Source: Pseudonocardia kunmingensis (GTDB lineage: Bacteria; Actinomycetota; Actinomycetes; Mycobacteriales; Pseudonocardiaceae). From it: DNA of 64,000 bases. Positions 1-64,000 of this stretch are shown piece by piece. The notes under the pieces are model-generated. The model was not told the DNA's origin and made no database searches. It worked only from the letters and a program-made list of their open reading frames with translations. The position numbers and the translations under genes are program-made. How positions within the stretch are numbered: the first letter of the stretch is position 1; every line of letters begins with the position of its first letter. The stretch spans positions 186,001 to 250,000 of the forward strand of contig NZ_VFPA01000003.1 in the NCBI RefSeq assembly GCF_006716445.1, read 5' to 3'.

Positions 1-2149
1 GGTCGACGGTCGCGGCCGGGTTGAGCGGCAGGACGACCAGGTAGTCGCCCGCCTCGTAGGCAGCGCCGTCGGGCAGCGCGATCTCGACGTGCCGCTTGGA
101 CCGCGCGCCCGGTGCCGAGGTGTCGACCAGCTCGCGGTTGGCCACGACCGTGCCGAGCTGCAGCCCGTTCCGGCGCAGGATGGGGTCGCGCACGGCGCCG
201 ACGAACTCGACCTCCAGCTGCGGCGTCGGCGCGGGCTCCCGCGTCGCCTGGCCGAACTCGGCGTCGACGGGCTCCCAGAACCCGGCGTACCAGTCCTCGA
301 AGTCGCCGAAGAAGTCGCCGCGGGCGTTGGCCTCGCCGCGCGCGAGGAGCGGCCGCGCCCCGGCCCGCGCCAGGTGCTCGTCGATGGCCTTCGGGACCGC
401 CTGGTAGGTGCGGGCCCAGTCCGTGTTGCCGTTGCCGAACACGACGTACCGGACGCCGTCGAGGGCGCCATCGGGCAGGTTCTGCACCCACTGCACGAAG
501 GCGCGGGCGTTGTCGGGCGGCTGCCCCTCGTAGGAGGAGGTCACGACGACGACCGCGCCCTCGGTGGGCAGGTGCCCCGCGGCGCTGTCGAGGCCGTCGA
601 GCGTCGCGGTGTACCCGCGCAGCCGCGCGTCGTTGGCGATCCGCTGGGCGAACGCCTCGGACGTGCCGGCGTTCGACCCGTACAGCACCCGGATCGGGAT
701 CCCGTTCGCCGCCGCGGCCGCGGCCTCCGGGTCGGCGACGCGGCGCGCGGCCGGGGCGGTGGGGACGATCGTGGTCTCGCGGCGACGGACGTGCACGTAC
801 AGCCCGTCGGGCTTCATCGTCAGGGTCTGCTTGACGTGCAGCCGGTAGTCCGGATCGGCGGCCGTGATGTCGAAGCGCTGCAGCAGCATGGCCAGGAACA
901 GCGTCGCCTCCTGCAGGGCGAACCCGCGCCCGATGCAGGAGCGCTGCCCGTTGCCGAACGGCTTCCACGCGTTCGGCGGCAGCGCGGCGGCGCGGTCGAA
1001 GGCGAAGCGGTCCGGGTCGAACGCCTCCGCCTGCTCGCCCCACACCGCGGGGTCGCGGTGCAGCTGCGGGATGAGCACGAGCAGCGTCTGGCCCGCGCTG
1101 ACCGGGTAGCGCCCGCCGATCACGGTGTCCTCGAAGGGCTGCACGGCGAACGCGGGCGCCGTCGGCCACAGCCGCAGGCTCTCCTTGAAGACCTGGTCGA
1201 GGTAGCCCAGCCGGGCGAGGTCCTCGTAGCGGGGCGCGCGGTCGCCGAGCACCTCGTCGACGTGCGCGCGGGCGCGGGCGAGGATCTCCGGGTTCCGCAG
1301 CAGCTCGTAGAGGGTGAAGGTCAGCAGGCCGCTGGTCGTCTCGTGGCCGGCGATCAGGAACGTGACGAGCTGGTAGCGCACGTTCTCGTCGGAGAGCCGC
1401 TCGCCGGTGCGCGGGTCGGCCGCCTCGAGCATCGTGTCGAGGATGTCGTGCTGCCCGTCCGGCAGCGGACGGCGCCTGCGGTCGGCGATGATCTGGTCGG
1501 CCACCTCGTACATCAGCCGCTTGTCCTCGTCGTACTGGTGGCGGGTGCGCAGCATCAGGCGGTTCTGCAGCGGCAGCCGCCGCCCCCGCTCCCCCGACTC
1601 CACGAGCGAGCGCACCATCGCCCCGACGAACGGGTGCATCTGGTCGCTGTAGAGGCTGTTGAAGCGGTAGCTGAACGAGCAGAGCGCGATCGTGTCCAGC
1701 GTCAGCCGAGTGGTGTTGTCGCTGACGTCGATGCGCTGCCCCGTGCCCTGGCGCTCCCACTTCAGCAGCAGCTGCTCGGCGATGTCGGTCATCCCGTCGA
1801 ACATCTCCCGCAGCGCGGCGGGCCCGAACGCCGGCATGAGGATGCGGTGCGCGGCGCCCCAGTTCGGCTCGTCGGTCTCGGCGGTGAACAGGCCGTCACC
1901 GGCGAAGTCGCGCACGTTGCGCAGCGGGTTGTGCAGCTTCTTGTCGAACCGCGACTCGTCGCACAGCTCGTCGACCAGCTCTTGGGAGCTGACGACGACG
2001 AGGTCGCCGCCCGGCACGTCCAGGCGGTAGATCGGGCCGTGCTCGTCGGCCAGCTCCATCAGGCCGAAGATGCCCTTCTCGGCGTCGAGGTCGGGCAGGT
2101 TGCCGACGAGGGGCCGCGGGCGGGGCTGCGGGATCAGCGGGGTGGACAC
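1..2149 (-). CDS. CYP102-type self-sufficient cytochrome P450/reductase (3' end outside window)
   Basis: About 716 residues are visible of a protein that is usually near 1,050. Residues 1-460 are a P450 heme domain: the oxygen-binding AGHETTS is at about 268-274, the ExxR motif (ESLR) at about 323-326, and the heme-ligand loop FGNGQRSCIG puts the cysteine at about 405. A flavodoxin-like FMN domain begins near 480 (VLYGSNAGTSEAFA), and the last visible part enters the FAD/NADPH reductase half. This heme-FMN-FAD order is that of CYP102 (P450 BM3) enzymes, which hydroxylate fatty acids using NADPH with no separate redox partner. The GTG start at 2149 is chosen because the upstream ATG at 2151 leads at once to a stop. 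It lies 87 bases after the metallo-hydrolase gene on the same strand, so it may end a TetR-controlled operon, or use its own promoter in that gap. Substrate is not readable from sequence. Confidence 0.95.
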   Translation of the reverse strand, partial: MSTPLIPQPRPRPLVGNLPDLDAEKGIFGLMELADEHGPIYRLDVPGGDLVVVSSQELVDELCDESRFDKKLHNPLRNVRDFAGDGLFTAETDEPNWGAAHRILMPAFGPAALREMFDGMTDIAEQLLLKWERQGTGQRIDVSDNTTRLTLDTIALCSFSYRFNSLYSDQMHPFVGAMVRSLVESGERGRRLPLQNRLMLRTRHQYDEDKRLMYEVADQIIADRRRRPLPDGQHDILDTMLEAADPRTGERLSDENVRYQLVTFLIAGHETTSGLLTFTLYELLRNPEILARARAHVDEVLGDRAPRYEDLARLGYLDQVFKESLRLWPTAPAFAVQPFEDTVIGGRYPVSAGQTLLVLIPQLHRDPAVWGEQAEAFDPDRFAFDRAAALPPNAWKPFGNGQRSCIGRGFALQEATLFLAMLLQRFDITAADPDYRLHVKQTLTMKPDGLYVHVRRRETTIVPTAPAARRVADPEAAAAAANGIPIRVLYGSNAGTSEAFAQRIANDARLRGYTATLDGLDSAAGHLPTEGAVVVVTSSYEGQPPDNARAFVQWVQNLPDGALDGVRYVVFGNGNTDWARTYQAVPKAIDEHLARAGARPLLARGEANARGDFFGDFEDWYAGFWEPVDAEFGQATREPAPTPQLEVEFVGAVRDPILRRNGLQLGTVVANRELVDTSAPGARSKRHVEIALPDGAAYEAGDYLVVLPLNPAATVD

Positions 2150-2236
2150 ATCCCCGAGTATCCGGCGGGCCCCCACCCCGAACTTGCCCTGACGCGACAA
2201 CGATTTACCTTGCGACGACACGCCTCGCCGCCGGGA

Positions 2237-2914
2237 TCACCAGCCGCGGTCCTCCCAGTCGTCGAGGTGCGGCCGCTCGGCACCGATCGTGGTGGATGGC
2301 CCGTGGCCGGGGTGGACCGCCGTGACCGCGGGGAGCGCGGCCAGCCGCCGGACCGATCCCATGATCGTCGAGAAGTCCGACAGCGGCCACCCGGTGAGCC
2401 CCGGGCCGCCGGGGAAGAGCGTGTCACCGGTGAGCACGTGGCCCTCGACGTGCAGCGAGACGCCTCCCGGGGTGTGCCCGGGCGTGTGCAGGACGTCGAC
2501 GGCCAGTGGTCCCACGGTGAGCACCTGGCCGTCGACGAGGTGGTCGTCGACGCGGCCGTCCCACAGCGGCCCCTCGGGCCGCAAGGGGTGGCCGGCGGCG
2601 CGCAGGTCGGCGGTGGCGGTGCCGGCGTCCCAGTGCCCGAGCCGGTCGAGCGTGGCGAGCTCGTGCGGCCACACCGGCCCGTCGTCGGCGTGGGCGAGCA
2701 CGGGTGCACCGACCGCACCCGCCCCGAGGACGTGATCCCAGTGCGCATGGGTGAGCACGACCGCGACGACGTCGAGGCCGGCGACGGCGGCACGCACCCG
2801 GTCGGGCTCGTCCCCGGGATCGACGACGAGGGCTCGCCGGTCGCCGTCGGCGTGCAGCACCCAGCAGTTCGTGGCGAGCGGACCGACGACGATCCGGCGC
2901 AGGCGTACCGTCAC
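2237..2914 (-). CDS. Metallo-beta-lactamase fold hydrolase
   Basis: A 225-residue single-domain protein of the metallo-beta-lactamase superfamily, with the glyoxalase II/persulfide-dioxygenase-like layout. The metal site THAHWDH is at residues 55-61, HTPGHTPGG supplies the next histidine at about 143-151, TGDTLF the bridging aspartate, and HPGHG the last histidine near 201-205. The start is GTG at 2914 because its GTGA overlaps the TGA of the upstream DsbA-like gene, which implies translational coupling. Reading further upstream in this frame only crosses the neighbour in the wrong frame. Members hydrolyse thioesters such as glutathione or mycothiol adducts; in an operon with a thiol-oxidoreductase-like protein that role is plausible, but the substrate is not known. 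Confidence 0.93.
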   Translation of the reverse strand: MTVRLRRIVVGPLATNCWVLHADGDRRALVVDPGDEPDRVRAAVAGLDVVAVVLTHAHWDHVLGAGAVGAPVLAHADDGPVWPHELATLDRLGHWDAGTATADLRAAGHPLRPEGPLWDGRVDDHLVDGQVLTVGPLAVDVLHTPGHTPGGVSLHVEGHVLTGDTLFPGGPGLTGWPLSDFSTIMGSVRRLAALPAVTAVHPGHGPSTTIGAERPHLDDWEDRGW

Positions 2915-3582
2915 GCCGCTGCCCTGCGGACGAGGTCCGCGACCTCGACCGGGTCGGACCGGTCGACCACGGGGAAGCCCACGGCCCACTCGCCCTGCCA
3001 GTGCACGTCGATACCCGGGTTGGTCACCGCGGAGCCGTCGGGGAGCACGAACGTCGGGCTGCCGGCGATGGCGTCGGTCTCCGCGACGGCGTGGTCGTCG
3101 AACAGCCGGCGGCGGTGCCGACCGTCGTCGAGGGCGTCCGCCAGCGCCGGCACATCCAGGCCGGCGCGTCCCGCCACGTCGAGGATGACGGCGCGGTGGC
3201 TGATGCTGCGCGACTGCGTCCAGAAGGCCCGGCGCAGCCCGCCGTCGAGCGCCTCGGACGCGGCGAGGCCCTGCTCCTTCGCCGCCAGCACGGCCTCGGC
3301 AGCCAGCAGCACGGTGTGCGGGTAGAGGTCGTCGGCCGCGGTCCACACCCGCAGCTCCGCGCCGGGTTCGACCTGCCCGAGACCCACCGCCTCGGTGTCG
3401 GTGCCGCGCCGCGGGTGCGGTCCGTCGAACAGCTCGAGCGCGAAGACGTGGTGGTCGAGCTGGACGTCGACGCCGAGGCGGTCGCGCGCGGCGCGCAGCC
3501 GGTGCAGGGCGACGGTCGCGAAGGGGCACAGCAGGTCCGACCAGACCTGGATCGTGCCGGGCGGGGGCGGCGTGTGCGTCAT
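2911..3582 (-). CDS. DsbA/FrnE-family thioredoxin-fold protein
   Basis: A 223-residue protein with the FrnE-like DsbA fold: an N-terminal strand IQVWSDLLCPF, a helical insert, then AIAGSPTFVLPDG, which carries the cis-proline of the thioredoxin fold. The redox motif reads CPFA, with one cysteine rather than CxxC, so it is more likely an isomerase- or transferase-like member than a dithiol oxidase. There is no signal peptide, so it is cytoplasmic. It overlaps the upstream PNPOx-like gene by ATGA and the downstream hydrolase by GTGA, so the three are probably co-translated. The partner or substrate is unknown. Confidence 0.9.
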   Translation of the reverse strand: MTHTPPPPGTIQVWSDLLCPFATVALHRLRAARDRLGVDVQLDHHVFALELFDGPHPRRGTDTEAVGLGQVEPGAELRVWTAADDLYPHTVLLAAEAVLAAKEQGLAASEALDGGLRRAFWTQSRSISHRAVILDVAGRAGLDVPALADALDDGRHRRRLFDDHAVAETDAIAGSPTFVLPDGSAVTNPGIDVHWQGEWAVGFPVVDRSDPVEVADLVRRAAA

Positions 3583-4061
3583 CCGTGCTCCAGGTGTTCG
3601 GTGCCGGGCGAGTTGGTGGTGAAGCGGCGCGGCGTCACGAGCACCGCGGTGCGCCGCTCCGCGGCCATGACGGCGTCGTAGGAGCGCAGGTCGTCGTGCA
3701 CACCGCCCGCGGCGGCGTACACGTCGCGCAGCAGCCGGGGCAGCGCGGCGGGGTCCAGACCCGGGAGCGGGTCGTCCGGGCCGGCGAGCTCGGCGGGTCC
3801 GCTGACCGCAACCCACTCCCAGCCGGCGCGGAACACCAGCGTCGCCGAGGGGGTGCGCCGCAGGTTGGCCAGCTTGGCGGTCCCGCCCCGGGCCACCAGC
3901 GCGACGGTCGGCGCACCCGTCACCGGGTGGTCGAGCACGCCGGCGTTGACCACGCTCACCGCGGGGGCGGCGGCGCCGTGCCGGGTGACCAGCACCGCCA
4001 GCCAGTGCTCGGCCGAGCCGTGTTCGCGGACGAGCCGCAGACCGTCGTCGAGCTCGAGCAT
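3579..4061 (-). CDS. PNPOx-like (F420/FMN-binding split beta-barrel) protein
   Basis: A 160-residue protein with the pyridoxamine-5'-phosphate-oxidase-like split barrel. Near the N-terminus HWLAVLVTRHGAAAPAVSVVNAG is the usual first strand pair, TAKLANLRRTPSATLVFR the cofactor-binding segment, and WVAVSGPAEL the next strand. This matches the actinobacterial F420-dependent enzyme group rather than true PdxH. Its ATG shares bases with the stop of the tiny upstream gene (TGATG), and its stop overlaps the next start. It probably reduces or binds a small redox-active compound using F420 or FMN; which cofactor cannot be settled here. Confidence 0.85.
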   Translation of the reverse strand: MLELDDGLRLVREHGSAEHWLAVLVTRHGAAAPAVSVVNAGVLDHPVTGAPTVALVARGGTAKLANLRRTPSATLVFRAGWEWVAVSGPAELAGPDDPLPGLDPAALPRLLRDVYAAAGGVHDDLRSYDAVMAAERRTAVLVTPRRFTTNSPGTEHLEHG

Positions 4062-4189
4062 CAGAACCTCGCGCCGAGGTCACGCGCCGCGGCGTGGGCG
4101 GCGCAGCGGGCCGTCCCCGCGTCGGCGGTGACGAGGTTCGGGTGGAAGCGGATGGCGGTGATCTCGGTGACGTGCAGCAAGCGGGTCAC
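4061..4189 (-). CDS. Small ORF, 42 residues, first gene of the operon
   Basis: I do not recognise this 42-residue product. It is supported by a GGAGG ribosome binding site 6 bases before the GTG at 4189 and by a TGATG junction that couples its stop to the next start. It holds an uneven mix (LLHVTEITAIRFHPNLVTAD, then an alanine-rich basic tail) and no membrane segment. It may be a true small protein or a leader peptide that sets translation of the operon. It starts 33 bases from the divergent TetR gene. Confidence 0.55.
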   Translation of the reverse strand: MTRLLHVTEITAIRFHPNLVTADAGTARCAAHAAARDLGARF

Positions 4190-4216
4190 TGATCCTCCAA
4201 GCACTGGACCCGGAAT

Positions 4217-4265
4217 CGGACTATGGTCCGGTTCATGCGACAAGACGCTAACGGACCGCAGTCCG
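4217..4265. promoter_or_regulatory. Twin CGGAC-N4-GTCCG palindromes, likely TetR operators
   Basis: Two perfect copies of CGGAC-N4-GTCCG lie at 4217-4230 and 4252-4265, centres 35 bases apart, and both are followed by gttc. They sit where the divergent tiny ORF operon (start 4189) and the TetR gene (ATG 4223 or 4235) begin, so they overlap the regulator's own start. That is the usual position for autoregulation and repression of a divergent operon by a TetR protein. Binding is inferred. Confidence 0.65.
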
Positions 4266-4858
4266 GTTCGTCAACGAGACGGGAGCTGCCGGTCGTCGGC
4301 GCGGTCGCGGAGCGGGCCGACGCGGCCCGCAACCGGGCCCGGATCCTCGCCGCCGCGGAGCAGCTGTTCGACGCGCACGGCGTCGACGCGGTGACGATGG
4401 ACGACGTCGTGGCCGCGGCGGGCGTCGGCAAGGGCACGTTGTTCCGCAGGTTCCGGGACAAGGGCGGGCTCGCCGCCGCGCTGCTCGACCGGTACGAGAG
4501 CGAGCTGCAGGAACGACTCCTCAGCGGACCGCCGCCACTGGGACCCGGCGCCGCCCCGGCCGAGCGGCTCGGCGCGTTCGTGTGGGCCTACCTGCGCTAC
4601 GTCGACGAGCGGATCGATCTCGTCCAGATGTCCCAGAGCAGTGCCCCGGGCGCGCGCCTGCGCACCGGGGCGCACGCCCTGTGGCGCCGGCACCTCGTCG
4701 TGCTCCTCACCGCGGCCGGCGTCGAGGGCGCCGAGCTGCGCGCCGACCTGCTCCTGGCCGGCCTCGCGGCCGAGCAGGTGCGGTACTGGCTGCGCGACGA
4801 GGGCCGCGACCGCGACCGGCTCGCGCAGGAGCTCACGACGCTCGCGCTCGCCTCCTGA
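4223..4858 (+). CDS. TetR-family transcriptional regulator
   Basis: A 211-residue TetR protein. The DNA-binding domain runs from about 34 to 80: RILAAAEQLFDAHG, then TMDDVVAAAGVGKGTLFRRF, the classic helix-turn-helix with a recognition helix ending in F-R-F. The C-terminal half is the variable ligand-binding and dimer domain. Two ATGs are possible, 4223 and 4235; neither has a clear ribosome binding site and both lie in the palindrome region, so the transcript may be nearly leaderless. It is divergent from the operon that ends in the P450; CYP102 genes elsewhere are often governed by TetR repressors, so control of this operon by a fatty-acid-like ligand is a fair guess. Confidence 0.92.
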   Translation: MVRFMRQDANGPQSGSSTRRELPVVGAVAERADAARNRARILAAAEQLFDAHGVDAVTMDDVVAAAGVGKGTLFRRFRDKGGLAAALLDRYESELQERLLSGPPPLGPGAAPAERLGAFVWAYLRYVDERIDLVQMSQSSAPGARLRTGAHALWRRHLVVLLTAAGVEGAELRADLLLAGLAAEQVRYWLRDEGRDRDRLAQELTTLALAS

Positions 4859-4867
4859 CCGGCGGCC

Positions 4868-5515
4868 TCAGAAGGCGCTGATGTTCCGGGCCCGCTCGGC
4901 GCGGGTCAACGTGCTGATCACGGCGGCCTGGCCGTGACGGCGGACGACGAGACGGACGAGCAGGTCGCGGACCGGCGCGAACGCCGGGCCCGGGAACTCG
5001 GGGGCGGGCAGCTGCAGGCTCTCGGCGAGGTCGGTCGTGTGGACGACGATCTCGAGCAGGCGCGTGTGGAGGAAGTGGTCCCGGCGCAGGGCCCAGCCCT
5101 GCCACGGGATGTCGATCGCGTCCTGCGCGGTGCCGGAACGCAGGTGCTCGGTCGCGCGCGACGTGTCCCCCTCGAGCCGTTCGAGCATCCGGGCGTGTCC
5201 GAGCTCCGCCTCCGCGTCGTCGCTGCTGCGGTCGTTGACCGGATCGTGGGGCGAGCGGGAGGTGACCCACTCGGCGCGCGCGTAGTGCTCGTCGACCGAG
5301 GCGAGGACCGGGAGCGTCGAGGGCCTGCCGAGCAGCTGCGCGACGCGCCCGACCTGGCGCGAGAGGTGGCACGCGAGTGCGCCGACCGACATCTCGGGCA
5401 GGGCGCTGCCCTCCGGCCAGCGGTCCCGCACCGCGGCGTGCCGCAGCAGCTCCGCCGCGACGGCGGCCCCGTCGAGGAACGCGCCGTCGAGGCTCTCCGG
5501 TGTCGATCTGTCCAT
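4868..5515 (-). CDS. Maleylpyruvate-isomerase/DinB-type (mycothiol-dependent fold) protein
   Basis: A 215-residue protein of the four-helix DinB-like group that includes mycothiol-dependent maleylpyruvate isomerase. The N-terminal helix pair carries SVGALACHLSRQVGRVAQLL, and WALRRDHFLHTRLLEIVVHTTDLA holds the metal-site histidines (RLLEIVVHTTDL is the family hallmark). The reaction is unknown; many members carry out thiol-dependent conversions. ATG 5515 is given as the start; an in-frame ATG at 5524 with AGGA just upstream is equally possible. The gene is divergent from the AraC regulator that starts 75 bases away. Confidence 0.82.
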   Translation of the reverse strand: MDRSTPESLDGAFLDGAAVAAELLRHAAVRDRWPEGSALPEMSVGALACHLSRQVGRVAQLLGRPSTLPVLASVDEHYARAEWVTSRSPHDPVNDRSSDDAEAELGHARMLERLEGDTSRATEHLRSGTAQDAIDIPWQGWALRRDHFLHTRLLEIVVHTTDLAESLQLPAPEFPGPAFAPVRDLLVRLVVRRHGQAAVISTLTRAERARNISAF

Positions 5516-5590
5516 GGTTCCCATCGTCCTGCGAGCGGTCCGGGCGTGCCCACCAACCCCGCCGCGCGTCGACGACCTACCTTCCGACAC

Positions 5591-6607
5591 ATGAGCTCCG
5601 TGGTCAGGGCCGCCGCACTGCGCGGCCTCCCGCAGCTCGTCCACGGCCTGGGCGGCGACGCGGACGGGCTGTTCGCGCGCGCACGGGTGCCGGTCGACGC
5701 GCTGGACAACGACGACGCGTTGGTCCCCTCGCGCCACGCGGGCCGGCTGCTGGAGACGGCCGCGCGCGACCTGGACTGCCCGGACCTCGGCCTGCGCCTG
5801 GCCGCACAGCAGGACATCGGCGTGCTCGGCCCGCTGGCGATCGCCGTGGAGAACTCCCCGACGCTCGGGGACGCCCTCGACTGCGCCACCCGCTTCCTGT
5901 TCGCCCACAGCCCCGGCTCCCGGGTCGCGCAGGTGCGCGACCCGCAACGCACCCCGGGCGTCGTGGGCCTGCTCTACGAGAACGCCGGCCCGGACCCCAT
6001 GCCCCCGCAGGCCGTCGACCACGCGCTCGGCCTGTTCCACCGGGCGATCGTGCTGCTGCGCGGCGGCTCCTACGGGCTGCGCTCCGCCCACCTGCCGCAC
6101 CCGCCGCTCGCGCCCGTCGCCGCCTACACCGACCACTTCGGCGCGGACGTGCGCTTCGCGCAGCCGGGCGCGCTCCTGCGCGTGCCGACCCAGCTGCTCG
6201 CCACGGCGCTGCCCGGCGCGAACCCGGTACTGCGGGAGATCACCCTCGACTACCTCGCCGACCGCTTCACCCGCCCCGAGGAGACCACGAGCGACCAGGT
6301 CCGGCTGCTGCTGACCCGTTCCCTCGGCTCGGCGCCCGTCCACCTCGGCGCGATCGCCCGCCTGCTCACCGTCCACCCGCGCACGCTGCAACGCCGCCTC
6401 GCCGCGGAGTCCACCACCTTCGACGCGCTCCTCGACGACGTCCGCCGCGACACCGCCCACCGGCTCATCACCGAGACCGACCTCCCCTTCTCGCAGGTCA
6501 CCGCGATGGTCGGGCTGACGGGGCAGTCGGCGCTGACACGTGCGGTCCGCCGTTGGAGCGGTCACACCCCCAGGGATCTGCGACGGGGCCACCGGGAGCG
6601 CTACTGA
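5591..6607 (+). CDS. AraC-family regulator with Arabinose_bd-type sensor
   Basis: A 338-residue regulator. The N-terminal 200 residues match the OruR/ArgR-like sensor domain of this group (GLRLAAQQDIGVLGPLAIAVENSPTLGDAL is characteristic). The C-terminal AraC domain has two helix-turn-helices: VHLGAIARLLTVHPRTLQRRLAAE and DLPFSQVTAMVGLTGQSALTRAVRRWSG, the second ending in the family's G-x-P-R-D-L-R. The start ATG at 5591 follows a short divergent region shared with the DinB-type gene, a likely target. The inducer is unknown. Confidence 0.92.
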   Translation: MSSVVRAAALRGLPQLVHGLGGDADGLFARARVPVDALDNDDALVPSRHAGRLLETAARDLDCPDLGLRLAAQQDIGVLGPLAIAVENSPTLGDALDCATRFLFAHSPGSRVAQVRDPQRTPGVVGLLYENAGPDPMPPQAVDHALGLFHRAIVLLRGGSYGLRSAHLPHPPLAPVAAYTDHFGADVRFAQPGALLRVPTQLLATALPGANPVLREITLDYLADRFTRPEETTSDQVRLLLTRSLGSAPVHLGAIARLLTVHPRTLQRRLAAESTTFDALLDDVRRDTAHRLITETDLPFSQVTAMVGLTGQSALTRAVRRWSGHTPRDLRRGHRERY

Positions 6608-6801
6608 GAGCCGTCGTCCGGCTGGCGTCGGGAGGTGGCCGACGATCTGGACGACGTGGCGCGGCTGCTCGCAGGGCCGGTCGCCGGCCTCGATGATTGC
6701 TGGCCGCCGTGCACCAGGTCGAGCGGATCCGCGACGCGAGCCCGGGACACACGGGACGACTGCTCGACGCACGTCGGCTTCCTGCACCAGGATCCGGGTT
6801 C

Positions 6802-7404
6802 GTGGCGGCCGCAGACCTGGGACCGTGGGAGCCGGCGACCGTCCGCGAGGTCGCCACCTACTTCGCACGCTTCCCGGGGCCGTGGTGGATCGCGGGCGGG
6901 TTCGCGATCGAGCTGGCCACGGGACGCACGATCCGTCCTCACGACGACATCGACGTCGGGCTCCTGCGGTCCGACCACCTCGGCGCGCACGGTGCCCTTC
7001 CGGGCTGGGAGCTGTGGGCCGCGGACCCGCCCGGGCAGCTGCGGCCGTGGAGGCAGGGCGAACCGCTGCCGGCGCACGTCCACGACGTCTGGTGCCGGCC
7101 CGGCGCCGCGTCCCCGTGGCGCGTCCAGCTGATGATCGACGAGTCGGACGGGCCCGACTGGGTGTCGCGACGCGATCCCCGCCTCCGCCGCCCGGTCCGC
7201 GAGCTCGTCCGCAGGTCCGCCGACGGGATCCCCTTCCTGGCGCCGGAGGTGCAGCTGCACCACAAGGCGAGGGCGTGCCGGCCCAAGGACGTCGTCGACC
7301 TGCACGCCGCCCTCCCGGTCCTCGGTCCGGCCGAACGCGCGTGGCTGCGGGAGGCGATCGCGGGCACGACGCCGGACCATCCCTGGCTCGTCCTGCTGCA
7401 GTAG
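6802..7404 (+). CDS. Nucleotidyltransferase-fold protein (aminoglycoside adenylyltransferase-like)
   Basis: A 200-residue protein with the minimal nucleotidyltransferase signature: WWIAGGFAIELATGR followed by RPHDDIDVGLL, where the two aspartates bind metal. Later VQLHHKARACRPKDVVDLHAALPVL is the C-terminal helix seen in the AadB/LinB-like and uncharacterised relatives. Known relatives adenylylate aminoglycosides or lincosamides; most chromosomal actinobacterial members have no tested substrate. GTG at 6802 is chosen with a weak AGGA upstream; the frame stays open to a TTG at 6697, so the N-terminus is uncertain. Confidence 0.75.
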   Translation: MAAADLGPWEPATVREVATYFARFPGPWWIAGGFAIELATGRTIRPHDDIDVGLLRSDHLGAHGALPGWELWAADPPGQLRPWRQGEPLPAHVHDVWCRPGAASPWRVQLMIDESDGPDWVSRRDPRLRRPVRELVRRSADGIPFLAPEVQLHHKARACRPKDVVDLHAALPVLGPAERAWLREAIAGTTPDHPWLVLLQ

Positions 7405-7505
7405 CACCGGCCGCTGACGGAACGCACCGGCGCACGCGCACCCACCGGGCGGGAAGCGCCGGGCGGTGATTGCGTTACCGGGTGCCCCCCGGGGAAGGTC
7501 GCACC

Positions 7506-9170
7506 ATGAGCTTGCTGGCCAGAGCGGGCGGACTGCTCGCGGACGCCCTGCTGGGTCTCCCGCTGCGCGCGACCGCGTACACCGTGGACCGCGACGTCGC
7601 CGTTCCCCTCCCCGACGGGGTGTCGCTGCTCGGCGACCTCTACCGCCCGCGGCGCGCCGCCGGTCCGCTGCCCGTGCTCCTGATCCGGCTGCCCTACGGC
7701 CGCACCGGGTTCGTCGCGCACGCCTTCGCGGCCCCCTACGCCCGGCGCGGCTTCCAGGTCTACGTCCAGTCCACCCGCGGGACGTTCGGGTCCGGCGGCC
7801 ACTTCCGGCCCTTCACCACCGAGCACGAGGACGGCCTGGCCACCGTGGCGTGGCTGCGGGAGCAGCCGTGGTGCGACGGCCGCGTCGCGATGACCGGTGG
7901 CAGCTACTTCGGCCACACGCAGTGGGCCGTCGCGCCCTACGTCGACCCGCCGCTGGTATCGGTGTCGCCGCACATCACGGCGGCGAGGATCACCACCGCG
8001 TTCTACGACCACGGCGCTCCCCTGCTGCACAACGCGCTGACGTGGTCCAGCCAGATCGGCAGGCAGGAGGCGGGCGGCCTTCCCGCACCGATCCCGAACC
8101 CGCGGCTGGAGGCCGGGCTGCGCCGCGCGTTGCGCCGGCTGCCGCTGCAGGCCGCCGACACGACCGTCGTCGGTGCTCCGGTCGCGTTCTGGCGCGACTT
8201 CGTCACGCACGCCGAGCCCGGCGACGACTTCTGGTCGGTCGCCGACCACGACGGCGCCGACCTCACGCGGATGCCCCCGGTGAACATGGTGACCGGCTGG
8301 TGGGACCTCTTCGCGGCCGGGCAGCTGACCGACTACCAGGCCCTTCGGGCCGCGGGCGTGCCGGCGCGGATCACGGTCGGTCCGTGGCTGCACGGCGAGC
8401 CCGGCGAGCTCAGGGAGCTCGTCCGCAGCGACGTCGCCTGGCTCGACCACCACCTCCACGGCGGTCCGGCCCCGAAGGGCGCGCCGGTGCGGCTGCACCT
8501 GCAGCAAGCCGGCACCTGGCTGGAGTTCGACTCCTGGCCGCCCCCGCAGAGCCGCGACGTCGTCCACCACCTCCGGCCGGGCGGCGGGCTCACCGAGGAG
8601 GCCGAGACCGGCGACCCCGAGCCCAGCCGCTTCACCTACGACCCGGCCGACCCGACGCCCACGGTCGGCGGGCCGCTGCTGAAGCCGCCGGGCAAGCAGG
8701 CCGACAACCGCGTCGTCGAGGAGCGCTCCGACGTGCTCGTCTTCACCGGACCCGCGCTCCCGTCCGACGTCGACGTGGTCGGACCCGTGCGGGCACGCGT
8801 CCACGTCCGCCCCGAGCTCGCGCACGCCGACCTGTTCGTGCGGCTCTGCGACGTCGATCCGGACGGGGTGTCGCGCAACGTGGTCGACGGCATCCGCCGG
8901 CTCGACCCGCGGACGGTCCCCGCACCGGACGTCACCGTCGGCGACGACGGCGTCCTCACCGTCGACGTCGAGCTGTTCCCCACGGCGTACCGCGTCGCGG
9001 CCGGGCACCGGCTGCGGGTCCAGGTGAGCGGCGGCGCCTTCCCCCGCTACGCGCGCAACCTCGGCACGGGTGAACCGCTGGGGACCGCGACCGACGGGCG
9101 CACCTGCCGGTTCGAGGTGTTCCACGACGCCGAGCACCCGTCGCACCTGGTCCTGCCCGTCCTGCGCTGA
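7506..9170 (+). CDS. CocE/NonD-family alpha/beta hydrolase (X-Pro dipeptidyl-peptidase-like)
   Basis: A 554-residue hydrolase. Residues 25-260 are an alpha/beta-hydrolase domain: LPVLLIRLPYGR, then VYVQSTRGTFGSGG, and the nucleophile elbow AMTGGSYFGHTQWA with serine in GGSYFG. The C-terminal 200 residues are a jelly-roll CocE-type domain (VVEERSDVLVFTGPALPSDVDVVGPVRARVHV, typical of the family). The family cleaves esters and amides, such as cocaine esterase, glutaryl-7-ACA acylase and X-Pro peptidases. No signal peptide is seen, so it is probably cytoplasmic. It has a clear ATG and stands alone between unrelated genes. Confidence 0.93.
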   Translation: MSLLARAGGLLADALLGLPLRATAYTVDRDVAVPLPDGVSLLGDLYRPRRAAGPLPVLLIRLPYGRTGFVAHAFAAPYARRGFQVYVQSTRGTFGSGGHFRPFTTEHEDGLATVAWLREQPWCDGRVAMTGGSYFGHTQWAVAPYVDPPLVSVSPHITAARITTAFYDHGAPLLHNALTWSSQIGRQEAGGLPAPIPNPRLEAGLRRALRRLPLQAADTTVVGAPVAFWRDFVTHAEPGDDFWSVADHDGADLTRMPPVNMVTGWWDLFAAGQLTDYQALRAAGVPARITVGPWLHGEPGELRELVRSDVAWLDHHLHGGPAPKGAPVRLHLQQAGTWLEFDSWPPPQSRDVVHHLRPGGGLTEEAETGDPEPSRFTYDPADPTPTVGGPLLKPPGKQADNRVVEERSDVLVFTGPALPSDVDVVGPVRARVHVRPELAHADLFVRLCDVDPDGVSRNVVDGIRRLDPRTVPAPDVTVGDDGVLTVDVELFPTAYRVAAGHRLRVQVSGGAFPRYARNLGTGEPLGTATDGRTCRFEVFHDAEHPSHLVLPVLR

Positions 9171-9259
9171 GGCCGCTCACCGAACCGCTGGTCCCGGAAT
9201 CCGGCCCGGCGCGGTGTTGCGCTTGTTTGACCCGGTTGCGATCGCGGAAACTCGGGGAC

Positions 9260-9598
9260 GTGAGTGAGAACACGGGAGTGGACCTGCGACTCGACGAGGC
9301 CGGGCTGGCTGCCGAACTGCCCCGCCCCGCCCATCTGCAGGACCAGATCCAGGACGTGCCGTTCCGGCCGGTCCAGTTCCGCGACGACGACCTGCCGACG
9401 GCGCTGGAACGCGCCGCCGACTGGTTGCGCCGCGTCGAGTCGTGGCTCGGTGAGCCGGTCGACGTCATCGCCATCCACCTGGACTACGACGACGCCGACG
9501 GCTCCCCCTACTACGAGGTGAAGCTGCTCTGCAACGACGAGGACCTGGCGGGCGCGCCGGTCGCGCTGCGAGCGGCCCAGGAGGGTGCCCCGGGCTGA
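9260..9598 (+). CDS. Hypothetical acidic protein, 112 residues
   Basis: I do not recognise a family. The product is acidic, with a run LERAADWLRRVESWLGEPVDVIAIHLDYDDADGSPYYEVKLLCNDEDLAGAP that reads like a real soluble alpha/beta domain with coding-like composition. GTG 9260 is the likely start; an ATG at 9227 is in frame. The gene is followed by more than 1 kb of non-coding, repeat-rich DNA. Confidence 0.5.
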   Translation: MSENTGVDLRLDEAGLAAELPRPAHLQDQIQDVPFRPVQFRDDDLPTALERAADWLRRVESWLGEPVDVIAIHLDYDDADGSPYYEVKLLCNDEDLAGAPVALRAAQEGAPG

Positions 9599-9702
9599 CC
9601 GGGAGCACATCAGCCGGCGGGTGCGGATCGGAGCAGGGACGGCACAGGCAGCACCGTCCTTGCTCCGGCGCGCCTTCCGGTCTTCTCGCCGGGTGATCGC
9701 CA

Positions 9703-9746
9703 GAAGTGGTGTGAGGGCGACAGATCTGTCGCCCTCACACCACTTC
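9703..9746. terminator. 44-bp perfect palindrome, probable bidirectional terminator
   Basis: Both 22-base arms match exactly with no loop, centred on AGATCT at 9722-9727. Each arm reads GAAGTGGTGTGAGGGCGACA plus GA. It lies 105 bases after the stop of the preceding gene. A hairpin of this strength would stop transcription in either direction. There is no U-tract, which is common for actinobacterial terminators. Confidence 0.6.
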
Positions 9747-9764
9747 CACTGATCATGGCCGTTC

Positions 9765-9784
9765 GCGCGTTCCGCGGAACGCGC
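9765..9784. repeat. 20-bp perfect palindrome
   Basis: GCGCGTTCCGCGGAACGCGC is self-complementary over all 20 bases. It lies 18 bases after the 44-bp palindrome and 14 before the next hairpin. Its role is unknown; it could be a protein-binding site or part of a compound terminator. Confidence 0.6.
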
Positions 9785-9798
9785 CCGTGCACGACGCG

Positions 9799-9846
9799 GT
9801 CGACGTCATGGGTCTTCGGCCGCGTGTTCAGACCCATGGTGTCGAC
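9799..9846. repeat. Imperfect 17-base-arm hairpin
   Basis: The arms at 9799-9815 and 9830-9846 (GTCGACGTCATGGGTCT and its near complement) pair in about 15 of 17 positions around a 14-base loop. The core CATGGGTCT/AGACCCATG is perfect. A related ccatggtgtcga stretch occurs beside repeat A2 near 59.3 kb, which suggests this hairpin belongs to the outer end of the repeat. Confidence 0.45.
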
Positions 9847-9863
9847 GTGGTCAGGGGATCTCC

Positions 9864-10118
9864 CTGTGGGCGCGCCGTTCCCGACTCGAGACCACCGCCT
9901 CCCGCCCCGTCGGGGTCTTCGCCGCAGTCGCCGCCTTCCCCGGTCCCTGCCCGTCGGCGAGGTGGCCTGGTTGGCTCAACTACCGAATATCGTGGCCGGC
10001 CGGGCGGCCGTTCCCGGCATGGCCCAGGCCTGTTCGGGACGAGTCCGTCGCTGCTGGGTGGGTGCGCACCTGGCGGTGGTCCCGTTGCGCCCGGTCATGA
10101 TCGAGGTGTCGGCGCGTT
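9864..10118 (+). repeat. Repeat family A, diverged copy (A3)
   Basis: This copy aligns along its length to A2 in the same orientation: both begin with gggcgcgccgttcccg, share the ctaccga/accaccga and catggccc blocks, and end with catgatc...gtcggcgcgtt. It is clearly more diverged than A1 and A2 are from each other. It runs tail to tail into A1 across about 20 bases. No coding capacity is shared. Confidence 0.6.
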
Positions 10119-10137
10119 ATCGGGCGTTTTCAACACG

Positions 10138-10570
10138 CGAACGCGCCGACTTGCTGATCATGAGGTCGGGGCGCCCGGGTGATCTGCTGGTGTCGGGCAG
10201 GACCGTGTCGAAGGGGTTCGGGAACGGCACCACAGCCGGTGGAGCCGCACCCGGCGGGGACGGGCTCGTCGTGGACCGGCCGGGGCCATGTCGGGGACGG
10301 CCGTCAGGGCGACCACGTCACTCGGTAGTTGTGCCCACCCGGCCACCCTCGCCACCCGGGGGTGGGCCGGGCGCCGGGTGACTGCAAGTGATGCCTGGAA
10401 CGGGGGCGGGGCAGCGGTCTCGAGCCGGGAACGGCGCGCCCACGCCAACCCGCCGCACGGGGCGCCACCACGGCGCCTGGTCGGGTGGGCTCACGCCCCC
10501 CGTGTCCGGGCGCGCCCCCTGATTCGTCGCGCGCGACCCGTCGACGGGGTGCGCGGGCGCAGACGGGGGG
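10138..10570 (-). repeat. Repeat family A, copy A1
   Basis: The reverse complement of this segment matches 58885-59292 nearly base for base over about 400 bases, apart from a ~25-base insertion near 10500-10530. Shared blocks include gggcgcgccgttcccggctc, ccgacatggccccggccggt and the end catgatcagcaagtcggcgc. No frame is kept open in both copies as a plausible protein, so it behaves as a dispersed non-coding repeat. Confidence 0.8.
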
Positions 10571-10707
10571 CGTGGGCTCGGGCGCCGGAGGACCGGCCGC
10601 TGCACGACCCGGTGAACGTCGGCGCGGCCACCGCGCGATAGTGTCAGTTCCGGTGTGCCGGGAAGTCTGGTCGGCGGTCTGCTGCCGACCCCTCCCGAGG
10701 AGCCACC

Positions 10708-12006
10708 GTGAGCCCACCCCGCATCCGTTCGCTGCTGGACCGCCGTAGCTGGCCCGAGATGCGGCGCATCAGCGACATCCTCCGGGCCGAGACGGTCGGT
10801 GGGGTCCTGCTGGTGATCGCTGCCGCGGTCGCGCTCGCCTGGGCGAACTCGCCGTGGGGCGACGGATACCGGGCGCTGAGCGAGCTGCGCCTCGGGCCGG
10901 CCGCGCTGCACCTGGACCTCACCCTCGCCCAGTGGGCCGCCGACGGCCTGCTGGCGATCTTCTTCTTCGTGGCGGGGCTCGAGCTGAAGCGCGAGTTCGT
11001 CGCCGGGGACCTGCGCGACCCGGCGAAGGCGGCGCTGCCGGTCGCGGCCGCCGTCGGCGGGATGGTGGTCCCCGCGGTGATCTACATTGCGTTCAACGCG
11101 TCGGCGCCGGGGGGCGCGCTGTCGGGGTGGGCGATCCCCACCGCCACCGACATCGCGTTCGCCCTCGCCGTCCTCGCGATCATCAACACCCACCTGCCGG
11201 CGGCGCTGCGCACGTTCCTGCTGACCCTGGCCGTCGTCGACGACCTCCTGGCCATCGCGATCATCGCGCTGTTCTACACCGACTCGCTCGCGCCGGTGCC
11301 GCTGCTGCTCGCGCTGGTCCCGCTCGGGCTGTTCGCGCTGCTGGTGCAGCGGCGCGTCCGGTCCTGGTGGCTGCTGCTGCCGCTGGCGGTCGCCACTTGG
11401 GTGCTCGTGCACGAGTCCGGGGTGCACGCCACCGTCGCCGGGGTGCTGCTCGGCTTCGCCGTGCCGGTCATCCGGCGCAAGCCCGGCCCCGGGCCTGGCC
11501 TGGCCGAGCACTTCGAGCACGTCTTCCGGCCGCTGTCGGCCGGCGTCGCCGTGCCGGTCTTCGCCTTCTTCGCGGCCGGTGTGTCGCTGTCCGGAGCAGG
11601 CGGTCTGGGCACCACGATCTCCGACCCGGTGGTGCTCGGCATCGTCACCGGGCTCGTCGCGGGCAAGGCCATCGGCGTGTTCGGCGCCACCTGGCTCGTG
11701 CAGCGGTTCACCCGTGCCCGGCTGGCCGAGGGGCTGAGCTGGTGGGACGTCCTCGGGCTGGCCCTGCTCGCCGGCATCGGGTTCACCGTGTCCCTGCTGA
11801 TCGGCGAGCTCGCCTTCGGTGCAGGCAGCGAGCGCGACGAGCACGTCAAGATCGGTGTCCTGACCGGGTCCCTGCTCGCCGCGCTGCTGGCGACCGTCGT
11901 GCTGCGCAGCCGCAACCGGCACTACCGCCGCATCTGCGCCGAGGAGGAGCGCGACACCGATGCGGACGGCATCCCCGACGTCTACGAGGAGCAGGAGCGC
12001 CGGTAG
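10708..12006 (+). CDS. nhaA: Na+/H+ antiporter NhaA
   Basis: A 432-residue membrane antiporter that exchanges internal Na+ for external H+ at alkaline pH. About 11-12 transmembrane segments are visible. The ion-binding aspartate pair is in [13 protein letters not shown], and [14 protein letters not shown] carries the discontinuous helix with its conserved [19 protein letters not shown] and [19 protein letters not shown] are further NhaA landmarks. The GTG start at 10708 follows GAGGAG. The C-terminus extends past the last helix as a short charged tail ending [14 protein letters not shown], an acidic EF-hand-like loop not needed for transport. It stands alone behind a long repeat-rich leader. 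Confidence 0.96.
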
Positions 12007-12049
12007 GGCGGCGCTCCCGAGGACGACCCCGGGCCCCGGCCGGGAACGC

Positions 12050-13075
12050 TCAGAGCTCGCGGCCCTTGGCGCGTTGCTGCCGCCCCTGCTGCCCGTACGG
12101 GTAGGCGCCGACGATCGGTTCGCTGGCCTCGTCCAGCAGCTGCGTCTCCTCCTCGGACAGGTGCAGGTCCGACGCGGCCAGGTTGTCGTCGAGCTGCTCG
12201 ACGGTGCGGGCACCGAGGATCACCGACGTCACCCCGGGCCGGTCCGCGGTCCAGGCCAGTGCCACCTGCGCCATCGACACCCCGCGCGACTCGGCGACCT
12301 TGGCCACCGCATCGATCACCTGCCAGGTGCGCTCCTGCGCGTTGCGCGGCGTGTAGGCCTCCATGCCCCGCTCGGGGTCGTCGCCGAGCCGGCTGGCCCC
12401 CGTGGGGACCTCGTCCCGGCGGTACTTGCCGGTCAGCCAGCCCCCGGCCAGCGGCGACCACGGCAGGATTCCGATGTTCTCGTTCTCGCAGACGTCGGTC
12501 AGCTCGAACTCGATCTCGCGGACCAGCAGGTTGTACTGCGGCTGCAGGGTGACGATCGGCGCCAGGCCGAGGAACCCGGTGAGCATCGCGGCCTTCTGCA
12601 GCTGCCAGCCCAGGAAGTTGCTCACGCCGACGTAGCGGATCTTGCCGGCCCGCACGGCGTCGTCGAGGAAGCGGAGCGTCTCCTCCGGCGGGGTCAACCC
12701 GTCCCACGCGTGCGCCTGGTAGAGATCGACCGAGTCGACCTGGAGCCGCCGGAGGCTCGCGTCGAGCGCACGGGAGAGCGCCACGCGGCTCAGTCCGACG
12801 TCGTTGACCCCGGCACCCATCGCGAAGCGCGCCTTCGTCGCGACGACGACCTGGTCGCGGGCCTCCGGACGCTTCTTCAGCCAGCGTCCGACGATCTCCT
12901 CCGAGAGGCCTCGGGAGTAGACGTTGGCGGTGTCGACGAAGTTGCCGCCCCGTTCCAGGAACCGGTCCAGCTGCGCGTGCGACACCTCCTCGCTGCTCTC
13001 GTTACCGAACGTCATGGTGCCCAGGCACTGGGACGACACGATCGTTCCGGTCCCGCCGAGCGTGCGATGTTCCAT
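12050..13075 (-). CDS. Aldo/keto reductase
   Basis: A 341-residue NADPH-dependent (beta/alpha)8 oxidoreductase. The catalytic tetrad is readable: FVDTANVYSRGLSEEIVGRWL gives Asp and Tyr, VVVATKARF the Lys, and DLYQAHAWDGLTPPEETL the His. The cofactor-binding end is GVTSVILGARTVEQLDDNL. It belongs to the YghZ/tas-like group of general carbonyl reductases. It faces nhaA tail to tail across 43 bases, and its start faces the TOPRIM gene. The substrate is unknown. Confidence 0.94.
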   Translation of the reverse strand: MEHRTLGGTGTIVSSQCLGTMTFGNESSEEVSHAQLDRFLERGGNFVDTANVYSRGLSEEIVGRWLKKRPEARDQVVVATKARFAMGAGVNDVGLSRVALSRALDASLRRLQVDSVDLYQAHAWDGLTPPEETLRFLDDAVRAGKIRYVGVSNFLGWQLQKAAMLTGFLGLAPIVTLQPQYNLLVREIEFELTDVCENENIGILPWSPLAGGWLTGKYRRDEVPTGASRLGDDPERGMEAYTPRNAQERTWQVIDAVAKVAESRGVSMAQVALAWTADRPGVTSVILGARTVEQLDDNLAASDLHLSEEETQLLDEASEPIVGAYPYGQQGRQQRAKGREL

Positions 13076-13142
13076 GCGCCCATCCTGCCGCCTCCCCGGG
13101 AACGGGGTCGAACCGCTCCGGGTTCGGTGCGAGGGTGGACCC

Positions 13143-13748
13143 GTGACCGACACGCGGACCGTGGTCCTGGTCGAGGGGGCCAGTGACGAGTCGGCCGTCG
13201 CCGCCCTGGCGAGGCGCCGTGGCCGGGACCTCGCGGCCGAAGGCATCGCCCTCGTGGCCATGGGCGGTGCCACGAACATCGGGGCCCACCTGCGCCGGTT
13301 CGGCCCGTCCGGTCGCGGTCTCCGGCTGGCCGGTCTGTGCGACGCCGGGGAGGAGCGCGGGTTCCGGAGGGGACTCGAACGCGCCGGTCTCGGCACCGAC
13401 CTCGACCGCGACGACCTGGAGGCGCTCGGGTTCTTCGTGTGCGTCGCCGACCTGGAGGACGAGCTGATCCGGGTACTCGGCACCGACGCGGTCGAGCGGG
13501 TCGTCGCTGCCCATGGCGAGCTCGGCTCGTTCCGCACGCTGCAGAAGCAGCCCGCGTGGCGCGGGAACGACACCCACGACCAGCTGCGCCGGTTCATGGG
13601 CTCGGGCAGCGGTCGCAAGATCCGCTACTCGGCCGCGCTCGTCGCGGCGCTCGATCTCGATCGCGTGCCGCGCCCGCTGGACATGCTGCTGACCCACCTG
13701 TCGCCCGGAGCGGCGGTTGCCCCTCAGCCCCAGGTCAGGAACCGGTAG
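13143..13748 (+). CDS. OLD-type TOPRIM domain protein
   Basis: A 201-residue protein that begins with VVLVEGASDESAVAALARRRG, the glutamate-containing TOPRIM loop, and continues with LAGLCDAGEERGF, where the TOPRIM aspartate motif would be expected. This places it with the small stand-alone OLD-like TOPRIM proteins, which are nucleases or nucleotide-binding proteins; the usual ABC ATPase half of OLD nucleases is absent. GTG 13143 is the start. Its 3' end overlaps the convergent folA gene by 25 bases. Function is unproven. Confidence 0.7.
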   Translation: MTDTRTVVLVEGASDESAVAALARRRGRDLAAEGIALVAMGGATNIGAHLRRFGPSGRGLRLAGLCDAGEERGFRRGLERAGLGTDLDRDDLEALGFFVCVADLEDELIRVLGTDAVERVVAAHGELGSFRTLQKQPAWRGNDTHDQLRRFMGSGSGRKIRYSAALVAALDLDRVPRPLDMLLTHLSPGAAVAPQPQVRNR

Positions 13749-14197
13749 TGCAGCCCGGTCGTCGACTCCTGCCACTCCCCCACCGAGTCCGGTGGGCGCC
13801 CGACCTCGGGGGCGTGGGTGTCGCCGTCGAAGTGCTCCCGGATCTCGGTGACGACGATGCGGTCCGCGAGCGGCAGCGCCGCCCGGTACACCGCCGCGCC
13901 GCCCATCACCCAGACGTCCCCGGACACCGCGGCGAGCGCCTGCCGCAGGTCGGGGAAGACCTCGGCGCCCTCCTCCTCCGCGCCCGGCTGCGGGGTGCGC
14001 GAGAGGACGAGGTTGCGCCTGCCCGGTAGCGGCCGGAACCGCGGCGGGAGCGACTCCCAGGTGCGACGGCCCATGAGCACGGTCGCACCCGCGGTCAGGG
14101 TGCGGAAGTGCTTCATGTCCTCGGGCAGGTGCCAGGGCAGCGCGCCGTCGCGGCCGATGACGCCGTTCGCCGACTGCGCCCACTCGACGCCGATCAC
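13724..14197 (-). CDS. folA: Dihydrofolate reductase
   Basis: A 157-residue enzyme that reduces dihydrofolate to tetrahydrofolate with NADPH. Diagnostic parts are [22 protein letters not shown] (Met20 loop with the catalytic acid in PEDM), [21 protein letters not shown] and [25 protein letters not shown]. The GTG start overlaps the stop of thyA by four bases. The two form the classic thymidylate cycle pair: ThyA consumes methylene-tetrahydrofolate and FolA restores tetrahydrofolate. Its tail overlaps the convergent TOPRIM gene. Confidence 0.97.
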
Positions 14198-14991
14198 ACC
14201 GCCACCGGTGCCTTGATGGCGGGGTGCGGGTCGTATCCGTCGAGCACGATGTGCTCGAAGGTGTAGTCGAACAGGCTGTCCGCCGGCTCGAGGTTCACCG
14301 TGGGGAACGGGCGCGCCTCCCGTGCGAGCTGCGTGCGGACCTGCTCCTCGTGGTTGTCGTAGACGTGGCAGTCGCCTCCGGTCCAGACGAAGTCACCGAC
14401 GTCCAGGCCCACCTGCGCGGCGATCATGTGCGTGAGCAGGGCGTAGCTGGCGATGTTGAACGGCACGCCGAGGAACAGGTCCGCGCTGCGCTGGTAGAGC
14501 TGGCAGGAGAGCGTGCCGTCGGCGACGTAGAACTGGAAGAAGGCGTGGCACGGCGGGAGCGCCATCCGCGGGATGTCGGCCACGTTCCACGCGGAGACGA
14601 TGATCCGCCGGGAGTCGGGGTCCTCGCGCAGCGCGCGCAGCACCTCGCCGATCTGGTCGACGTGCCCGCCGTCCGGGGTCGGCCACGACCGCCACTGCAC
14701 CCCGTAGACCGGCCCGAGGTCGCCGTCCGGTGCCGCCCACTCGTCCCAGATCGTCACGCCGTGCTCCCGCAGCCACGTGACGTTCGCGTCGCCGCGCAGG
14801 AACCACAGCAGCTCGTACGCCACCGAGCGGAAGTGGACCTTCTTCGTCGTGATCAGCGGGAACCCGTCGGACAGCCGGTAGCGCAGCTGGTGACCGAAGA
14901 TCGAGCGCGTGCCGGTGCCGGTGCGGTCCCCCTTGCGGGCGCCCGTGTCGAGCACGTGGCGGAGCAGGTCTTCGTACTGCGTGTCCGGCAT
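14194..14991 (-). CDS. thyA: Thymidylate synthase ThyA
   Basis: A 265-residue enzyme that methylates dUMP to dTMP. It has the N-terminal [18 protein letters not shown] phosphate-binding arginine loop, the catalytic cysteine at about 148 in [13 protein letters not shown], and [25 protein letters not shown], which binds dUMP. The length is the short ThyA type. It is translationally coupled to folA downstream. The ATG is at 14991. Confidence 0.98.
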
Positions 14992-15025
14992 GCCCGCGAG
15001 CCTAAGCGAGCGCGGGATCCGCCCG

Positions 15026-15670
15026 TCACCTCCGCCAGAACAGGTGGTGGGTCACGCCGCTCGGGCTGGGCACGACCTCGAGGTGGAACCGGTCACGCAG
15101 CTCGTCGGGCGACTCCCAGAGGCGCACGCCGGAGCCCAGCTCCACCGGTGAGACCGCCACGTGCAGGGTGTCGACGAGGTCGGCGTCGAGGAACTCCCGG
15201 ATGGTGGTGGCGCCGCCGCCGAGCCGGACGTCCGCACCCTGCGCGGCCTCCCGCGCCCGCTCGAGGACCGTGGCCGGATCACCGCCGACGAAGTGGAACG
15301 TGGTGTCGGACAGGGTGAACGACGGACGCTCGTGGTGGGTCAGCACGAACACCGGGGTGTGGAACGGGGGCCGGTCACCCCACCAGCCGCGCCAGTCGTG
15401 GTCGCGCCAGGGGCCGCGCTGCGGGCCGAACTTGTTGCGGCCCATGATCTCGGCGCCGATGTTGTGGGCGAAGTCCCGCGTGAAGTAGTCGTCGAGACCG
15501 CGGCTCCCGCCGGGCTCGGTGCGGTTGGGCCAGCTCGCCGTGGCGCCGGCCCACGCGATCAGCTTCCCGGGGTCGGCGTGCCCGAACGGCCTCTCGAGGC
15601 TCTGGTGCTCACCGGCACCGAACCCGTCACGCGACACGGTGAAGTTCTGGACCTTCAACAGCTGGCTCAC
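15026..15670 (-). CDS. RibD C-terminal/dihydrofolate-reductase-fold protein
   Basis: A 214-residue stand-alone reductase-fold protein. Landmarks are [25 protein letters not shown] and [36 protein letters not shown], the GG motif and closing strand of the RibD_C domain. The GTG start at 15670 has a strong AGGAGG 8 bases upstream. Despite lying next to folA-thyA it is not a second FolA: such proteins are common uncharacterised NADPH reductases in actinobacteria. Confidence 0.9.
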
Positions 15671-15793
15671 GCGGTTCCTCCTGCGCTCGTGGGGATGACG
15701 GCATCGTCCCGACAACGGCGGCACCGGGTTCCGGCGCCACCGGAAGACAGTCGGAGCCGGCCCGGCCGTCTCGACATCACCACGGCAGGCGAC

Positions 15794-17011
15794 TCAGCCA
15801 CCGGGCGGTGTTCCGGGCGTGGAGTCCTTGACGAACGCGATCCCGTCCACGCCGGCCAGGCGCGCCGGGTCCAGCGGGGCGTAGCCGAACCAGGGTGACA
15901 CGCGGGGTGCGGGCGCCGCCCCGCCGAGGACGGCGGCCAGCCGGCGGGCGTCGACGAGGTACCGGTCCTCGGGGAGCGCGTAGAGGAGCCCCTCGACGGT
16001 GTCCGGGGGCGGCGTCTCCACCCCGTGGTGGCGGATCGTGCCGAGGGCCGTGGCCAGGAACGCGTACCCCTCGCCCAGCCGGGCGCTGACGATCGCCCCG
16101 GCGCTCCACCACTCCACCGGGCCCTGCCACATCTGCATCGTGCTCTTGTCCCGCTGCAGGTGGGCGTTGTGGGCGTGCACCAGCGTCGGGCCCCGTTGGG
16201 CGAGGGCGAGCAGGTTGGCGGCCATCATCGAGGACCGCCCACCCAGCAACCGCACCATGCGGCTCGGTGACGTGTCCGCCATCCAGAGGTGGTAGCGCAG
16301 CAGCCCGGTCGCGGTGCGGCCGTACGTGCGCGCGCGGTCCCATTCCTCCCGGGAGGAGGCCGCGATCAGGTGCGGCGTCTGCGCGTCGAGCACGGCCACC
16401 AGCTCGTCGGCGAGGAGCCGCAGCTGTGCGACCTCGGGCGTCGACCCCACCGACCGGGACGGGTCCATCATCGCGGCGGGCTCGGTCCACCGGTCGTCGG
16501 CGCCGAGCAGGTCGTCGAGCGTCTCGGCGGTGCAGGGAAGCAGGTCGGCGTCACCCCGGGCGGCGAGGTAGGCGTGGAGCGCGGTGAGGGCCTGCCGGGG
16601 GCTCGCGGCGCCGGTGATCTCCAGCGGGCCGTCGAACCCGGCGAAGCGCACCTGCTCCGAGACGTGCCGGCCGTCGTTGTACGCGCGCATCCAGCGCACC
16701 AGCTCGCGGTTGGCCGCGGACCCGCCGAACCCGTGGCTGAAGCCGCGCTCCACGACCTCGTCGAGCGTGCCCGCGCCCGAGGTGACGTAGTCGTCCACGA
16801 GCAGGCCGCTCATGCAGTCGCTCTCGATGGCGATCGTCCGGTAGCCCTCCTGTTCGACGAGCTGCCGGAAGAGGTCGTTGCGCAGGTCGAGCAGGACGTC
16901 CTCGCCGTGCGTGGGCTCACCGAGCGCGAGCAGCCGCGGCCGGGCCGGCACCAACCCCATGACGGAGGCGGCGTCGACGACGAGGGCGGCATCCGTGACA
17001 GCAGCAGTCAT
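15794..17011 (-). CDS. Erythromycin-esterase-like protein
   Basis: A 405-residue member of the erythromycin esterase superfamily. RLLALGEPTHGED carries the catalytic-base glutamate/histidine, TIAIESDCMSGLLVDDYV the second glutamate, and GPTLVHAHNAHLQRDK the histidine motif. Known Ere enzymes open the macrolide lactone, but most chromosomal relatives in actinobacteria act on unknown esters or succinoglycan-like compounds, so resistance should not be assumed. The start ATG at 17011 has no close neighbour gene on its strand. Confidence 0.88.
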   Translation of the reverse strand: MTAAVTDAALVVDAASVMGLVPARPRLLALGEPTHGEDVLLDLRNDLFRQLVEQEGYRTIAIESDCMSGLLVDDYVTSGAGTLDEVVERGFSHGFGGSAANRELVRWMRAYNDGRHVSEQVRFAGFDGPLEITGAASPRQALTALHAYLAARGDADLLPCTAETLDDLLGADDRWTEPAAMMDPSRSVGSTPEVAQLRLLADELVAVLDAQTPHLIAASSREEWDRARTYGRTATGLLRYHLWMADTSPSRMVRLLGGRSSMMAANLLALAQRGPTLVHAHNAHLQRDKSTMQMWQGPVEWWSAGAIVSARLGEGYAFLATALGTIRHHGVETPPPDTVEGLLYALPEDRYLVDARRLAAVLGGAAPAPRVSPWFGYAPLDPARLAGVDGIAFVKDSTPGTPPGG

Positions 17012-17234
17012 GCCTTCGACGGTATCGTTGAACCAACTAGGAAAGGTTTCGCGCGATCTCAGCAGGACGGCAAGGATGAACCCTCAAAACGGGGTTCATG
17101 CCGGAATCGTCGTCGGGGCTCAGGCACGGCGCTCGGGCAGGACTCCGATGCCGGTCGCCGGTGCCGCAGTAGGCCGGCTCGGTTCACCCCGCCCTGTCCG
17201 CGGCGCTGAGTGGCCTGACGCCGAGGATCGGACG

Positions 17235-17489
17235 TCAGTTCGCGTCCGGACGCTTCCTGGGCTGTCCCAGCTGCGCGAGCACGTCATCGAGATCGAAGCG
17301 GAACTGTCCCCCGGGCGTGGTGGCGGCCGGTGTGACCCGCCCTTCCCGCACCCACTCGCGGACGGTCTCGGGATGCACCTGGAGGTGCCGCGCCAGCTCA
17401 CGCGTGGTGATGAGCGGGCGGCGACCGGTGGGCACCGTTCGACGGTAGGTAGAGCTTCCTGTCTCTGGTAGTTGTTCCCGGTCACTCAC
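17235..17489 (-). CDS. Small excisionase/MerR-type helix-turn-helix protein
   Basis: An 84-residue protein with one winged helix-turn-helix: LITTRELARHLQVHPETVREWVREGRVTPAATTPGGQFRFDLDDVLAQLG, the arrangement shared by BldC-like, MerR and excisionase domains. There is no effector domain. The GTG at 17489 is chosen because it leaves a 36-base divergent region shared with the next gene that carries repeated half-sites. It probably regulates itself and that neighbour. Confidence 0.75.
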   Translation of the reverse strand: MSDREQLPETGSSTYRRTVPTGRRPLITTRELARHLQVHPETVREWVREGRVTPAATTPGGQFRFDLDDVLAQLGQPRKRPDAN

Positions 17490-17511
17490 CGCGCTATACC
17501 GTTTATCCCTG

Positions 17512-17533
17512 TCGAACACTGTCGAATGTTCGA
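17512..17533. promoter_or_regulatory. TCGAA half-site cluster between divergent genes
   Basis: TCGAACA at 17512-17518 and TGTTCGA at 17527-17533 form a perfect inverted pair, with a further tcgaa directly between them that makes an inner palindrome TCGAATGTTCGA. It resembles actinobacterial SOS boxes in half-site sequence but has the wrong spacing. It overlaps the ATG of the rightward gene, so a bound protein would block it directly. The small HTH protein is the obvious candidate. Confidence 0.5.
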
Positions 17534-17828
17534 TACGCTTCGGAGTGTGGCGTTCTGGATGACCGAGACCCCGGAGGGGTTCGCGATGGGCGATGCAACC
17601 GACGAGGCCGAGGCAAGACTCATGATCGAGTCGCAACAGCGGGGCTCCGTGACGTTCGACGAGGCAACCGGCCGGTACCGCTGGACGGTCGTCCTGGACG
17701 GTGGCAAGTCGTCGCACGGTTGGTCCGACACGGAGGCGGACGCCTGGTGGTTCGTGAAGGAGGCCGTGAACCGACCTCACCGCGGAGCCCGCTACGTCAT
17801 GAAGACCCGCCGTGGTGACGTCGGATAG
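17526..17828 (+). CDS. Hypothetical protein, about 100 residues
   Basis: I do not recognise a family. The reading is coding-like: MTETPEGFAMGDATDEAEARLMIESQQRGSV, then a strand-rich part TGRYRWTVVLDGGKSSHGWSDTEADAWWFVKEAV and a basic tail. It may start at ATG 17526, inside the half-site cluster, or at ATG 17559, which would give 89 residues. Its end overlaps the convergent phosphotriesterase-like gene by 32 bases. Being divergent from a small HTH protein, it may be its target. Confidence 0.5.
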   Translation: MFDTLRSVAFWMTETPEGFAMGDATDEAEARLMIESQQRGSVTFDEATGRYRWTVVLDGGKSSHGWSDTEADAWWFVKEAVNRPHRGARYVMKTRRGDVG

Positions 17829-18855
17829 CTGCGTCCGCCCGGTCGACTCCGGTCTCCGCACCCGCGACCGGCGTCGCCGGCGCGAGCAACCGGGCCGGGT
17901 TCGCCGTCATCATCTGCCGGATGTCGTCCTCGCTCGCCCCTCCCGCGGTCAGCATCGGCAGGATCCGGCGGGAGATGCTCTCGTAGTGCCAGTGGGGCGC
18001 GTGGACCGCGCGCCACGACGGCGGGGTCATCCGGCTGAAGCACGCCGCGTCGTGGGACAGCACCATGCGGTCGGAGTACCCGAGCCGCAGCAGCGCGAGG
18101 ACGGTGGCGACCCGGCGGTCGTCGGGGAGGACGTGCTCCATCCCGAACCGGTCCATGCCTGCCGTCGCGCCCTCGTCCATCAGCCGCCGCAGGTAGGCCA
18201 GGTCCTCGGTGTCCCCGGAGTGACCGATGACGATCCGTTCGGGCGGGACGCCCCGCGCCCGGAGGAACGCCAGCTGCTGCAGCCCGTTCCGCAGAGCCGG
18301 GCGGCTGTGCGTGGTCACGGTGACACCGGTCCGCAGATGGGCCTCGGCGGCCGCTGCCAGCACCCGGGCGACGTCCTCGGTGATGCCCTCCTCGTCGGTG
18401 ACCACCTTGATCATCCCGGCCCGGATGCCGGTGCCGGCGATCCCGTCCTCGATGTCGCGCACGAAGTACTCGACGAGCGGATCGGGACCGCCGACGAGCC
18501 GGCCCGGACCGTGGGTCCGGAAGAACGGCGGCAGCACGTTCGAGGTGTAGTAGCCGGTGGCGGCGACCAGGTGCACCGGGACCCGCTCGGCCACCCGGGC
18601 GATCCGGGCGACGTCACGTCCCAGGCCGAGCACCGTCAGATCCACGACCGTGCGGATCCCGAGCTCGTGCAGCCGGGTCAGCGCGGCCACCGCCCCCTCG
18701 ACCGCCTCGGCGGGATCCCACTCGGGGTGCGGGTGGTTGAGGTCCAGCTCGGGATCACCGACGAAGACGTGCTCGTGGATCAAGGTCGGTCCGAGCTCCG
18801 CCGGCCGGACCGCCCCGCGGAAGGTCGGGACGGCGCCGCCCGGCGCGGACGTCAT
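17797..18855 (-). CDS. Phosphotriesterase-family amidohydrolase (lactonase-like)
   Basis: A 352-residue (beta/alpha)8 metal hydrolase. The binuclear site is visible: LIHEHVFVG (HxH), GMIKVVTDEEG (bridging lysine), VTTHSRP (His), VIGHSGD (His) and VLSHDAACF (Asp). The family includes organophosphate hydrolases but is mostly lactonases. Its ATG overlaps the stop of the TRAP binding protein (ATGA), so it is the last gene of the five-gene TRAP operon and probably opens a lactone of the imported acid. The cognate substrate is not known. Confidence 0.93.
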   Translation of the reverse strand: MTSAPGGAVPTFRGAVRPAELGPTLIHEHVFVGDPELDLNHPHPEWDPAEAVEGAVAALTRLHELGIRTVVDLTVLGLGRDVARIARVAERVPVHLVAATGYYTSNVLPPFFRTHGPGRLVGGPDPLVEYFVRDIEDGIAGTGIRAGMIKVVTDEEGITEDVARVLAAAAEAHLRTGVTVTTHSRPALRNGLQQLAFLRARGVPPERIVIGHSGDTEDLAYLRRLMDEGATAGMDRFGMEHVLPDDRRVATVLALLRLGYSDRMVLSHDAACFSRMTPPSWRAVHAPHWHYESISRRILPMLTAGGASEDDIRQMMTANPARLLAPATPVAGAETGVDRADAAIRRHHGGSS

Positions 18856-19880
18856 GCGGCCGATCCGCGGATCGCCTCGTAGACGGAGAGCTGCTCCGGG
18901 CTGAGGTTGGCGCGCAGGTACGGCTCCACCCTGGCCCGGAACGCGGCCACGTCGACGTCCTCGACGATCTGGAACTGACCGCCGGCCCGCCACTTCTCGA
19001 GGATCTGCTGCTCGTCCTGCTCGACGCACCCGGGCACCTGCTCGACGGCCGAGTCGACCGCCCGGGACAGCGCCTCCTGCTGCTGCGGGTCCAGCTCGTT
19101 CCACCGCGGCCCGACGAGGACCAGGTTCGAGTTCTCCTGGTGCCGGGAGAGGGAGATGTAGTCCTGCACCTCGGCGAGGTTGAGCGCATCGATGTTGACG
19201 ATCGGGTTCTCCTGACCGTCGACGATCCCCTGCTGCAACGCCAGGTAAAGCTCCTCGTACGCGACCTCGGTGGGGTTGGCGCCCAGCGCGGCGGCGTTCA
19301 TCAGGAACTGGGGCGAGTTGGGGAAGCGCAGACGGAGGTTCGCCAGGTCCTCCGGCCTGCGGATCGGCTGGTTGGCGGTGAACTGCCGGGAGCCCGCCGA
19401 CCAGGCGCCGAGGGCGGTGACGCCGGTGGCCTCGGCGAACCCGTCGGTCAGCGGCTTCGACGCGTCGCTGCCGAAGAAGCGCGCGAGGTGCTCGCCGTCG
19501 TCGAAGGCGTACGCGGCGTCGACGACGCTCATGGGCTCGTGCACGGCGCCGAGCGCGGACGCGCCCTGGATGTCCAGGTCGATGTCGCCGGAGATCACCG
19601 ACTGGATGCGGTCGGCATCGCCGCCGAGCTGGCTGCTCGGGAAGACCTGGACCGTGAGACCCACGTTCGCCGCCGCGACCTCGTCCGCGATGACCTGGGC
19701 GCCACAGCGGTGTTGGGGCTGCTGCTCGTTGTAGCTGTGGGCCAGGGTCAGCTCCACGTTCCCGCCCCCACCCTGGTCCCCTGCGGAGTCGCCGCCCCCA
19801 CCACAGGCCGCACCCAGGAACAGCGGGACGGTGAGGATCGCGACGAGCGCGCGGCGTCGATGCTGCGTGAACATGATCAT
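18852..19880 (-). CDS. TRAP transporter substrate-binding protein (DctP type)
   Basis: A 342-residue lipoprotein: signal peptide ALVAILTVPLFLGAACGGGG with a lipobox cysteine. The mature part is a DctP fold (LTLAHSYNEQQPQHRCGAQVIADEVA, LRLRFPNSPQFLMNAAALGANPTEVAYEELYLALQQGIVDGQENPI), including the conserved arginine that holds the substrate carboxylate. It captures a carboxylic acid outside the membrane for the DctQ/DctM permease. The ATG at 19880 overlaps the stop of the AroE-like gene; a second ATG lies two codons in. Confidence 0.95.
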   Translation of the reverse strand: MIMFTQHRRRALVAILTVPLFLGAACGGGGDSAGDQGGGGNVELTLAHSYNEQQPQHRCGAQVIADEVAAANVGLTVQVFPSSQLGGDADRIQSVISGDIDLDIQGASALGAVHEPMSVVDAAYAFDDGEHLARFFGSDASKPLTDGFAEATGVTALGAWSAGSRQFTANQPIRRPEDLANLRLRFPNSPQFLMNAAALGANPTEVAYEELYLALQQGIVDGQENPIVNIDALNLAEVQDYISLSRHQENSNLVLVGPRWNELDPQQQEALSRAVDSAVEQVPGCVEQDEQQILEKWRAGGQFQIVEDVDVAAFRARVEPYLRANLSPEQLSVYEAIRGSAA

Positions 19881-20776
19881 TCCCTTCGTTGGGTGGCCGA
19901 GCCGACCTCGGCGGCGACGAGCTCGTCGAGGTCCCGGGACATGGCCGTTCGGTCGGCGGGACGGCCGGTGATCAGCTCGAAGGTGTCGGCGGCCTGGTTG
20001 ACCGCCATCCCGGCCCCGGTCAGGACCCGGCAGCCCCGCGCGGACGCCTCCCGCACGAGTTCGGTGAGCAGCGGCCGGTAGACGATGTCGGCGACCCAGA
20101 GGTCGTCGCGGAGGAGCTCCGGGTCGACCGGCGACCCGGGATGGGCGGCCATCCCCACGGGCGTGGCGTTCACCAGCCCGGACGCCGCCCTGGTGAGGCG
20201 GGGGAGATCGGTGGGCGAGCCGGCCACGAGCTCGAGGTCCCGCAGGTGGCGCAGGGACCGGACGAGCCGCTGCGCCCGGCCGGGGTCGGTGTCGACGACC
20301 CACAGCGTCTGCAGGCCGATCCCGGCGAGGGCATGGGCCACCGCGGTGCCGGCCCCGCCCGCCCCCACCAGCACGACCCGATCGAGGGCCGCGCCCGCGA
20401 GCCCGTCCACGATCGCGGCCGCGAAGCCGGTGACGTCGGTGTTGTGCCCGCGGGTGCCCGTGTCCGACACGAGGATCGTGTTGATCGCCCCGATCGCGGC
20501 CGCATCGGGTGCCAGCTCGTCGACGACGGAGGCCATGACGTGCTTCACGGGGTACGTCACGTTCAGCCCGTCGAAACCGAGCTCCACCGCGTGCGCGAGC
20601 AGGAGGCGCAGGTGCTCCCGGTCGAGCCGGGAGTCGGCCAGCTCCACCGTCCTGTAGGTGTAGCGCAGCCCCTGCCGCGCGCCTTCGCGCTCGTGCAGCT
20701 CCGGCGTGAGCGACGGGCCGATGCCCTGGCCGAGCAGCCCGGCCAGGTAGGAGCGGCGCACCGCGTCACCGCTCAC
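19877..20776 (-). CDS. Shikimate/quinate dehydrogenase-like protein
   Basis: A 299-residue AroE-fold oxidoreductase. YLAGLLGQGIGPSLTPELHEREG is the substrate lobe, FDGLNVTYPVKHV carries the catalytic lysine, GAINTILV and GHNTDVTGF the substrate-binding loop, and VVLVGAGGAGTAVAHAL the Rossmann loop; VNATPVGM is also conserved. The partner signature after the loop (VVDTDPGRAQRLV) suggests NAD rather than NADP, as in catabolic quinate/shikimate dehydrogenases. It sits between permease and binding-protein genes with GTGA/ATGA overlaps, so a catabolic role on imported quinate- or shikimate-like acid is more likely than aromatic amino acid synthesis. Confidence 0.9.
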   Translation of the reverse strand: MSGDAVRRSYLAGLLGQGIGPSLTPELHEREGARQGLRYTYRTVELADSRLDREHLRLLLAHAVELGFDGLNVTYPVKHVMASVVDELAPDAAAIGAINTILVSDTGTRGHNTDVTGFAAAIVDGLAGAALDRVVLVGAGGAGTAVAHALAGIGLQTLWVVDTDPGRAQRLVRSLRHLRDLELVAGSPTDLPRLTRAASGLVNATPVGMAAHPGSPVDPELLRDDLWVADIVYRPLLTELVREASARGCRVLTGAGMAVNQAADTFELITGRPADRTAMSRDLDELVAAEVGSATQRRE

Positions 20777-22047
20777 AGCCCCAGCGCCTTCGGCAGCCAG
20801 AGGACCGCGTCGGGGAACGCGATGATCAGGACGACGATCACCAGGAACGGGACGACGAACGGCAGCGACCCGCGGAACACCTCGCTGACCTTCGTACGGG
20901 CGACCGAGCTCAGCACGTAGAGGACGGTGCCGACCGGCGGGGTCAGGAGACCGATCATCAAGGTGACGATCATCAGGACGCCGAGCACGATCGGGTCGAC
21001 GCCGAACCCGGCGCTGATCGGCAGCAGGATCGGCACCACCAGCACGAGCACCGCGGTGGCGTCCACGACCGTGCCGAGGATCAGCATCAGCACGGCCGTG
21101 ATCACCAGGAACATCGTCGGGTCGGCGGTGAAGCCGAAGATGCTCTCGGTCAGCAGCTGCGGCACCCGCTCCCGCGCCAGGATGAAGCCCAGCAGCGCGG
21201 CGGACGCGACGATCAGCATGATCGCGGCCGTCGTCACGACCGTCTCGACGAACACCCCCGCCAGGTCCCGCAGCCGCAGCGTCCGGTACGCGAAGCCGAG
21301 CAGGAGCATGTAGGCGGCGCCGACGGCGGCCGCCTCGGTGGGTGTGAAGAACCCGCCGAGGATCCCGCCGAGGATCACCACCGGCGCACCGAGCGGGGCG
21401 ATCACGCGCCGGCCGGTGGCGAGCACCCGCTGCATCGAGAAGTCCACGGGCGCGATGCCGGGAAGGCGACGTACCTGGACGAACACCACGATGCACAGGC
21501 CGAGCGCCATGAGCAGCGCCGGGACGACCGACGCCGCGAACAGGGCACCGGTCGACACGGCCGCGAGCCCGGCGAAGATCACCGCCGGGATGCTCGGCGG
21601 CATGACGGGAGCGATCAGCGCCGCGGCACCGGTGACGCCGAGGCCGAACCGCAGCGGGTAGCCGTTGCGGAGCATCGCCGGGATCTGGACCTTCCCGAGC
21701 GCGGCCGCGTCGGCGACCGCGGAGCCGCTCATCCACGAGAAGCCGAGGCTCACCCCGACGCTGACGTACCCGAGCCCGCCCCGGACCCGCCCGAGCACGG
21801 CGAGGGCGAAGTCGAAGAGCATGTCGGCGATCCCACCGCGGTTGGCGAGGACACCCAGCAGCACGAACAACGGCACGGCCAGCAACGGGAAGCTCGCCGT
21901 GGCGTTGACGATCAGCCGCAGGCTCATGCCGACCGACTGCCCGATCGACAGCATGTAGACCAGCGACGGGCCGAGGAAGGCGAAGGCCACGGGGACGCGC
22001 AGGACGAGCAGCAGCACGATCCCGAGGCTCAGCAGCAGCAGGCTCAT
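20773..22047 (-). CDS. TRAP transporter large permease (DctM type)
   Basis: A 424-residue integral membrane protein with 11-13 hydrophobic segments. DctM landmarks are VPLFVLLGVLANRGGIADMLFDFA, GFSWMSGSAVADAAALGKV, MPPSIPAVIFAG, FTPTEAAAVGAAY and LIGLLTPPVGTVLYV. It forms the ion-driven import channel with DctQ. It overlaps the DctQ stop by ATGA and the AroE-like start by GTGA. Confidence 0.96.
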   Translation of the reverse strand: MSLLLLSLGIVLLLVLRVPVAFAFLGPSLVYMLSIGQSVGMSLRLIVNATASFPLLAVPLFVLLGVLANRGGIADMLFDFALAVLGRVRGGLGYVSVGVSLGFSWMSGSAVADAAALGKVQIPAMLRNGYPLRFGLGVTGAAALIAPVMPPSIPAVIFAGLAAVSTGALFAASVVPALLMALGLCIVVFVQVRRLPGIAPVDFSMQRVLATGRRVIAPLGAPVVILGGILGGFFTPTEAAAVGAAYMLLLGFAYRTLRLRDLAGVFVETVVTTAAIMLIVASAALLGFILARERVPQLLTESIFGFTADPTMFLVITAVLMLILGTVVDATAVLVLVVPILLPISAGFGVDPIVLGVLMIVTLMIGLLTPPVGTVLYVLSSVARTKVSEVFRGSLPFVVPFLVIVVLIIAFPDAVLWLPKALGL

Positions 22048-22583
22048 GCCCTCGCCTCGCCGTGCCCGGCCGCCGGGACCTCGGCAGACCGGGCGAACCC
22101 GATCGCGGCGGCCACACCGCGAACCGCCGTGCTGAGGAAACCGAGGAACGGGAACAGGTAGAGCCAGGTGAGCGGCATGCGCAAGGACGGCGACCGCAGG
22201 CGCCCCTGGGAGACCATCAGGTCCCACGCCTCCACGGCGAAGGCCGCGCCGACGGCGGCGACGGTCAGGGCCGCGACGACCCGCACGACCCGCAGCACCG
22301 TCGGGTTCCTGATGCCGTCGACCAGTTGGAGGGCGATGTGCGAGTCGGTGGTCACCAGGACGCCGGCCACGCTGACGGTGAGCCACACGAGGCAGAAACG
22401 CGCGAGCTCCCCGGTCCACGGCCACCCGGCCAGCGGCAGGTAGCGCTGGGCGGCCTGCACCAGCACCAGCAGGAAGACGAGCACGAGGGCCACGGCGCCG
22501 ATCGCCAGCTCCACCCGCGTCGCGAGCGCCGCCCACCGCGCCCATCTGCTGGGCGCGGGGGCACTCCCGTCGTCTCGGCCCAT
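22044..22583 (-). CDS. TRAP transporter small permease (DctQ type)
   Basis: A 179-residue membrane protein with four hydrophobic segments and the DctQ signature in PWTGELARFCLVWLTVSVAGVLVTTDSHIAL (a charged E-x-x-R pair in the membrane). It is the first gene of the TRAP operon; the ATG at 22583 leaves 124 bases to the divergent LacI gene, in which the putative operator lies. Confidence 0.93.
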   Translation of the reverse strand: MGRDDGSAPAPSRWARWAALATRVELAIGAVALVLVFLLVLVQAAQRYLPLAGWPWTGELARFCLVWLTVSVAGVLVTTDSHIALQLVDGIRNPTVLRVVRVVAALTVAAVGAAFAVEAWDLMVSQGRLRSPSLRMPLTWLYLFPFLGFLSTAVRGVAAAIGFARSAEVPAAGHGEARA

Positions 22584-22654
22584 CGGATCCGCCCTTCCGG
22601 CGCCACTGCCAGCGATCTCGTTCCGGTCGGACCGTAAGCGGCAGGTCGAGGGCC

Positions 22655-22668
22655 GGCAAGCGGTTGCC
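22655..22668. promoter_or_regulatory. Putative LacI-type operator
   Basis: GGCAAGCGGTTGCC is an inverted repeat GGCAA-N4-TTGCC with the central CG step that LacI-family proteins favour. A further ttgccaa follows at 22673. It lies between the divergent TRAP operon and the LacI gene, 72 bases before dctQ and 40 before the regulator. Binding is inferred. Confidence 0.6.
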
Positions 22669-22707
22669 AAGGTTGCCAAACAGGCGTCATCGGACTGTGA
22701 TGAGCAC

Positions 22708-23736
22708 GTGGGAAACCCGACCATCTACGACGTCGCGCGCGTTGCGGGCGTCGCGACCTCCACGGTGTCGCGCGTGTTCGGCAAGCCCGGCCGCATCACC
22801 GACGCGACGAGGGACCGGGTGCTGAGGGCCGCCCGAGAGCTCGGCTACGAGCCGAACCCGCATGCACGGGCGTTGACCTCGAACCGGACGCAGACGATCG
22901 CGATGGTGGTCTCCGACATCACCAACCCGCACTTCTTCGAGCTGATCCGCGGCGCGGAGATGCGCGCCAAAGCCGCCGCCTACACGCTCGTGCTCGTCAA
23001 CGCCGAGGAGTCCACGCGGATGGAGCTCGAGCAGGTCCGCCGCCTGACGAGATCCGTCGACGGGTTCCTGCTCGCCGCGAGCCGGCAACCCGACGACGAG
23101 CTCGCCGAGCTCGCGGCCGCGCATCCCGTCGTCCTGATCAACCGCCGGGTGCCCGGCATCGCGAGCGCGGTCCTCGAACCGTGGGAGGGCTGCCGCCAGA
23201 TCGTGGCCCACCTGGCGTCGCTCGGCCACACCTCGCTCACCTACCTCGCCGGCCCGCCCAACTCCTGGATGGCCGCGAGCCGGTGGACCGCCCTCCGCGA
23301 CGCCGCGGCGGAGGCCGGCATGAGCGCGGTGCGGACCGGGCCCTACACCCCCACGGTGAAGAGCGGCGGAGCCGCCGCGGACGCCGCGATCGGGACCGGC
23401 GCCACCGCGTTCGTGGCCCACAACGACCTGCTCGCCATCGGCGTGCTGCGCCGGCTTGCGGACCGCTCGGTCCGGGTGCCCGGGGACGTCAGCGTCGTCG
23501 GCTTCGACGACATCTTCGCCGCCGATCTGTGCACGCCGTCACTCACGACGCTCGGCGGCGCCCACTCCGACGTCGGTCGGGCCGCGGTGGAGATCCTGCT
23601 GGAGTCGCTCGGCCACCCGCGCGACCACGGGGCGACGCCGGAGATCGTCCTGCCCTCGCAGCTCGTCCTGCGAGCATCGACCGGTCCCCGCACCGGTCCG
23701 GACGACCGGCCGCCTGCGGGCCCGCGGCAGAACTGA
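22708..23736 (+). CDS. LacI-family transcriptional regulator
   Basis: A 342-residue regulator. The helix-turn-helix and hinge are TIYDVARVAGVATSTVSRVF and RELGYEPNPHARAL; the rest is the periplasmic-binding-protein-like sensor (TIAMVVSDITNPHFFELIRGAE, AFVAHNDLLAIGVLRRL, VPGDVSVVGFDDI). GTG 22708 is the start. It is divergent from the TRAP operon, with a LacI-type palindrome between, so it most likely represses that operon until the imported acid or a product binds. Confidence 0.95.
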   Translation: MGNPTIYDVARVAGVATSTVSRVFGKPGRITDATRDRVLRAARELGYEPNPHARALTSNRTQTIAMVVSDITNPHFFELIRGAEMRAKAAAYTLVLVNAEESTRMELEQVRRLTRSVDGFLLAASRQPDDELAELAAAHPVVLINRRVPGIASAVLEPWEGCRQIVAHLASLGHTSLTYLAGPPNSWMAASRWTALRDAAAEAGMSAVRTGPYTPTVKSGGAAADAAIGTGATAFVAHNDLLAIGVLRRLADRSVRVPGDVSVVGFDDIFAADLCTPSLTTLGGAHSDVGRAAVEILLESLGHPRDHGATPEIVLPSQLVLRASTGPRTGPDDRPPAGPRQN

Positions 23737-23796
23737 GGTGCGGAGTCCCCTTCGGGAAGTACTGGCGGAGCTGCCCGTTGGTGTTCTCGGCGCGCC

Positions 23797-24651
23797 CTAT
23801 CGTTCCGGCCGGCTCCTGCTGGGTTGCCGTCCGTCGAGGCTCCGGAACAACCCGTTGAGGTCGACGCTCGGGCGGGCCGACGGAAACCCGTCGAACCGTC
23901 CGTCCCCGGCCAGCCGGGACACCGCCTGGTGGACGGCCTCCCACGCGGCCAGGGCGAGGGTGCCGCCGACGCTGATCCGGCGCACACCGAGCGCCGCGTA
24001 CTCGTCGACGGTGACGGCACCGCCCCCGACGACGACGTTGACCGGCTTGGGGGCGACGGCCTCGACCACGGCGGTGATCTGTTCGCGGGTCCGGATGCCG
24101 GGCGCGTAGAGGCAGTCCGCGCCCGCCGCCGAGTAGGCCCTGAGGCGAGCCAGCGTGTCGTCGAGGTCGGGTCGGCCGACGAAGAAGTTCTCGGCCCGAC
24201 CGGTGAGCACGACGTCCTGCCCGGTCTCGTCGATCGCCCGGCGGGCCGCGCTGACCCGTTCGGCCGCGTTGTCGAGGTCGAGCAGCGGCCGGTCCGGGTC
24301 GCCGGTGGAATCCTCGATCGACAGCCCGGCCACTCCGGTCTCCACGCACAGCCGCACGCTGTCCGCGACCTCGTCCGGATCGCTGCCGTAGCCCGCGTGG
24401 AAGTCGGCGCTCACCGGGAGGTCCGTCGCCTCGACGATCTCGCGTATGTGCGCCAGCATCGTCGCGCGCCCCACGGCACCGTCGGGCAGTCCACGGGAGA
24501 ACGCGAAACCCCCGCTCGTCGTGGCCAACGCGGAGAACCCCATGTGCTGCAGGTACCGCGCCGTCCCCACGTCCCACGGGTTCGGGATGACGAAGCATCC
24601 GGACCGGTGCAGCTCGCGGAACTTCGCACGCCGCTCGCTCATCGACACCAT
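23797..24651 (-). CDS. Isocitrate lyase/PEP mutase superfamily protein
   Basis: A 284-residue (beta/alpha)8 enzyme of the ICL/PEPM group. CFVIPNPWDVGTARYL, SALATTSGGFAFSRGLPDG, PVSADFHAGYG (metal aspartate), GLSIEDSTGD and RAENFFVGRPDLDDTLARL are the family blocks. The group covers methylisocitrate lyase, PEP mutase and oxaloacetate hydrolase-like members that make or break C-C or C-P bonds next to a carboxylate. It is intact, but the genes upstream on its strand are fragments. The specific reaction cannot be assigned. ATGs at 24651 and 24642 are both possible. Confidence 0.88.
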   Translation of the reverse strand: MVSMSERRAKFRELHRSGCFVIPNPWDVGTARYLQHMGFSALATTSGGFAFSRGLPDGAVGRATMLAHIREIVEATDLPVSADFHAGYGSDPDEVADSVRLCVETGVAGLSIEDSTGDPDRPLLDLDNAAERVSAARRAIDETGQDVVLTGRAENFFVGRPDLDDTLARLRAYSAAGADCLYAPGIRTREQITAVVEAVAPKPVNVVVGGGAVTVDEYAALGVRRISVGGTLALAAWEAVHQAVSRLAGDGRFDGFPSARPSVDLNGLFRSLDGRQPSRSRPER

Positions 24652-24736
24652 GACGACGATCCTCGTCCGCGCCCGGGTCGTACGCAGCCCGGGACAGGAC
24701 CTGTGGAACGTCGATCACCCGCGCCCGGGTCGCAGC

Positions 24737-24895
24737 TCATCGTCGTCGGCAAGGGGAAGGCGTGGGACTGTCGCGAAGGCGTCGGCACCGAGCTCCGTCA
24801 GGCTGCCCCGGAAGCAGCCGCGGGTTCTCGAGCCGGCGGATCGACCGGTCGACGCTCGCCCCGACGACCGCGGCGGCCACGGAGCGGATCTCCAT
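24737..24895 (-). pseudogene. Short remnant ORF after the RraA pseudogene
   Basis: An ATG at 24895 shares bases with the RraA-remnant stop (TGATG) and opens MEIRSVAAAVVGASVDRSIRR, which looks like the start of a larger enzyme. After about 30 codons the reading loses protein-like composition and stops. A second frame across the same bases (SLTELGADAFATVPRLPLADDD) looks like the end of a protein. I read it as the two ends of a gene joined by an internal deletion; the family is uncertain. Confidence 0.4.
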
Positions 24896-25513
24896 CACAG
24901 GACGCCGAACTCGGCGAACGCGGCGGTCGAGCTCATACCGTTCTCGATGGCCTGGCGGACGACGTTCTCCGCGCTCACCTTCTCCAGGGCCCGTTCCAGC
25001 ACCTCGTCCTCGACGGCGGCGGGCACGACCAGCACCCCGTCCCGGTCGCCGAAGACCAGGTCGCCGGGTGCGACGGCGACCCCGCCGATCTCGATCGGGA
25101 CCCGGTAGTCCAGCACCGCCTTGCGGACCCCGGCGTCCTGCGCGTAGGCGCCCCGGCTGAACACCGGCCAGTCCTGCTCGAGGATGCCGGTGGTGTCACG
25201 GTGGTGGCCGTCGACGACGGCGCCCGCGGCCCCGCGCACGCGCGCGGTCACCGTCATGATCTCGCCCCATGCGGCGGCGGGCACGGCGTCGCCGTTGCGG
25301 GCCAGGTAGACCTCGCCGGGTCGGAGCTGGTCGAGCGCCTCGGTCAGCCGGCCGAACGGCCGCCGCTGCGGCCCGAACACGTCGGCGATGAGCACCGGCA
25401 TCGCGCGCCCGACCACCACCATCTCGGTCGCCGACGACCGGCGTGTAGAGCCGCTCCCGGATGGTCACGAAGCGTTCTGCATCGCCTTCGGCACCGGTCG
25501 AGCTGGTGGACAT
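24895..25513 (-). pseudogene. RraA-family pseudogene (internal deletion and frame change)
   Basis: The 5' part, with a good AGGAGA site before ATG 25513, reads [16 protein letters not shown], the usual RraA/HMG-aldolase-like start. Immediately after, near 25430, the frame changes to [17 protein letters not shown], where intact members have some 20 more residues between these blocks. The rest of the second frame is well kept ([41 protein letters not shown]). RraA-like aldolases or racemases act on keto-acids; this copy is unlikely to work unless the second frame starts at the internal ATG at 25422. Confidence 0.7.
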
Positions 25514-25544
25514 GATCGATCTCCTCTCGCCCGGGATCAGTGGA

Positions 25545-25691
25545 TCAGCTGTGCACCGCGGCCCGGGCCCGGCGGGCCTCCACGATCGCGACCGCGACCA
25601 CCGTGACCAGGGCGCACAGCATCAGGTAGCCGGCCACCAGCCAGGGCTGCCCACCTGCCGCCGCCACCAGCGCGGTGGCGATGAACGGGGC
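25545..25691 (-). pseudogene. C-terminal fragment of an MFS-type transporter
   Basis: About 48 residues ending at the stop at 25545: APFIATALVAAAGGQPWLVAGYLMLCALVTVVAVAIVEA and a short basic tail. This is the last transmembrane pair of a major-facilitator permease. The rest of the gene is missing; the left neighbour on the other strand begins at once. It is 31 bases upstream of the RraA remnant on the same strand, so the two were probably one operon. Confidence 0.55.
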
Positions 25692-25879
25692 GCAACTACA
25701 CCCGGGTGTCCAACCGCGTGTACTTCGACCGCCTCGCTGAGGTCGCCGACAGTCACCGGCCCCTCGTCGCCGCCCTGCGGACCGGTGATGACGTCGGCGG
25801 GACTTTCCGCCGGCACGTCCTCGAGGCGTGGCAACGTCGCGCCCGAGGCGCCGGGGAGACCGCCGAGGCGGAGGCCTGA
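25692..25879 (+). pseudogene. C-terminal fragment of a GntR/FCD-type regulator
   Basis: About 61 residues, YTRVSNRVYFDRLAEVADSH then a run ending FRRHVLEAW and an alanine/glutamate-rich tail, with a stop at 25877-25879. This is the last helices of an FCD ligand-binding domain, which ends GntR regulators. No start codon or DNA-binding domain is present; it abuts the MFS fragment. Confidence 0.5.
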
Positions 25880-25941
25880 CCGGCGTGCGCCTTGGCGACA
25901 TCGCGTCGGCGCGCGGCCGTGCAGAAATTGCCGTACGGCCG

Positions 25942-26078
25942 CCCTGGTTCTGGTCCAGGTCTGCACTCCAGTCCACGTGCGACAGGACGACCGCGCCGGC
26001 TGGCACCCCGGCCCGCTCCAGTGCCGCGATCTGCGCGACGCCGCCACGCCCGCCCTCGCAGTGCGTGAGCACCGGCGC
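25942..26078 (-). pseudogene. Internal fragment of a phosphotriesterase-like gene
   Basis: The minus-strand reading GAPVLTHCEGGRGGVAQIAALERAGVPAGAVVLSHVD matches the central two histidine strands of phosphotriesterase-family enzymes (PVLTH and VLSHVD). Neither the N-terminal HxH nor the terminal aspartate is nearby. It lies between the FCD and SDR fragments. Confidence 0.5.
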
Positions 26079-26118
26079 GCCCCGAGCGTGCCCGAGACGA
26101 GGCCGGTACCGGCCTGGC

Positions 26119-26386
26119 TCACACCGCCAGGCGCGCGGTCAGCCCGCCGTCGACCCTCAGCGTCGTGCCGGTGATCGCGCTGGCATCGGGCGAGGCGAGG
26201 AAGGCGATCGCGGCGGCCACCTCCCGCGGTTCGATGATCCGTCCGATCACGTGCTTGCTGCCCCACTCGTCGAACGCCCGTTCGGTGTCGCCGCCGGCGA
26301 ACTGGCGGGCGCTGTCCTCCAGCATCGCCGTGCGCACCGAGCCGGGGGCGACGCAGTTGACGCGGATGCCGTCCGGGCCGTGGTGC
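26119..26386 (-). pseudogene. C-terminal fragment of a short-chain dehydrogenase
   Basis: About 88 residues: GIRVNCVAPGSVRTAML, then RIIEPREVAAAIAFLASPDA, SAITGTTLRVDGGLTARLAV and a stop at 26119. These are the last third of a classical SDR, after the catalytic YxxxK, which is missing together with the cofactor loop. It abuts the LacI fragment head to head at about 26386. Confidence 0.7.
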
Positions 26387-26708
26387 GCTGCCCCGGCTGC
26401 TGGCCGCCCGCCCCACGGGCATCGTGGTGAGCAACGTGCTGGCGGCGGTCGGCGCGATGACGGCGGCGCGCGCGGCGGGGCTGCGCGTCCCACACGACCT
26501 GTCGATCGTCGCCGTGCACGACGTGTTCTTCGCGGCCCACCTCTCCCCGCCCCTGACCGTCGTGCGGATGCCGCTGCGGGAACGCGGCCGCCGCTCCGTG
26601 GCCGCAGTCCTCGGTCAGCTCGCCAGCGGCCCGGCGCGCCACGAGGTGATCCGGCGCCCGCCGCCGGAGCTGCTCGTGCGCGGCTCCACCGCGCCACCCC
26701 CGGGGTGA
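26387..26708 (+). pseudogene. C-terminal fragment of a LacI-family regulator
   Basis: About 106 residues: GIVVSNVLAAVGAMTAARAAGLRVPHDLSIVAVHDVFFAAHLSPPLTVV, LRERGRRSVAAVLGQL and ELLVRGSTAPPPG, the end of a LacI sensor domain. There is no DNA-binding part. It is separate from the intact LacI gene at 22.7 kb and only loosely alike. Confidence 0.65.
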
Positions 26709-26785
26709 GGGGCGCCGAACGGGTCGGGGTCTGCTGGGGTGTTTCCCGGAGGTCCGCGGCACCCGACGTCCCTACCGTTCGCGAC

Positions 26786-27187
26786 GTGACGAACTCGCCA
26801 CCGCTCGGCCGGCTGCCCGTACTCACCCGCGTCACCGCACTCGCCCTGCTCGGCAGCGCACTGGCCTTCGCTGCCGAGATGATCTACCTGGGCCTCGGCC
26901 TGTCGGTCTCGGTGATCACGGCGTGCGTGCTCGTCGCCGCGGCCCTGACCGCCGTCGGGTGGCGCTGGACCGCGATGCTCGGTGCGGCGACGATCGCGTT
27001 CATCACCGCGAACAACCCGTTCCTGGTCGAGAACCTCTCGTTCGGGCACGGCACCCTCATGTTCGTGTCCACCGCGGTGAACCTGGGGTGCGCGGTCGTC
27101 GCGGTGGTGGCCGGTCTCGGCGCGACCGTGGCGAACTACCGGCCCGGTGCCGGTCATCGCTCCCTCGCATCCGCCGGCGCGCGGTAG
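26786..27187 (+). CDS. Small membrane protein, four transmembrane segments
   Basis: A 133-residue hydrophobic protein: VLTRVTALALLGSALAFAAEMIYLGLGL, VSVITACVLVAAALTAVGW, AMLGAATIAFITANNPFLV and GTLMFVSTAVNLGCAVVAVVAGLGATVANY. I do not recognise the family; it resembles general actinobacterial four-helix membrane proteins. GTG 26786 is the start. It looks intact in an otherwise decayed stretch. Confidence 0.6.
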   Translation: MTNSPPLGRLPVLTRVTALALLGSALAFAAEMIYLGLGLSVSVITACVLVAAALTAVGWRWTAMLGAATIAFITANNPFLVENLSFGHGTLMFVSTAVNLGCAVVAVVAGLGATVANYRPGAGHRSLASAGAR

Positions 27188-27214
27188 TCGCCGACCGCAA
27201 CGCGCCGGGCACCG

Positions 27215-28010
27215 TCAGCAGGTGACGTCCTTGCCCTCGCTGCCGAAGATCTCCATGCGCCGTTCCTCGGTGGTCCGCACCGCGGATGCCGGGTGGAAAT
27301 GCAGCTGGAGGGCGCGGCGCCGGGTGGCGGTGCGGTTCGCCGGCGTGCCGAGGTGGACCAGCCCGTCGAAGAAGATCGCGCCTCCCGGGGGCAGCGGCAC
27401 CATCACGTCGCGGCCCGGCCCCACCGCGTGGTCGGCGATCACGTCGGCGTCGCACAGCTGCCAGTCGCGGCGGCGGAAGTGCACGAGCGCCCCCTCCCGG
27501 TGCGAACCGGGACGGAAGTGCAGGCACCCGTTCTCCGGCGTCGCCTCGTCGAGCGCGATCCACACGCCGACGATGGGCGTGCCCGGCTCCAGCCGGAAGA
27601 ACGAGTTGTCCTGGTGCCAGGGGCTTCTCCCGGCCGCCGCCGGGCGGCTTCAGCAGGGCCATGTCCTGGAACATCACGAGGTCGTGCTCGCCGATCAGCC
27701 CGCGGACCAGGGTCAGCAGCCGCTCGGATTCCGCGATCGCCCGCAGCCGCGCGTCGTAGGCCGTGAAGTTCATGAACTTGCGCACCAGGTCCATCCGTTG
27801 CTCACCGGTCAGCCCCTCCAGACGGTCCGCGGCCCACGACTCGTACTGCACGACGGCGCCCCGGGGCTCCTCCAGCAGCGTCGCGAGCCCGTCGAGGGCG
27901 CCGCGGACCGCGGCCGGGGACAGCAGCGCCGAAACTCCGAGGACGCCCTGGAGACGTTCCTCCCCGCCGACGAGGACAGCGCCGCCCTGCTCCGCGAGCC
28001 GGCGGCCACC
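27215..28010 (-). pseudogene. Phytanoyl-CoA dioxygenase family gene, truncated and frameshifted
   Basis: The 5' part in one frame reads LSPAAVRGALDGLATLLEEP, RLLTLVRGLIGEHDLVMFQDMALLKPPGGGREKP; the rest continues in another frame as WHQDNSFFRLEPGTPIVGVWIALDE, GCLHFRPGSHR and IFFDGLVHLGTPANRT. The iron-binding HxD falls in WHQD exactly at the switch, in a CCCC run near 27627, consistent with one extra C. The N-terminal 30-40 residues are also missing, and repeat B1 lies just upstream. Fe(II)/2-oxoglutarate hydroxylation is the family reaction. A sequencing error could explain the frameshift but not the truncation. Confidence 0.75.
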
Positions 28011-28037
28011 CGGCCGCTCGGTTGCCGAGGTGGGCAG

Positions 28038-28182
28038 TGATCGTTGCGAGATCGACCTGTGCGCCCTGACGGGGGCGTTCACCTCGATCTCGGATCGATC
28101 GATCGCCGCGAGGTCGAGCTGTTCGCCCTGGGCGGGGCGATGCGGTAGAACTCGCCGTGATCTTGCCGGCCGGCTCCGTTCC
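28038..28182 (+). repeat. Repeat family B, copy B1
   Basis: 145 bases that match 48545-48690 in the same orientation, differing mainly by scattered substitutions and one or two single-base indels. Inside, two ~40-base halves resemble one another (both gatcg..gcgag.tcga.ctgt.cgccctg), and cgagatcga/tcgatctcg can pair as a stem. It lies beside the broken end of the dioxygenase pseudogene. Flanks of the two copies are unrelated. Confidence 0.8.
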
Positions 28183-28257
28183 CTCGGCCCGCACCGCAGT
28201 TTCGGCGCGCCGACGGTACCGATGCCGCGGACCGGTTCGGCCATCACGCGACCGGAC

Positions 28258-28488
28258 TCACCGGGATCCGATCTCGGCAGCGGTGCGTCGCGCACGCCGC
28301 CGGAGGTACGGCAGCGCGAACAGGTACAGGCCGGTGACCAGGAGCAACGCGAGCGGGAGCAACGGCACGTAGGACAACCAGACGACCGGCTCCGGCAGTG
28401 CCAAGGCGATGAAGGTGACGATGACGGTCAGTGTGAAGGCGACGGCCGTCCAGCGGTGCACCTGTCGGAGGTTCTTGTTCCAGTTCAC
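28258..28488 (-). CDS. Small membrane protein, two transmembrane segments
   Basis: A 76-residue protein: NWNKNLRQVHRWTAVAFTLTVIVTFIALALPEPVVWLSYVPLLPLALLLVTGLYLFALPYLRRR and a short tail. The GTG at 28488 has AGGAGA upstream. The pattern (HRW then two helices) is seen in small actinobacterial proteins linked to LysR or transport genes. Function unknown. The LysR gene ends upstream on the same strand, 133 bases away, with a palindrome between. Confidence 0.7.
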   Translation of the reverse strand: MNWNKNLRQVHRWTAVAFTLTVIVTFIALALPEPVVWLSYVPLLPLALLLVTGLYLFALPYLRRRARRTAAEIGSR

Positions 28489-28608
28489 GAGTATCTCCTG
28501 GGGAAAGGCGAGTCGAATCGTCGTCCGGCGCGGATTGTCAGCCGACGGAACGAGCTCAACCCTCCCCTGCGCACCCGGTCCGATCAATGCGAATCTGCAC
28601 GCCCGATC

Positions 28609-28626
28609 GATAACACAGGAGTTATC
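28609..28626. promoter_or_regulatory. GATAAC-N6-GTTATC palindrome
   Basis: A perfect inverted repeat with 6-base arms that covers the LysR stop codon, between the LysR gene and the small membrane-protein gene on the same strand. Its half-site ATAAC also occurs in the palindrome upstream of lysR, so it may be a second site of the same LysR protein. Confidence 0.5.
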
Positions 28627-29524
28627 TGCTCTGGCCGAATCTGCGGGGTTCGAACTCCGCGGCGACGTCGACGAAGGCGCGGACCCGCGAGGGCAGCCCG
28701 TTCGCGCGCCACACCAGAGCCCACTCGGTGAGCGGAGCGTCGCGGACCGGCAGGAGGACCACTCCTGGGTGGGAGTAGTAGTGCGGGACGTGCTCGTTCA
28801 GCGGTGTGACGCACTCGCCCACGGCGACCGCCGTGAGAACCTCGTGGAACGTGCTGACGCGGGGACCGCGCGGAACGGCCCGGCCCGTGGGCGTGTGCCG
28901 GGGCACCATGGACTCGATCCAGTAGCCGGGGAGTCCCGGACCGGGGTCGAAGACCACCCGGTCGGCGAGGTCCTCCATCGACACGGAGGCCCGGCCGGCC
29001 AACTCGTGCCCGGCCGGGACGGCGAGCACGCGCCCCTCGGTCAGCAGCACGGGTCCCTCGACCAGATCCGGTTCACGCACCGGGCGCCACAGGAGCGCCA
29101 GGTCCATCTCCCCGGTGCGCAAAGCGGTGAAGGGGTCGCTGAAGTGGACCTCGCGGACCGCCACGGCGCAGTCCGGGTACAGACCGCCGAACGCCTCGAT
29201 CACGTCCCGGATCTCGTGGCCGACCGAGCCCATGACACCGAGCCGCACGGTGCCGGTCAGACCCCGTGCCGCGTCGGCGGCCCTCGCCACGCCCGTGCGG
29301 ATCGCGTCGTAGCCCTCGCGCAGATCAGCACGCAATTGCTCACCGAGCGGGGTCAGCCGCACGACGCGGCTGCTCCTGTCGAACAGCGCCGCACCGATCC
29401 GGCGCTCCTGCGTCCTGATCGCCTGACTCACCCGAGCCTGGGACACGTGCAGCCGCTCCGCCGTGCGACCGAAGTGCAGCTCCTCGGCCAACGTCAGGAA
29501 GATCTCGATCTCCCGAAGCTCCAC
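28622..29524 (-). CDS. LysR-family transcriptional regulator
   Basis: A 300-residue LysR protein: winged helix EIEIFLTLAEELHFGRTAERLHVSQARVSQAIRTQERRIGAALFDRSSR, then the periplasmic-binding-type effector domain (LTGTVRLGVMGSVG, EMDLALLWRPV). GTG 29524 is the start. ATAACA palindromes lie at both ends of the gene, upstream of its own start and between it and the small membrane-protein gene, which suggests autoregulation and control of that neighbour. The inducer is unknown. Confidence 0.93.
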   Translation of the reverse strand: MELREIEIFLTLAEELHFGRTAERLHVSQARVSQAIRTQERRIGAALFDRSSRVVRLTPLGEQLRADLREGYDAIRTGVARAADAARGLTGTVRLGVMGSVGHEIRDVIEAFGGLYPDCAVAVREVHFSDPFTALRTGEMDLALLWRPVREPDLVEGPVLLTEGRVLAVPAGHELAGRASVSMEDLADRVVFDPGPGLPGYWIESMVPRHTPTGRAVPRGPRVSTFHEVLTAVAVGECVTPLNEHVPHYYSHPGVVLLPVRDAPLTEWALVWRANGLPSRVRAFVDVAAEFEPRRFGQSR

Positions 29525-29562
29525 GCCCGTCCCCCGAGGCCATAACACCGACGCCCGGAACC

Positions 29563-29578
29563 ATAACAACCATGTTAT
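29563..29578. promoter_or_regulatory. Putative LysR binding site ATAACA-N4-TGTTAT
   Basis: ATAACAACCATGTTAT has perfect 6-base arms and an additional ATAAC half-site 22 bases closer to the gene. It is AT-rich against a very GC-rich background and sits 39 bases before the LysR start, where autoregulatory sites of this family are usual. Confidence 0.6.
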
Positions 29579-29733
29579 CGATCTTGTGCACGCCGTCCGG
29601 CGCACGCACCCGGATTCGGCCGACGCCACCTCGACGGGGTGCGCCGGCGCACGACGGGTGCGTCGGCTCGCGGGTGGAAGCCTCCGAGGACCGTCTCACT
29701 CCGCCCGACGCTCGCGCGCCGCGCCGGAGTCAC

Positions 29734-31392
29734 TCACCCAGAGGGCGACACCGCGGCGGCGGACAGCGTGACCTGAGGTTCGAGGGTCACCTCGAACAGC
29801 CGATCCCAGGGCAGCTCCACCACCACCTCGCCGAGGTCGTCGAGCCGGGCGGTGACAGTGGTGCTCCCCCGGCGTCCCAGCACCAGGTCGTGGCCGGCGA
29901 AGTGGTCGGTGAAGTACTGCCTCGTCACGGGCACGAGGCGCTCGCGCACCCAACCGTCGAAGAACACCTTCTGTTCGGCGGTGAGGGACAGCGGGTTCCA
30001 GCCGCGCGCCCTCGCCTCGGCGTAGGCGTCCTTCTGGATGACGTTCTTCCACGGGTCGTCCTTGACGAACCGGTAGAGCAGGTACTCCGCGTGCGCCCGC
30101 CCGGGTTCCCCGAGATCCGTCCGGCACGCGAGCCCGCTGCCCGAGGCGCCCAGGAGCGCCCAGCGCGCGACGCCGTGGGACAGCGCGAGGCCGAGCGCGT
30201 TGCCGCCGGTGTTCCAGCCGGAGTACGACAGCAGCCGCGGCAGTTCCACGTCGCGTTCCAGCCGGGCCACCAGGTCGTGGTCGGCGCGGTCGACGAAGAC
30301 GGGATCCACCACGATGACGGGGGTCCCGGCGGCGAGGTGCGTCGCGATCCTGGCGGTGAACGCGTCGACGTCGGCGGCGCGCCGCTCGGGCGAGGCCGAC
30401 GGTGTGTTGACGGCGAGCACGATCTCCCCGTCGCCGACGGTGCCGCCGACGGTGGCGACGTGCCTGCGGATGTTGTCCTCGAACGGGATCCCCTCCAGCT
30501 CGGCCGTCCACTGTGCACCGGGCACGCCGGAGTAGTCGAGCCGGAACGACGGGGCGGCCTCGCCCGGGATCAGGCGCGCCACCAGCAGCGCGTCGACCTC
30601 GTCGGCACCGGGAAAGATCTCCACCCGGTCACCGATGCCCCGCTCCGCGACCCTGCGTTCGAGCTCGACGCGTTCGGCGCGGCCCAGCCCGACCGGGGCG
30701 GTGTCGTCCTCGGACAGCACCAGATGGGTGATCGTGCCGTCGGCGACCCAGTCGACCATCAGCGTGTTGATCTCGTGGTTGCGGCCGCGCGCCGCCAGGT
30801 AGTCGTCGAGCATCGCGTCCGGGATCTTCGCGCGCACCTCGTCCAGCTGGGCGCGCAGCTCCTCCTGGCCGAGGTTCTCCACCTGGTCGTACAGCTTCGT
30901 CCACTGCACGATCAAGGTGATGTACTCGGACAGTTCCGGGTCCTTCGACGTCAGCGCGAGCCGCTGGATCATGTCGTGGACCAGGATGGTGGCGTCCGGC
31001 TTCGCCCGGCGCAGCGCGCGGATCGCCTCGACGTTCGCGCGGGCCGCGTCGAGGGTCGGCTCGGCCGTGCGGGACGCGATCAGCCCGCCGTAGGCCAGCA
31101 TGCTCACCGAGATCACAAACTCGCGCGTGTCCGCCGCGGCGAGCCACCGGGCGACCGCGGCGCCGTCGCCGGGCTGGAAGAACCGGCCGAGCGCGTCGCG
31201 CGGCGGGAACACGACCTGCCGCCCGGCCACCGCCGCGGTAATCGCGGCGCAGTAGACGTTGACGGGCCGGTCGTCGAGCGGCACCACCGCGATGGGGCGT
31301 TGCGGGGGTGCGGCCCAGGCGAGCGTCGGGGCCAGCACCGCGGTGCTGATCCCGGCCAGGCCGGCCGCGAGGAAGGTGTGTCGCCGCATCAT
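29734..31392 (-). CDS. DUF4127 family protein, exported
   Basis: A 552-residue protein. The N-terminus MMRRHTFLAAGLAGISTAVLAPTLAWA is a twin-arginine-like signal peptide with an AWA cleavage site, so it is exported, perhaps folded. The mature domain has the DUF4127 blocks PIAVVPLDDRPVNVYCA, ISVSMLAYGGLIASR, LVLSEDDTAPVG, LLSYSGWNTGGNALGLALSHG. The family's conserved Asp, Ser-Glu-Asp-Asp and Trp-Asn-Thr residues suggest a metal-dependent or glycoside-active enzyme, but its activity is not established. It lies near a NanE remnant and the DUF4091/ABC operon, hinting at amino-sugar use. Confidence 0.9.
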   Translation of the reverse strand: MMRRHTFLAAGLAGISTAVLAPTLAWAAPPQRPIAVVPLDDRPVNVYCAAITAAVAGRQVVFPPRDALGRFFQPGDGAAVARWLAAADTREFVISVSMLAYGGLIASRTAEPTLDAARANVEAIRALRRAKPDATILVHDMIQRLALTSKDPELSEYITLIVQWTKLYDQVENLGQEELRAQLDEVRAKIPDAMLDDYLAARGRNHEINTLMVDWVADGTITHLVLSEDDTAPVGLGRAERVELERRVAERGIGDRVEIFPGADEVDALLVARLIPGEAAPSFRLDYSGVPGAQWTAELEGIPFEDNIRRHVATVGGTVGDGEIVLAVNTPSASPERRAADVDAFTARIATHLAAGTPVIVVDPVFVDRADHDLVARLERDVELPRLLSYSGWNTGGNALGLALSHGVARWALLGASGSGLACRTDLGEPGRAHAEYLLYRFVKDDPWKNVIQKDAYAEARARGWNPLSLTAEQKVFFDGWVRERLVPVTRQYFTDHFAGHDLVLGRRGSTTVTARLDDLGEVVVELPWDRLFEVTLEPQVTLSAAAVSPSG

Positions 31393-31407
31393 CGGGGAGC
31401 CTCTCGG

Positions 31408-31860
31408 TCAGGTGGTGCGGCCCGGCACGGAACGCACCAGCCTGCGGGTCAGGTACAGCGGGGAGGTGACGGCGTTGCCCACCACCACGGCGTGTGCACC
31501 GGCGGCGAAGGCCCGGGTGAGGTCCTCGGGCGTGCGGTAGCGGCCTTCGGCGATCACCGGGACGGACAGGCGCCGCGCGAGGCGGCTCAGGAGTGGCAGG
31601 TCCGGGCCGTCGGAGCGCGGCGAGTGGTCGGTGTACCCGGACAGGGTGGTGGCGACCAGGTCGGCGCCGTCCTCGACGGCCGCCACGGCCTCCTGCTCGG
31701 TGGAGACGTCGGCGAGTACCCGCTGGTCAGTAGTGATCACCGGAACGTCCAGCCGGCGCCCGAGCTCGAAGTAGAGAGCGTCGGCCAACCGCAGGTGCTT
31801 CCGACGGGCCCACGCCCCGGCCAGCAGGCCGGGGAGGGGATCGCGGGATCGGAGCCGCTC
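31408..31860 (-). pseudogene. In-frame chimera: PIN (VapC-like) end joined to NanE end
   Basis: The 3' 101 codons (31408-31713) read ADVSTEQEAVAAVEDGADLVATTLSGYT and VPVIAEGRYRTPEDLTRAFAAGAHAVVVGNAVTSP: the C-terminal half of N-acetylmannosamine-6-phosphate 2-epimerase (NanE). The codons before it read LRLADALYFELGRRLDVPVITTDQRVL, the last motif of a PIN-domain toxin, where DALY and TTD are typical. No start codon supports either part. Neither product can be complete: NanE lacks its N-terminal barrel strands and the PIN domain lacks its first acidic residues. Confidence 0.6.
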
Positions 31861-31885
31861 ACGCCTCCGCGCCGCCGCGGTGCGG

Positions 31886-32185
31886 TCACTTGCTACCGGC
31901 GGGGGTGACGGTCACCGGCCCGGTGGGCACTCGCGACCCGCCCCTGCCGCCGTTCCCCTCGCCGTCGTCGGGATCCGTGTCCACCCAGATCCGGATCCGG
32001 CTGCCCGGTGGCACGTAGCATCCCGGCGGCGGTTCCTGCGCCGTGACGACGCCGATGCCCCTCGGCGCGTGCGGCGGGGCCTCGTCGACCGCCAGGAGCC
32101 GAGCGTCCAACGCCACGTCCTGTGCCGCTCTGACCGCGAGTCCCACCAGTGCGGGGACCACGGTGAGTACCTCTCGTCGTCCCAT
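31886..32185 (-). CDS. Small PASTA-like domain protein, 99 residues
   Basis: One PASTA-like domain: VVPALVGLAVRAAQDVALDARLLAVDEAPPHA, then GVVTAQEPPPGCYVPPGSRIRIWVDT, followed by a glycine-rich and VPTGPVTVTPAGSK tail. PASTA domains bind peptidoglycan stems or beta-lactams in Ser/Thr kinases and PBPs; here there is no kinase, no clear signal peptide and no membrane anchor. ATG 32185 gives the start. The role is unknown. Confidence 0.65.
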   Translation of the reverse strand: MGRREVLTVVPALVGLAVRAAQDVALDARLLAVDEAPPHAPRGIGVVTAQEPPPGCYVPPGSRIRIWVDTDPDDGEGNGGRGGSRVPTGPVTVTPAGSK

Positions 32186-32272
32186 ACTCCAGAGTAAGCC
32201 GATCCCGCCCATTGCTCGGCCCGCAGCCCGCCCGGGACGTGTCCGCACGGGGTGTGGTCGCGCTGCGCCTGC

Positions 32273-32680
32273 TCAGGGCAGCACGGCGACGGCATCGACC
32301 TCGACGAGGTAGCCCGGCGCGGCCAGCGAGGTGACCCCGATCCAGGTGCTCGGCTGCTGGAGCTCGACGCCCAGGGTCGCGGCCGCCCGCTCGCGCCCGA
32401 CGACGAACTGCTCGGCCTTCGCCTCGTCGAGGTCGACGATGTAGACGGTGACCTTGGCCAGGTCGGCCACCGTCGCCCCGACCGCGTCCAGCGCGGCGGC
32501 GATGTTGAGGTAGGCCTTCTCGGCCTGCGCCGCGACGTCGTCGCGGCCCACGAGGTTGCCCTCGGTGTCCCAGGCCACCTGCCCGGCCAGGTACACGGTG
32601 CGCGAACCCCGTGTGTCGGCGACCTGGTGGTGGACGTCGACCCGGTTGACCCCTTCGGGATGCACCAGCGTGACGGTCAT
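32273..32680 (-). CDS. RidA-family protein (reactive enamine/imine deaminase)
   Basis: A 135-residue member of the RidA/YjgF family: TVYLAGQVAWDTEGNLVGRDDVAAQAEKAYLNIAAALDAVGATVADLAKVTVYIVDLDE and PSTWIGVTSLAAPGYLVEVDAVAVL, where the carboxylate-binding arginine and glutamate positions are normally found. It is a smaller variant with Gln-Pro-Ser-Thr before the last strand. RidA relatives hydrolyse enamines/imines from amino-acid metabolism. ATG 32680 follows a GAGAGG site. The gene follows the AraC regulator gene on the same strand, with a long AT-rich palindrome between. Confidence 0.9.
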   Translation of the reverse strand: MTVTLVHPEGVNRVDVHHQVADTRGSRTVYLAGQVAWDTEGNLVGRDDVAAQAEKAYLNIAAALDAVGATVADLAKVTVYIVDLDEAKAEQFVVGRERAAATLGVELQQPSTWIGVTSLAAPGYLVEVDAVAVLP

Positions 32681-32709
32681 GTCTTGCCCCTCTCTCCGCG
32701 GACGCCGTA

Positions 32710-32735
32710 AAACATAGCATGACGATGCTATGTTT
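32710..32735. promoter_or_regulatory. 11-base-arm AT-rich palindrome upstream of the RidA gene
   Basis: AAACATAGCAT at 32710-32720 and ATGCTATGTTT at 32725-32735 pair perfectly around 4 bases. It is the most AT-rich short stretch nearby and lies 30 bases before the RidA start and 28 after the AraC stop. It could be an operator (GntR- or TetR-like) or, read on the minus strand, a terminator of the AraC transcript. Confidence 0.55.
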
Positions 32736-32763
32736 CGGGTTCGAGCACGGTGCCTTTGTCCCG

Positions 32764-33648
32764 CTATCCGCCGGAAGCACCGCGCGGAGCCTCCTGCTCG
32801 CGAAAGCGTCGTGGTGACACACCGACGCGTCGGCGGAAGAGGCGGGAGAAGTAGGCCGGATCGTCGTACCCGACCTGCCGAGCGACCGCCGAGACGTCCA
32901 TCGTCGTCTTCGCCAGCAGCTGCTGAGCGCGCTCCAGACGCGTCCGGATCACGAGCTCGTGCGGGCTGAGCCCGGTCACGTCCCGCACGGCCGTGCGGAA
33001 CGCCTCTGTGCTCATCCCCAGCTCCCGGGCGCGCTCGGCAACCGAGAGGGGGGCCGAGGCGGAGGCGAGCGTGGTGTCGACGACCGAGGCTGCGGCGTCG
33101 CGGGGGCTCGGCGCCGTGGCGTCGATCGCGATGCCGAGGAGGTAGCCGGCCGCCGTGGCGGCCACCGCCTGTGCACGCCGCCCCGGTGCGGCGAGGACGC
33201 GCCGCAGCCGGGAGAACACCGGGCGGATCGCGTCGAACGCGTCGACCGAGGCACGGGCCACCGGTGCCTGTCGCGACCACGCGTCGAGGTTCTCGAACCC
33301 CCGGCACGCGGTTCCCTCGAACAGGACCCAGTGCTCGGTCCAGCCGTCCGGACCGGGGCTGTAGCCGTGGACGACACCGGGGAACAGCCACAGGACCGCC
33401 GGCGCCTGCACCGCCACCCCGTCCGGGTGCCCGCCGTCGACGTAGACGCCACCGCCTGCGCTCACGAACACCAGGCCGTGCGTCGACAGGCACCGCATCC
33501 GGGGTCGCGGGATGTGCCCTCCCTGCTGCTCGCCCGCGCCCCGGCAGCTCAGTCCGCCGTCGCGGAGGCCGCGCTCGACGTTCAGGTACGACGACCAGCG
33601 GACGACCGGCGGATAGTCCAAGTCCGGATCCCGGATCATCCATTCCAT
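32764..33648 (-). CDS. AraC-family transcriptional regulator
   Basis: A 294-residue AraC protein with an N-terminal cupin-like sensor (GLVFVSAGGGVYVDGG, VLWLFPGVVHGYSPG) and two C-terminal helix-turn-helices (LSVAERARELGMSTEAFRTAVRDVTG, MDVSAVARQVGYDDPAYFSRLFRRRVG). The cupin histidine/glycine pattern suits sugar sensing. It starts 32 bases from the divergent dioxygenase/ABC operon and probably activates it. Confidence 0.94.
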   Translation of the reverse strand: MEWMIRDPDLDYPPVVRWSSYLNVERGLRDGGLSCRGAGEQQGGHIPRPRMRCLSTHGLVFVSAGGGVYVDGGHPDGVAVQAPAVLWLFPGVVHGYSPGPDGWTEHWVLFEGTACRGFENLDAWSRQAPVARASVDAFDAIRPVFSRLRRVLAAPGRRAQAVAATAAGYLLGIAIDATAPSPRDAAASVVDTTLASASAPLSVAERARELGMSTEAFRTAVRDVTGLSPHELVIRTRLERAQQLLAKTTMDVSAVARQVGYDDPAYFSRLFRRRVGVSPRRFREQEAPRGASGG

Positions 33649-33679
33649 GCTGCCAGGCCGGCGCCATACGGTCGCGGCG

Positions 33680-34531
33680 ATGCTGACCTCCAACGGATAC
33701 GTGCTCGACGAGTCCCCCGAGCGTCTCGGGCACATCCGGGAGACGCCCGAGCACGAGCGCCACGACCGCGAGGCCCTCTGGCACCGGCTCCGGTCCCAGG
33801 GCTACCTGCTGCTGCGGGACCAGCTCCCGCGGGCCGAGGTGCTGGCGTTCCGGGACTTCTACTTCACCGCGCTCGCCGGGACCGGCCTGCTGCAGGAGGG
33901 CACCGCGCCCGCCGAGGGCATCGCCTCCCGCGGCCCCGTCGACCTCGCGTCGTACCGGAAGATCCTCTTCTCCGAGATCGTCCCCTCCCCCGAGTACCAG
34001 GCATTGTGCTCGTCGCCGTCGGTGGGCGGGTGGTTCCGCTGGTTCCTCGACGGGGAGGTGCACCTGCACAAGCGGAAGATCCTGCGCCACACCCGACCGG
34101 GCGAACGGGGCGTCGGAACCGCCACGCAGGCGCACTACGACCTCGTCTACCTGCGCGAGGGCACGGACCGTGTGCTCTCGATGTGGATCCCGCTGGGCGA
34201 CTGCCCGACCAGCCTGGGCGGGCTGGCGTACCTGGAGGGCACGCACCACGCGGTCATGGCCGAGGAGGCGGCGGGAACCCTGCGGCGACCAGCCGCGTCG
34301 ATGACGGCCGACCTGCCCTCCCTCGCGGACGAGTACGGCGCCCGCTGGCTCGTCACCGACTTCCAGGTCGGCGACGTCATGGTGCATTCGGCCCACCTGA
34401 TCCACGCCGCACTCGACAACGTCGACGACCGCGGCCGGATGCGCCTGTCCACCGACATCCGCTACCAGCGCCTGACCGACCCGATCGACTGGCGCTGGCA
34501 GGAGCACTGGCACGACCGCGACGGTCTGTAA
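33680..34531 (+). CDS. Phytanoyl-CoA dioxygenase family protein
   Basis: A 283-residue Fe(II)/2-oxoglutarate hydroxylase. The iron triad is visible as the HxD in TQAHYDLVYLREG and the distal histidine in VGDVMVHSAHLIHAAL, with the 2-oxoglutarate arginine in GRMRLSTDIRYQ. It differs in sequence from the pseudogene at 27.2 kb. It is the first gene of the ABC/DUF4091 operon, so it probably hydroxylates the imported compound or a modified sugar. ATG 33680. Confidence 0.9.
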   Translation: MLTSNGYVLDESPERLGHIRETPEHERHDREALWHRLRSQGYLLLRDQLPRAEVLAFRDFYFTALAGTGLLQEGTAPAEGIASRGPVDLASYRKILFSEIVPSPEYQALCSSPSVGGWFRWFLDGEVHLHKRKILRHTRPGERGVGTATQAHYDLVYLREGTDRVLSMWIPLGDCPTSLGGLAYLEGTHHAVMAEEAAGTLRRPAASMTADLPSLADEYGARWLVTDFQVGDVMVHSAHLIHAALDNVDDRGRMRLSTDIRYQRLTDPIDWRWQEHWHDRDGL

Positions 34532-34566
34532 CACCTCCATCGGCACTCGTGGCTCAAGGGAGAACC

Positions 34567-35808
34567 ATGAAGCGCAGACGACCCGTGGTCACCGGTGTCG
34601 TGGCCGGCGTCGCGGCCGCCACCCTGACCGCGTGCGGGGGGAGCGCCGCAGGAGCGGACCCCCAGGCCCTGGACCTGTGGTTGCCACCGCAGGCCGATAT
34701 CACCGACGCCTCGGACTGGGATCCGATCCTCGCGGGGTTCGAGCAGCAGCACGGCGTGGACGTGAACGTCCGGATCATCCCGTGGGACAGCTACGAGGCG
34801 GCGTTCCTCACGGGTGTCAGCGGCGGCGAGGGCCCCGACGTCGGGTTGATGTACACCGACATGATGGGCGACTACCTCGTCCACGGCGCCATCGTGCCCT
34901 TCGGCGACCACCTCGACGCGGCCGGCCCTCCGGACTACCTCTACCTGGAACGGGGCGTGGTCGACGGTGAGCAGGTGGCCATCCCCTTCGTCGTCGGCGG
35001 CGTCCGGGTCCTCTACTACAACGCCGACCTGCTCGCGGCCGCCGGAGTCGACGAGCCACCCGCCACGTGGGACGAGTTCCTCGCCGCCTGCGAGCGGCTG
35101 CGCGCCGCCGGCACCACCCCGCTGGTGCAGCCGTGGGGGCACCACCGCGGCATGCTCAACGAGAACTTCTTCCCGTTCCTGTGGCAGGCCGGTGGGTCGC
35201 TCTTCACCGAGGACGGCTCGGCGACCGCCTTCCACTCGCCCGAGGGCGTCGCCGCCGCGACCTACCTCCTGCGGCTGCAGGAGACGGGCGCCATGCCGGC
35301 CTCGGTGACGAGCCTGATCGCCGACGACGCCGAGTCCGCCTTCCTGCGTGGCGAGAGCGCGTTCCTGTTCTCCTCCGACGCCAAGTACGCGACCTTCGAC
35401 CGGGAGGACTTCGACCTCGGCTTCGTCGCGAGCCTCGAGGGCGAGCGCCGCGGGACGTTCGTGGCGACCGACTCGCTGGTGGTGCTGGACGAGTGCGCGG
35501 ACAAGCAGCTGTGCACGGACCTGGCCGTCTACATCACCTCACCGCCGCAGATGGAGCAGTTCCACGAGCTCGCGCAGTACCCGCCGCTGAGCACCGACGA
35601 GGAGTACGTCGCGCCGCCGGAGTTCCGGAGCGTCTACGCCCAGGACGACCTCATGCACAACCTGCCGATCGTCGCGGGCAGCCCGGCCGTCTACAACTCG
35701 CTGCTCACCAACCTGCAGCAGATGCTGCTCGGGCAGAAGACCCCGGAGCAGGCGTTGGCCGACGCCGCGGCCGACGGCGACCGCGCGCTGCGATTGGCAC
35801 AGCGCTGA
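34567..35808 (+). CDS. ABC transporter sugar-binding lipoprotein
   Basis: A 413-residue extracellular solute-binding protein of the carbohydrate (CUT1) group. MKRRRPVVTGVVAGVAAATLTACGG is a signal peptide with lipobox cysteine. The mature fold shows ALDLWLPPQADI, GPDVGLMYTDMMGDYL, IPFVVGGVRVLYYNADLLAAAGVDEPPATWDEFLAACERLRAAG and WQAGGSLFTEDG. It delivers a carbohydrate to the two permeases that follow; no ATPase gene is present, as is usual where MsiK-type ATPases are shared. The stop overlaps the next start (TGATG). Confidence 0.95.
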   Translation: MKRRRPVVTGVVAGVAAATLTACGGSAAGADPQALDLWLPPQADITDASDWDPILAGFEQQHGVDVNVRIIPWDSYEAAFLTGVSGGEGPDVGLMYTDMMGDYLVHGAIVPFGDHLDAAGPPDYLYLERGVVDGEQVAIPFVVGGVRVLYYNADLLAAAGVDEPPATWDEFLAACERLRAAGTTPLVQPWGHHRGMLNENFFPFLWQAGGSLFTEDGSATAFHSPEGVAAATYLLRLQETGAMPASVTSLIADDAESAFLRGESAFLFSSDAKYATFDREDFDLGFVASLEGERRGTFVATDSLVVLDECADKQLCTDLAVYITSPPQMEQFHELAQYPPLSTDEEYVAPPEFRSVYAQDDLMHNLPIVAGSPAVYNSLLTNLQQMLLGQKTPEQALADAAADGDRALRLAQR

Positions 35809-36764
35809 TGGCGACCTCCGCGAAGCCCGCGCCGTGGCGGCGACCGGCGGACCGGCCGCCCACGGGCCGGGGTGGCGCGCGGGAGCGGATGGACGTCCGC
35901 CCCCACTCGAACCGCTCGTTCACGGGCCTGGGGTACGTGGCGCCGAGCCTGCTCGTCCTGGTCGTCGTGGTCGTCGCGCCCATCGTCATGTCGGCCTACT
36001 ACAGCCTGACGGACTTCTCGCTCCTCGGCTCACCGTCGTGGGTCGGCCTCGACAACTACGTCTACCTGCTCCAGGACGGGTCCTTCCGCACAGCGCTCTG
36101 GCAGACCTTCCTGTACACGGTCATCTCGGTGCCGCTGCAGACGGCGCTGGCCCTCGTCATCGCCGCGGTGCTCGCGCGCCGCACCCGCAACCGGTTCGGC
36201 GCGTTCGTGCGCTCGGCCCTCTTCATCCCGGTCATCGCATCGATGGTGATCATCGGCAGCGTCTGGCGCTACCTGGTCGGCGCGGACGACGGGCTGGTCA
36301 ACGCCGTCCTGGGCGTCGTCGGGATCGACCCGGTGAACTGGCTGGGCAGGCCGGGCACGGCGCTGCTCGTCGTCGCGCTGGTGACCGTGTGGAAGAACAT
36401 CGGCTACTTCCTGGTGATCTACTACGCCGGCATGCTCGACGTCCCCGAGGACCTCTACGAGGCATCCACACTGGACGGCGCCGGGCCCTTGCGGCAGTTC
36501 TGGAGCATCACCGTTCCCTCGCTGCGACCCGTGACCGTCCTGGTGGTCATCCTCGGCACGATCTGGTCGTTCCAGGTCTTCGACCTCGTCTACACGATGA
36601 CCGGCGGCGGACCGGGCGGCGGCACCGTCACCCTCGTGATGGCGATCTACTCCTCGGCGTTCAGCAACATGCAGATGGGCTACGCCTCGGCGATGGCGAT
36701 GGTCCTCTTCGCGATCGTGCTGACCGCATCGCTGGTCCAACGGCGCCTCCTGGCCCGGAAGTAG
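35808..36764 (+). CDS. ABC sugar transporter permease (MalF type)
   Basis: A 318-residue permease with six transmembrane segments after a 35-residue charged N-terminus. The CUT1 permease motif is LYEASTLDGAGPLRQFWSITVPSLRPV (EAA loop that docks the ATPase). The conserved C-terminal helices are FQVFDLVYTMTGGGPGGGTVTLVMAIYSSAF. The ATG at 35808 shares bases with the previous stop. Confidence 0.96.
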   Translation: MATSAKPAPWRRPADRPPTGRGGARERMDVRPHSNRSFTGLGYVAPSLLVLVVVVVAPIVMSAYYSLTDFSLLGSPSWVGLDNYVYLLQDGSFRTALWQTFLYTVISVPLQTALALVIAAVLARRTRNRFGAFVRSALFIPVIASMVIIGSVWRYLVGADDGLVNAVLGVVGIDPVNWLGRPGTALLVVALVTVWKNIGYFLVIYYAGMLDVPEDLYEASTLDGAGPLRQFWSITVPSLRPVTVLVVILGTIWSFQVFDLVYTMTGGGPGGGTVTLVMAIYSSAFSNMQMGYASAMAMVLFAIVLTASLVQRRLLARK

Positions 36765-36773
36765 GAGGCGACG

Positions 36774-37583
36774 ATGCTCAGGAGATCCCTCGGTGCGGCG
36801 ACGAACCTCGCCCTGCTCGTGCTCGTCGCCGTCGCCTTGCTGCCGTTCGTCTTCATGCTGGTGACGGGCGTGCAGCAGTCCGAAACCGTGTCACTGGCGT
36901 TCGACCCGGAACGGCTCCGGCTGGACAACTTCGTGCGCCTGTTCACCGACTACGGGTTCGGGCGGGCGTTGATCACCAGCATCGTCGTGGTCGTCCTCGC
37001 CTGCGTCGCCAACCTGGTGGTCAGCTCGCTCGCCGCGTTCGCGTTCGCGAAGAAGCCCTTCCCGGGCTCGGAGGTGCTCTTCTGGCTCTACCTCGCGACC
37101 ATGATGGTCCCGGTCCAGGTCACGATCATCCCGCTGTTCACCATCGTGCGGGACCTCGGACTGCTCAACACGCAGATCGCGCTGATCCTGCCGATCATCA
37201 ACGCCTTCGGCGTGTTCCTGATCAGGCAGTTCATGTCGAGCGTTCCGGACGAGCTCCTCGAGGCCGCCCGGATCGACGGGGCGCGGGACATGCGGGTCTT
37301 CGTCTCGATCATCCTCCCGTTGATCCGACCCGTGCTCATCGCGCTGACCGTGTTCACCTTCGTCACGACCTGGAACGACTTCCTCTGGCCCCTCGTCGTC
37401 ATCTCCGACGAGAGCATGCAGACCGTGACGCTGGCCGCCGCCCGCCTGCAGGGCCAGTTCGTGACCGAGTACGGCCTCGTCATGGCCGGCGCCACCGTCT
37501 CGTTCCTGGTCCCGTTCCTCGTCTACGTCCTGCTCCAACGACAGTTCGTCCGGGGCGTCGCCTCGGTCGGCCTGAAAGGATGA
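36774..37583 (+). CDS. ABC sugar transporter permease (MalG type)
   Basis: A 269-residue permease, partner of the preceding one. Six transmembrane segments; the EAA loop reads LLEAARIDGARDMRVFVSIILPLIRPV. LNTQIALILPIINAFGVFLIRQFM and TWNDFLWPLVVI are typical MalG blocks. It follows the MalF-type gene by 9 bases and precedes the DUF4091 gene by 6, so the operon continues. Confidence 0.96.
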   Translation: MLRRSLGAATNLALLVLVAVALLPFVFMLVTGVQQSETVSLAFDPERLRLDNFVRLFTDYGFGRALITSIVVVVLACVANLVVSSLAAFAFAKKPFPGSEVLFWLYLATMMVPVQVTIIPLFTIVRDLGLLNTQIALILPIINAFGVFLIRQFMSSVPDELLEAARIDGARDMRVFVSIILPLIRPVLIALTVFTFVTTWNDFLWPLVVISDESMQTVTLAAARLQGQFVTEYGLVMAGATVSFLVPFLVYVLLQRQFVRGVASVGLKG

Positions 37584-37589
37584 CCGCAC

Positions 37590-39275
37590 GTGCCCGTCGC
37601 CTCGCGTCCGGACTGGACGTTCCTGACCCTCGACAGCCTGGAGAAGGTCTTCCCCGACGAACGCCCCCGGGCTGCCGCGCCGGGGCACGCGCTCTCCGGC
37701 TTCCTCGGTGAGACCCTCTCCGCCCAGATCGCCTTCCTCCCACCCGCCGCCGAGAGCCTCCGCGCGGTGCCGCCGATCCGCATCGAGGTCGAGGGGCCCC
37801 TGGCCGACCACGTCGAGCTCAGCGCGGTGGAGCTCGTACCGGCGACGCTGCTGGCCTTCGACGGGCACGACCCGGGCTACCTGCGCGACACCCCCGGCCT
37901 CTACCCGGACCTGCTGCGGCCCCTCCCCGCCGGGGAGGCGATCCCTCCCGCGATCGGCTACTGGCGGGCGATCTGGATCGACGTCCGGGTGGACGACCCA
38001 GGCCTGGCCGGCGTGCACGAGGTGGTCCTGCGGGTCCTGAGCGATCACGACGGCCGGCTGCTGCACCGCGTCGCGCTCGGGGTGGCGGTCCACCCGGTGG
38101 CCCTGCCCGAGCTGGACATCGTGAACGCGCACTGGCTGCACGCCGACTGCCTGGCCGACCAGTACGGGGTGGAGGTGTTCGGCGAGGAGCACTGGCGACT
38201 GCTCGACAACTACGTCGCGGCCGCGGCCCGGATGCGCGCCAACTCCCTGCTGACGCCGGTGTGGACGCCGCCCCTCGACACCGCCGTCGGGGTCACCCGC
38301 ACCCCGGTCCAGCTGATCGAGATCACCGAAGACGGCGACGGCTACCGGTTCACGTACGACCGGCTGGAGCGCTGGCTGCGGATGTGCGAACGGCACGGCA
38401 TCCGCACCCTCGAGATCGCCCACCTGTTCACGCAGTGGGGCGCCCGGGCGACACCGGCCATCTACGTCGAGACCTCCGAGGGGACCGAGCGGCGGTTCGG
38501 CTGGCACGTGCCGGCGACCGACCCCAGCTACCGGGCCCTCCTCGAGCAGCTGATCCCGGACCTGCGCCGCTACCTCGCCGCCCACTGGGACGGGGACGTC
38601 TTCTTCCACATCAGTGACGAGCCCCGCGCCGAGATGCTCGAGGACTACCGCCGCGCCCGCGCCGTCGTCGAGGACCTGCTGCACGGTGCCACCGTCGCCG
38701 ACGCGCTGAGCGACTTCTCGTTCGTGCGCGACGGGGTCGTGCAGACGCCGATCGTCGCCACCAACCACGTCACGCCGTTCCTGGAGGCCGGCACGAGCCC
38801 GTGGGTCTACCACTGCGTCACGCAGAACCGCGACGTCGCCAACCGGTTCATCGGCCTGCCCTCGTTGCGCAACCGGGTGCTGGGGCGCCAGCTCTTCGTC
38901 GCCGGCGCGCCGGGGTTCCTGCACTGGGGGTTCAACTTCTGGCTGGCGCAGGACTCCACGCGTCGCATCGACCCCTTCCGGGACACCTGCGGTGGAGGGG
39001 CGTTCCCGGCGGGCGATCCCTTCATCGTCTATCCCGGCGCGGACGGCCACCCGCTGCTGTCCCTGCGCTACCGGGTCTTCACGCAGGCGATGGACGACCA
39101 CCGCGCACTGCAGCTGCTGCGCGAGCTCACCGATGCCGGGACGGCGCGGTCCTACGTCGACCAGGACGGTGGGCTGCGCTACGACGCCTTCAGCTACGAG
39201 CCGGAGCACTACCTCGAGTCCCGGCTGGCCGTCGACGCCCGCATCCTCCACGAGCTGTACGGGACGCGCACCTGA
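37590..39275 (+). CDS. DUF4091-containing putative glycoside hydrolase
   Basis: A 561-residue protein. The N-terminal half is beta-sandwich-like (GYWRAIWIDVRVDDPGLAGVHEVVLRV); residues 180-560 are a TIM-barrel-like DUF4091 domain with WTPPL, ALEIAHLFTQWG-like HGIRTLEIAHLFTQWGARATPAIYVET, VFFHISDEPRAEMLEDYRRA, GFLHWGFNFW and PFIVYPGADGHPLLSLRYRVFTQAMDDHRALQLL. The DEP and aromatic residues resemble carbohydrate active sites. It has no signal peptide, so it acts on imported sugars. It is the last gene of the operon; GTG 37590. Confidence 0.9.
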   Translation: MPVASRPDWTFLTLDSLEKVFPDERPRAAAPGHALSGFLGETLSAQIAFLPPAAESLRAVPPIRIEVEGPLADHVELSAVELVPATLLAFDGHDPGYLRDTPGLYPDLLRPLPAGEAIPPAIGYWRAIWIDVRVDDPGLAGVHEVVLRVLSDHDGRLLHRVALGVAVHPVALPELDIVNAHWLHADCLADQYGVEVFGEEHWRLLDNYVAAAARMRANSLLTPVWTPPLDTAVGVTRTPVQLIEITEDGDGYRFTYDRLERWLRMCERHGIRTLEIAHLFTQWGARATPAIYVETSEGTERRFGWHVPATDPSYRALLEQLIPDLRRYLAAHWDGDVFFHISDEPRAEMLEDYRRARAVVEDLLHGATVADALSDFSFVRDGVVQTPIVATNHVTPFLEAGTSPWVYHCVTQNRDVANRFIGLPSLRNRVLGRQLFVAGAPGFLHWGFNFWLAQDSTRRIDPFRDTCGGGAFPAGDPFIVYPGADGHPLLSLRYRVFTQAMDDHRALQLLRELTDAGTARSYVDQDGGLRYDAFSYEPEHYLESRLAVDARILHELYGTRT

Positions 39276-39598
39276 GTGCTGCTTCCGGCCGTTCGACGGC
39301 ACCGCTTCCGGTGCGCCGAGGACATCTCGAGGCCACCGCACGAGCCGCCCGACGATCTGTCGGACGCCCCGCCCTGAACAGCGGAAGGTGACTCGCGCGG
39401 TCGCGAAGTAGTTCGGCAGGTCGAACCATGTAGCGCTCGGCGAGGTCGTCGTACAGGGAGGAGTCCATCGCGTCGACGCCAGAGGCCAGTGGACGTCCGG
39501 GCACCTGAGCCCGACGGGGCGATCCCGAACGCCCCTTGACCGCTCCACGTCTCTCTGGTCCGGTATGCCGGGACCCCGCACGAAGGCCGGACCCTGCC
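39276..39598. other. Decayed intergenic region
   Basis: No intact gene. On the minus strand around 39390-39470 a short reading, MDSSLYDDLAERYM, is protein-like but belongs to no family I can name and loses sense upstream. The rest shows no hairpin or repeat of note. It separates the ABC operon from the amidohydrolase gene. Confidence 0.5.
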
Positions 39599-39676
39599 CG
39601 GAGCCACGTCGCCCGGGACGGGAAGTACGTCGGCGCCGACGGGCGCGGCCGGTTCCTCGTCCGCGGCACCCGGTGA
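39599..39676 (+). pseudogene. C-terminal remnant, dihydropyrimidinase/hydantoinase-like
   Basis: About 25 codons ending at 39676: ARDGKYVGADGRGRFLVRGTR. This matches the closing strand of dihydropyrimidinase/D-hydantoinase proteins, where (E/K)(F/Y)VG..G.GRFL is usual. Such genes typically precede N-carbamoyl amidohydrolases, as here, which supports the reading; the rest of the gene is missing. Confidence 0.4.
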
Positions 39677-39721
39677 CCGGTCCGGCCGACGGACCACGTG
39701 ACCCCACGAAGGACGGCACAC

Positions 39722-40981
39722 ATGGCAGGCCCCGATGCCCTGAACCCGGTCGCGGAGCGACTGAAGGACGATCTCACCGAGTTGGCCACCATCCGTGCCC
39801 CCGAGAGCGGCGGCTGGACCCGCACGGTGTTCTCCGAGCCCTACCGGTCCGCCCGCGACTGGGTGCGTGCGCGCATGCGCAGCGCCGGCCTGGACGTGCA
39901 CGCCGACGGTGCGGGCAACCTGATCGGGGTGCTCCCCGGCCGGGACCCGTCCGCGCCCGCGCTGATGACCGGGTCGCACACCGACACCGTCGAGTCCGGC
40001 GGCCGGTTCGACGGCGTCGTCGGAGTGCTCGGCGCGCTCGAAGCGGTCCGCCTGATGCGCGAGAACGGCATCCGCCTCGAACGCGACCTGCTCGTGGTCG
40101 ACTTCCTCGGCGAGGAGTCCAACGACTTCGGGCTCAGCTGCCTGGGCAGCCGGGCCCTCGCCGGTGAGCTGACCCGCGCGCACCTGGACCGGGTCGACCA
40201 CGAGGGCGTCCGGCTCGGCGACCGCTACACCGGCTTCGGGCTCGATCCCTCCGCCGTGCTCGGCGCCGCCGGCGACTTCACCACGAACGGCCTGCACCGC
40301 TACCTCGAGCTCCACATCGAACAGGGCCCGGTTCTGGAGGAGCACGGCAGCGCGATCGGCGTCGTGACCGCCATCGCCGGGATCCGACGGCTCGTCGCGG
40401 ACTTCATCGGCCGGGCCGACCACGCCGGCACCACTCCGATGACCGTCCGCCGAGACGCCCTCGCCGCCGCGGCCGCCGCGGTCCTCGCCGTGCGCCAGGA
40501 GGGCTGCGGAGCGCCAGTGCACGGGGTCGCCACCACCTCCCGGCTCGACGCGGAGCCGGGATCGCCGAACGTCGTCCCGGCCCGGGTCCGCATGCAGGCC
40601 GAGATGCGCAGCGTCGACGTCGGATGGCTGTCCGACGCGCAGCGGCGGCTGGCGCAGAAGATCACCGAGCAGGCCGGGGAGTTCGGCGTCGACGCCGACC
40701 TGCGCTGGTCGGTCGACAACGACCGCGTCCCGGCGCACGCCGACGTCCAGCAGACCATCACCTCGATCACCGACGCACTCGGCATCGGCTGGGAGGCGAT
40801 CCCCAGCGGCGCGACCCACGACGCCGTGCACATCGCCCGGCTGTGCCCGATGGGCATGATCTTCATACCCTCACGGGAGGGTCGCAGCCACTGCCCCGAG
40901 GAGTGGACGGAACTCGACGACATCCTCACCGGGGTGCGGGTGCACACCGAAACCTTGATCGCGCTCGATCGCTCTGCGTGA
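39722..40981 (+). CDS. M20-family N-carbamoyl-amino-acid/allantoate amidohydrolase
   Basis: A 419-residue dinuclear metallo-amidohydrolase. Metal motifs are ALMTGSHTDTVESGGRFDGVVG (His and Asp), FLGEESNDFGLSCLGSRALAG (Glu pair) and ELHIEQGPVLEEHG (His); GSPNVVPARVRMQAEMRS and PSGATHDAVHIARLCPMGMIFIPS follow. The family hydrolyses N-carbamoyl-amino acids, allantoate or ureidoglycine, releasing CO2 and ammonia. ATG 39722 has AAGGA upstream. The hydantoinase-like remnant just before it suggests a former hydantoin or pyrimidine operon. Confidence 0.93.
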   Translation: MAGPDALNPVAERLKDDLTELATIRAPESGGWTRTVFSEPYRSARDWVRARMRSAGLDVHADGAGNLIGVLPGRDPSAPALMTGSHTDTVESGGRFDGVVGVLGALEAVRLMRENGIRLERDLLVVDFLGEESNDFGLSCLGSRALAGELTRAHLDRVDHEGVRLGDRYTGFGLDPSAVLGAAGDFTTNGLHRYLELHIEQGPVLEEHGSAIGVVTAIAGIRRLVADFIGRADHAGTTPMTVRRDALAAAAAAVLAVRQEGCGAPVHGVATTSRLDAEPGSPNVVPARVRMQAEMRSVDVGWLSDAQRRLAQKITEQAGEFGVDADLRWSVDNDRVPAHADVQQTITSITDALGIGWEAIPSGATHDAVHIARLCPMGMIFIPSREGRSHCPEEWTELDDILTGVRVHTETLIALDRSA

Positions 40982-41022
40982 GCCGGCTCGACGTGCGACC
41001 CCCGATCCGCGCGTCTCGCCCG

Positions 41023-42783
41023 TCAGCTGCGCCCTGGCCGGTCCGACGGAGGCTCGTCGCGATCCGACGGAGGCGCGTCGATGATCCCCTCCTCCGCGGC
41101 TGCCTCCTCGAGGTGCCCCTCGGCGTGCGCGGCGACCAGCCGGCTCTTGCCGGGGTAGCGGATCTCCTCGACGAGCTCCTGCATCGCCGCGGACGGCTTG
41201 GGGGTGAACAGCGAGACGATGATGGTGACCGCAAAGTTGATCAGCATGCCCACCGTGCCGAAGCCGGTCTCCGGGATGCCGAGGATGCCGTCGCCGTCGC
41301 CGTAGATGTCGATGGTCCACAGCATGTAGGCCATCGTGGTGATGAGTCCCGCTGCCAGGCCTGCCGTGGCCCCCCTCGCCGTCGTCCCCTTCCAGAAGAT
41401 GCCCAGCACCAGGATCGGGAAGAAGCTCGCGCACGCCAGGCCGAAGGCCAGTGCCACCACCTGGGCGACGAACCCCGGCGGGTTGATGCCCAGGTAACCG
41501 GCCACGACGATCGCCGCGCCCATCGCGATCCGCCCGACGAGCAGCTGGCGCTCCTCCGTCGCGTGCGGGTTGATCCGCTTGTAGTACAGGTCGTTCGCCA
41601 CGGAGGACGAGATGACGAGGAGCAGGCCCGAGGCCGTCGAGAGCGCCGCGGCCAGTGCACCGGCCGCGACCAGACCGACCACCGGCGCCGGGAGGCCGGC
41701 GATCTCCGGCGCGGCGAGCACGATGATGTCGTTGTTGACGGTCACCTCACCGGCGTCGGGGCCGTAGTCGATGAGGCCGTTGCCGTTCGCGTCGTCCACC
41801 GTGATGAGCCCGACGTCCCGCCACGTGTTGAACCAGCCCGGGGTGGCGTCGAGGCCGGTCCCGGCGATCTGGTCGATGAAGTTCAGCTTGCTGAACGCGC
41901 CGATGGCCGGGGCCGAGGTGTAGAGCAGGGCGATGAAGAACAGCGCCCACAGCGCCGAGTACCGGGCGGCGCGCACGCTGGCGGCGGTGTAGAAGCGCAC
42001 GATCACGTGCGGGAGTCCGGCGGTGCCGAACATCAGGGCCGCGGTGATCAGGAACATGTTGAGCATGTTGGTCTGGGTGAACGCCTCGGTGTACGCCTCG
42101 AACCCGAGGTCCCGCTGCAGTCCGTCGAGCTCGGCGAGGATCTGGCCGAACCCGATCTGCGGCACCGGCATCCCGGTGACCTGCACCGAGATCGCGACGG
42201 TGGGGATCAGGTAGGCGATGATCAGCACGGTGTACTGCGCCACCTGCGTCCAGGTGATCCCCTTCATGCCGCCCAGCACGGCGTAGAAGAAGACGATGAC
42301 CATGCCGATGATGACGCCCGTGACGGTGCCGACCCCGAGGAAGCGCTGGAACACCAGGCCGACGCCGGACATCTGCCCGGCGACGTAGACGAACGAGATG
42401 ACGACCGCCGCTACGACCGCGACCAGCCGTGCCGACTCGGAGTACCGGTCCCCGACGAAGTCCGGGATCGTGTACTTGCCGAACTTCCGCAGGTACGGCG
42501 CCAGCAGCAGCGCCAGCAGCACGTAGCCGCCGGTCCAGCCCATCAGGTACACGGACCCGGCATAGCCGTTGCCGGTGAACGCGATGATGCCGGCCATGGA
42601 GATGAAGGACGCGGCGCTCATCCAGTCGGCCGCGATCGCCGCGCCGTTGGCCGGCGCGGGAATGCCACCACCTGCGATGTAGAAGCCGGCCGTGTTCGAC
42701 ACCCGGCTCGCGTACGCGATGTAGATGTAGATGCCGAAGGTGATGACGACGAAGACGAGGGTCCAGATCTGGATCTGGGTCAC
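41023..42783 (-). CDS. Sodium:solute symporter (acetate permease-like)
   Basis: A 586-residue symporter with 13-14 transmembrane helices, of the ActP-like VC_2705 type: GGGIPAPANGAAIAADWMSAASFISMAGI, GYVLLALLLAPYLRKFGKYTIPDFVGDRY, VLGGMKGITWTQVAQY and GLLLVISSSVANDLYYKRI. Between two helices, DDANGNGLIDYGPDAG forms an EF-hand-like acidic loop, as in this subfamily. It overlaps the small-subunit stop (GTGA). Acetate, propionate or pyruvate uptake is likely. A charged 40-residue C-terminal tail follows the last helix. Confidence 0.95.
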   Translation of the reverse strand: MTQIQIWTLVFVVITFGIYIYIAYASRVSNTAGFYIAGGGIPAPANGAAIAADWMSAASFISMAGIIAFTGNGYAGSVYLMGWTGGYVLLALLLAPYLRKFGKYTIPDFVGDRYSESARLVAVVAAVVISFVYVAGQMSGVGLVFQRFLGVGTVTGVIIGMVIVFFYAVLGGMKGITWTQVAQYTVLIIAYLIPTVAISVQVTGMPVPQIGFGQILAELDGLQRDLGFEAYTEAFTQTNMLNMFLITAALMFGTAGLPHVIVRFYTAASVRAARYSALWALFFIALLYTSAPAIGAFSKLNFIDQIAGTGLDATPGWFNTWRDVGLITVDDANGNGLIDYGPDAGEVTVNNDIIVLAAPEIAGLPAPVVGLVAAGALAAALSTASGLLLVISSSVANDLYYKRINPHATEERQLLVGRIAMGAAIVVAGYLGINPPGFVAQVVALAFGLACASFFPILVLGIFWKGTTARGATAGLAAGLITTMAYMLWTIDIYGDGDGILGIPETGFGTVGMLINFAVTIIVSLFTPKPSAAMQELVEEIRYPGKSRLVAAHAEGHLEEAAAEEGIIDAPPSDRDEPPSDRPGRS

Positions 42784-43058
42784 GGGTGGTGGACCTCCTC
42801 CTCGTACTCGTCGATCCCGTACTCGGCATCGAGCTTGTCCATCCGCCAGACGTAGACGGCGATGAGGATCACGAAGATCACGATGGAGCCCTGCTGGGCG
42901 AACCAGAACCCGAGCGGGAACCCGAGCACCACGATCTGGTTGAGCGGCTCGACGAAGACGATGCCCGCCCCGAACGACACGAGCGCCCAGATCGCCAGGA
43001 GGACGCTCATCAGGCGCAGATTGCGTCGCCAGTAGTCTCTACGCTGCGTTGCGTCCAC
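42780..43058 (-). CDS. DUF4212 symporter small subunit
   Basis: A 92-residue protein with two transmembrane helices: YWRRNLRLMSVLLAIWALVSFGAGIVFVEPLNQIVVLGFPLGFWFAQQGSIVIFVILIAVYVWRMDKLDAEYG. This is the constant partner of VC_2705-type symporters. GTG 43058. It is the first gene of a two-gene operon; a palindrome GCGTGC-N4-GCACGC lies at 43104-43119 upstream. Confidence 0.94.
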   Translation of the reverse strand: MDATQRRDYWRRNLRLMSVLLAIWALVSFGAGIVFVEPLNQIVVLGFPLGFWFAQQGSIVIFVILIAVYVWRMDKLDAEYGIDEYEEEVHHP

Positions 43059-43225
43059 ACGCTCCTCCGGAGATCACCGACAGGTTGACCTGGATCACAG
43101 GTAGCGTGCAGATGCACGCACACGGCGTCAACACCGCGAAGGACACGGATCGGGCACGGAGCAACGATCCGGCCACGGACAGCGGGGGCGTGGACGCGCG
43201 CGGTCACGGCATCTAGGGTCGCCGG

Positions 43226-43648
43226 ATGGCGCAGGTGGGCCCACAGCAGGCAGGCCGCGGGAGAACGCGCCGCAGCCCCGCGAGCAGGCGCCTGCTCGTC
43301 GCGGCGCTGCTGATCCTCGTCGGGGCCTTCCTGCCCTGGCTGGCGACAGGTGCGGGCAACGTGTCCGGCATCCGCGGAGCGGGCCTGTGGACGATGTACG
43401 CGGCGGTGCTCGGCCTGGCCGGCGCCGCCATCCGGTCCCATCGGCTCGCCGCACTCCACGCTGCGGTGCTGGCCGTCGTGGCCATCGCCCTCCCGCTCTG
43501 GCAGGTCGTGCACCTCGCCGGCCTGGTCGGCTTCGCGGGCTGGGTTCCCGGCCCCGGCCTCGTCATGACCGTCGGCGGAGGCGTCCTCGCCGGCAGCGCC
43601 GCCCGCACCCTGTTCCGCGCCTCCAAGGCCGGGCGTGCGGCCGGCTGA
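43226..43648 (+). CDS. Hypothetical membrane protein, 140 residues
   Basis: A basic N-terminus (RGRTRRSPASRR) is followed by four hydrophobic segments: LLVAALLILVGAFLPWLATG, GLWTMYAAVLGLAGAAIR, LAALHAAVLAVVAIALPLWQVVHLAGLVG and GLVMTVGGGVLAGSAARTLF. The PWLATG after the first helix is common in actinobacterial small membrane proteins. The function is unknown. ATG 43226. Confidence 0.7.
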   Translation: MAQVGPQQAGRGRTRRSPASRRLLVAALLILVGAFLPWLATGAGNVSGIRGAGLWTMYAAVLGLAGAAIRSHRLAALHAAVLAVVAIALPLWQVVHLAGLVGFAGWVPGPGLVMTVGGGVLAGSAARTLFRASKAGRAAG

Positions 43649-43675
43649 CCGGCCATGAGCGGGTGCGCGGCGTCC

Positions 43676-44812
43676 TCAGGTCAACGCGCGGCTGCCGGCG
43701 ACGAGGGCGAGGCTCGGGTGGCGTAGGCCGAAGCCGCCGGCCCCGCGGACGATGGCCTCCTTGACGATCGCGGCCGGGCGGCCGGTGAGCATCGGCCCGT
43801 ACGGCCTGTCGTTCTTGGCGTACTGGACGAGCCCGTCCCCGCGACCGAGGCTGATGCACTGACCGTCGATCTCGACGCGCAGCTGCCGCGGGGTGCGGCC
43901 GGCCAGTCGGTCGCCGATGGCGCGGACGGCGCACGCGGCAGCCAGGCCTCCCGGCCCGCAGCCCATGCGCAGCTCCCGCCCATCGGGGTTGTGGGCGGCC
44001 GCTGCATCCCCGATGGCGTAGACGTCGGGATGCGACACCGATCGCATCGTGCCGTCCACGAGCATGCGCCCGTTGTCCCCGACGGCCAGCCCGGCCTCGC
44101 GCGCCAGCTGCGGCACCCGGAATCCGGTGGTCCACACCACCACGTCGGCGCCGACCTGCTCACCGCTGTCGAGCAGCAGGCCGTCCGCTGCGACCTTGGC
44201 GACCGGCGCGTGCTCGTGGAGCCGGATGCCGAGGCGGTCGAAGGCGCGGTACAGGTGAGCCTGGCCGGGCTCGGACAGCGCGGGGCCCAGCGTGTCACCG
44301 GTGACCAGCCGCACCGTCCGGTCCGGGTAGGTCTCGGCCAGCTCGGTGGCGGCCTCGATGCCGGTCAGCCCGCCGCCGACCACGGCGACCGTTGATCCGG
44401 TGCGAATCCGCTCGTGCAGGCGGGCTGCCCGCTCCGCGTCGGCGACGGCGACGGCGTGCTCGGCCGCACCGGGGACGGCGTCCAGATCGGCCTGGCTGCC
44501 CAGCGCGTACACCAGCAGGTCGTAACCGATCGGCTCGGCGCCGCTCGCCAGCTCCACCTGTCGCTGTCCGGGGTCGATGCGGCTGACCTGGTCGACGACC
44601 AGCCGGACACCGGTGCCCCTGAGCAGGTCACGCAGCGTCAGGGCGCGCAGCCGCTGGCCGGTGGCGAGCTGGTGGTTGCGCATCCGCTCCACGAACCGGT
44701 CGCGGTTGTTGACCAGCGTGACCGGGCCGCCCGTGCGCTTGGCGAGCAGCTTGGCAGCGGTGAGGCCGGTGTACCCGGCGCCCAGGACCACGATGTGCGG
44801 GGTCGTTGCCAT
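43676..44812 (-). CDS. NDH-2-like NAD(P)/FAD oxidoreductase
   Basis: A 378-residue two-dinucleotide-binding-domain flavoprotein: HIVVLGAGYTGLTAAKLLAKR binds FAD, VAVVGGGLTGIEAATELAETYPDR binds NAD(P)H, VVVWTTGFRVPQLA and PDVYAIGDAAAAHNPDG close the FAD site. It is the single-polypeptide quinone reductase or carotenoid-like type, with no membrane helix. ATG 44812 follows GAAAGGAG. The substrate could be menaquinone or a small disulfide; this cannot be settled. Confidence 0.93.
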   Translation of the reverse strand: MATTPHIVVLGAGYTGLTAAKLLAKRTGGPVTLVNNRDRFVERMRNHQLATGQRLRALTLRDLLRGTGVRLVVDQVSRIDPGQRQVELASGAEPIGYDLLVYALGSQADLDAVPGAAEHAVAVADAERAARLHERIRTGSTVAVVGGGLTGIEAATELAETYPDRTVRLVTGDTLGPALSEPGQAHLYRAFDRLGIRLHEHAPVAKVAADGLLLDSGEQVGADVVVWTTGFRVPQLAREAGLAVGDNGRMLVDGTMRSVSHPDVYAIGDAAAAHNPDGRELRMGCGPGGLAAACAVRAIGDRLAGRTPRQLRVEIDGQCISLGRGDGLVQYAKNDRPYGPMLTGRPAAIVKEAIVRGAGGFGLRHPSLALVAGSRALT

Positions 44813-44973
44813 CACGCGCTTCTCCTTTCGCCGCCGGACGAACCGGCGGCGCCCGTCGGGATGACCGTCGAGCACGAGACGCCGGCGAGCCGATCCATGT
44901 GACATCGCGCCCTACGTGACGTGCGCCATGAACAGGGCGCCTCCACCTGCCCGTACCGGCTGGGGGCCCGGAG

Positions 44974-45732
44974 TCAGTCCTGCACGTTGTCGGTGGAGAA
45001 CTCCGGCGGTGCCTGCAGGTCGTGGGCGCGGAACAGGACGGCGTGATCGACACCCATGGATTTGCCGCTCATCGCGGTGAACGTCGGGATGAAGTCCGCG
45101 GGGGCGGGGTGGTCCGGGAGCGCGGCCAGGTACGCGGCGTGCGCCTCGAGCGAGGCGACGCCACGGCGCAGTGGTTCGCCGGTGACCTCGACGCCGTGGG
45201 TCGCGGAGTCGGCGAGGCCGGGGACGATGTACCAGCGCACGGAGTGCGGTGCGAGGCCCTCGTCGTCGACCTGCTCCGGGAAGACCCACCGGTTGCCCGC
45301 GTCGCGCACCGCATCGAGGGTCGCGAGCCCGGCCGCGCGGTGGTCGGCCTGGTCGAAGCCGTAGGGCGTCTCGATCTGGTAACCGGTGCCGAGTACGACG
45401 TCGGGCGTGAAACGGCGGATCTCCCGGCAGATGTCCCGGCGCAGGTCGAGACCGTAGACGAGCACGCCGTCCGGATGTCCGAGGACCGTCAGGTGCTCGA
45501 CGCCGACGGCGGCGCAGGCGGCGTGCTGCTCGGCGACGCGCAGCCGAGCCGTCTCCTCCGGGGGGTTCGGCATGCCGGCCTCGCCGCGGGTGAGCAGGAG
45601 ATAGCCGACCTCGATGCCCCGCGCGGTCCAGCGAGCGACGGCCGCGGACGTGCCGTACTCCATGTCGTCGGGGTGCGCGACAACGCAGAGCACGCGCCGG
45701 AAGGACTCCTCGGGGAGCGCGGGCAATGTCAT
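44974..45732 (-). CDS. PIG-L (LmbE-like) deacetylase
   Basis: A 252-residue zinc deacetylase: RVLCVVAHPDDMEYGTSAAVARW has the metal-binding AHPDD, LTRGEAGMPNPPEETARLRVAEQ the second block, and TGYQIETPYGFDQADHRAAG carries the third histidine. It lies in the MshB/LmbE superfamily, which deacetylates GlcNAc-inositol, mycothiol conjugates or antibiotic intermediates. True MshB or Mca identity cannot be claimed. ATG 45732 has AAGGA 9 bases upstream; a second in-frame ATG lies 9 bases before it. Confidence 0.92.
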   Translation of the reverse strand: MTLPALPEESFRRVLCVVAHPDDMEYGTSAAVARWTARGIEVGYLLLTRGEAGMPNPPEETARLRVAEQHAACAAVGVEHLTVLGHPDGVLVYGLDLRRDICREIRRFTPDVVLGTGYQIETPYGFDQADHRAAGLATLDAVRDAGNRWVFPEQVDDEGLAPHSVRWYIVPGLADSATHGVEVTGEPLRRGVASLEAHAAYLAALPDHPAPADFIPTFTAMSGKSMGVDHAVLFRAHDLQAPPEFSTDNVQD

Positions 45733-45781
45733 GTCGACCATCCTTCCCGTCAGGGCCCCCGTCTGCCGCGTGACCGCGCGC

Positions 45782-46648
45782 CTAGCTGGGAGCAAGCGTG
45801 ACGAGCAGGCCCGGGTGGTCGGTAGCGCGCAGGTCGATCGTCCGGGAGCTGTCGACGACGAGCTCGGGCGTCGCCACGACGAGCTGCGCCTCGCCGTCGC
45901 CGACGAACGCGGAACCGGACGGGAGGCAGGACCCGAGATCCGGGCTGTCGCCGGACCCGAGGTTCAGATCACCACCCAGCACCAGCGGCACCCCGCCCCG
46001 CGCACGCATCCCCTCGACGACCGTGCCGAACAGGTACTCGCACTGGCCGACCGCGACCTGCCGATCGGTGTAGGCCAGGTGCGTGGTGCAGACGGCAACT
46101 GCCGGCGTGGCGCCGACCTCCATGCACACCCATGCCCGCTCCTCGGGGTCGTCCGAGTCCTGGAGGGGGTAGATCCCGCTGCCGACGGAGGATCCGGGCA
46201 CCGACGGCCACCGTGACACGATCCCGTTGCCGAACTGCTGGCCGTTGCGGCAGCGGTACGCCTCGCCGGTATTCCGGTCACGCGCCGCCTGGAATGCAGA
46301 CACGGCCGCACCGCCGGGCACCGCGCGGGCGAGGGCCCGCTCCAGTGCCTGCACGTCGTCCTGACAGACCTCGTTCAGGGTGACCAGGTCGGGTGCCTCG
46401 CTGCGGATCACCGCGGCGGCTTCGGCGACCGACCGGCCGGTGTAGCAGGCGGCGATGCCACTGTTGCACAGGTTCAGCTGCAGCACCCGCACCGGCGCGG
46501 CCGGCGGATCGCCGGCCGGCGCCGTCGGCGGAGCTGACGGGGGGCCGGCCGCGTTCACCCCGGTCGCCGTCCAGGAACACGCGGCGAGGCCCGCGACCAG
46601 GCAGCCGGCGATCGCCACCCACAACCCTCGATACGCCCGGTCGGCCAT
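45782..46648 (-). CDS. Secreted lipoprotein with endonuclease/exonuclease/phosphatase fold
   Basis: A 288-residue protein. VAIAGCLVAGLAACSW is a signal peptide with lipobox cysteine. The EEP domain follows: VRVLQLNLCNSGIAACYTG, APDLVTLNEVCQDD (catalytic Glu), VAVCTTHLAYTDRQV, LVLGGDLNLGSGDSPDLGSC (Asp-x-Asn) and TIDLRATDHPGLLVTLAPS (catalytic Asp-His). It is metal-dependent and could cleave DNA, RNA or phospholipid outside the cell. Three cysteine pairs suggest disulfides. Confidence 0.92.
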   Translation of the reverse strand: MADRAYRGLWVAIAGCLVAGLAACSWTATGVNAAGPPSAPPTAPAGDPPAAPVRVLQLNLCNSGIAACYTGRSVAEAAAVIRSEAPDLVTLNEVCQDDVQALERALARAVPGGAAVSAFQAARDRNTGEAYRCRNGQQFGNGIVSRWPSVPGSSVGSGIYPLQDSDDPEERAWVCMEVGATPAVAVCTTHLAYTDRQVAVGQCEYLFGTVVEGMRARGGVPLVLGGDLNLGSGDSPDLGSCLPSGSAFVGDGEAQLVVATPELVVDSSRTIDLRATDHPGLLVTLAPS

Positions 46649-46685
46649 GCGCCGTCCCCATCCCGAGTAGCAGTCCGGCTCGGAC

Positions 46686-46937
46686 CTACCGACTCCTCAC
46701 CTCCCCCCGTCGGCCGACACGAGGTCCGCGGTCCGGGGTTCGCCGAAGCCTCGCAAACGTGGGGCGGTACCGCATCGCGTCCGATACCCGAGCGAGGTCG
46801 GCGCGCGCGCTGACGGGGGCGAGCACGCGCGTGAGGGCCTCCTCGGCCTTCCTCTCCGCTGCGCGGTTCGCCCCGCGCACGTCACGCTGCGCGCTGCGCA
46901 CCCGAACCCGTGCCCGGTTGATGTTCGTGCTGGTCAC
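46686..46937 (-). CDS. Possible small basic helical protein
   Basis: An 83-residue frame from GTG 46937: NINRARVRVRSAQRDVRGANRAAERKAEEALTRVLAPVSARADLARVSDAMRYRPTFARLRRTP then an arginine-rich tail. It is strongly helical and basic, with coding-like bias in the first 65 residues. No family is recognised and no ribosome binding site is clear. The remainder of 46649-47100 shows nothing else of note. Confidence 0.3.
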   Translation of the reverse strand: MTSTNINRARVRVRSAQRDVRGANRAAERKAEEALTRVLAPVSARADLARVSDAMRYRPTFARLRRTPDRGPRVGRRGEVRSR

Positions 46938-47100
46938 AGGCAGGTGGTGCGGTCATCATCCACCAGCCGGTGCAGGACGGCACCGGCTGAGGCAGGACGG
47001 TACGCTCCGGGACGCGTTCGGCCGGCCGTTGCGGCCAGGTCGGGCTATCGGCGGAACGCCGTGCGCGGTTGCCGGTTCGTTGATCGTCAAAGGTGGGCCG

Positions 47101-47985
47101 ATGTCCTGGCCGGATGTCACGGTGGTTGATGCGTGCGTGCGGCGCGACGGCCGGGGCGGCAGCCCCACGGCCGTCACCGACGACGACCCGGCGGCGACGG
47201 ACGCGGACCGGCGTGCGGTCGCTGCTGCGGCCGGCACCTCGCACGCGGCGTTCCTCGGCCAGGGGCGGACGCCGGACGGTGGCCGGCCGGTGCGGTTCTT
47301 CACCGCCACCGCCGAACTGTCCGGCTGCGGCCACGGCACCGTTGCCGCGCAGGCCGTCCGGTTGACCCGCACCGCGCTGGGCGAGCTGAACGACCGCCAA
47401 CACACCGGCGGGCGCACGTTCGACACCGTCGCGATCCGCCGCTCCGCCGGCATCGAGGTGTGGTTCGACCAGGGCCTCGTCGCGCTGCGTCACCCGGCAC
47501 CGGACGAGCGCGCCGCGATCGTCGCCGCCCTCGGGCTCACCGCGGACGACCCGCATCCGACCGACGTGCCACGGATCGCCGCGCCCGGCGCACCACGCAT
47601 GCTGGTACCGGTCCACGACCGGGCGGCGCTGCTCCGAGTCCACCCACACCTCGGCAGGCTGACAGCGGCGTGCCAGCGGTACGGGCTCCTCGGCTGTTTC
47701 GTGTACGCACCGCCGCTGGGCGACCGACCGGGCGCGGCGCGGATGTTCGCGCCGGCGATCGGTGTCGACGAGGACGTCGCCAACGCCAACAGCACCGGCT
47801 GCCTGGCCGCCCACCTGCTCGACACGACAGGGGCACAGACGGTCGCGATCGAGGTGGAGCAGGGTGACACCCTCGGTCGACCGGCCAGCGTGCTCGCTTC
47901 GGCCCGACGCGGGCCGGCGGGCATCACGACCCGAGTCGGCGGGTTGGCGGTGGTCCGCGACGGCCACCGAGGCGACAACAACTAG
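47101..47985 (+). CDS. PhzF-family isomerase-like protein
   Basis: A 294-residue protein of the PhzF/diaminopimelate-epimerase-like fold, in two similar halves: GRPVRFFTATAELSGCGHGTVAAQAV and AIGVDEDVANANSTGCLAAHLLDTTGAQTVAIEVEQGDTLGRPASVLA. The PhzF catalytic glutamate is replaced by the sequence TAELSGCGH, where A-E-L and G-H-G are kept. Relatives isomerise trans-2,3-dihydro-3-hydroxyanthranilate or have unknown roles; no phenazine genes are nearby. ATG 47101. Confidence 0.85.
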   Translation: MSWPDVTVVDACVRRDGRGGSPTAVTDDDPAATDADRRAVAAAAGTSHAAFLGQGRTPDGGRPVRFFTATAELSGCGHGTVAAQAVRLTRTALGELNDRQHTGGRTFDTVAIRRSAGIEVWFDQGLVALRHPAPDERAAIVAALGLTADDPHPTDVPRIAAPGAPRMLVPVHDRAALLRVHPHLGRLTAACQRYGLLGCFVYAPPLGDRPGAARMFAPAIGVDEDVANANSTGCLAAHLLDTTGAQTVAIEVEQGDTLGRPASVLASARRGPAGITTRVGGLAVVRDGHRGDNN

Positions 47986-48306
47986 GCCGTCCTCTTCTGC
48001 GATCCGCGAATGGAGCTGGGGCTGTCCGCTGCGGTCGAGCGTTGGCACTCGATGGCGGCCCCGGCGCGGTCGGTGCCTTTGATCGTCTTGCTCGGGTACC
48101 GGTCTCGGCCGGTGACCGGGCCCTGGCCCGCGCAGACCCGCATCTGCAGAGAGCCGCTGCGCTCGCGGATGCTCCCGCGCCGCCATCACCCGCCGCCGGC
48201 GTTTGCGCTGGTCATCGGGGCAGCGCAGGCCGCTCGTTCGTGGACGCAAGCATGGACGAGCAGGTCGGAAGAATCGCTGGATGAGGAAGTTCCTGCTGCT
48301 CAGAGG
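47986..48306. other. Gene-free stretch between phzF-like gene and tRNA-Met
   Basis: Frames are open on several strands but none reads like a protein and none has a ribosome binding site. No strong hairpin or repeat is seen. It may be decayed coding sequence. Confidence 0.5.
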
Positions 48307-48381
48307 TGGGGCGGGTGGGGTTCGAACCCACGACCTGACGGATTATGAGTCCGCTGCTCTGACCAGCTGAGCTACCGCCCC
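48307..48381 (-). tRNA. tRNA-Met (anticodon CAT)
   Basis: The minus strand folds as a complete tRNA: acceptor stem GGGGCGG pairs with CCGCCCC at 48308-48314, the D-loop reads AGCTCAGCTGGTCAGAGC, the anticodon loop CTCATAA sits between GGA and TCC, and the T-loop is GGGTTCGAACCCC. With a C at the wobble position the gene could encode elongator Met or lysidine-modified Ile; the acceptor resembles actinobacterial Met genes. The CCA end is not encoded. No att-like repeat of its 3' end is seen nearby. Confidence 0.93.
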
Positions 48382-49152
48382 GGGGGAGGCGAGACTACCC
48401 CGCCCGGCCTCCGCCGCGGTCGACGCCGGAGATCGACGTCACGGTCGACCCGCTGACCGACCAGGGGTGGACGGCCGACCTCGCCGGGCCTGCCTGCGCC
48501 GCCCCCGAGAAGCCGGTGACGGAGCGCTCGGCACCCGGGGGAATTGATCGTTGCGAGATCGACGTGTGCGCCCTGCCGGGGGGGCGTTCGGCTCGATCTC
48601 GGATCGATCGATCGTCGCGAGGCCGAGCTGTTCGCCCCTGGCGGGGCGATCCGGCGGACCTCGCTGCGATCTTGCCGCCCGCTCCGTTCCTCCGACGCAT
48701 CGTCCCGAGGTCCGACAGTGCGCGTCCGGCGCGGGGAACTGGGCCGTTCGGGGTGCCGCCGCAGCTGCAGGTGTGACCCCACTCCCACTGCCCGACCATT
48801 CGGCTCTACGCAGAAGTGCGTACATCGCGAATTCCGCCGCCGCCACCGGATGCGTAAGCGTCACCGCGGGAGTCGCACAAAGCGCTTTCCGGTGTCGGTC
48901 CGTCACAGCAGAGCCCGCTGTGGTTGCTCCCGATGTGCGTCGCCCGACTGGCGGGCAGACGGCGGCTCCACTCCTGCGCGACCCTGTCCGTCGCCTCGAT
49001 CGGGCGGTTCCGGTTCGCGGAGTCGCTCCGCGCTGGAACCGCATATGTGGACGCCGGCCGCTTCCGTGCCGCGTGTCGCAGTTCGGCGGACCGTTGTGCC
49101 TTCGACCGGCACCGGCGCCGCCATCCGGGTTGTGCAGAGACTGGAGGACGTC
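48382..49152. other. Upstream region of the metacaspase, with repeat B2
   Basis: No convincing gene. It holds repeat B2 (48545-48690) and about 460 bases of leader before the metacaspase GTG. Frames in this stretch are open on both strands but not protein-like. Promoter sequences of the protease cassette probably lie here. Confidence 0.55.
48545..48690 (+). repeat. Repeat family B, copy B2
   Basis: 146 bases nearly the same as 28038-28182, same orientation. Shared blocks are gatcgttgcgagatcgac, ctcgatctcggatcgatcga, cgagctgttcgccc and gctccgttcc. It lies 460 bases upstream of the metacaspase and 164 bases from the tRNA-Met gene. Flanks differ from those of B1. Confidence 0.8.
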
Positions 49153-50745
49153 GTGGCGCGTGGCATTTCCATTCAGATCGGGATCAACAACGTCGATCCC
49201 GCGGTCTACGGTTCGCCGCTCACGTTGCGCGGGTGTGAGAACGACGCGCGCTCCATGCGCGGGCTGGCCGAAGCGGCCGGCTTCGACATGGCGGCCTCGA
49301 CCATGCTGCTCTCCCCCGCGGCGACGGCGGGCGCGGTGGCCGGGGCGATCAGGGCGGCGGCCGCCCGCCTGCGCGGGGGCGACCTGCTCTTCCTGACCTA
49401 CTCCGGGCACGGCGGGCAGGTGCCGGACCCGACCGGGACCGAGCTCGACGCCAAGAACGAGACGTGGGTGCTCTACGACCGCCAGCTGCTCGACGACGAG
49501 CTGAACATGCTCTGGTCGGAGTTCGCGCCGGGCGTGCGGATCTTCGTCCTCTCGGACAGCTGCCACAGCGGCACGGTGGTCCGCGACGTCGACGGCACGC
49601 TGTACGACAGCACCCGGCGGGCCACGCTGAACGCGCTGCCCGTGCTCACCAGGGACCTCGGCGGTCTCGACCTCCCCCAGCCCGTGACGAGGGACCTGCC
49701 GTTCCTGGTCCAGGCGCGGGTGTACCAGGACAACAAGGCGTTCTACGACGGGATCCCGCGTGCCAAGGACGTCACGGCGGCGGCGTCGGTGCTCCTGATC
49801 AGCGGCTGCCAGGACAACCAGGTGTCCCTCGACGGCTCGGTCAACGGGCTGTTCACCGAGAAGCTGCTGCAGGTGTGGAGGGCCGGTTTCAGCGGCGATC
49901 ACCCGGGGTTCCGGGACGCCATCGCGGCACTGCTCCCCCCGACGCAGTCCCCGAACTTCTACACCACCGGCGCCGCCTCGCTGCCGTTCCAGCGACAGCG
50001 TCCCCTCACCGTGGCGGCTCCGGTCACGGCCGCCGCACCGGTGGAGCACCACGCGCCGGCCCAGCCTTCCGGGAGCACCTGGATGGATCGGCTCCGACTC
50101 GAGTTCGGGAACATCTGGAAGGAGAACGGCATGACGCAGAGCGCCAACGGTGCCCAGGAGAAGTGGTTGGAGTTCATCCCCGTCGTCGTCGACCTCGGAC
50201 TGCAGGTCGTCGATGCGTTGTCGAAGGAGGGCTACCAGATCGAGAACGGTTCCGGGCAGAAGCTCGTGGCCACCAGGGATACGGCCGGCGGGGAGAAATG
50301 GCTGCAGTTCATCCCCCTCGCGATCAGCGTCGGCGCTCAGGTGTACGACGCGCTCAGCAAGGAAGGGGCGCTGCCGCCGAGCAAGCAGGTGGCGCTGCCC
50401 AAGGACATCTCGGCGGAGTCCACGAAGGGCTGGCTGGACCTCATCCCGATCGTCCTCAACCTCGGGAGCCAGGTGCTGAACGCGGCCACCAAGGAGGGTT
50501 TCGTCGATTCCGGCAACGGATCGCCGATGCCGAGCCTCGAGGACCCGGACGCGAAGGGCTGGATGGATCTCATCCCGGTGGCCCTCGAGATCGGGACGCA
50601 GATCTACAACACGCTGACGAAGTCGACGGCCACCACGACCGGGATGCCGGTGCGGTCCCTCGGTGACGCCGCGGCCGGCGGGCCGGTCGCCCGCGAGGTC
50701 GTCGCCTCGTTCGGCAAGCAGGTGCTCGAAGCCGCCCGGATGTGA
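49153..50745 (+). CDS. Metacaspase (C14 caspase-fold) with four C-terminal repeats
   Basis: A 530-residue protein. Residues 5-280 are a caspase-like protease: ISIQIGINNVDP, ENDARSMRGLAEAAGF, then the catalytic histidine at 86 in LTYSGHGGQ and the catalytic cysteine at 137 in LSDSCHSG; DNQVSLDG completes the substrate pocket. A linker rich in Pro/Ala (about 285-325) leads to four repeats at 336-360, 381-405, 425-449 and 468-490, each opening with (E/K)(K/G)W(L/M)xx(I)P and ending near KEG. There is no signal peptide or membrane helix. GTG 49153 has GGAGG 5 bases upstream. A strong internal start lies at 50131. Bacterial caspases cut after basic residues and often act in immunity or cell death; the next two genes are also hydrolases. 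Confidence 0.92.
   Translation: MARGISIQIGINNVDPAVYGSPLTLRGCENDARSMRGLAEAAGFDMAASTMLLSPAATAGAVAGAIRAAAARLRGGDLLFLTYSGHGGQVPDPTGTELDAKNETWVLYDRQLLDDELNMLWSEFAPGVRIFVLSDSCHSGTVVRDVDGTLYDSTRRATLNALPVLTRDLGGLDLPQPVTRDLPFLVQARVYQDNKAFYDGIPRAKDVTAAASVLLISGCQDNQVSLDGSVNGLFTEKLLQVWRAGFSGDHPGFRDAIAALLPPTQSPNFYTTGAASLPFQRQRPLTVAAPVTAAAPVEHHAPAQPSGSTWMDRLRLEFGNIWKENGMTQSANGAQEKWLEFIPVVVDLGLQVVDALSKEGYQIENGSGQKLVATRDTAGGEKWLQFIPLAISVGAQVYDALSKEGALPPSKQVALPKDISAESTKGWLDLIPIVLNLGSQVLNAATKEGFVDSGNGSPMPSLEDPDAKGWMDLIPVALEIGTQIYNTLTKSTATTTGMPVRSLGDAAAGGPVAREVVASFGKQVLEAARM
50121..50133 (+). promoter_or_regulatory. Internal ribosome binding site and in-frame ATG inside the metacaspase gene
   Basis: An AAGGAG-like site (ggaaggagaacggc) is followed after 6-7 bases by ATG 50131, which is in frame (codon 327) at the end of the linker. 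Starting here would yield a 204-residue protein made only of the repeat region. This could be a separate product or the mark of an old gene fusion. Confidence 0.45.
50158..50622 (+). repeat. Four protein-level repeats in the metacaspase C-terminus
   Basis: The DNA encodes four copies of a 25-residue motif with a 43-45-residue period (residues 336-360, 381-405, 425-449, 468-490). Each copy reads W-[LM]-x-[FL]-I-P then a hydrophobic run with L-G-x-Q-[VI] and ends in a short basic/acidic pair. The predicted shape is an amphipathic helix. The base sequences have diverged, so the duplication is old. Confidence 0.8.
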
Positions 50746-50755
50746 CGGGCAGCCC

Positions 50756-50796
50756 CCGAACGGCTCCGTCGCGCTCGTCGCGGCGGAGCCGTTCGG
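50756..50796 (+). terminator. Hairpin between metacaspase and S8 protease genes
   Basis: CCGAACGGCTCCG at 50756-50768 pairs perfectly with 50784-50796 around a 15-base GC-rich loop. It begins 11 bases after the metacaspase stop. It could end most transcripts and so lower expression of the two downstream hydrolases, or process the message. Confidence 0.55.
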
Positions 50797-50829
50797 CCGG
50801 TCGCCCCCGTAGGAGGGGACGGAGACGCG

Positions 50830-52668
50830 ATGGCGCTCACCCCGGTCGACCGTCTGGGCGACTACATCCTCGTCACCCTGCTCGCCCGCGACGGGTCCGC
50901 GAGCCAGCCCGAGGTCGTGGACGGCATCCGGCGGGACACGAGGTTGGATCTCACCGCCGAGGACGTCGAGGAGGTCGCCGAGGTCGAGTCGGCGGCGGAG
51001 GGAACCGGCGGGCCACGGCCCGAACGCTGGGTCAACCGCCTCTACGTCGCGCTGCGCCGCCTGATCGCCGCCCAGTGGGTCCGGGCCGACAGCCGGCGCT
51101 GGGAGCTGACCGCGGCCGGGCGGTCCGTGGCGCAGGAGGCCCAGGAACGGATCGTCGCGCCCGGCGAGCGCGCCACCGTCACGCAGCAGCCCGAGGACCG
51201 GACGCTGGTGCGGCCGAGCGTCATGGCCGAACCGCTCCTCGACCCGGACGAACGGGCGCGCATGGGCCTTCCGGTCGACGACGACGCCGTCATCCCGGTG
51301 CTGGTGGAGCTGAACGTCCGGTACCCGGGAGGGGTGGCGGAAGCGCTGGGCCGGCTGCGCGAGGTCGTCGGCGCCGGGCCGGGGCGGGTGGACCCGCTCA
51401 CCGAGGACCTGGTCGCGATGCGCCTGTCGATGAACGACGTGCGGACGCTGCTGCAGCACGACGCGGCGGCACCCACGCCGCGGGAGCGCGCGATCCACCG
51501 CGTGTGGCCGGACTTCCCGGTGCAGCCGCTGATCGACTCGTCGTGCCGGGCGGTCAAGGCGGACGCCGCCCGCCGGGCCTTCAGCGCGCTCGGGGACGGC
51601 GTGGTGTGGGCGGTGGTCGACTCCGGCATCGACCGGACCCACCCGCACTTCCAGCACGGGCTCACGGTCGATCACGACGACGTCCGCGACATGCACCGCG
51701 ACTTCACGGTCTCCCTCGAACCCGGCCCCGAGACGGCGGGCACGGCGCTCGTCGACGAGCGGGGGCACGGCACTCACGTCGCCGGCATCATCGCCGGCAC
51801 CGCGCCCCCGGTCGGCAGCGCAGTCCGCGTCGAGGTGCTGCGTGACCAGTTCGGCGACGCCGATCAGGGCGCGCCGGGTGCCGCGGCGCAGCGGACGTTC
51901 GATCGCGACCTGCTGGCCGGCATCGCCCCGCGGGCGCGTCTGGTGAGCCTGAAGGCGCTGCCCCCGGAGGAGGACGCGGAGTCGAGCCGGGTGATCGCGG
52001 CGCTGCGGTACGTGCGCCGGGTCAACGCCGCCAGCGACCGGCTGATGCGCATCCACGGCGTCAACGTCAGCATCGGCTACGAGTTCGACCCGAAGTGGTT
52101 CGCGTGCGGCCAGAGCCCGCTCTGCCGGGAGGTCGACCGCCTGGTGCGCACCGGCGTCGTCGTGGTCGTCGCCGCGGGCAACACCGGGTACGGCCGCCTC
52201 AGCGCGTTCGTGCGGCAGACGAACACCGGGATCGGCATGACGATCAACGATCCCGGCAACGCGGAGCGGGCGATCACCGTGGGCGCGACGCACCGGGACC
52301 GGCCGCACACGTACGGGGTGTCGTACTTCTCGTCCAAGGGCCCCACCGGCGACGGCAGGGCGAAACCGGACCTGGTCGCCCCCGGCGAGCGGATCGCCTC
52401 CTGCGCGGCCGGCGCGACCGCCGCGGCGCGGATGGCCGGCGGGCGGCCCCCGCACGTCGCGCTCTACGTCGAGGAGAGCGGCACCAGCATGGCCGCCCCA
52501 CACGTGTCGGGCGCCATCGCGGCCTTCCTCTCCGTCCGTCCCGAGTTCCTCGGCCAGCCGGAGCGGGTCAAGGCCCTCTTCTGCCGCACGGCCACGCCGC
52601 TGGGGCGGGAGCGCTACTTCGAGGGCGCGGGCCTGGTCGACCTGATGCGCGCCCTGCAGTCCGTCTAG
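50830..52668 (+). CDS. Intracellular S8 (subtilisin-like) serine protease with N-terminal extension
   Basis: A 612-residue protein. Residues 255-605 are an S8 domain with the triad at Asp264 (AVVDSGIDRTHPHF), His313 (DERGHGTHVAGIIAG) and Ser553 (EESGTSMAAPHVSG); Asn451 (VVAAGNTG) is the oxyanion residue. Residues 10-100 (DYILVTLLARDGSASQPEVVDGI, WVNRLYVALRRLIAAQWVRADSRRWELTAAG) look like a winged-helix Mrr_N-type module, and 150-215 like an inhibitor-like spacer. There is no signal peptide, so it acts in the cytoplasm. ATG 50830 follows GGAGGGGAC. It probably acts with the metacaspase and hydrolase. Confidence 0.93.
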   Translation: MALTPVDRLGDYILVTLLARDGSASQPEVVDGIRRDTRLDLTAEDVEEVAEVESAAEGTGGPRPERWVNRLYVALRRLIAAQWVRADSRRWELTAAGRSVAQEAQERIVAPGERATVTQQPEDRTLVRPSVMAEPLLDPDERARMGLPVDDDAVIPVLVELNVRYPGGVAEALGRLREVVGAGPGRVDPLTEDLVAMRLSMNDVRTLLQHDAAAPTPRERAIHRVWPDFPVQPLIDSSCRAVKADAARRAFSALGDGVVWAVVDSGIDRTHPHFQHGLTVDHDDVRDMHRDFTVSLEPGPETAGTALVDERGHGTHVAGIIAGTAPPVGSAVRVEVLRDQFGDADQGAPGAAAQRTFDRDLLAGIAPRARLVSLKALPPEEDAESSRVIAALRYVRRVNAASDRLMRIHGVNVSIGYEFDPKWFACGQSPLCREVDRLVRTGVVVVVAAGNTGYGRLSAFVRQTNTGIGMTINDPGNAERAITVGATHRDRPHTYGVSYFSSKGPTGDGRAKPDLVAPGERIASCAAGATAAARMAGGRPPHVALYVEESGTSMAAPHVSGAIAAFLSVRPEFLGQPERVKALFCRTATPLGRERYFEGAGLVDLMRALQSV

Positions 52669-52694
52669 CCAGTCGACACGAGGGGAGTGGGGAC

Positions 52695-54062
52695 ATGGAT
52701 CGCATCGCCGGCCTGCCGTTCGGAGAGGTCCCGTTCGACGCCGATGGCGACGTCGACCGCGACGCCGCCCGCGCCGCCGTCTCCGGGCTGCGGGGCGAGG
52801 GCGTCACCGACGTCGTGGTCTTCGCCCACGGCTGGAACAACGACACCGCCGCGGCACGACGGTTGTACGAGCGCTTCTTCGGTCAGTTCCCGGCGCTGCT
52901 CGCGGGACGCACCCGGCCGGGCCGCACCGTCGGGTTGCTCGGCGTGCGCTGGCCGTCGAAGCGGTGGTCGGACGAGCCGGAGCCGGACTTCGACGCCGGC
53001 CTCCTGCCCGCCCTCGACCGCGGTGGCGCGGCCGGTGTCGGCGACCCGCCGCCCACGTTCGCCCCGCCGCCCTGGCCCAGTGCCGCGACCGCGGCGGTGA
53101 TCCGCGAGGCCTTCCCCGACGCCGATCCGAGCGCCGTCGACGAGCTGGTCGAGCTGCTGCGGATCCGCCCACCCGGTGAGGCGGGCCTGCAGCGCGCCCA
53201 CGACCTCGTCACGGGGATGCTGCGCGGCGCACCCGGGCCGGCGTCGGCCGACGACGGCGACGGGGCGGGCGCCTTCCCCGCCGTCGCCGGGTCCGACCGG
53301 AAGGCCCGCGAGGTCGCGCGCAGCTACCTGCAGGAGCTGGAGCAGCTCGGCGTGACGACCTCCGGGCACGGGGGACCCGCCGGGCTCGCCGAGGACATCG
53401 GGCGGCTGTGGCACGGCACGCAGGAGCTGGCCCGCCAGGCCACCTACTGGCAGATGCGCAACCGGGCGGGCGTGGTCGGCGAGCGGGGGCTGGGGCCGTT
53501 CCTCGCCGAGCTGCTCGCCGCGGACATGCAGGTCGACCTCGTGGGCCACAGCTTCGGGGCCCGCCTCGTGTCCTACGCGCTGCGTGCGCTCGATCCCCCG
53601 CAGCAGGTGCGGTCGGTCGTCCTGCTGCAGGGGGCGTTCTCGCAGTTCGCGTTCGCCGACGCGCTGCCCCACGACCCCGGCCGGTCCGGTGCGCTGCGCG
53701 GCGCGCAGGCCCGCGTCGCCGGGCCGGTGATCGCCTGCCACTCGCGCTTCGACGGCGCGCTCGGCACCTTCTACCCGCTCGCGTCGCTGCCCGCGGGACA
53801 GGACGCGGTGATGGTGGAGTCGTTGCGGGAGCGGTGGGGGGCCATCGGCTTCGACGGGCACAAGCCGCACCCGAACCGCACACCGATGCTCGCCCCGGCG
53901 GCGCCCTACACGTTCGCCGCGGGCACCCTGACCAGCATCGACGCCGCCCGGGTCGTCCGCCACGGCCGGCCGCCGTCCGGTGCCCACTCCGACATCGTCC
54001 ACCCCGAGCTGGCGTGGATCGTGCTCTGCGCCGCGGGGCTCATCGCCGACGGGCCGACATGA
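52695..54062 (+). CDS. Alpha/beta hydrolase of the protease cassette
   Basis: A 455-residue hydrolase. The oxyanion turn VVVFAHGWNND is at 41-50, the nucleophile elbow VDLVGHSFGARLVSY puts Ser286 in GHSFG, VVLLQGAFSQFAF follows, and a catalytic His/Asp pair is likely in the C-terminal part (VIACHSRFDGALGTFYPLAS). A large insertion at 90-250 is unusual for the fold and may be a lid or partner site. No signal peptide. It follows the S8 gene by 26 bases, so they are one transcript. The substrate (lipid, peptide or ester) is unknown. Confidence 0.88.
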   Translation: MDRIAGLPFGEVPFDADGDVDRDAARAAVSGLRGEGVTDVVVFAHGWNNDTAAARRLYERFFGQFPALLAGRTRPGRTVGLLGVRWPSKRWSDEPEPDFDAGLLPALDRGGAAGVGDPPPTFAPPPWPSAATAAVIREAFPDADPSAVDELVELLRIRPPGEAGLQRAHDLVTGMLRGAPGPASADDGDGAGAFPAVAGSDRKAREVARSYLQELEQLGVTTSGHGGPAGLAEDIGRLWHGTQELARQATYWQMRNRAGVVGERGLGPFLAELLAADMQVDLVGHSFGARLVSYALRALDPPQQVRSVVLLQGAFSQFAFADALPHDPGRSGALRGAQARVAGPVIACHSRFDGALGTFYPLASLPAGQDAVMVESLRERWGAIGFDGHKPHPNRTPMLAPAAPYTFAAGTLTSIDAARVVRHGRPPSGAHSDIVHPELAWIVLCAAGLIADGPT

Positions 54063-54239
54063 TCGGCGTTCGCGTGCACCCACTGCTGCGTCACCAGCAG
54101 TACGCGCACCCAACCGGCGATCTCGCCGGCGGCGGGGGCCGGGAGCAGCCGAGCGCCGGTTCGCGATGAGTTCGGCCGCCGCCACCGGTCACCCCTGGGA
54201 GGGGCGGTGCCCGCTGCCCCCGCGACCGGAGGGAGATCC

Positions 54240-54602
54240 GTGCCGAGCACCGTGCAGCCGATGATCACCACAGCCGACCTGCCGCGCCTGCAGCGCTTCT
54301 ACACCGGACTGCTCGACGCGAAGGAGACCGAGCGGTTCCCGCAGGACGGAGCGGCGTTCTTCGTCGCGCTCCGGATCGGCGACTCCGACCTCGGGCTCGT
54401 CAGCGACGCCGATGTCGAGCCGGGTGGGGGTCAGCGGATGCTGATCAGCGTGGACGTCGCGGACGTCGACGGGCTGCTCGGGCGCGTCGAGGTGCTCGGG
54501 GGGCGGGTGGAGGGGCCGCCCACGGACATGCCCTGGGGGCAGCGTGTCGTGCACCTGCAGGACCCCGACGGGAACGCCGTGAACCTCACCCAGCAGCTCT
54601 GA
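54240..54602 (+). CDS. VOC (glyoxalase/bleomycin-resistance fold) protein
   Basis: A 120-residue VOC-fold protein: MITTADLPRLQRFYTGLLDAKETERFPQDGAAFFVALRIGDSDLGL and DMPWGQRVVHLQDPDGNAVNLTQQL, the usual paired beta-alpha-beta-beta-beta units. The GTG at 54240 has GGAGGGAG upstream. Members bind or convert small molecules (methylglyoxal, antibiotics); this one has no assignable substrate. It is probably not part of the protease cassette, which ends 180 bases earlier. Confidence 0.88.
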   Translation: MPSTVQPMITTADLPRLQRFYTGLLDAKETERFPQDGAAFFVALRIGDSDLGLVSDADVEPGGGQRMLISVDVADVDGLLGRVEVLGGRVEGPPTDMPWGQRVVHLQDPDGNAVNLTQQL

Positions 54603-54607
54603 CGCAC

Positions 54608-54643
54608 CCCGGCCCGGCACCGCGGGTGCGGCGCCGGGCCGGG
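54608..54643. terminator. Bidirectional terminator hairpin
   Basis: CCCGGCCCGGC at 54608-54618 pairs perfectly with 54633-54643. It sits between the convergent VOC gene and the DoxX-like gene, 6 and 11 bases from their ends, the standard place for a shared terminator. Confidence 0.7.
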
Positions 54644-54653
54644 TGTCGTGGGG

Positions 54654-55652
54654 TCAGTGGCTGCTCAGGGCGTGGGCGCGCTTGCGGGCGTCCTTGGCGA
54701 GGCCCTCCGCCTGGTGCACCACCTCGCTGCTGACGGAGGCGGCGCGGGCGGCGACGTCGTGGCCGAGCTTGCTGGCCTGGTCGCGCAGCGGGCCCACCTT
54801 CTCCAGCCGCTTGGCGGTGTGCTTCTGCAGTTCCGCGCTGCGCTTCGCGGCCCGCTTCTGCAACTCGGCACCGCGCTTCTCGGCGGCCTTCTGCAGCTTC
54901 GCCCCGCGCTTCTCGGCCTTGCGCTGGGCCTTGGCGGCGCGCTTCGACCAGTCGGCGGAGATCTCACCGGCCCGCGACGAGAGGTCCGCGCCCTTGCGCG
55001 AGGAGACGGCGGCGCCGGCGGCGGGCGCGATGCCTGCGAGTCCCGCGGCCAGCCCGGCGACGGCTCCCCCGGCGTCGTGCGCGGAGCCGGACACCTTGCC
55101 GCCGACGTCGTGCACGGCGCCGGTGACCCGGCCCGTCACGTCCGAGGCGGTGCCGGAGATCGCACCGGCCTGCGCGGCGGTGGCCGCCGCCGCGAGCTTG
55201 GCCGCCTTGCGTCCGCGCCAGCCGAGCGAGGGCTTGCCCTCGGTGTCCGCGGCGGCGATCAGCAGACCACCGAGGAGGCCGACGTTCTTCAGGAAGTGGA
55301 TCTGCTGCTCCTGCTTGCGCTGCGGGTCGGTCTCCTCCCAGAACCGGTGGCCCGCGAGGGTGGTCGGGACGAGCGTGGCGGCGAGGGCGGTGGAGGCGAG
55401 GCGCGGGTACTTCCCGAACGCCAGCAGGGTGCCGGCGACGATCTTGACGCCCGCGTCGATCTTGATGAGCATCTCGTCGTCGGGGCGCTGGTCGATCGGG
55501 GCCATCTCGACGGCCCGGTCGACGGCCGGTGCCACCGCGTCGAGCACCGGCTTCGCCGCGGCCGCGTGGCCCTCGGGCGCCTTCAGAGCGTTGATGCCGC
55601 CCTGGATGAACAGGGCCGCGAGCATGGGTCGGGCGACTCGTCGAAGGAGCAT
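54654..55652 (-). CDS. DoxX-family membrane protein with long basic coiled tail
   Basis: A 332-residue protein. The N-terminal 150 residues have the DoxX pattern: MLLRRVARPMLAALFIQGGINALK, MLIKIDAGVKIVAGTLLAFGKYPRLASTALAATLVPTTLAGHRFW and HFLKNVGLLGGLLIAAAD. From 160 on come small-residue helices and a long Lys/Arg/Glu/Gln-rich segment with an 11-residue motif (AEKRGAKLQK, AEKRGAELQK, AAKRSAELQK) that predicts a coiled coil or nucleic-acid-binding tail. It ends ARKRAHALSSH. DoxX proteins are electron-transfer or quinone-linked membrane proteins; this fusion's role is unknown. Confidence 0.85.
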   Translation of the reverse strand: MLLRRVARPMLAALFIQGGINALKAPEGHAAAAKPVLDAVAPAVDRAVEMAPIDQRPDDEMLIKIDAGVKIVAGTLLAFGKYPRLASTALAATLVPTTLAGHRFWEETDPQRKQEQQIHFLKNVGLLGGLLIAAADTEGKPSLGWRGRKAAKLAAAATAAQAGAISGTASDVTGRVTGAVHDVGGKVSGSAHDAGGAVAGLAAGLAGIAPAAGAAVSSRKGADLSSRAGEISADWSKRAAKAQRKAEKRGAKLQKAAEKRGAELQKRAAKRSAELQKHTAKRLEKVGPLRDQASKLGHDVAARAASVSSEVVHQAEGLAKDARKRAHALSSH

Positions 55653-55722
55653 GTCGTGCGCATTCCCACATGCGTGCCGACCAAACGCTGTATCGATCAA
55701 TCGGGGGTGCCATCATGCGGGG

Positions 55723-56667
55723 GTGACGACCACCAGGCTGGCCATCGGTCTCGACATCGGTGGCACCAAGATCGCGGGCGCCGTGGTCGACGAGCGCGGC
55801 ACCGTGGTGGCCGAGCTCGTCGAGCCGACGCCGGAGGAGTCCGACGCCGAGCCGGTCACCGCGGTGCTGGTGTCGATGATCGAGCGGCTGCGCGCCGAGC
55901 ACGACGTCGTCACGATCGGCGTCGGTGCCGCGGGCATCGTCGAGTGGCCCGCGGGCAAGATGCTCTGGGCTCCGAACAACTCCTACCGCGACTGGCCGGT
56001 GCGCGAGCAGCTGGAGAAGGTCACCGACCTGCCCGTCACCGTCGACAACGACGCCAACGTGGCCGCGCTGGCCGAGGCCCGCCTCGGCGAGCCCTACCCG
56101 AACATGGTGCTGATCACCGTGGGCACCGGTATCGGCGGCGGTCTCGTCATGGACGGCAACATCTACCGCGGGCCCACCGGGCTGGCCTCCGAGCTGGGCC
56201 ACATCATCCTCAACCCGGACGGCCCGCGCTGCGGCTGCGGCAACCACGGATGCTTCGAGGCCTACGCCTCGGGCACGGCGCTGACGCGCATGGGCCGCGA
56301 CGCGGCGGCCGACGCCCCGGACGGGCTGATCGCCCGGCTCGGCGCCGAGGACGGCGAGGTCACCGGGCACACCGTCGTCAAGGCGGTGGAGCAGGGTGAC
56401 GAGACGGCCAAGGCCCTCTTCGCCCGGCTCGGACGCTGGCTCGGCGTCGGCATCGCCTCGCTGGCCAACATCTTCGAGGTCGACGCCGTGGTCGTCGGCG
56501 GCGGGCTCGTCGAGACCGGCGAGCTCCTGCTCGCGCCCGCCCGCGCCGCCGCCCGCGAGTACGCCTACGCGCCCACCGCCCGCGGGATCCCGCCGGTGGT
56601 CCCGGCGACGTTCGGCGGTGACGCCGGCAAGATCGGCGCGGCCCTGCTCGCACTCGATCACGCCTGA
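55723..56667 (+). CDS. ROK-family glucokinase
   Basis: A 314-residue sugar kinase. RLAIGLDIGGTKIAGAVVD is the phosphate-binding loop, VDNDANVAALAEARLG the catalytic aspartate, ITVGTGIGGGLVMDGNIYRG the adenosine loop and CGCGNHGCFEAYASG the ROK zinc cluster. It phosphorylates glucose with ATP and is the common actinobacterial glucokinase type linked to carbon repression. GTG 55723 is the start; an ATG 6 bases earlier leads to a stop. Confidence 0.94.
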   Translation: MTTTRLAIGLDIGGTKIAGAVVDERGTVVAELVEPTPEESDAEPVTAVLVSMIERLRAEHDVVTIGVGAAGIVEWPAGKMLWAPNNSYRDWPVREQLEKVTDLPVTVDNDANVAALAEARLGEPYPNMVLITVGTGIGGGLVMDGNIYRGPTGLASELGHIILNPDGPRCGCGNHGCFEAYASGTALTRMGRDAAADAPDGLIARLGAEDGEVTGHTVVKAVEQGDETAKALFARLGRWLGVGIASLANIFEVDAVVVGGGLVETGELLLAPARAAAREYAYAPTARGIPPVVPATFGGDAGKIGAALLALDHA

Positions 56668-56695
56668 CGCACACGTCACTCACTAGGGTGGTGGC

Positions 56696-58309
56696 GTGTC
56701 CCTCGCACTCGGCCCGGTCCTGCGCCACGTCGGCGAGACGACCGCCTCGATCTGGGTGCAGACCGGGCGGCCGGCCACCGTCACGGTGCTCGGGTGCAGC
56801 GCGCGCACCTTCGAGGTGGCCGGGCATCACTACGCCCTCGTGCCGGTCACCGGCCTGGAGCCGGGCAGCGAGGTGCCCTACGAGGTGGAGGTCGACGGCG
56901 AGCGGGTCTGGCCGCAGGCCGCCAGCCCGTTCCCGCCCAGCGTCATCCGCACCCGCGGGCGGGCGGCCGACGAGCGGCAGCGGGTCATCTTCGGCTCCTG
57001 CCGCTACTCGAAGGTGGCCGACCCGAAGCTGAGGGCGCAGCTCGGGATCGACGCGCTCGACGCCTACGCGGCGCGCATGGCCACCCGGCCGCACGACGAG
57101 TGGCCCGACGCCCTGCTGCTGCTCGGCGACCAGGTGTACGCCGACGAGCTCACGCCGAAGAACCGCCGCCGGATCGCCGGGCGGTCCGACCGCCACCCGG
57201 ACTGGCCGGACGACGAGATCGTCGGTTTCGACGAGTACGTCGGGCTGTACTGCGACTCGTGGAGCGACCCGGAGATCCGGTGGCTGATGTCCACCGTGCC
57301 CACCGCGATGATCTTCGACGACCACGACGTGCGCGACGACTGGAACACCTCGGCCGTGTGGCGGCACGAGATGCAGAGCACGCCGTGGTGGCGCGAGCGG
57401 ATCCGTTCGGCGCTCGCCTCGTACTGGGTGTACCAGCACATCGGGAACCTGGCTCCCGAACACCTGGCCTCCGACGCCGACTACCGCAAGGTCCTCGAGC
57501 ACGACGGGGACACCTGGCCGCTGCTCGTCGAGCTCGCCGACCGCGCCGACACCGAGACCGACGGCGAGAAGGGCGTGCGGTTCAGCTTCCGCTGGGACCT
57601 CGGCAACAGCCGCCTCATCATGATCGACTCCCGGAACGGGCGCATCCTCGAGGACGGCCGGCACCTCATGCTGGGCGACTCGGAGTTCTCCTGGATCGAG
57701 GAGCAGGCGTCCGCCCCGGGCGCGGTCGACCACCTCATGATCGGCACCTCGATCCCGTGGCTGCTGCCGCACGCGATCGGCGACCTCGAGACCGTCAACG
57801 AGATCGCCGCGGCACGTCCCGGTTGGCGCGGCCGGCTCGGGGAGGCCCTCCGGCAGGCCGCCGACCTGGAGCACTGGGCGGCGTTCCGCAGCTCGTTCGA
57901 CCGCCTCACCGCGATGATCGGGCGGGCGGCGTCGAACGGGCCCGCCACCGTCACCGTGCTCTCCGGCGACGTCCACCACAGCTACGTCGCGCGGGCCGAC
58001 CTGCCCGGTGACCCCGCCGCCCGCGTCCACCAGCTCACCTGCTCCCCGGTGCACAACCGCATCCACTGGTTCGTCCAGCCCGGGTTCCGGCTCGGCTGGT
58101 CACGCGTCGCGCGCAGGCTCGCCGAGCGGTGGTCGCTGCGCGTCGGGGCCCCACCGAAGCCGCTGTCCTGGGAGCGGCTGGCGGGCCCGGTGTTCGGCAA
58201 CACCCTCGCCACCCTCGACCTCACGGGCCCGCGCGCCGAGGTGGTGTTCGAGCAGCCGCAGTCGTCCGCGGCGCTCGTCGAACGGGCCCGACTCGACCTG
58301 ACCGGATGA
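56696..58309 (+). CDS. PhoD-like alkaline phosphatase/phosphodiesterase
   Basis: A 537-residue metallophosphatase. An N-terminal beta domain (TASIWVQTGRPATVTVLGCSARTFEVAGHHYALVPVTGLEPGSEVPYEV) precedes the catalytic part: FGSCRYS, ALLLLGDQVYADEL (metal Asp/Tyr), MIFDDHDVRDDWN and TVLSGDVHHSYVAR (last metal histidines). No signal peptide, unlike classical PhoD, so it is cytoplasmic and probably acts on nucleotide or lipid phosphodiesters. GTG 56696 starts 29 bases after the glucokinase. Confidence 0.92.
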   Translation: MSLALGPVLRHVGETTASIWVQTGRPATVTVLGCSARTFEVAGHHYALVPVTGLEPGSEVPYEVEVDGERVWPQAASPFPPSVIRTRGRAADERQRVIFGSCRYSKVADPKLRAQLGIDALDAYAARMATRPHDEWPDALLLLGDQVYADELTPKNRRRIAGRSDRHPDWPDDEIVGFDEYVGLYCDSWSDPEIRWLMSTVPTAMIFDDHDVRDDWNTSAVWRHEMQSTPWWRERIRSALASYWVYQHIGNLAPEHLASDADYRKVLEHDGDTWPLLVELADRADTETDGEKGVRFSFRWDLGNSRLIMIDSRNGRILEDGRHLMLGDSEFSWIEEQASAPGAVDHLMIGTSIPWLLPHAIGDLETVNEIAAARPGWRGRLGEALRQAADLEHWAAFRSSFDRLTAMIGRAASNGPATVTVLSGDVHHSYVARADLPGDPAARVHQLTCSPVHNRIHWFVQPGFRLGWSRVARRLAERWSLRVGAPPKPLSWERLAGPVFGNTLATLDLTGPRAEVVFEQPQSSAALVERARLDLTG

Positions 58310-58327
58310 CCTGACGGGACTGCAGCC

Positions 58328-58849
58328 ATGACTGCCACCACCATCGAGCCGCCGTTCGCGATCGCGGGCCAGACCGTCGTGCTGCGGCCCACCACCCCCG
58401 CCCACGTCCCGGTGTTCCTGGAGGTCCTGCGCCACCCGCAGATCGCGCCCTGGTGGGGCGGGTACGACCTGGAACGCGTGCGCCGCGAACTGCTCGGCCC
58501 GCACGGCTACGCCATCGAGCTGGCGGGCGAGGTCGTCGGGCTGATCATCTACCGCGAGGAGACCGACCCCGACCACCGCCACGCCGCGCTCGACCTCGCG
58601 CTGCACCCCGACGCCCAGGGTCAGGGCCTGGGCTGCGACGCGCTGCGCGCGATGGCCCACTACCTGGTCACGGCCCGCGGCCACCACCGCGTCACCATCG
58701 ACCCCGCCGCGCACAACGAGCGGGCCATCCGCAGCTGCACCCGCGCCGGCTTCCGCCCGGTCGGCGTGATGCGGCGCTACGAGCGGTCGACGGACGGCGC
58801 GTGGCACGACTGCCTGCTGATGGACCTCGTGAGCGACGACCTCCCCTAG
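58328..58849 (+). CDS. GNAT acetyltransferase, AAC(6')-like
   Basis: A 173-residue GNAT protein: VVLRPTTPAHVPVFLEVLRHPQIAPWWGGYDLERVRREL, VGLIIYREETDPDHRHAALDLALHPDAQGQGLGCDALRAM (acetyl-CoA loop QGQGLG) and IDPAAHNERAIRSCTRAGFRPVGVMRRYE. The layout is that of the AAC(6')/RimJ-like group, which can acetylate aminoglycosides or protein N-termini. Its proximity to the phosphotransferase at 60.8 kb is not evidence of resistance. ATG 58328. Confidence 0.9.
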   Translation: MTATTIEPPFAIAGQTVVLRPTTPAHVPVFLEVLRHPQIAPWWGGYDLERVRRELLGPHGYAIELAGEVVGLIIYREETDPDHRHAALDLALHPDAQGQGLGCDALRAMAHYLVTARGHHRVTIDPAAHNERAIRSCTRAGFRPVGVMRRYERSTDGAWHDCLLMDLVSDDLP

Positions 58850-58884
58850 CAGCGCCACGAGCCTCCGCCCCGGGTCGCGCCCCA

Positions 58885-59292
58885 CCCCCCTTCTGCGCCT
58901 ACGCACCCCGTCGACGGGTCGCGCGGGGGGCGTGAACACGCCCGACCGGGGCCCGTGGTGGCGCCCCGTGCGGCGGGTCGGCGTGGGCGCGCCGTTCCCG
59001 GCTCGAGACCGCTGCCCCCGCCCCCGTTCCAGGCCTCACTCGCAGCCACCCCGGCGCCCTACCCACCCCCGGTGGCGAGAGTGGCCGGGTGGGACACAAC
59101 CACCGAGTGACGTGGTCACCCCGGCAGCCGTCCCCGACATGGCCCCGGCCGGTCCACGACGAGACCGTCCCCGCCGGGTGCCACTCATCCGGCTGTGGTG
59201 CCGTTCCCGAACCCCTTCGACACGGTCCTGCCCGACGCCAACAGATCATTTCCGGGCGGCCCGACCTCATGATCAGCAAGTCGGCGCGTTCC
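58885..59292 (+). repeat. Repeat family A, copy A2
   Basis: Nearly the same as the reverse complement of A1 (10138-10570) and related to A3. It begins ttctgcgcctacgcacccc and ends tcatgatcagcaagtcggcg. It lies between the convergent GNAT gene and a small membrane-protein gene, in a gene-free stretch of about 500 bases. No shared open frame. Confidence 0.8.
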
Positions 59293-59340
59293 CGTGCTGA
59301 CGACATCGACACCATGGGCCTGCGCGCGCTCCCACCCGGA

Positions 59341-59385
59341 CGAACGGCACTTTCGTCGGTACCTAGCCGACGAACGTGCCGTTCG
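59341..59385. terminator. Long hairpin downstream of the small membrane-protein gene
   Basis: CGAACGGCAC and TTCGTCGG at 59341-59359 pair with 59367-59385 (19 pairs, one mismatch, a five-base loop). It abuts the stop of the leftward small ORF at 59386 and separates it from repeat A2, as expected for a terminator. Confidence 0.65.
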
Positions 59386-59583
59386 TCATGCGGAGCCCGC
59401 TTCCCGCTCGGCCTTGCGCCGTCGCTCCTCGGCCAGCACGCACAGCACCAGCAGCCCGCCGAGGACGGCCATCACGATGGTCGCCGGCACGTGCAACTGG
59501 TCGGGCAGCAGGCGCAGCCACCACGCCTCCGACCCGCTCCCCGCCGACCGGTTGACGACCCCCAGCGTCTCCAGCACCCGCAA
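59386..59583 (-). CDS. Small membrane protein with basic tail, 65 residues
   Basis: From TTG 59583, behind a strong GGAGGGGG site, the frame reads RVLETLGVVNRSAGSGSEAWWLRLLPDQLHVPATIVMAVLGGLLVLCVLAEERRRKAEREAGSA: one transmembrane helix and a charged C-terminus. A GTG two codons in is also possible. It ends against the hairpin. No family is recognised. Confidence 0.5.
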   Translation of the reverse strand: MRVLETLGVVNRSAGSGSEAWWLRLLPDQLHVPATIVMAVLGGLLVLCVLAEERRRKAEREAGSA

Positions 59584-59696
59584 TTCCCCCTCCGGAACGA
59601 CCGGATCGAGGATCGCGCCGGGGCCGGCCCGCCCACATCGGGCACAGGGTCCATCCCGCGTCCACCATCGGTATGACGCGAGGGGCCGGCGCGGGG

Positions 59697-60449
59697 TCAG
59701 AAGGGCGTGCGCTCCAGCCAGGTGCGCCACGCCCCCTGGTCCCCGAGGACCGCCAGCCGTGCGTCGTCGGCCGGGATGCGCCGCAGCACCGCCTGCAGCA
59801 ACACGGCCGCGCTCCCCCGCACCGCCACGGCGCCCTTCCCGTGCCCGTGCTCCCAGCGGACGCGCCCGGCCTCGCCGCGTACGAGCCACTCGCCCGCGGC
59901 GCCGAGCCCGTCGTCGGTGGCGTGCAGGTGCAGTGCGACGCCGTCGGGGAGCGCCGGGCCCTCCTCCGGCTCCGCGCGGGCGCCCAGCAGGTCGAGCCAT
60001 TCGGAGAGGCCGTCGGCGGCGAGCGCGGGGTCGACCTCGTACGGGGCGCCCAGCGCGATCGCGGCGTCGGCCCGGTGCACGACCGACTCGTGCAGGCGCC
60101 GCCGGACCCACCAGGCCGCCGGCTGCGGGCCGGTGAACGTCCAGACGGGGACGTCCGCCCCGGTCGCGGCGACCGCCTCGAGCAGCAGCGCCGCGCTCTC
60201 GGTGAGCCAACTCACAGCGGCGTCGATCTCCGCGGGCGGCTTCCCGTCGGGGACGGAGCGAAGGTCGACGCGCGCGTCCGCCCGCTCCCGGACGATCATC
60301 GCCGCCCACCGGTCGCCGCGCCCGACGTGGGTGAGCAACTGCCGCAAGGTCCATCCGGGGCAGGTCGGAACGGGTGTGTCCGCGTCGGCGCGCCGGAGGA
60401 CCTCGCCCAACAGACGGTTCTGGTCGACGAACTCCCGGGCGATCTCCAT
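59697..60449 (-). CDS. Maleylpyruvate-isomerase family (mycothiol-dependent fold) protein
   Basis: A 250-residue protein of the TIGR03083-type DinB/MDMPI group: VPTCPGWTLRQLLTHVGRGDRWAAMIV (first metal histidine), WTFTGPQPAAWWVRRRLHESVVHRADAAIALG (the H...HRADA pair) and a C-terminal MDMPI domain (VALHLHATDDGLGAAGEWLV). Such proteins are numerous in actinobacteria and mostly uncharacterised. It is more typical than the one at 4.9 kb. ATG 60449. Confidence 0.9.
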   Translation of the reverse strand: MEIAREFVDQNRLLGEVLRRADADTPVPTCPGWTLRQLLTHVGRGDRWAAMIVRERADARVDLRSVPDGKPPAEIDAAVSWLTESAALLLEAVAATGADVPVWTFTGPQPAAWWVRRRLHESVVHRADAAIALGAPYEVDPALAADGLSEWLDLLGARAEPEEGPALPDGVALHLHATDDGLGAAGEWLVRGEAGRVRWEHGHGKGAVAVRGSAAVLLQAVLRRIPADDARLAVLGDQGAWRTWLERTPF

Positions 60450-60522
60450 AGCGTGACGCTAGCCCCTTCGGGGGAGCGGGGGTGGGCGCATGGTCGTAGA
60501 CCGGACCGGGTAGAAAACGCGT

Positions 60523-60792
60523 ATGGCGCCTGAGAAACGGGAATGGTCCGTCCCGGCCCCGGTCCGCGCCCTCCTGTGGTGGCCCGGGGTGGCATTCGTG
60601 CTGGTCATGGTCGCTCCGGACGACGCAGCGGTCGGCATCGCCGCGTCCGGCGCCATGCTCGTGACACTCGGCTTCGTCCTCCCGGTGGTCTCGCGCCGCC
60701 TGCGCCGCCCCCGTCGCGTACCCGCGATGGACGACCATCCGACGGTGGAGATGCCCACCGTCGAGATGCCTCCGGTGGGGCGCGCCGCCTGA
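60523..60792 (+). CDS. Small membrane protein with PTVEMP repeats
   Basis: An 89-residue protein with two hydrophobic segments (ALLWWPGVAFVLVMVAP and AVGIAASGAMLVTLGFVLPVV), a basic turn RRLRRPRR and a short tail with PTVEMPTVEMPPV. No family is recognised. Its TGA overlaps the region where the following phosphotransferase begins. Confidence 0.6.
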   Translation: MAPEKREWSVPAPVRALLWWPGVAFVLVMVAPDDAAVGIAASGAMLVTLGFVLPVVSRRLRRPRRVPAMDDHPTVEMPTVEMPPVGRAA

Positions 60793-61436
60793 GGCTGCTC
60801 GGATCCGGCCGCACGGCCGACGTCTACGCGCTCGACGAACATCGGGTGCTGCGCCGCTACCGGCGGGACCGGGACGCGGGTCCGGAGGCGGCGACGATGG
60901 CGCACGTCGCCGCGCTCGGCTTCCCCGCGCCCGCGGTGCACTCCGTGAGCGGTCCCGACCTGGTCATGGAACGGCTGGACGGGCCGACGCTCGGCGCCGC
61001 CGTGTCCGCGAACGGTCACGACGCCACCGACGCGGGCCGTGTGCTCGCCGACCTGCACACCCGCCTGCACGCGCTCCCGGCGCGCTCCGGGAACCCGGAC
61101 GAGAGCGTGCTGCACCTGGACCTGCACCCGGAGAACGTGGTGCTCACCGCCCGCGGGCCGGTGCTGATCGACTGGACCAACGCGACCGACGGCCCTGCCG
61201 ACCTCGACGTCGCGTTCTCCGCGGTGATCCTCGCCCAGGTCGCCGTCGACCCCGCGCATCCCTACGCCGGTGTCGCCGCGCCGATCCTCGCCGCGTTCCT
61301 CCCGGCCGCGGGCGGGCAGCCGTTGCGGATGCTCGAGCGCGCCGTCGCCCGGCGGGCGGCCGATCCCACGATGAGCGCGGGCGAGCTGGAACTGCTGGGC
61401 GCGGCCGCCGCCCGCGTCACCGCGCTCGCCCGCTGA
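60789..61436 (+). CDS. Aminoglycoside-phosphotransferase-fold kinase
   Basis: About 215 residues of an APH/choline-kinase-like fold: RLLGSGRTADVYALDEHRVLRRY (nucleotide loop), VHSVSGPDLVMERLDG, VLHLDLHPENVVLTARGPVLIDWTNATDGPADLDVAFSAVIL (catalytic HLDLHPEN and metal IDW). The family phosphorylates small alcohols, amines or drugs. No ATG or GTG in this frame precedes the nucleotide loop; a CTG at 60789 overlapping the previous TGA is the best guess. Substrate unknown. Confidence 0.75.
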   Translation: MRLLGSGRTADVYALDEHRVLRRYRRDRDAGPEAATMAHVAALGFPAPAVHSVSGPDLVMERLDGPTLGAAVSANGHDATDAGRVLADLHTRLHALPARSGNPDESVLHLDLHPENVVLTARGPVLIDWTNATDGPADLDVAFSAVILAQVAVDPAHPYAGVAAPILAAFLPAAGGQPLRMLERAVARRAADPTMSAGELELLGAAAARVTALAR

Positions 61437-61538
61437 TCACGCACCGTGCGCAGTCGCGCGCGTCACGCGGCCATGAACTTGCATGTCCGATACTCGGAAG
61501 CCAAACTAAATTGGGCACCCCGGTGAGAGGACGACACC

Positions 61539-64000
61539 ATGGCAGAGCTGCACGTGCCGGAGCACCCGGTGCGCTTCGTGACCGCCGCGAGCCTCTTCGA
61601 CGGCCACGACGCGGCCATCAACATCATGCGGCGCATCCTGCAGCGCCAGGGCGCCGAGGTCGTCCACCTGGGCCACAACCGCTCGGTGGACGAGGTGGTG
61701 GCCGCCGCGATCCAGGAGGACGCGCAGGGCGTCGCGATCAGCTCCTACCAGGGCGGCCACGTCGAGTACTTCTCCTACCTCGTGGAGCTGCTGCGCGAGC
61801 GCGGCGCCGGGCACATCAAGGTCTACGGCGGGGGCGGCGGGGTGATCGTGCCGCGGGAGATCGAGCTGCTGCACTCCCGCGGCGTCACCCGCATCTTCTC
61901 CCCCGAGGACGGCCAGCGGCTCGGGCTCCCCGGGATGATCAACACGATGATCCGCGACTGCGACGTCGACCTCGCCGCGGCGCCGCCTGCCTCCTTCGAC
62001 GCCCTGTTCACCGGCGAGCCGGCCACCCTCGCCCGCACGCTCACCCTCGCCGAGGCGGGCCGGCTCCCGGCCGAGATCGACCTCACGCCGAAGCGGACGG
62101 TCCCGGTGCTGGGCATCACCGGCACCGGCGGCTCGGGGAAGTCGAGCCTCACCGACGAGCTCGTGCGCCGCTTCCGCCTCGACCAGGAGGACAAGCTCCG
62201 CATCGCGGTGCTCGCCGTGGACCCGACCCGCCGCCGCGGGGGCGGGGCGCTGCTCGGCGACCGGATCCGGATGAACTCGCTGTCCGGCGACCAGGTGTTC
62301 TTCCGCTCCATGGCCACCCGGGGATCGGAGGCGGGCCTTCCGGAGCGCCTGGGCGACGTCATCGGCGTGCTCAAGGCCGCCGCATTCGACCTCGTGATCG
62401 TCGAGACGCCGGGCATCGGGCAGGGCGACGCCGGGATCGTGCCGTTCGTCGACCGCTCGCTCTACGTCATGACGCCCGAGTTCGGGGCCGCCTCGCAGCT
62501 CGAGAAGATCGACATGCTCGACTTCGCCGACGCGGTGGCGATCAACAAGTTCGAGCGCCGCGGTGCCGAGGACGCCCGTCGCGACGTCGGGCGGCAGCTG
62601 GTGCGCAACCGCGAGGAGTTCGGCGCGTCCTGGGAGGACATGCCCGTCTTCGGCACCAGCGCGGCCACCTTCAACGACGACGGCGTCACCGCGCTCTACC
62701 ACCACCTGCGCGACATGCTGGCCGAGAGCGGGCTCACGGTCGGCGAGGGCAGGCTGCGCCGACCGGAGCGCAAGACGTCCAGCGAGTACGCGGCGGTCAT
62801 CCCCCCGCAGCGCGTGCGCTACCTGTCCGAGATCGCCGAGACGGTGCGCGGTTACCACGCCGACACCGCCGTCCACGTCGACGCGGCGCGGCGGCGCCAG
62901 CACCTGCGGACGGCGCGCGAGCTGGTCGGGGACGCCGTCGACGAGGCGCTGCAGAAGTCCGAGCAGGACCTGCCGGCGGCGTCCGCGGCGCTCCTGGACG
63001 AATGGCCGCAGGTCGTCGAGGCGTACTCGGGCGACGAGATGGTCGTGAAGGTCCGCGACAAGGAGCTGCGCACGCAGCTGACCCGCGAGACGCTGTCGGG
63101 CAACAAGGTGCCGCGCGTGGCGCTCCCCCGGTTCACCGAGGACGCCGAGCTGCTGCGGTTCCTGCGCAGCGAGAACCTGCCCGGGAAGTTCCCGTTCACG
63201 GCCGGGGTGTTCGCGTTCAAGCGCGACGGCGAGGACCCGGGCCGGATGTTCGCCGGCGAGGGCGACGCGTTCCGCACGAACCGGCGCTTCAAGCTCCTCT
63301 CCGAGCACTCCGAGGCCAAGCGGCTCTCCACCGCGTTCGACTCGGTCACGCTCTACGGGCACGACCCCGACACCCGCCCGGACGTCTACGGCAAGGTCGG
63401 CACGTCCGGCGTCTCCATCGCGACGCTGGACGACATGGAGGTGCTCTACTCCGGGTTCGACCTGACCTCGCCCACCACGTCGGTGTCGATGACGATCAAT
63501 GGGCCGGCCCCGACGATCCTGGCGTTCTACCTGAACACCGCGATCGACCAGGTGGTCGAGCGGTTCCGGGCGGAGGAGGGGCGCGAGCCCGACGCGGCCG
63601 AGCACGAGGAGCTCACCGCGTTCGCCCTGCAGAACGTGCGCGGCACGGTGCAGGCCGACATCCTCAAGGAGGACCAGGGCCAGAACACCTGCATCTTCTC
63701 CACCGAGTTCTCCTTGCGGATGATGGCCGACATCCAGGAGTGGTTCATCGAGAAGCAGGTGCGCAACTTCTACTCGGTCTCGATCTCCGGCTACCACATC
63801 GCCGAGGCCGGGGCGAACCCCATCAGCCAGCTGGCCTTCACCCTCGCCAACGGGTTCACCTTCGTCGAGAGCTACCTCGCGCGCGGGATGGCGATCGACG
63901 ACTTCGCGCCCAACCTGTCGTTCTTCTTCTCCAACGGGATGGACGCCGAGTACTCGGTGATCGGGCGCGTCGCGCGGCGGATCTGGGCAGTCGCGATGCG
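61539..64000 (+). CDS. icmF: Fused isobutyryl-CoA mutase IcmF (3' end outside window)
   Basis: 820 residues are visible of about 1,090. Residues 10-140 are a B12 domain (SLFDGHDAAINIMRRIL, where H23 ligates cobalt; SSYQGGHVEYF; YGGGGGVIVPREI). Residues 185-400 are a MeaI-type G-protein chaperone (GITGTGGSGKSS, VDPTRRRGGGALLGDRIRMN, VETPGIGQGD, AINKFERRGAEDA). From about 540 the mutase barrel begins (AGVFAFKRDGEDPGRMFAGEGD, SVSMTINGPAPTILAFY, SISGYHIAEAGANPISQLAF). It interconverts isobutyryl- and n-butyryl-CoA, with GTPase-assisted B12 loading. A pivalyl- or isovaleryl-CoA-active relative is possible. ATG 61539. Confidence 0.96.
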   Translation, partial: MAELHVPEHPVRFVTAASLFDGHDAAINIMRRILQRQGAEVVHLGHNRSVDEVVAAAIQEDAQGVAISSYQGGHVEYFSYLVELLRERGAGHIKVYGGGGGVIVPREIELLHSRGVTRIFSPEDGQRLGLPGMINTMIRDCDVDLAAAPPASFDALFTGEPATLARTLTLAEAGRLPAEIDLTPKRTVPVLGITGTGGSGKSSLTDELVRRFRLDQEDKLRIAVLAVDPTRRRGGGALLGDRIRMNSLSGDQVFFRSMATRGSEAGLPERLGDVIGVLKAAAFDLVIVETPGIGQGDAGIVPFVDRSLYVMTPEFGAASQLEKIDMLDFADAVAINKFERRGAEDARRDVGRQLVRNREEFGASWEDMPVFGTSAATFNDDGVTALYHHLRDMLAESGLTVGEGRLRRPERKTSSEYAAVIPPQRVRYLSEIAETVRGYHADTAVHVDAARRRQHLRTARELVGDAVDEALQKSEQDLPAASAALLDEWPQVVEAYSGDEMVVKVRDKELRTQLTRETLSGNKVPRVALPRFTEDAELLRFLRSENLPGKFPFTAGVFAFKRDGEDPGRMFAGEGDAFRTNRRFKLLSEHSEAKRLSTAFDSVTLYGHDPDTRPDVYGKVGTSGVSIATLDDMEVLYSGFDLTSPTTSVSMTINGPAPTILAFYLNTAIDQVVERFRAEEGREPDAAEHEELTAFALQNVRGTVQADILKEDQGQNTCIFSTEFSLRMMADIQEWFIEKQVRNFYSVSISGYHIAEAGANPISQLAFTLANGFTFVESYLARGMAIDDFAPNLSFFFSNGMDAEYSVIGRVARRIWAVAM

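Follow-up and report, generated by a model that had tools for sequence, protein, structure and literature searches.

INTRODUCTION

The anti-phage system IetAS combines an AAA ATPase with a subtilase. According to Kaur et al. (2020; PMC7159879), the caspases that are linked to VMAP always have an adjacent alpha/beta-hydrolase gene, and NucA-trypsin (System 3) conflict systems occasionally include S8 domains. Here, we analyzed a 64,000-nucleotide stretch of the Pseudonocardia kunmingensis genome (i.e., the window) that carries a same-strand trio of genes encoding, in this order, a caspase, an S8 subtilase (S8), and an alpha/beta hydrolase (ABH), with intergenic gaps of 84 and 26 bp (Table 1). 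The S8 and ABH genes form a conserved pair, for which our searches of open-licence papers in PubMed Central yielded no description.

RESULTS AND DISCUSSION

Three hydrolase genes in the window

The genes, their Pfam matches, and their conserved residues agree with the original prediction of soluble hydrolases with intact active sites, encoded in one direction with short gaps. Inspection by eye revealed no signal peptide on the three proteins. The neighboring genes are unrelated to the trio, as had been proposed, and no nuclease, trypsin, or nucleotidyltransferase gene was noticed beside it. A compositional island was rejected (G+C content of the trio blocks, 0.71 to 0.76, like the remaining window). 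The dN/dS values, which were calculated against strain MH-G8 alone (caspase, 0.24; S8, 0.12; ABH, 0.22), indicate that all three genes are under purifying selection relative to this one close relative. The hairpin between the caspase and S8 genes (-55 kcal/mol; z = -3.49) suggests that the caspase may be transcribed separately. The other locus with a caspase (L043) has a 13-bp stem, which was not better than shuffles there.

Table 1. Positions of the features within the window
Feature	Coordinates	Strand	Details
tRNA-Met(CAT), an integration hotspot in relatives, adjoining the inserted interval	48305..48381	-	
5.85-kb interval holding the window copy, missing from three relatives	48382..54231	.	
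Caspase (Peptidase_C14), GSU0716-like, four C-terminal amphipathic repeats	49153..50745	+	GTG start, 530 aa, GGAGG upstream
Four amphipathic repeats of ~24 aa, caspase residues 337-492	50161..50628	+	Translation; coordinates from residue numbers
Terminator- or attenuator-like hairpin (18-bp stem, without T run) separating caspase and S8	50756..50796	+	
S8 subtilase, core gene 1 of conserved pair	50830..52668	+	ATG start, 612 aa
Predicted winged-helix-like N-terminal domain, S8 residues about 1-110	50830..51159	+	AlphaFold, Foldseek
Predicted beta-alpha-beta-beta-alpha-beta domain resembling a propeptide, S8 residues ~154-227	51289..51510	+	AlphaFold model
ABH, core gene 2 of conserved pair	52695..54062	+	ATG start, 455 aa

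The caspase as a rare neighbor of S8

The caspase matched Pfam Peptidase_C14 (E = 1e-18), and its residues 1 to 288 matched PDB entry 3bij (E = 1.6e-64; GSU0716 of Geobacter) over nearly the whole 285-residue chain. This full-length similarity of the caspase domain, together with a His86 (SGHGG) and Cys137 (DSCHSG) dyad that is invariant in an alignment of four caspases, places the protein among the GSU0716-like caspases. Assignment to the EACC1-associated caspases was rejected (NCBIfam NF047832, 26 bits; cut-off, 140). The C-terminal repeat units begin at residues 337, 382, 426, and 469 and have hydrophobic moments of 0.34 to 0.42. A search for this C-terminal half in a phylum sample recovered 1 of 296 genomes (i.e., its own), and all searches taken together recovered the window genome and one other (G695). 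In two genomes, caspase relatives adjoin proteins that were judged by eye to be NucA-like, trypsin-like, and NTPase-like.

The caspase adjoins S8 in 2 of 86 S8 loci (5 of the 86 have no called gene upstream of S8); among the 62 genomes of the genus, the same two carry it. The trio had been proposed as a cassette; conservation as neighbors fails for the caspase and holds for the S8-ABH pair (see below). A true three-protein cascade in Pseudonocardia, in which the caspase activates S8 and S8 activates ABH, akin to the VMAP pairing of caspase and hydrolase, is unlikely in our estimation. It would fit the placement of the caspase beside S8 in both genomes of the genus that hold it, the purifying selection on all three genes in the single comparison made, and the constant alpha/beta-hydrolase neighbor of VMAP-linked caspases (Kaur et al. 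2020; PMC7159879). However, the two copies are closely related, such that their adjacency may stem from one insertion, the hairpin separates the caspase from S8, and a Blastococcus locus (L077) carries an S8 that is 75% identical and no caspase. Furthermore, the window's own genome, the one genome searched for VMAP-C (PF20028), yielded nothing over the cut-off (one weak match; 19.6 bits versus 27). Membership in VMAP systems was therefore rejected, as their core protein was not found in this genome.

Predicted domains of the S8 protease

S8 is a subtilase according to Pfam (Peptidase_S8; E = 1e-44; 153.4 bits versus a cut-off of 21.8). All 81 S8 proteins that were aligned have the catalytic residues D264, H313, N451, and S553, a count to be read with the search pattern in mind, as this already contained the catalytic Asp. 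In the S8 of the window and of many actinobacterial relatives, structure modeling predicts a winged helix and, following it, a domain like a propeptide. AlphaFold pLDDT values of the winged-helix region were 77 to 97 by blocks, with a dip to 52 to 62 at residues 41 to 60. The winged-helix label is based on many weak concordant Foldseek matches (best, MarR, AspA, F93, and Sso10a; best E = 0.023, none at 0.001 or better). Mrr_N (PF14338) scored 16.7 bits on this N terminus, below its cut-off of 29.5, and matched 7 of 33 relatives at E values up to 0.1 (best, 8.4e-6). This predicted fold is consistent with the proposed sensing role of the N terminus, or with a regulatory one. The winged helix is absent from four of the six S8 proteins in the first alignment (all of the same class or family), so the domain is not essential, which counts against our preferred explanation.

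The I9-type propeptide of subtilisin has a beta-alpha-beta-beta-alpha-beta topology. The same order of elements precedes the protease in the model of a natural ABH-S8 fusion (L101) and in the propeptide-like domain of the window S8. Pfam I9 gave no match in the window S8, and Foldseek returned weak matches of this domain to acylphosphatase-type folds (E = 0.15 and 0.23). The domain may act as a folding chaperone only, which would count against the preferred explanation.

Putative active site of ABH

ABH passed no Pfam cut-off, its match being a weak one to Abhydrolase_1 (18.3 bits versus 25.8), and its profile found no convincing relative in the PDB (best E = 0.0077, a dodecin). S286, D353, and H431 occur in all 65 proteins of an alignment that took in proteins over 380 aa only, and we infer from this conservation that they form the catalytic triad. 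In a class sample, 11 of the 14 ABH-carrying genomes, all from one genus group, had ABH without S8 within 1.5 kb. ABH can thus work alone, which also counts against the preferred explanation.

Conservation and mobility of the S8-ABH pair

ABH lies directly 3' of S8 in 69 of the 73 S8 loci that have at least 1 kb of downstream sequence. In one more of these loci (L101), the two are fused naturally with their domain order swapped. The remaining three (L049, L075, and L111) have room downstream of S8 and lack ABH altogether, counting against the explanation that we prefer. The median S8-ABH gap was 19 bp (77 gaps, including 5 loci from other searches). The divergence of S8 was correlated with that of ABH (41 pairs after thinning; Mantel r = 0.69, a value reached in none of 2,000 permutations). 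In the model of the L101 fusion, the S8 half was confident, while most of the ABH half had pLDDT values of <50, probably because of badly aligned ABH rows; no S8-ABH interface was seen in this model, whose ABH half lacks confidence.

The S8 records come from nine phyla, which are intermingled in the tree (20 phylum changes versus a minimum of 8). Within the genus, S8 is present in 6 of 62 genomes, while a flanking gene is present in 58. The pair was found on all three plasmid loci inspected, one of them near traA; on the Rhizobium johnstonii plasmid pRL11, it lies between ABC transporter and thiamine genes. The site occupied in the window was empty in all three relatives analyzed, one of which (L148) has 195 bp between the aligned ends. 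Given the tight pairing across phyla, the plasmids, the tRNA hotspot, and the active-site residues that are invariant in the aligned sets, S8 and ABH very probably form a functional unit.

Carriage as phage cargo was rejected, since viral-contig searches for ABH, S8, and the caspase gave no close relative. The alignment search for ABH gave no relative (14 pattern matches, none confirmed), the best 80 matches listed for S8 included only distant subtilases (identity, ≤30%), and the single-protein caspase query gave none (4 pattern matches, none confirmed). One distant phage record was found.

Tight pairing with mobile spread would also suit an antagonism of toxin and antidote, in which S8 removes ABH (or an inhibitor) in unstressed cells; mycoplasma toxin-antitoxin systems that pair a subtilase with an AAA protein count in the same direction. 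We regard this arrangement as very unlikely, given that the L101 fusion would put enzyme and protease in one chain and that neither enzyme shows any variation in its catalytic residues within the aligned sets.

Genes neighboring the pair

Leaving aside the window and 19 near-duplicate loci, we compared 103 near neighbors of the pair with 103 of 142 genes from a far control. The near set was hand-picked from the first 150 genes of the 210 that were eligible (loci after L108 lie outside this set, and the caspase of L043 is excluded). SIR2_2 (4 genes), Endonuclease_NS (2), FRG (2), and further S8 genes (3) occurred in the near set, while the far control had at most one of 103 genes for each of these. 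In the comparison with PADLOC, which counts families rather than proteins, the near set yielded 10 matched families and the far set 46 (E values up to 1e-10). Accordingly, location in a defense island was not supported for lack of enrichment, and the co-occurrence with defense islands that had been suggested as a check was not borne out in this comparison. This result counts against an immunity reading. The suggested defense role is plausible in view of the mobility and of the SIR2, NucA, and FRG neighbors, but the PADLOC comparison showed no enrichment.

Many near neighbors are metabolic genes (e.g., those for oxidoreductases, enoyl-CoA hydratases, and aldehyde dehydrogenases), which counts against our preferred explanation and favors a module for metabolism or maintenance. 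S8 and ABH would then degrade particular proteins and esters (e.g., storage or xenobiotic lipids) and would have spread as an accessory catabolic pair, with the caspase being incidental. We take this to be a real possibility, if clearly below an even chance. The setting of the pRL11 pair and the PADLOC result point the same way, and the genes of a haem-peroxidase cluster that recur beside the pair in 12 loci, in several arrangements (Pfam on three), would fit lipid oxidation. Speaking against it, the non-core neighbor clusters seen reach 13 of 86 loci at most, the pair is strongly patchy within the genus, SIR2, NucA, and FRG genes are among the neighbors, and S8 has a predicted regulatory winged helix and a zymogen-like layout.

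A proposed model

We favor, at somewhat less than even probability, a mobile two-gene S8-ABH module of stress response or immunity, built around a zymogen protease, to which a caspase was added in one Pseudonocardia lineage. This reading draws on the near-invariant gene order, the swapped fusion, the conserved catalytic residues, the correlated divergence, the patchy distribution, and the occupied and empty states of the tRNA site. In such a module, the predicted winged helix of the window S8 might be a DNA- or ligand-responsive regulator, and the folded propeptide-like domain, as modeled, would hold S8 inactive. A stress or invader signal would lift the inhibition, and the active S8 would process or release its partner. 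The ABH serine triad could then attack some component of the cell, with an ester or lipid as the likeliest target, such that the cell would be slowed or killed or the invader disarmed. The caspase would serve as an additional trigger upstream or as an additional effector, and its amphipathic tail may bind membranes or a scaffold.

A more specific proposal, which we offer tentatively as possible rather than probable, is that S8-ABH is an undescribed, phylum-crossing mobile module of immunity or programmed death. Its zymogen protease, sensing DNA or a ligand, would license the serine hydrolase as the effector, and individual lineages would attach further death enzymes to the module, such as a haem peroxidase, a second subtilase, SIR2, or a caspase. 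Should the pair turn out to serve immunity or cell death, bacterial immunity would gain a mechanism in which a protease licenses a hydrolase, and the recruitment of caspases to modules of this kind would be illustrated.

Comparison with known systems

The window caspase shares its caspase domain with the GSU0716 type and adds the C-terminal half with four amphipathic repeats. VMAP ternary conflict systems (Kaur et al. 2020) have caspase and alpha/beta-hydrolase neighbors as in the window; they differ in that the fixed partner of the hydrolase in the window is the S8 protease. NucA-trypsin (System 3) systems, from the same paper, combine several peptidases with nucleases, and on the S8-ABH side Endonuclease_NS accounts for 2 of 103 neighbors; the window trio differs in having no noticed adjacent nuclease or trypsin gene. 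IetS models cover part of the window S8 (NCBIfam NF042956, 42.1 bits versus a cut-off of 900; PADLOC IetS, best E = 2.8e-15). By Pfam, the direct neighbors of S8 in the window are the caspase and ABH rather than an AAA ATPase. Membership in IetAS was rejected, since the IetS score is below the cut-off and the directly adjacent genes are not IetA. IetAS is likewise a two-gene unit with a subtilase, whose partner differs, being an alpha/beta hydrolase in S8-ABH.

A conserved protease-hydrolase pair and a rarely associated caspase

The caspase, S8 subtilase (S8), and alpha/beta hydrolase (ABH) genes lie within contig C3 of the 9.14-Mb genome. The original prediction of three soluble-hydrolase genes in one direction was confirmed (i.e., all are on the plus strand). 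The proposed three-gene cassette held for S8 and ABH, which form a conserved pair, but not for the caspase, since caspase profile matches lie beside S8 in 2 of 86 S8 loci (the window and L043, i.e., the Pseudonocardia relative MH-G8; 5 of the 86 are without a called gene upstream of S8).

Caspase, S8, and ABH genes in window numbering
Gene	Position	Strand	Pfam result
Caspase	49153-50745	+	Peptidase C14, far over cut-off
S8	50830-52668	+	Peptidase S8, far over cut-off
ABH	52695-54062	+	Abhydrolase_1, weak resemblance

The S8-ABH gap is 26 bp, and the caspase-S8 gap is 84 bp. The latter folds as a hairpin of 18 bp (-55 kcal/mol; z = -3.49 versus shuffles); MH-G8 has a 13-bp version of the stem, the fold of which is not above shuffles (z = -0.90). 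On the basis of dN/dS values of 0.12 to 0.24 across the three genes (window versus MH-G8), the caspase, S8, and ABH all seem to be kept as genes.

An S8 alignment scanned against the genome collection yielded 405 pattern matches, 348 of which encode relatives; the best 80 of these and the window make up a set of 81 loci. An ABH frame follows on the same strand in 69 of the 73 loci of this set with at least 1 kb after S8, the exceptions being L049, L075, L111, and L101, which encodes ABH and S8 in one 1021-residue chain in reversed order. A partial ABH is visible in six of the eight loci ending less than 1 kb after S8, and ABH adjoins S8 in all five additional loci that bring the total to 86. 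The median S8-ABH gap is 19 bp (n = 77 gaps). Pairwise divergences of S8 and ABH are correlated (Mantel r = 0.69; 41 thinned pairs; 0 of 2,000 permutations as high), and shared descent with the hosts contributes part of this correlation. The pairing is not absolute: ABH occurs in 14 of the 246 class-sample genomes, and 11 of these 14, all from one genus group, have no S8 relative within 1.5 kb of it. In the seven of the 11 that were compared with wide flanks, ABH has a broadly common gene setting that lacks S8. The swapped-order fusion (L101:4256-7321) is from a Phycisphaerae bin, and the genes upstream of it encode a protein with HEAT repeats and another resembling peptidyl-arginine deiminase.

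Mobility and insertion site

The S8 tree (80 rows, with L101 left out) requires 20 changes of phylum label versus a minimum of 8, the nine phyla being assigned by record title and some metagenome bins possibly being misassigned. S8 relatives were found on 20 plasmid records (E up to 1e-50); ABH directly follows S8 in all three plasmid loci inspected, one of which has the relaxase gene traA ~1.5 kb before it. Within the genus, S8 is present in 6 of 62 genomes (E up to 1e-60) and the caspase in 2, while a flanking phosphatase-like gene is present in 58. The characterization of S8-ABH as a mobile, phylum-crossing pair is robust.

The trio interval is absent in all three relatives analyzed (L148, L149, and L150); the aligned ends of the tRNA-Met and a glyoxalase-like gene are 195 bp apart in L148 versus 5,850 bp in the window. 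The same interval in MH-G8 holds the trio and three extra genes. On the far side of the tRNA-Met from the trio site, L149 encodes a tyrosine-recombinase-motif protein and a serine-recombinase-like protein (both identified by eye) and carries a second, 44-bp copy of the tRNA end, and L148 has additional tRNA fragments. These features mark the tRNA-Met as an integration hotspot, yet the trio is located 5' of the tRNA, opposite the recombinase-like genes. The ~11-kb region L149:5920-17415, with the recombinase-like genes between the tRNA-Met and the 44-bp end repeat, is probably an integrative element.

S8 N-terminal architecture

The model of the N-terminal 260 residues of the window S8 has helices and a small beta wing at residues 5 to 109 (block pLDDT of at least 77, but 52 to 62 at residues 41 to 60) and a beta-alpha-beta-beta-alpha-beta domain directly before the protease (residues 154 to 227). 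The model of the L101 fusion has the same element order ahead of a mostly confident protease. Winged-helix proteins (e.g., BpsR, AspA, and F93) were the top Foldseek matches to the N terminus, none at E = 0.001 or better; a profile search matched a MarR protein (E = 0.011), and Mrr_N matched 7 of 33 S8 relatives (E up to 0.1). The extension occurs in many actinobacterial relatives and is missing in four of the six first-alignment proteins (all from the class or family to which the window belongs), the start codons of which were picked by a script. The predicted layout of a winged-helix-like region and a further domain before the protease suggests a regulated zymogen, and the S8 protease of the pair is likely under regulation.

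Genomic context of the S8-ABH loci

The original prediction raised a possible anti-phage or cell-death system. PADLOC detected 10 families among 103 near neighbors versus 46 among 103 far neighbors (i.e., no enrichment near S8-ABH); therefore, the defense-island claim is unsupported. Pfam families among the near neighbors include animal haem peroxidase (5), SIR2_2 (4), Peptidase_S8 (3), Endonuclease_NS (2), and FRG (2), although a single locus may contribute several members; each has fewer than two members among the far neighbors, for which one-member families are partly listed. Metabolic families are likewise among the near-neighbor families with at least two members. A defense or death role for S8-ABH is a reasonable lead, standing at about even chances with an accessory metabolic role for the pair.

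A haem-peroxidase cluster (three members checked by Pfam) recurs in 12 loci, mostly of related mycobacteria, in several arrangements. Animal haem peroxidase genes adjoin S8-ABH in three different arrangements in Pseudonocardia and mycobacteria (L054:712-2496, L070:4766-6559, and L065:5600-7411). SIR2-like genes adjoin the pair in different phyla (L062:3838-7813, L063:10952-12514, and L042:7926-9557; Pfam assigned a single gene in L062 and another in L063, and the rest were identified by eye). In Williamsia and Nocardia, genes beside or near the pair encode very large proteins (L056, 1,230 aa; L060, 975 aa; and L073), one of which has LysM domains.

The caspase and comparison with known systems

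Residues 1 to 288 of the caspase match the solved structure of GSU0716 (3bij; E = 1.6e-64), while the EACC1-caspase model scored 26 bits against a cut-off of 140 and was not passed. Caspase matches occur in 7 of the 246 class-sample genomes, including the window genome. A search of 296 phylum-sample genomes detected the four-repeat C-terminal half in a single one, the window genome itself, and the full-length window-type caspase also occurs in G695, taken as the MH-G8 genome. In Blastococcus (L077; S8 75% identical), a second S8 gene occupies the upstream position of the caspase.

Caspase relatives were inspected in three genomes and three plasmids. Those in L032 and L033 adjoin NucA-type nuclease-like and trypsin-like protease-like proteins and an NTPase (by eye); the L032 relative is also beside another alpha/beta-hydrolase-like protein, the sequence of which is not significantly similar to that of the window ABH. 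The Rhizobium plasmid relative has annotated trypsin-like and C1 peptidases nearby, and the Rhodococcus plasmid relative has neighbors of other kinds. A common row of two large unknown proteins and a GSU0716-like caspase is shared by L031:8233-15045 (same class) and L123:2086-9515 (a Deinococcus plasmid).

We found no published description of the S8-ABH pair in a search of open-licence PubMed Central papers. The 2021 follow-up to Kaur et al. (PMC8195603) and the DefensePredictor paper (PMC13092281) do not use the word subtilisin in their main texts. According to Kaur et al. (2020, PMC7159879), VMAP-linked caspases always have a neighboring alpha/beta-hydrolase gene, and S8 domains are possible in NucA-trypsin systems. 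MaOC1, a cyanobacterial caspase homolog, is described as cleaving the antitoxin of an adjacent toxin-antitoxin module (PMC7935541), and provides a precedent for caspase action on the product of a neighboring gene.
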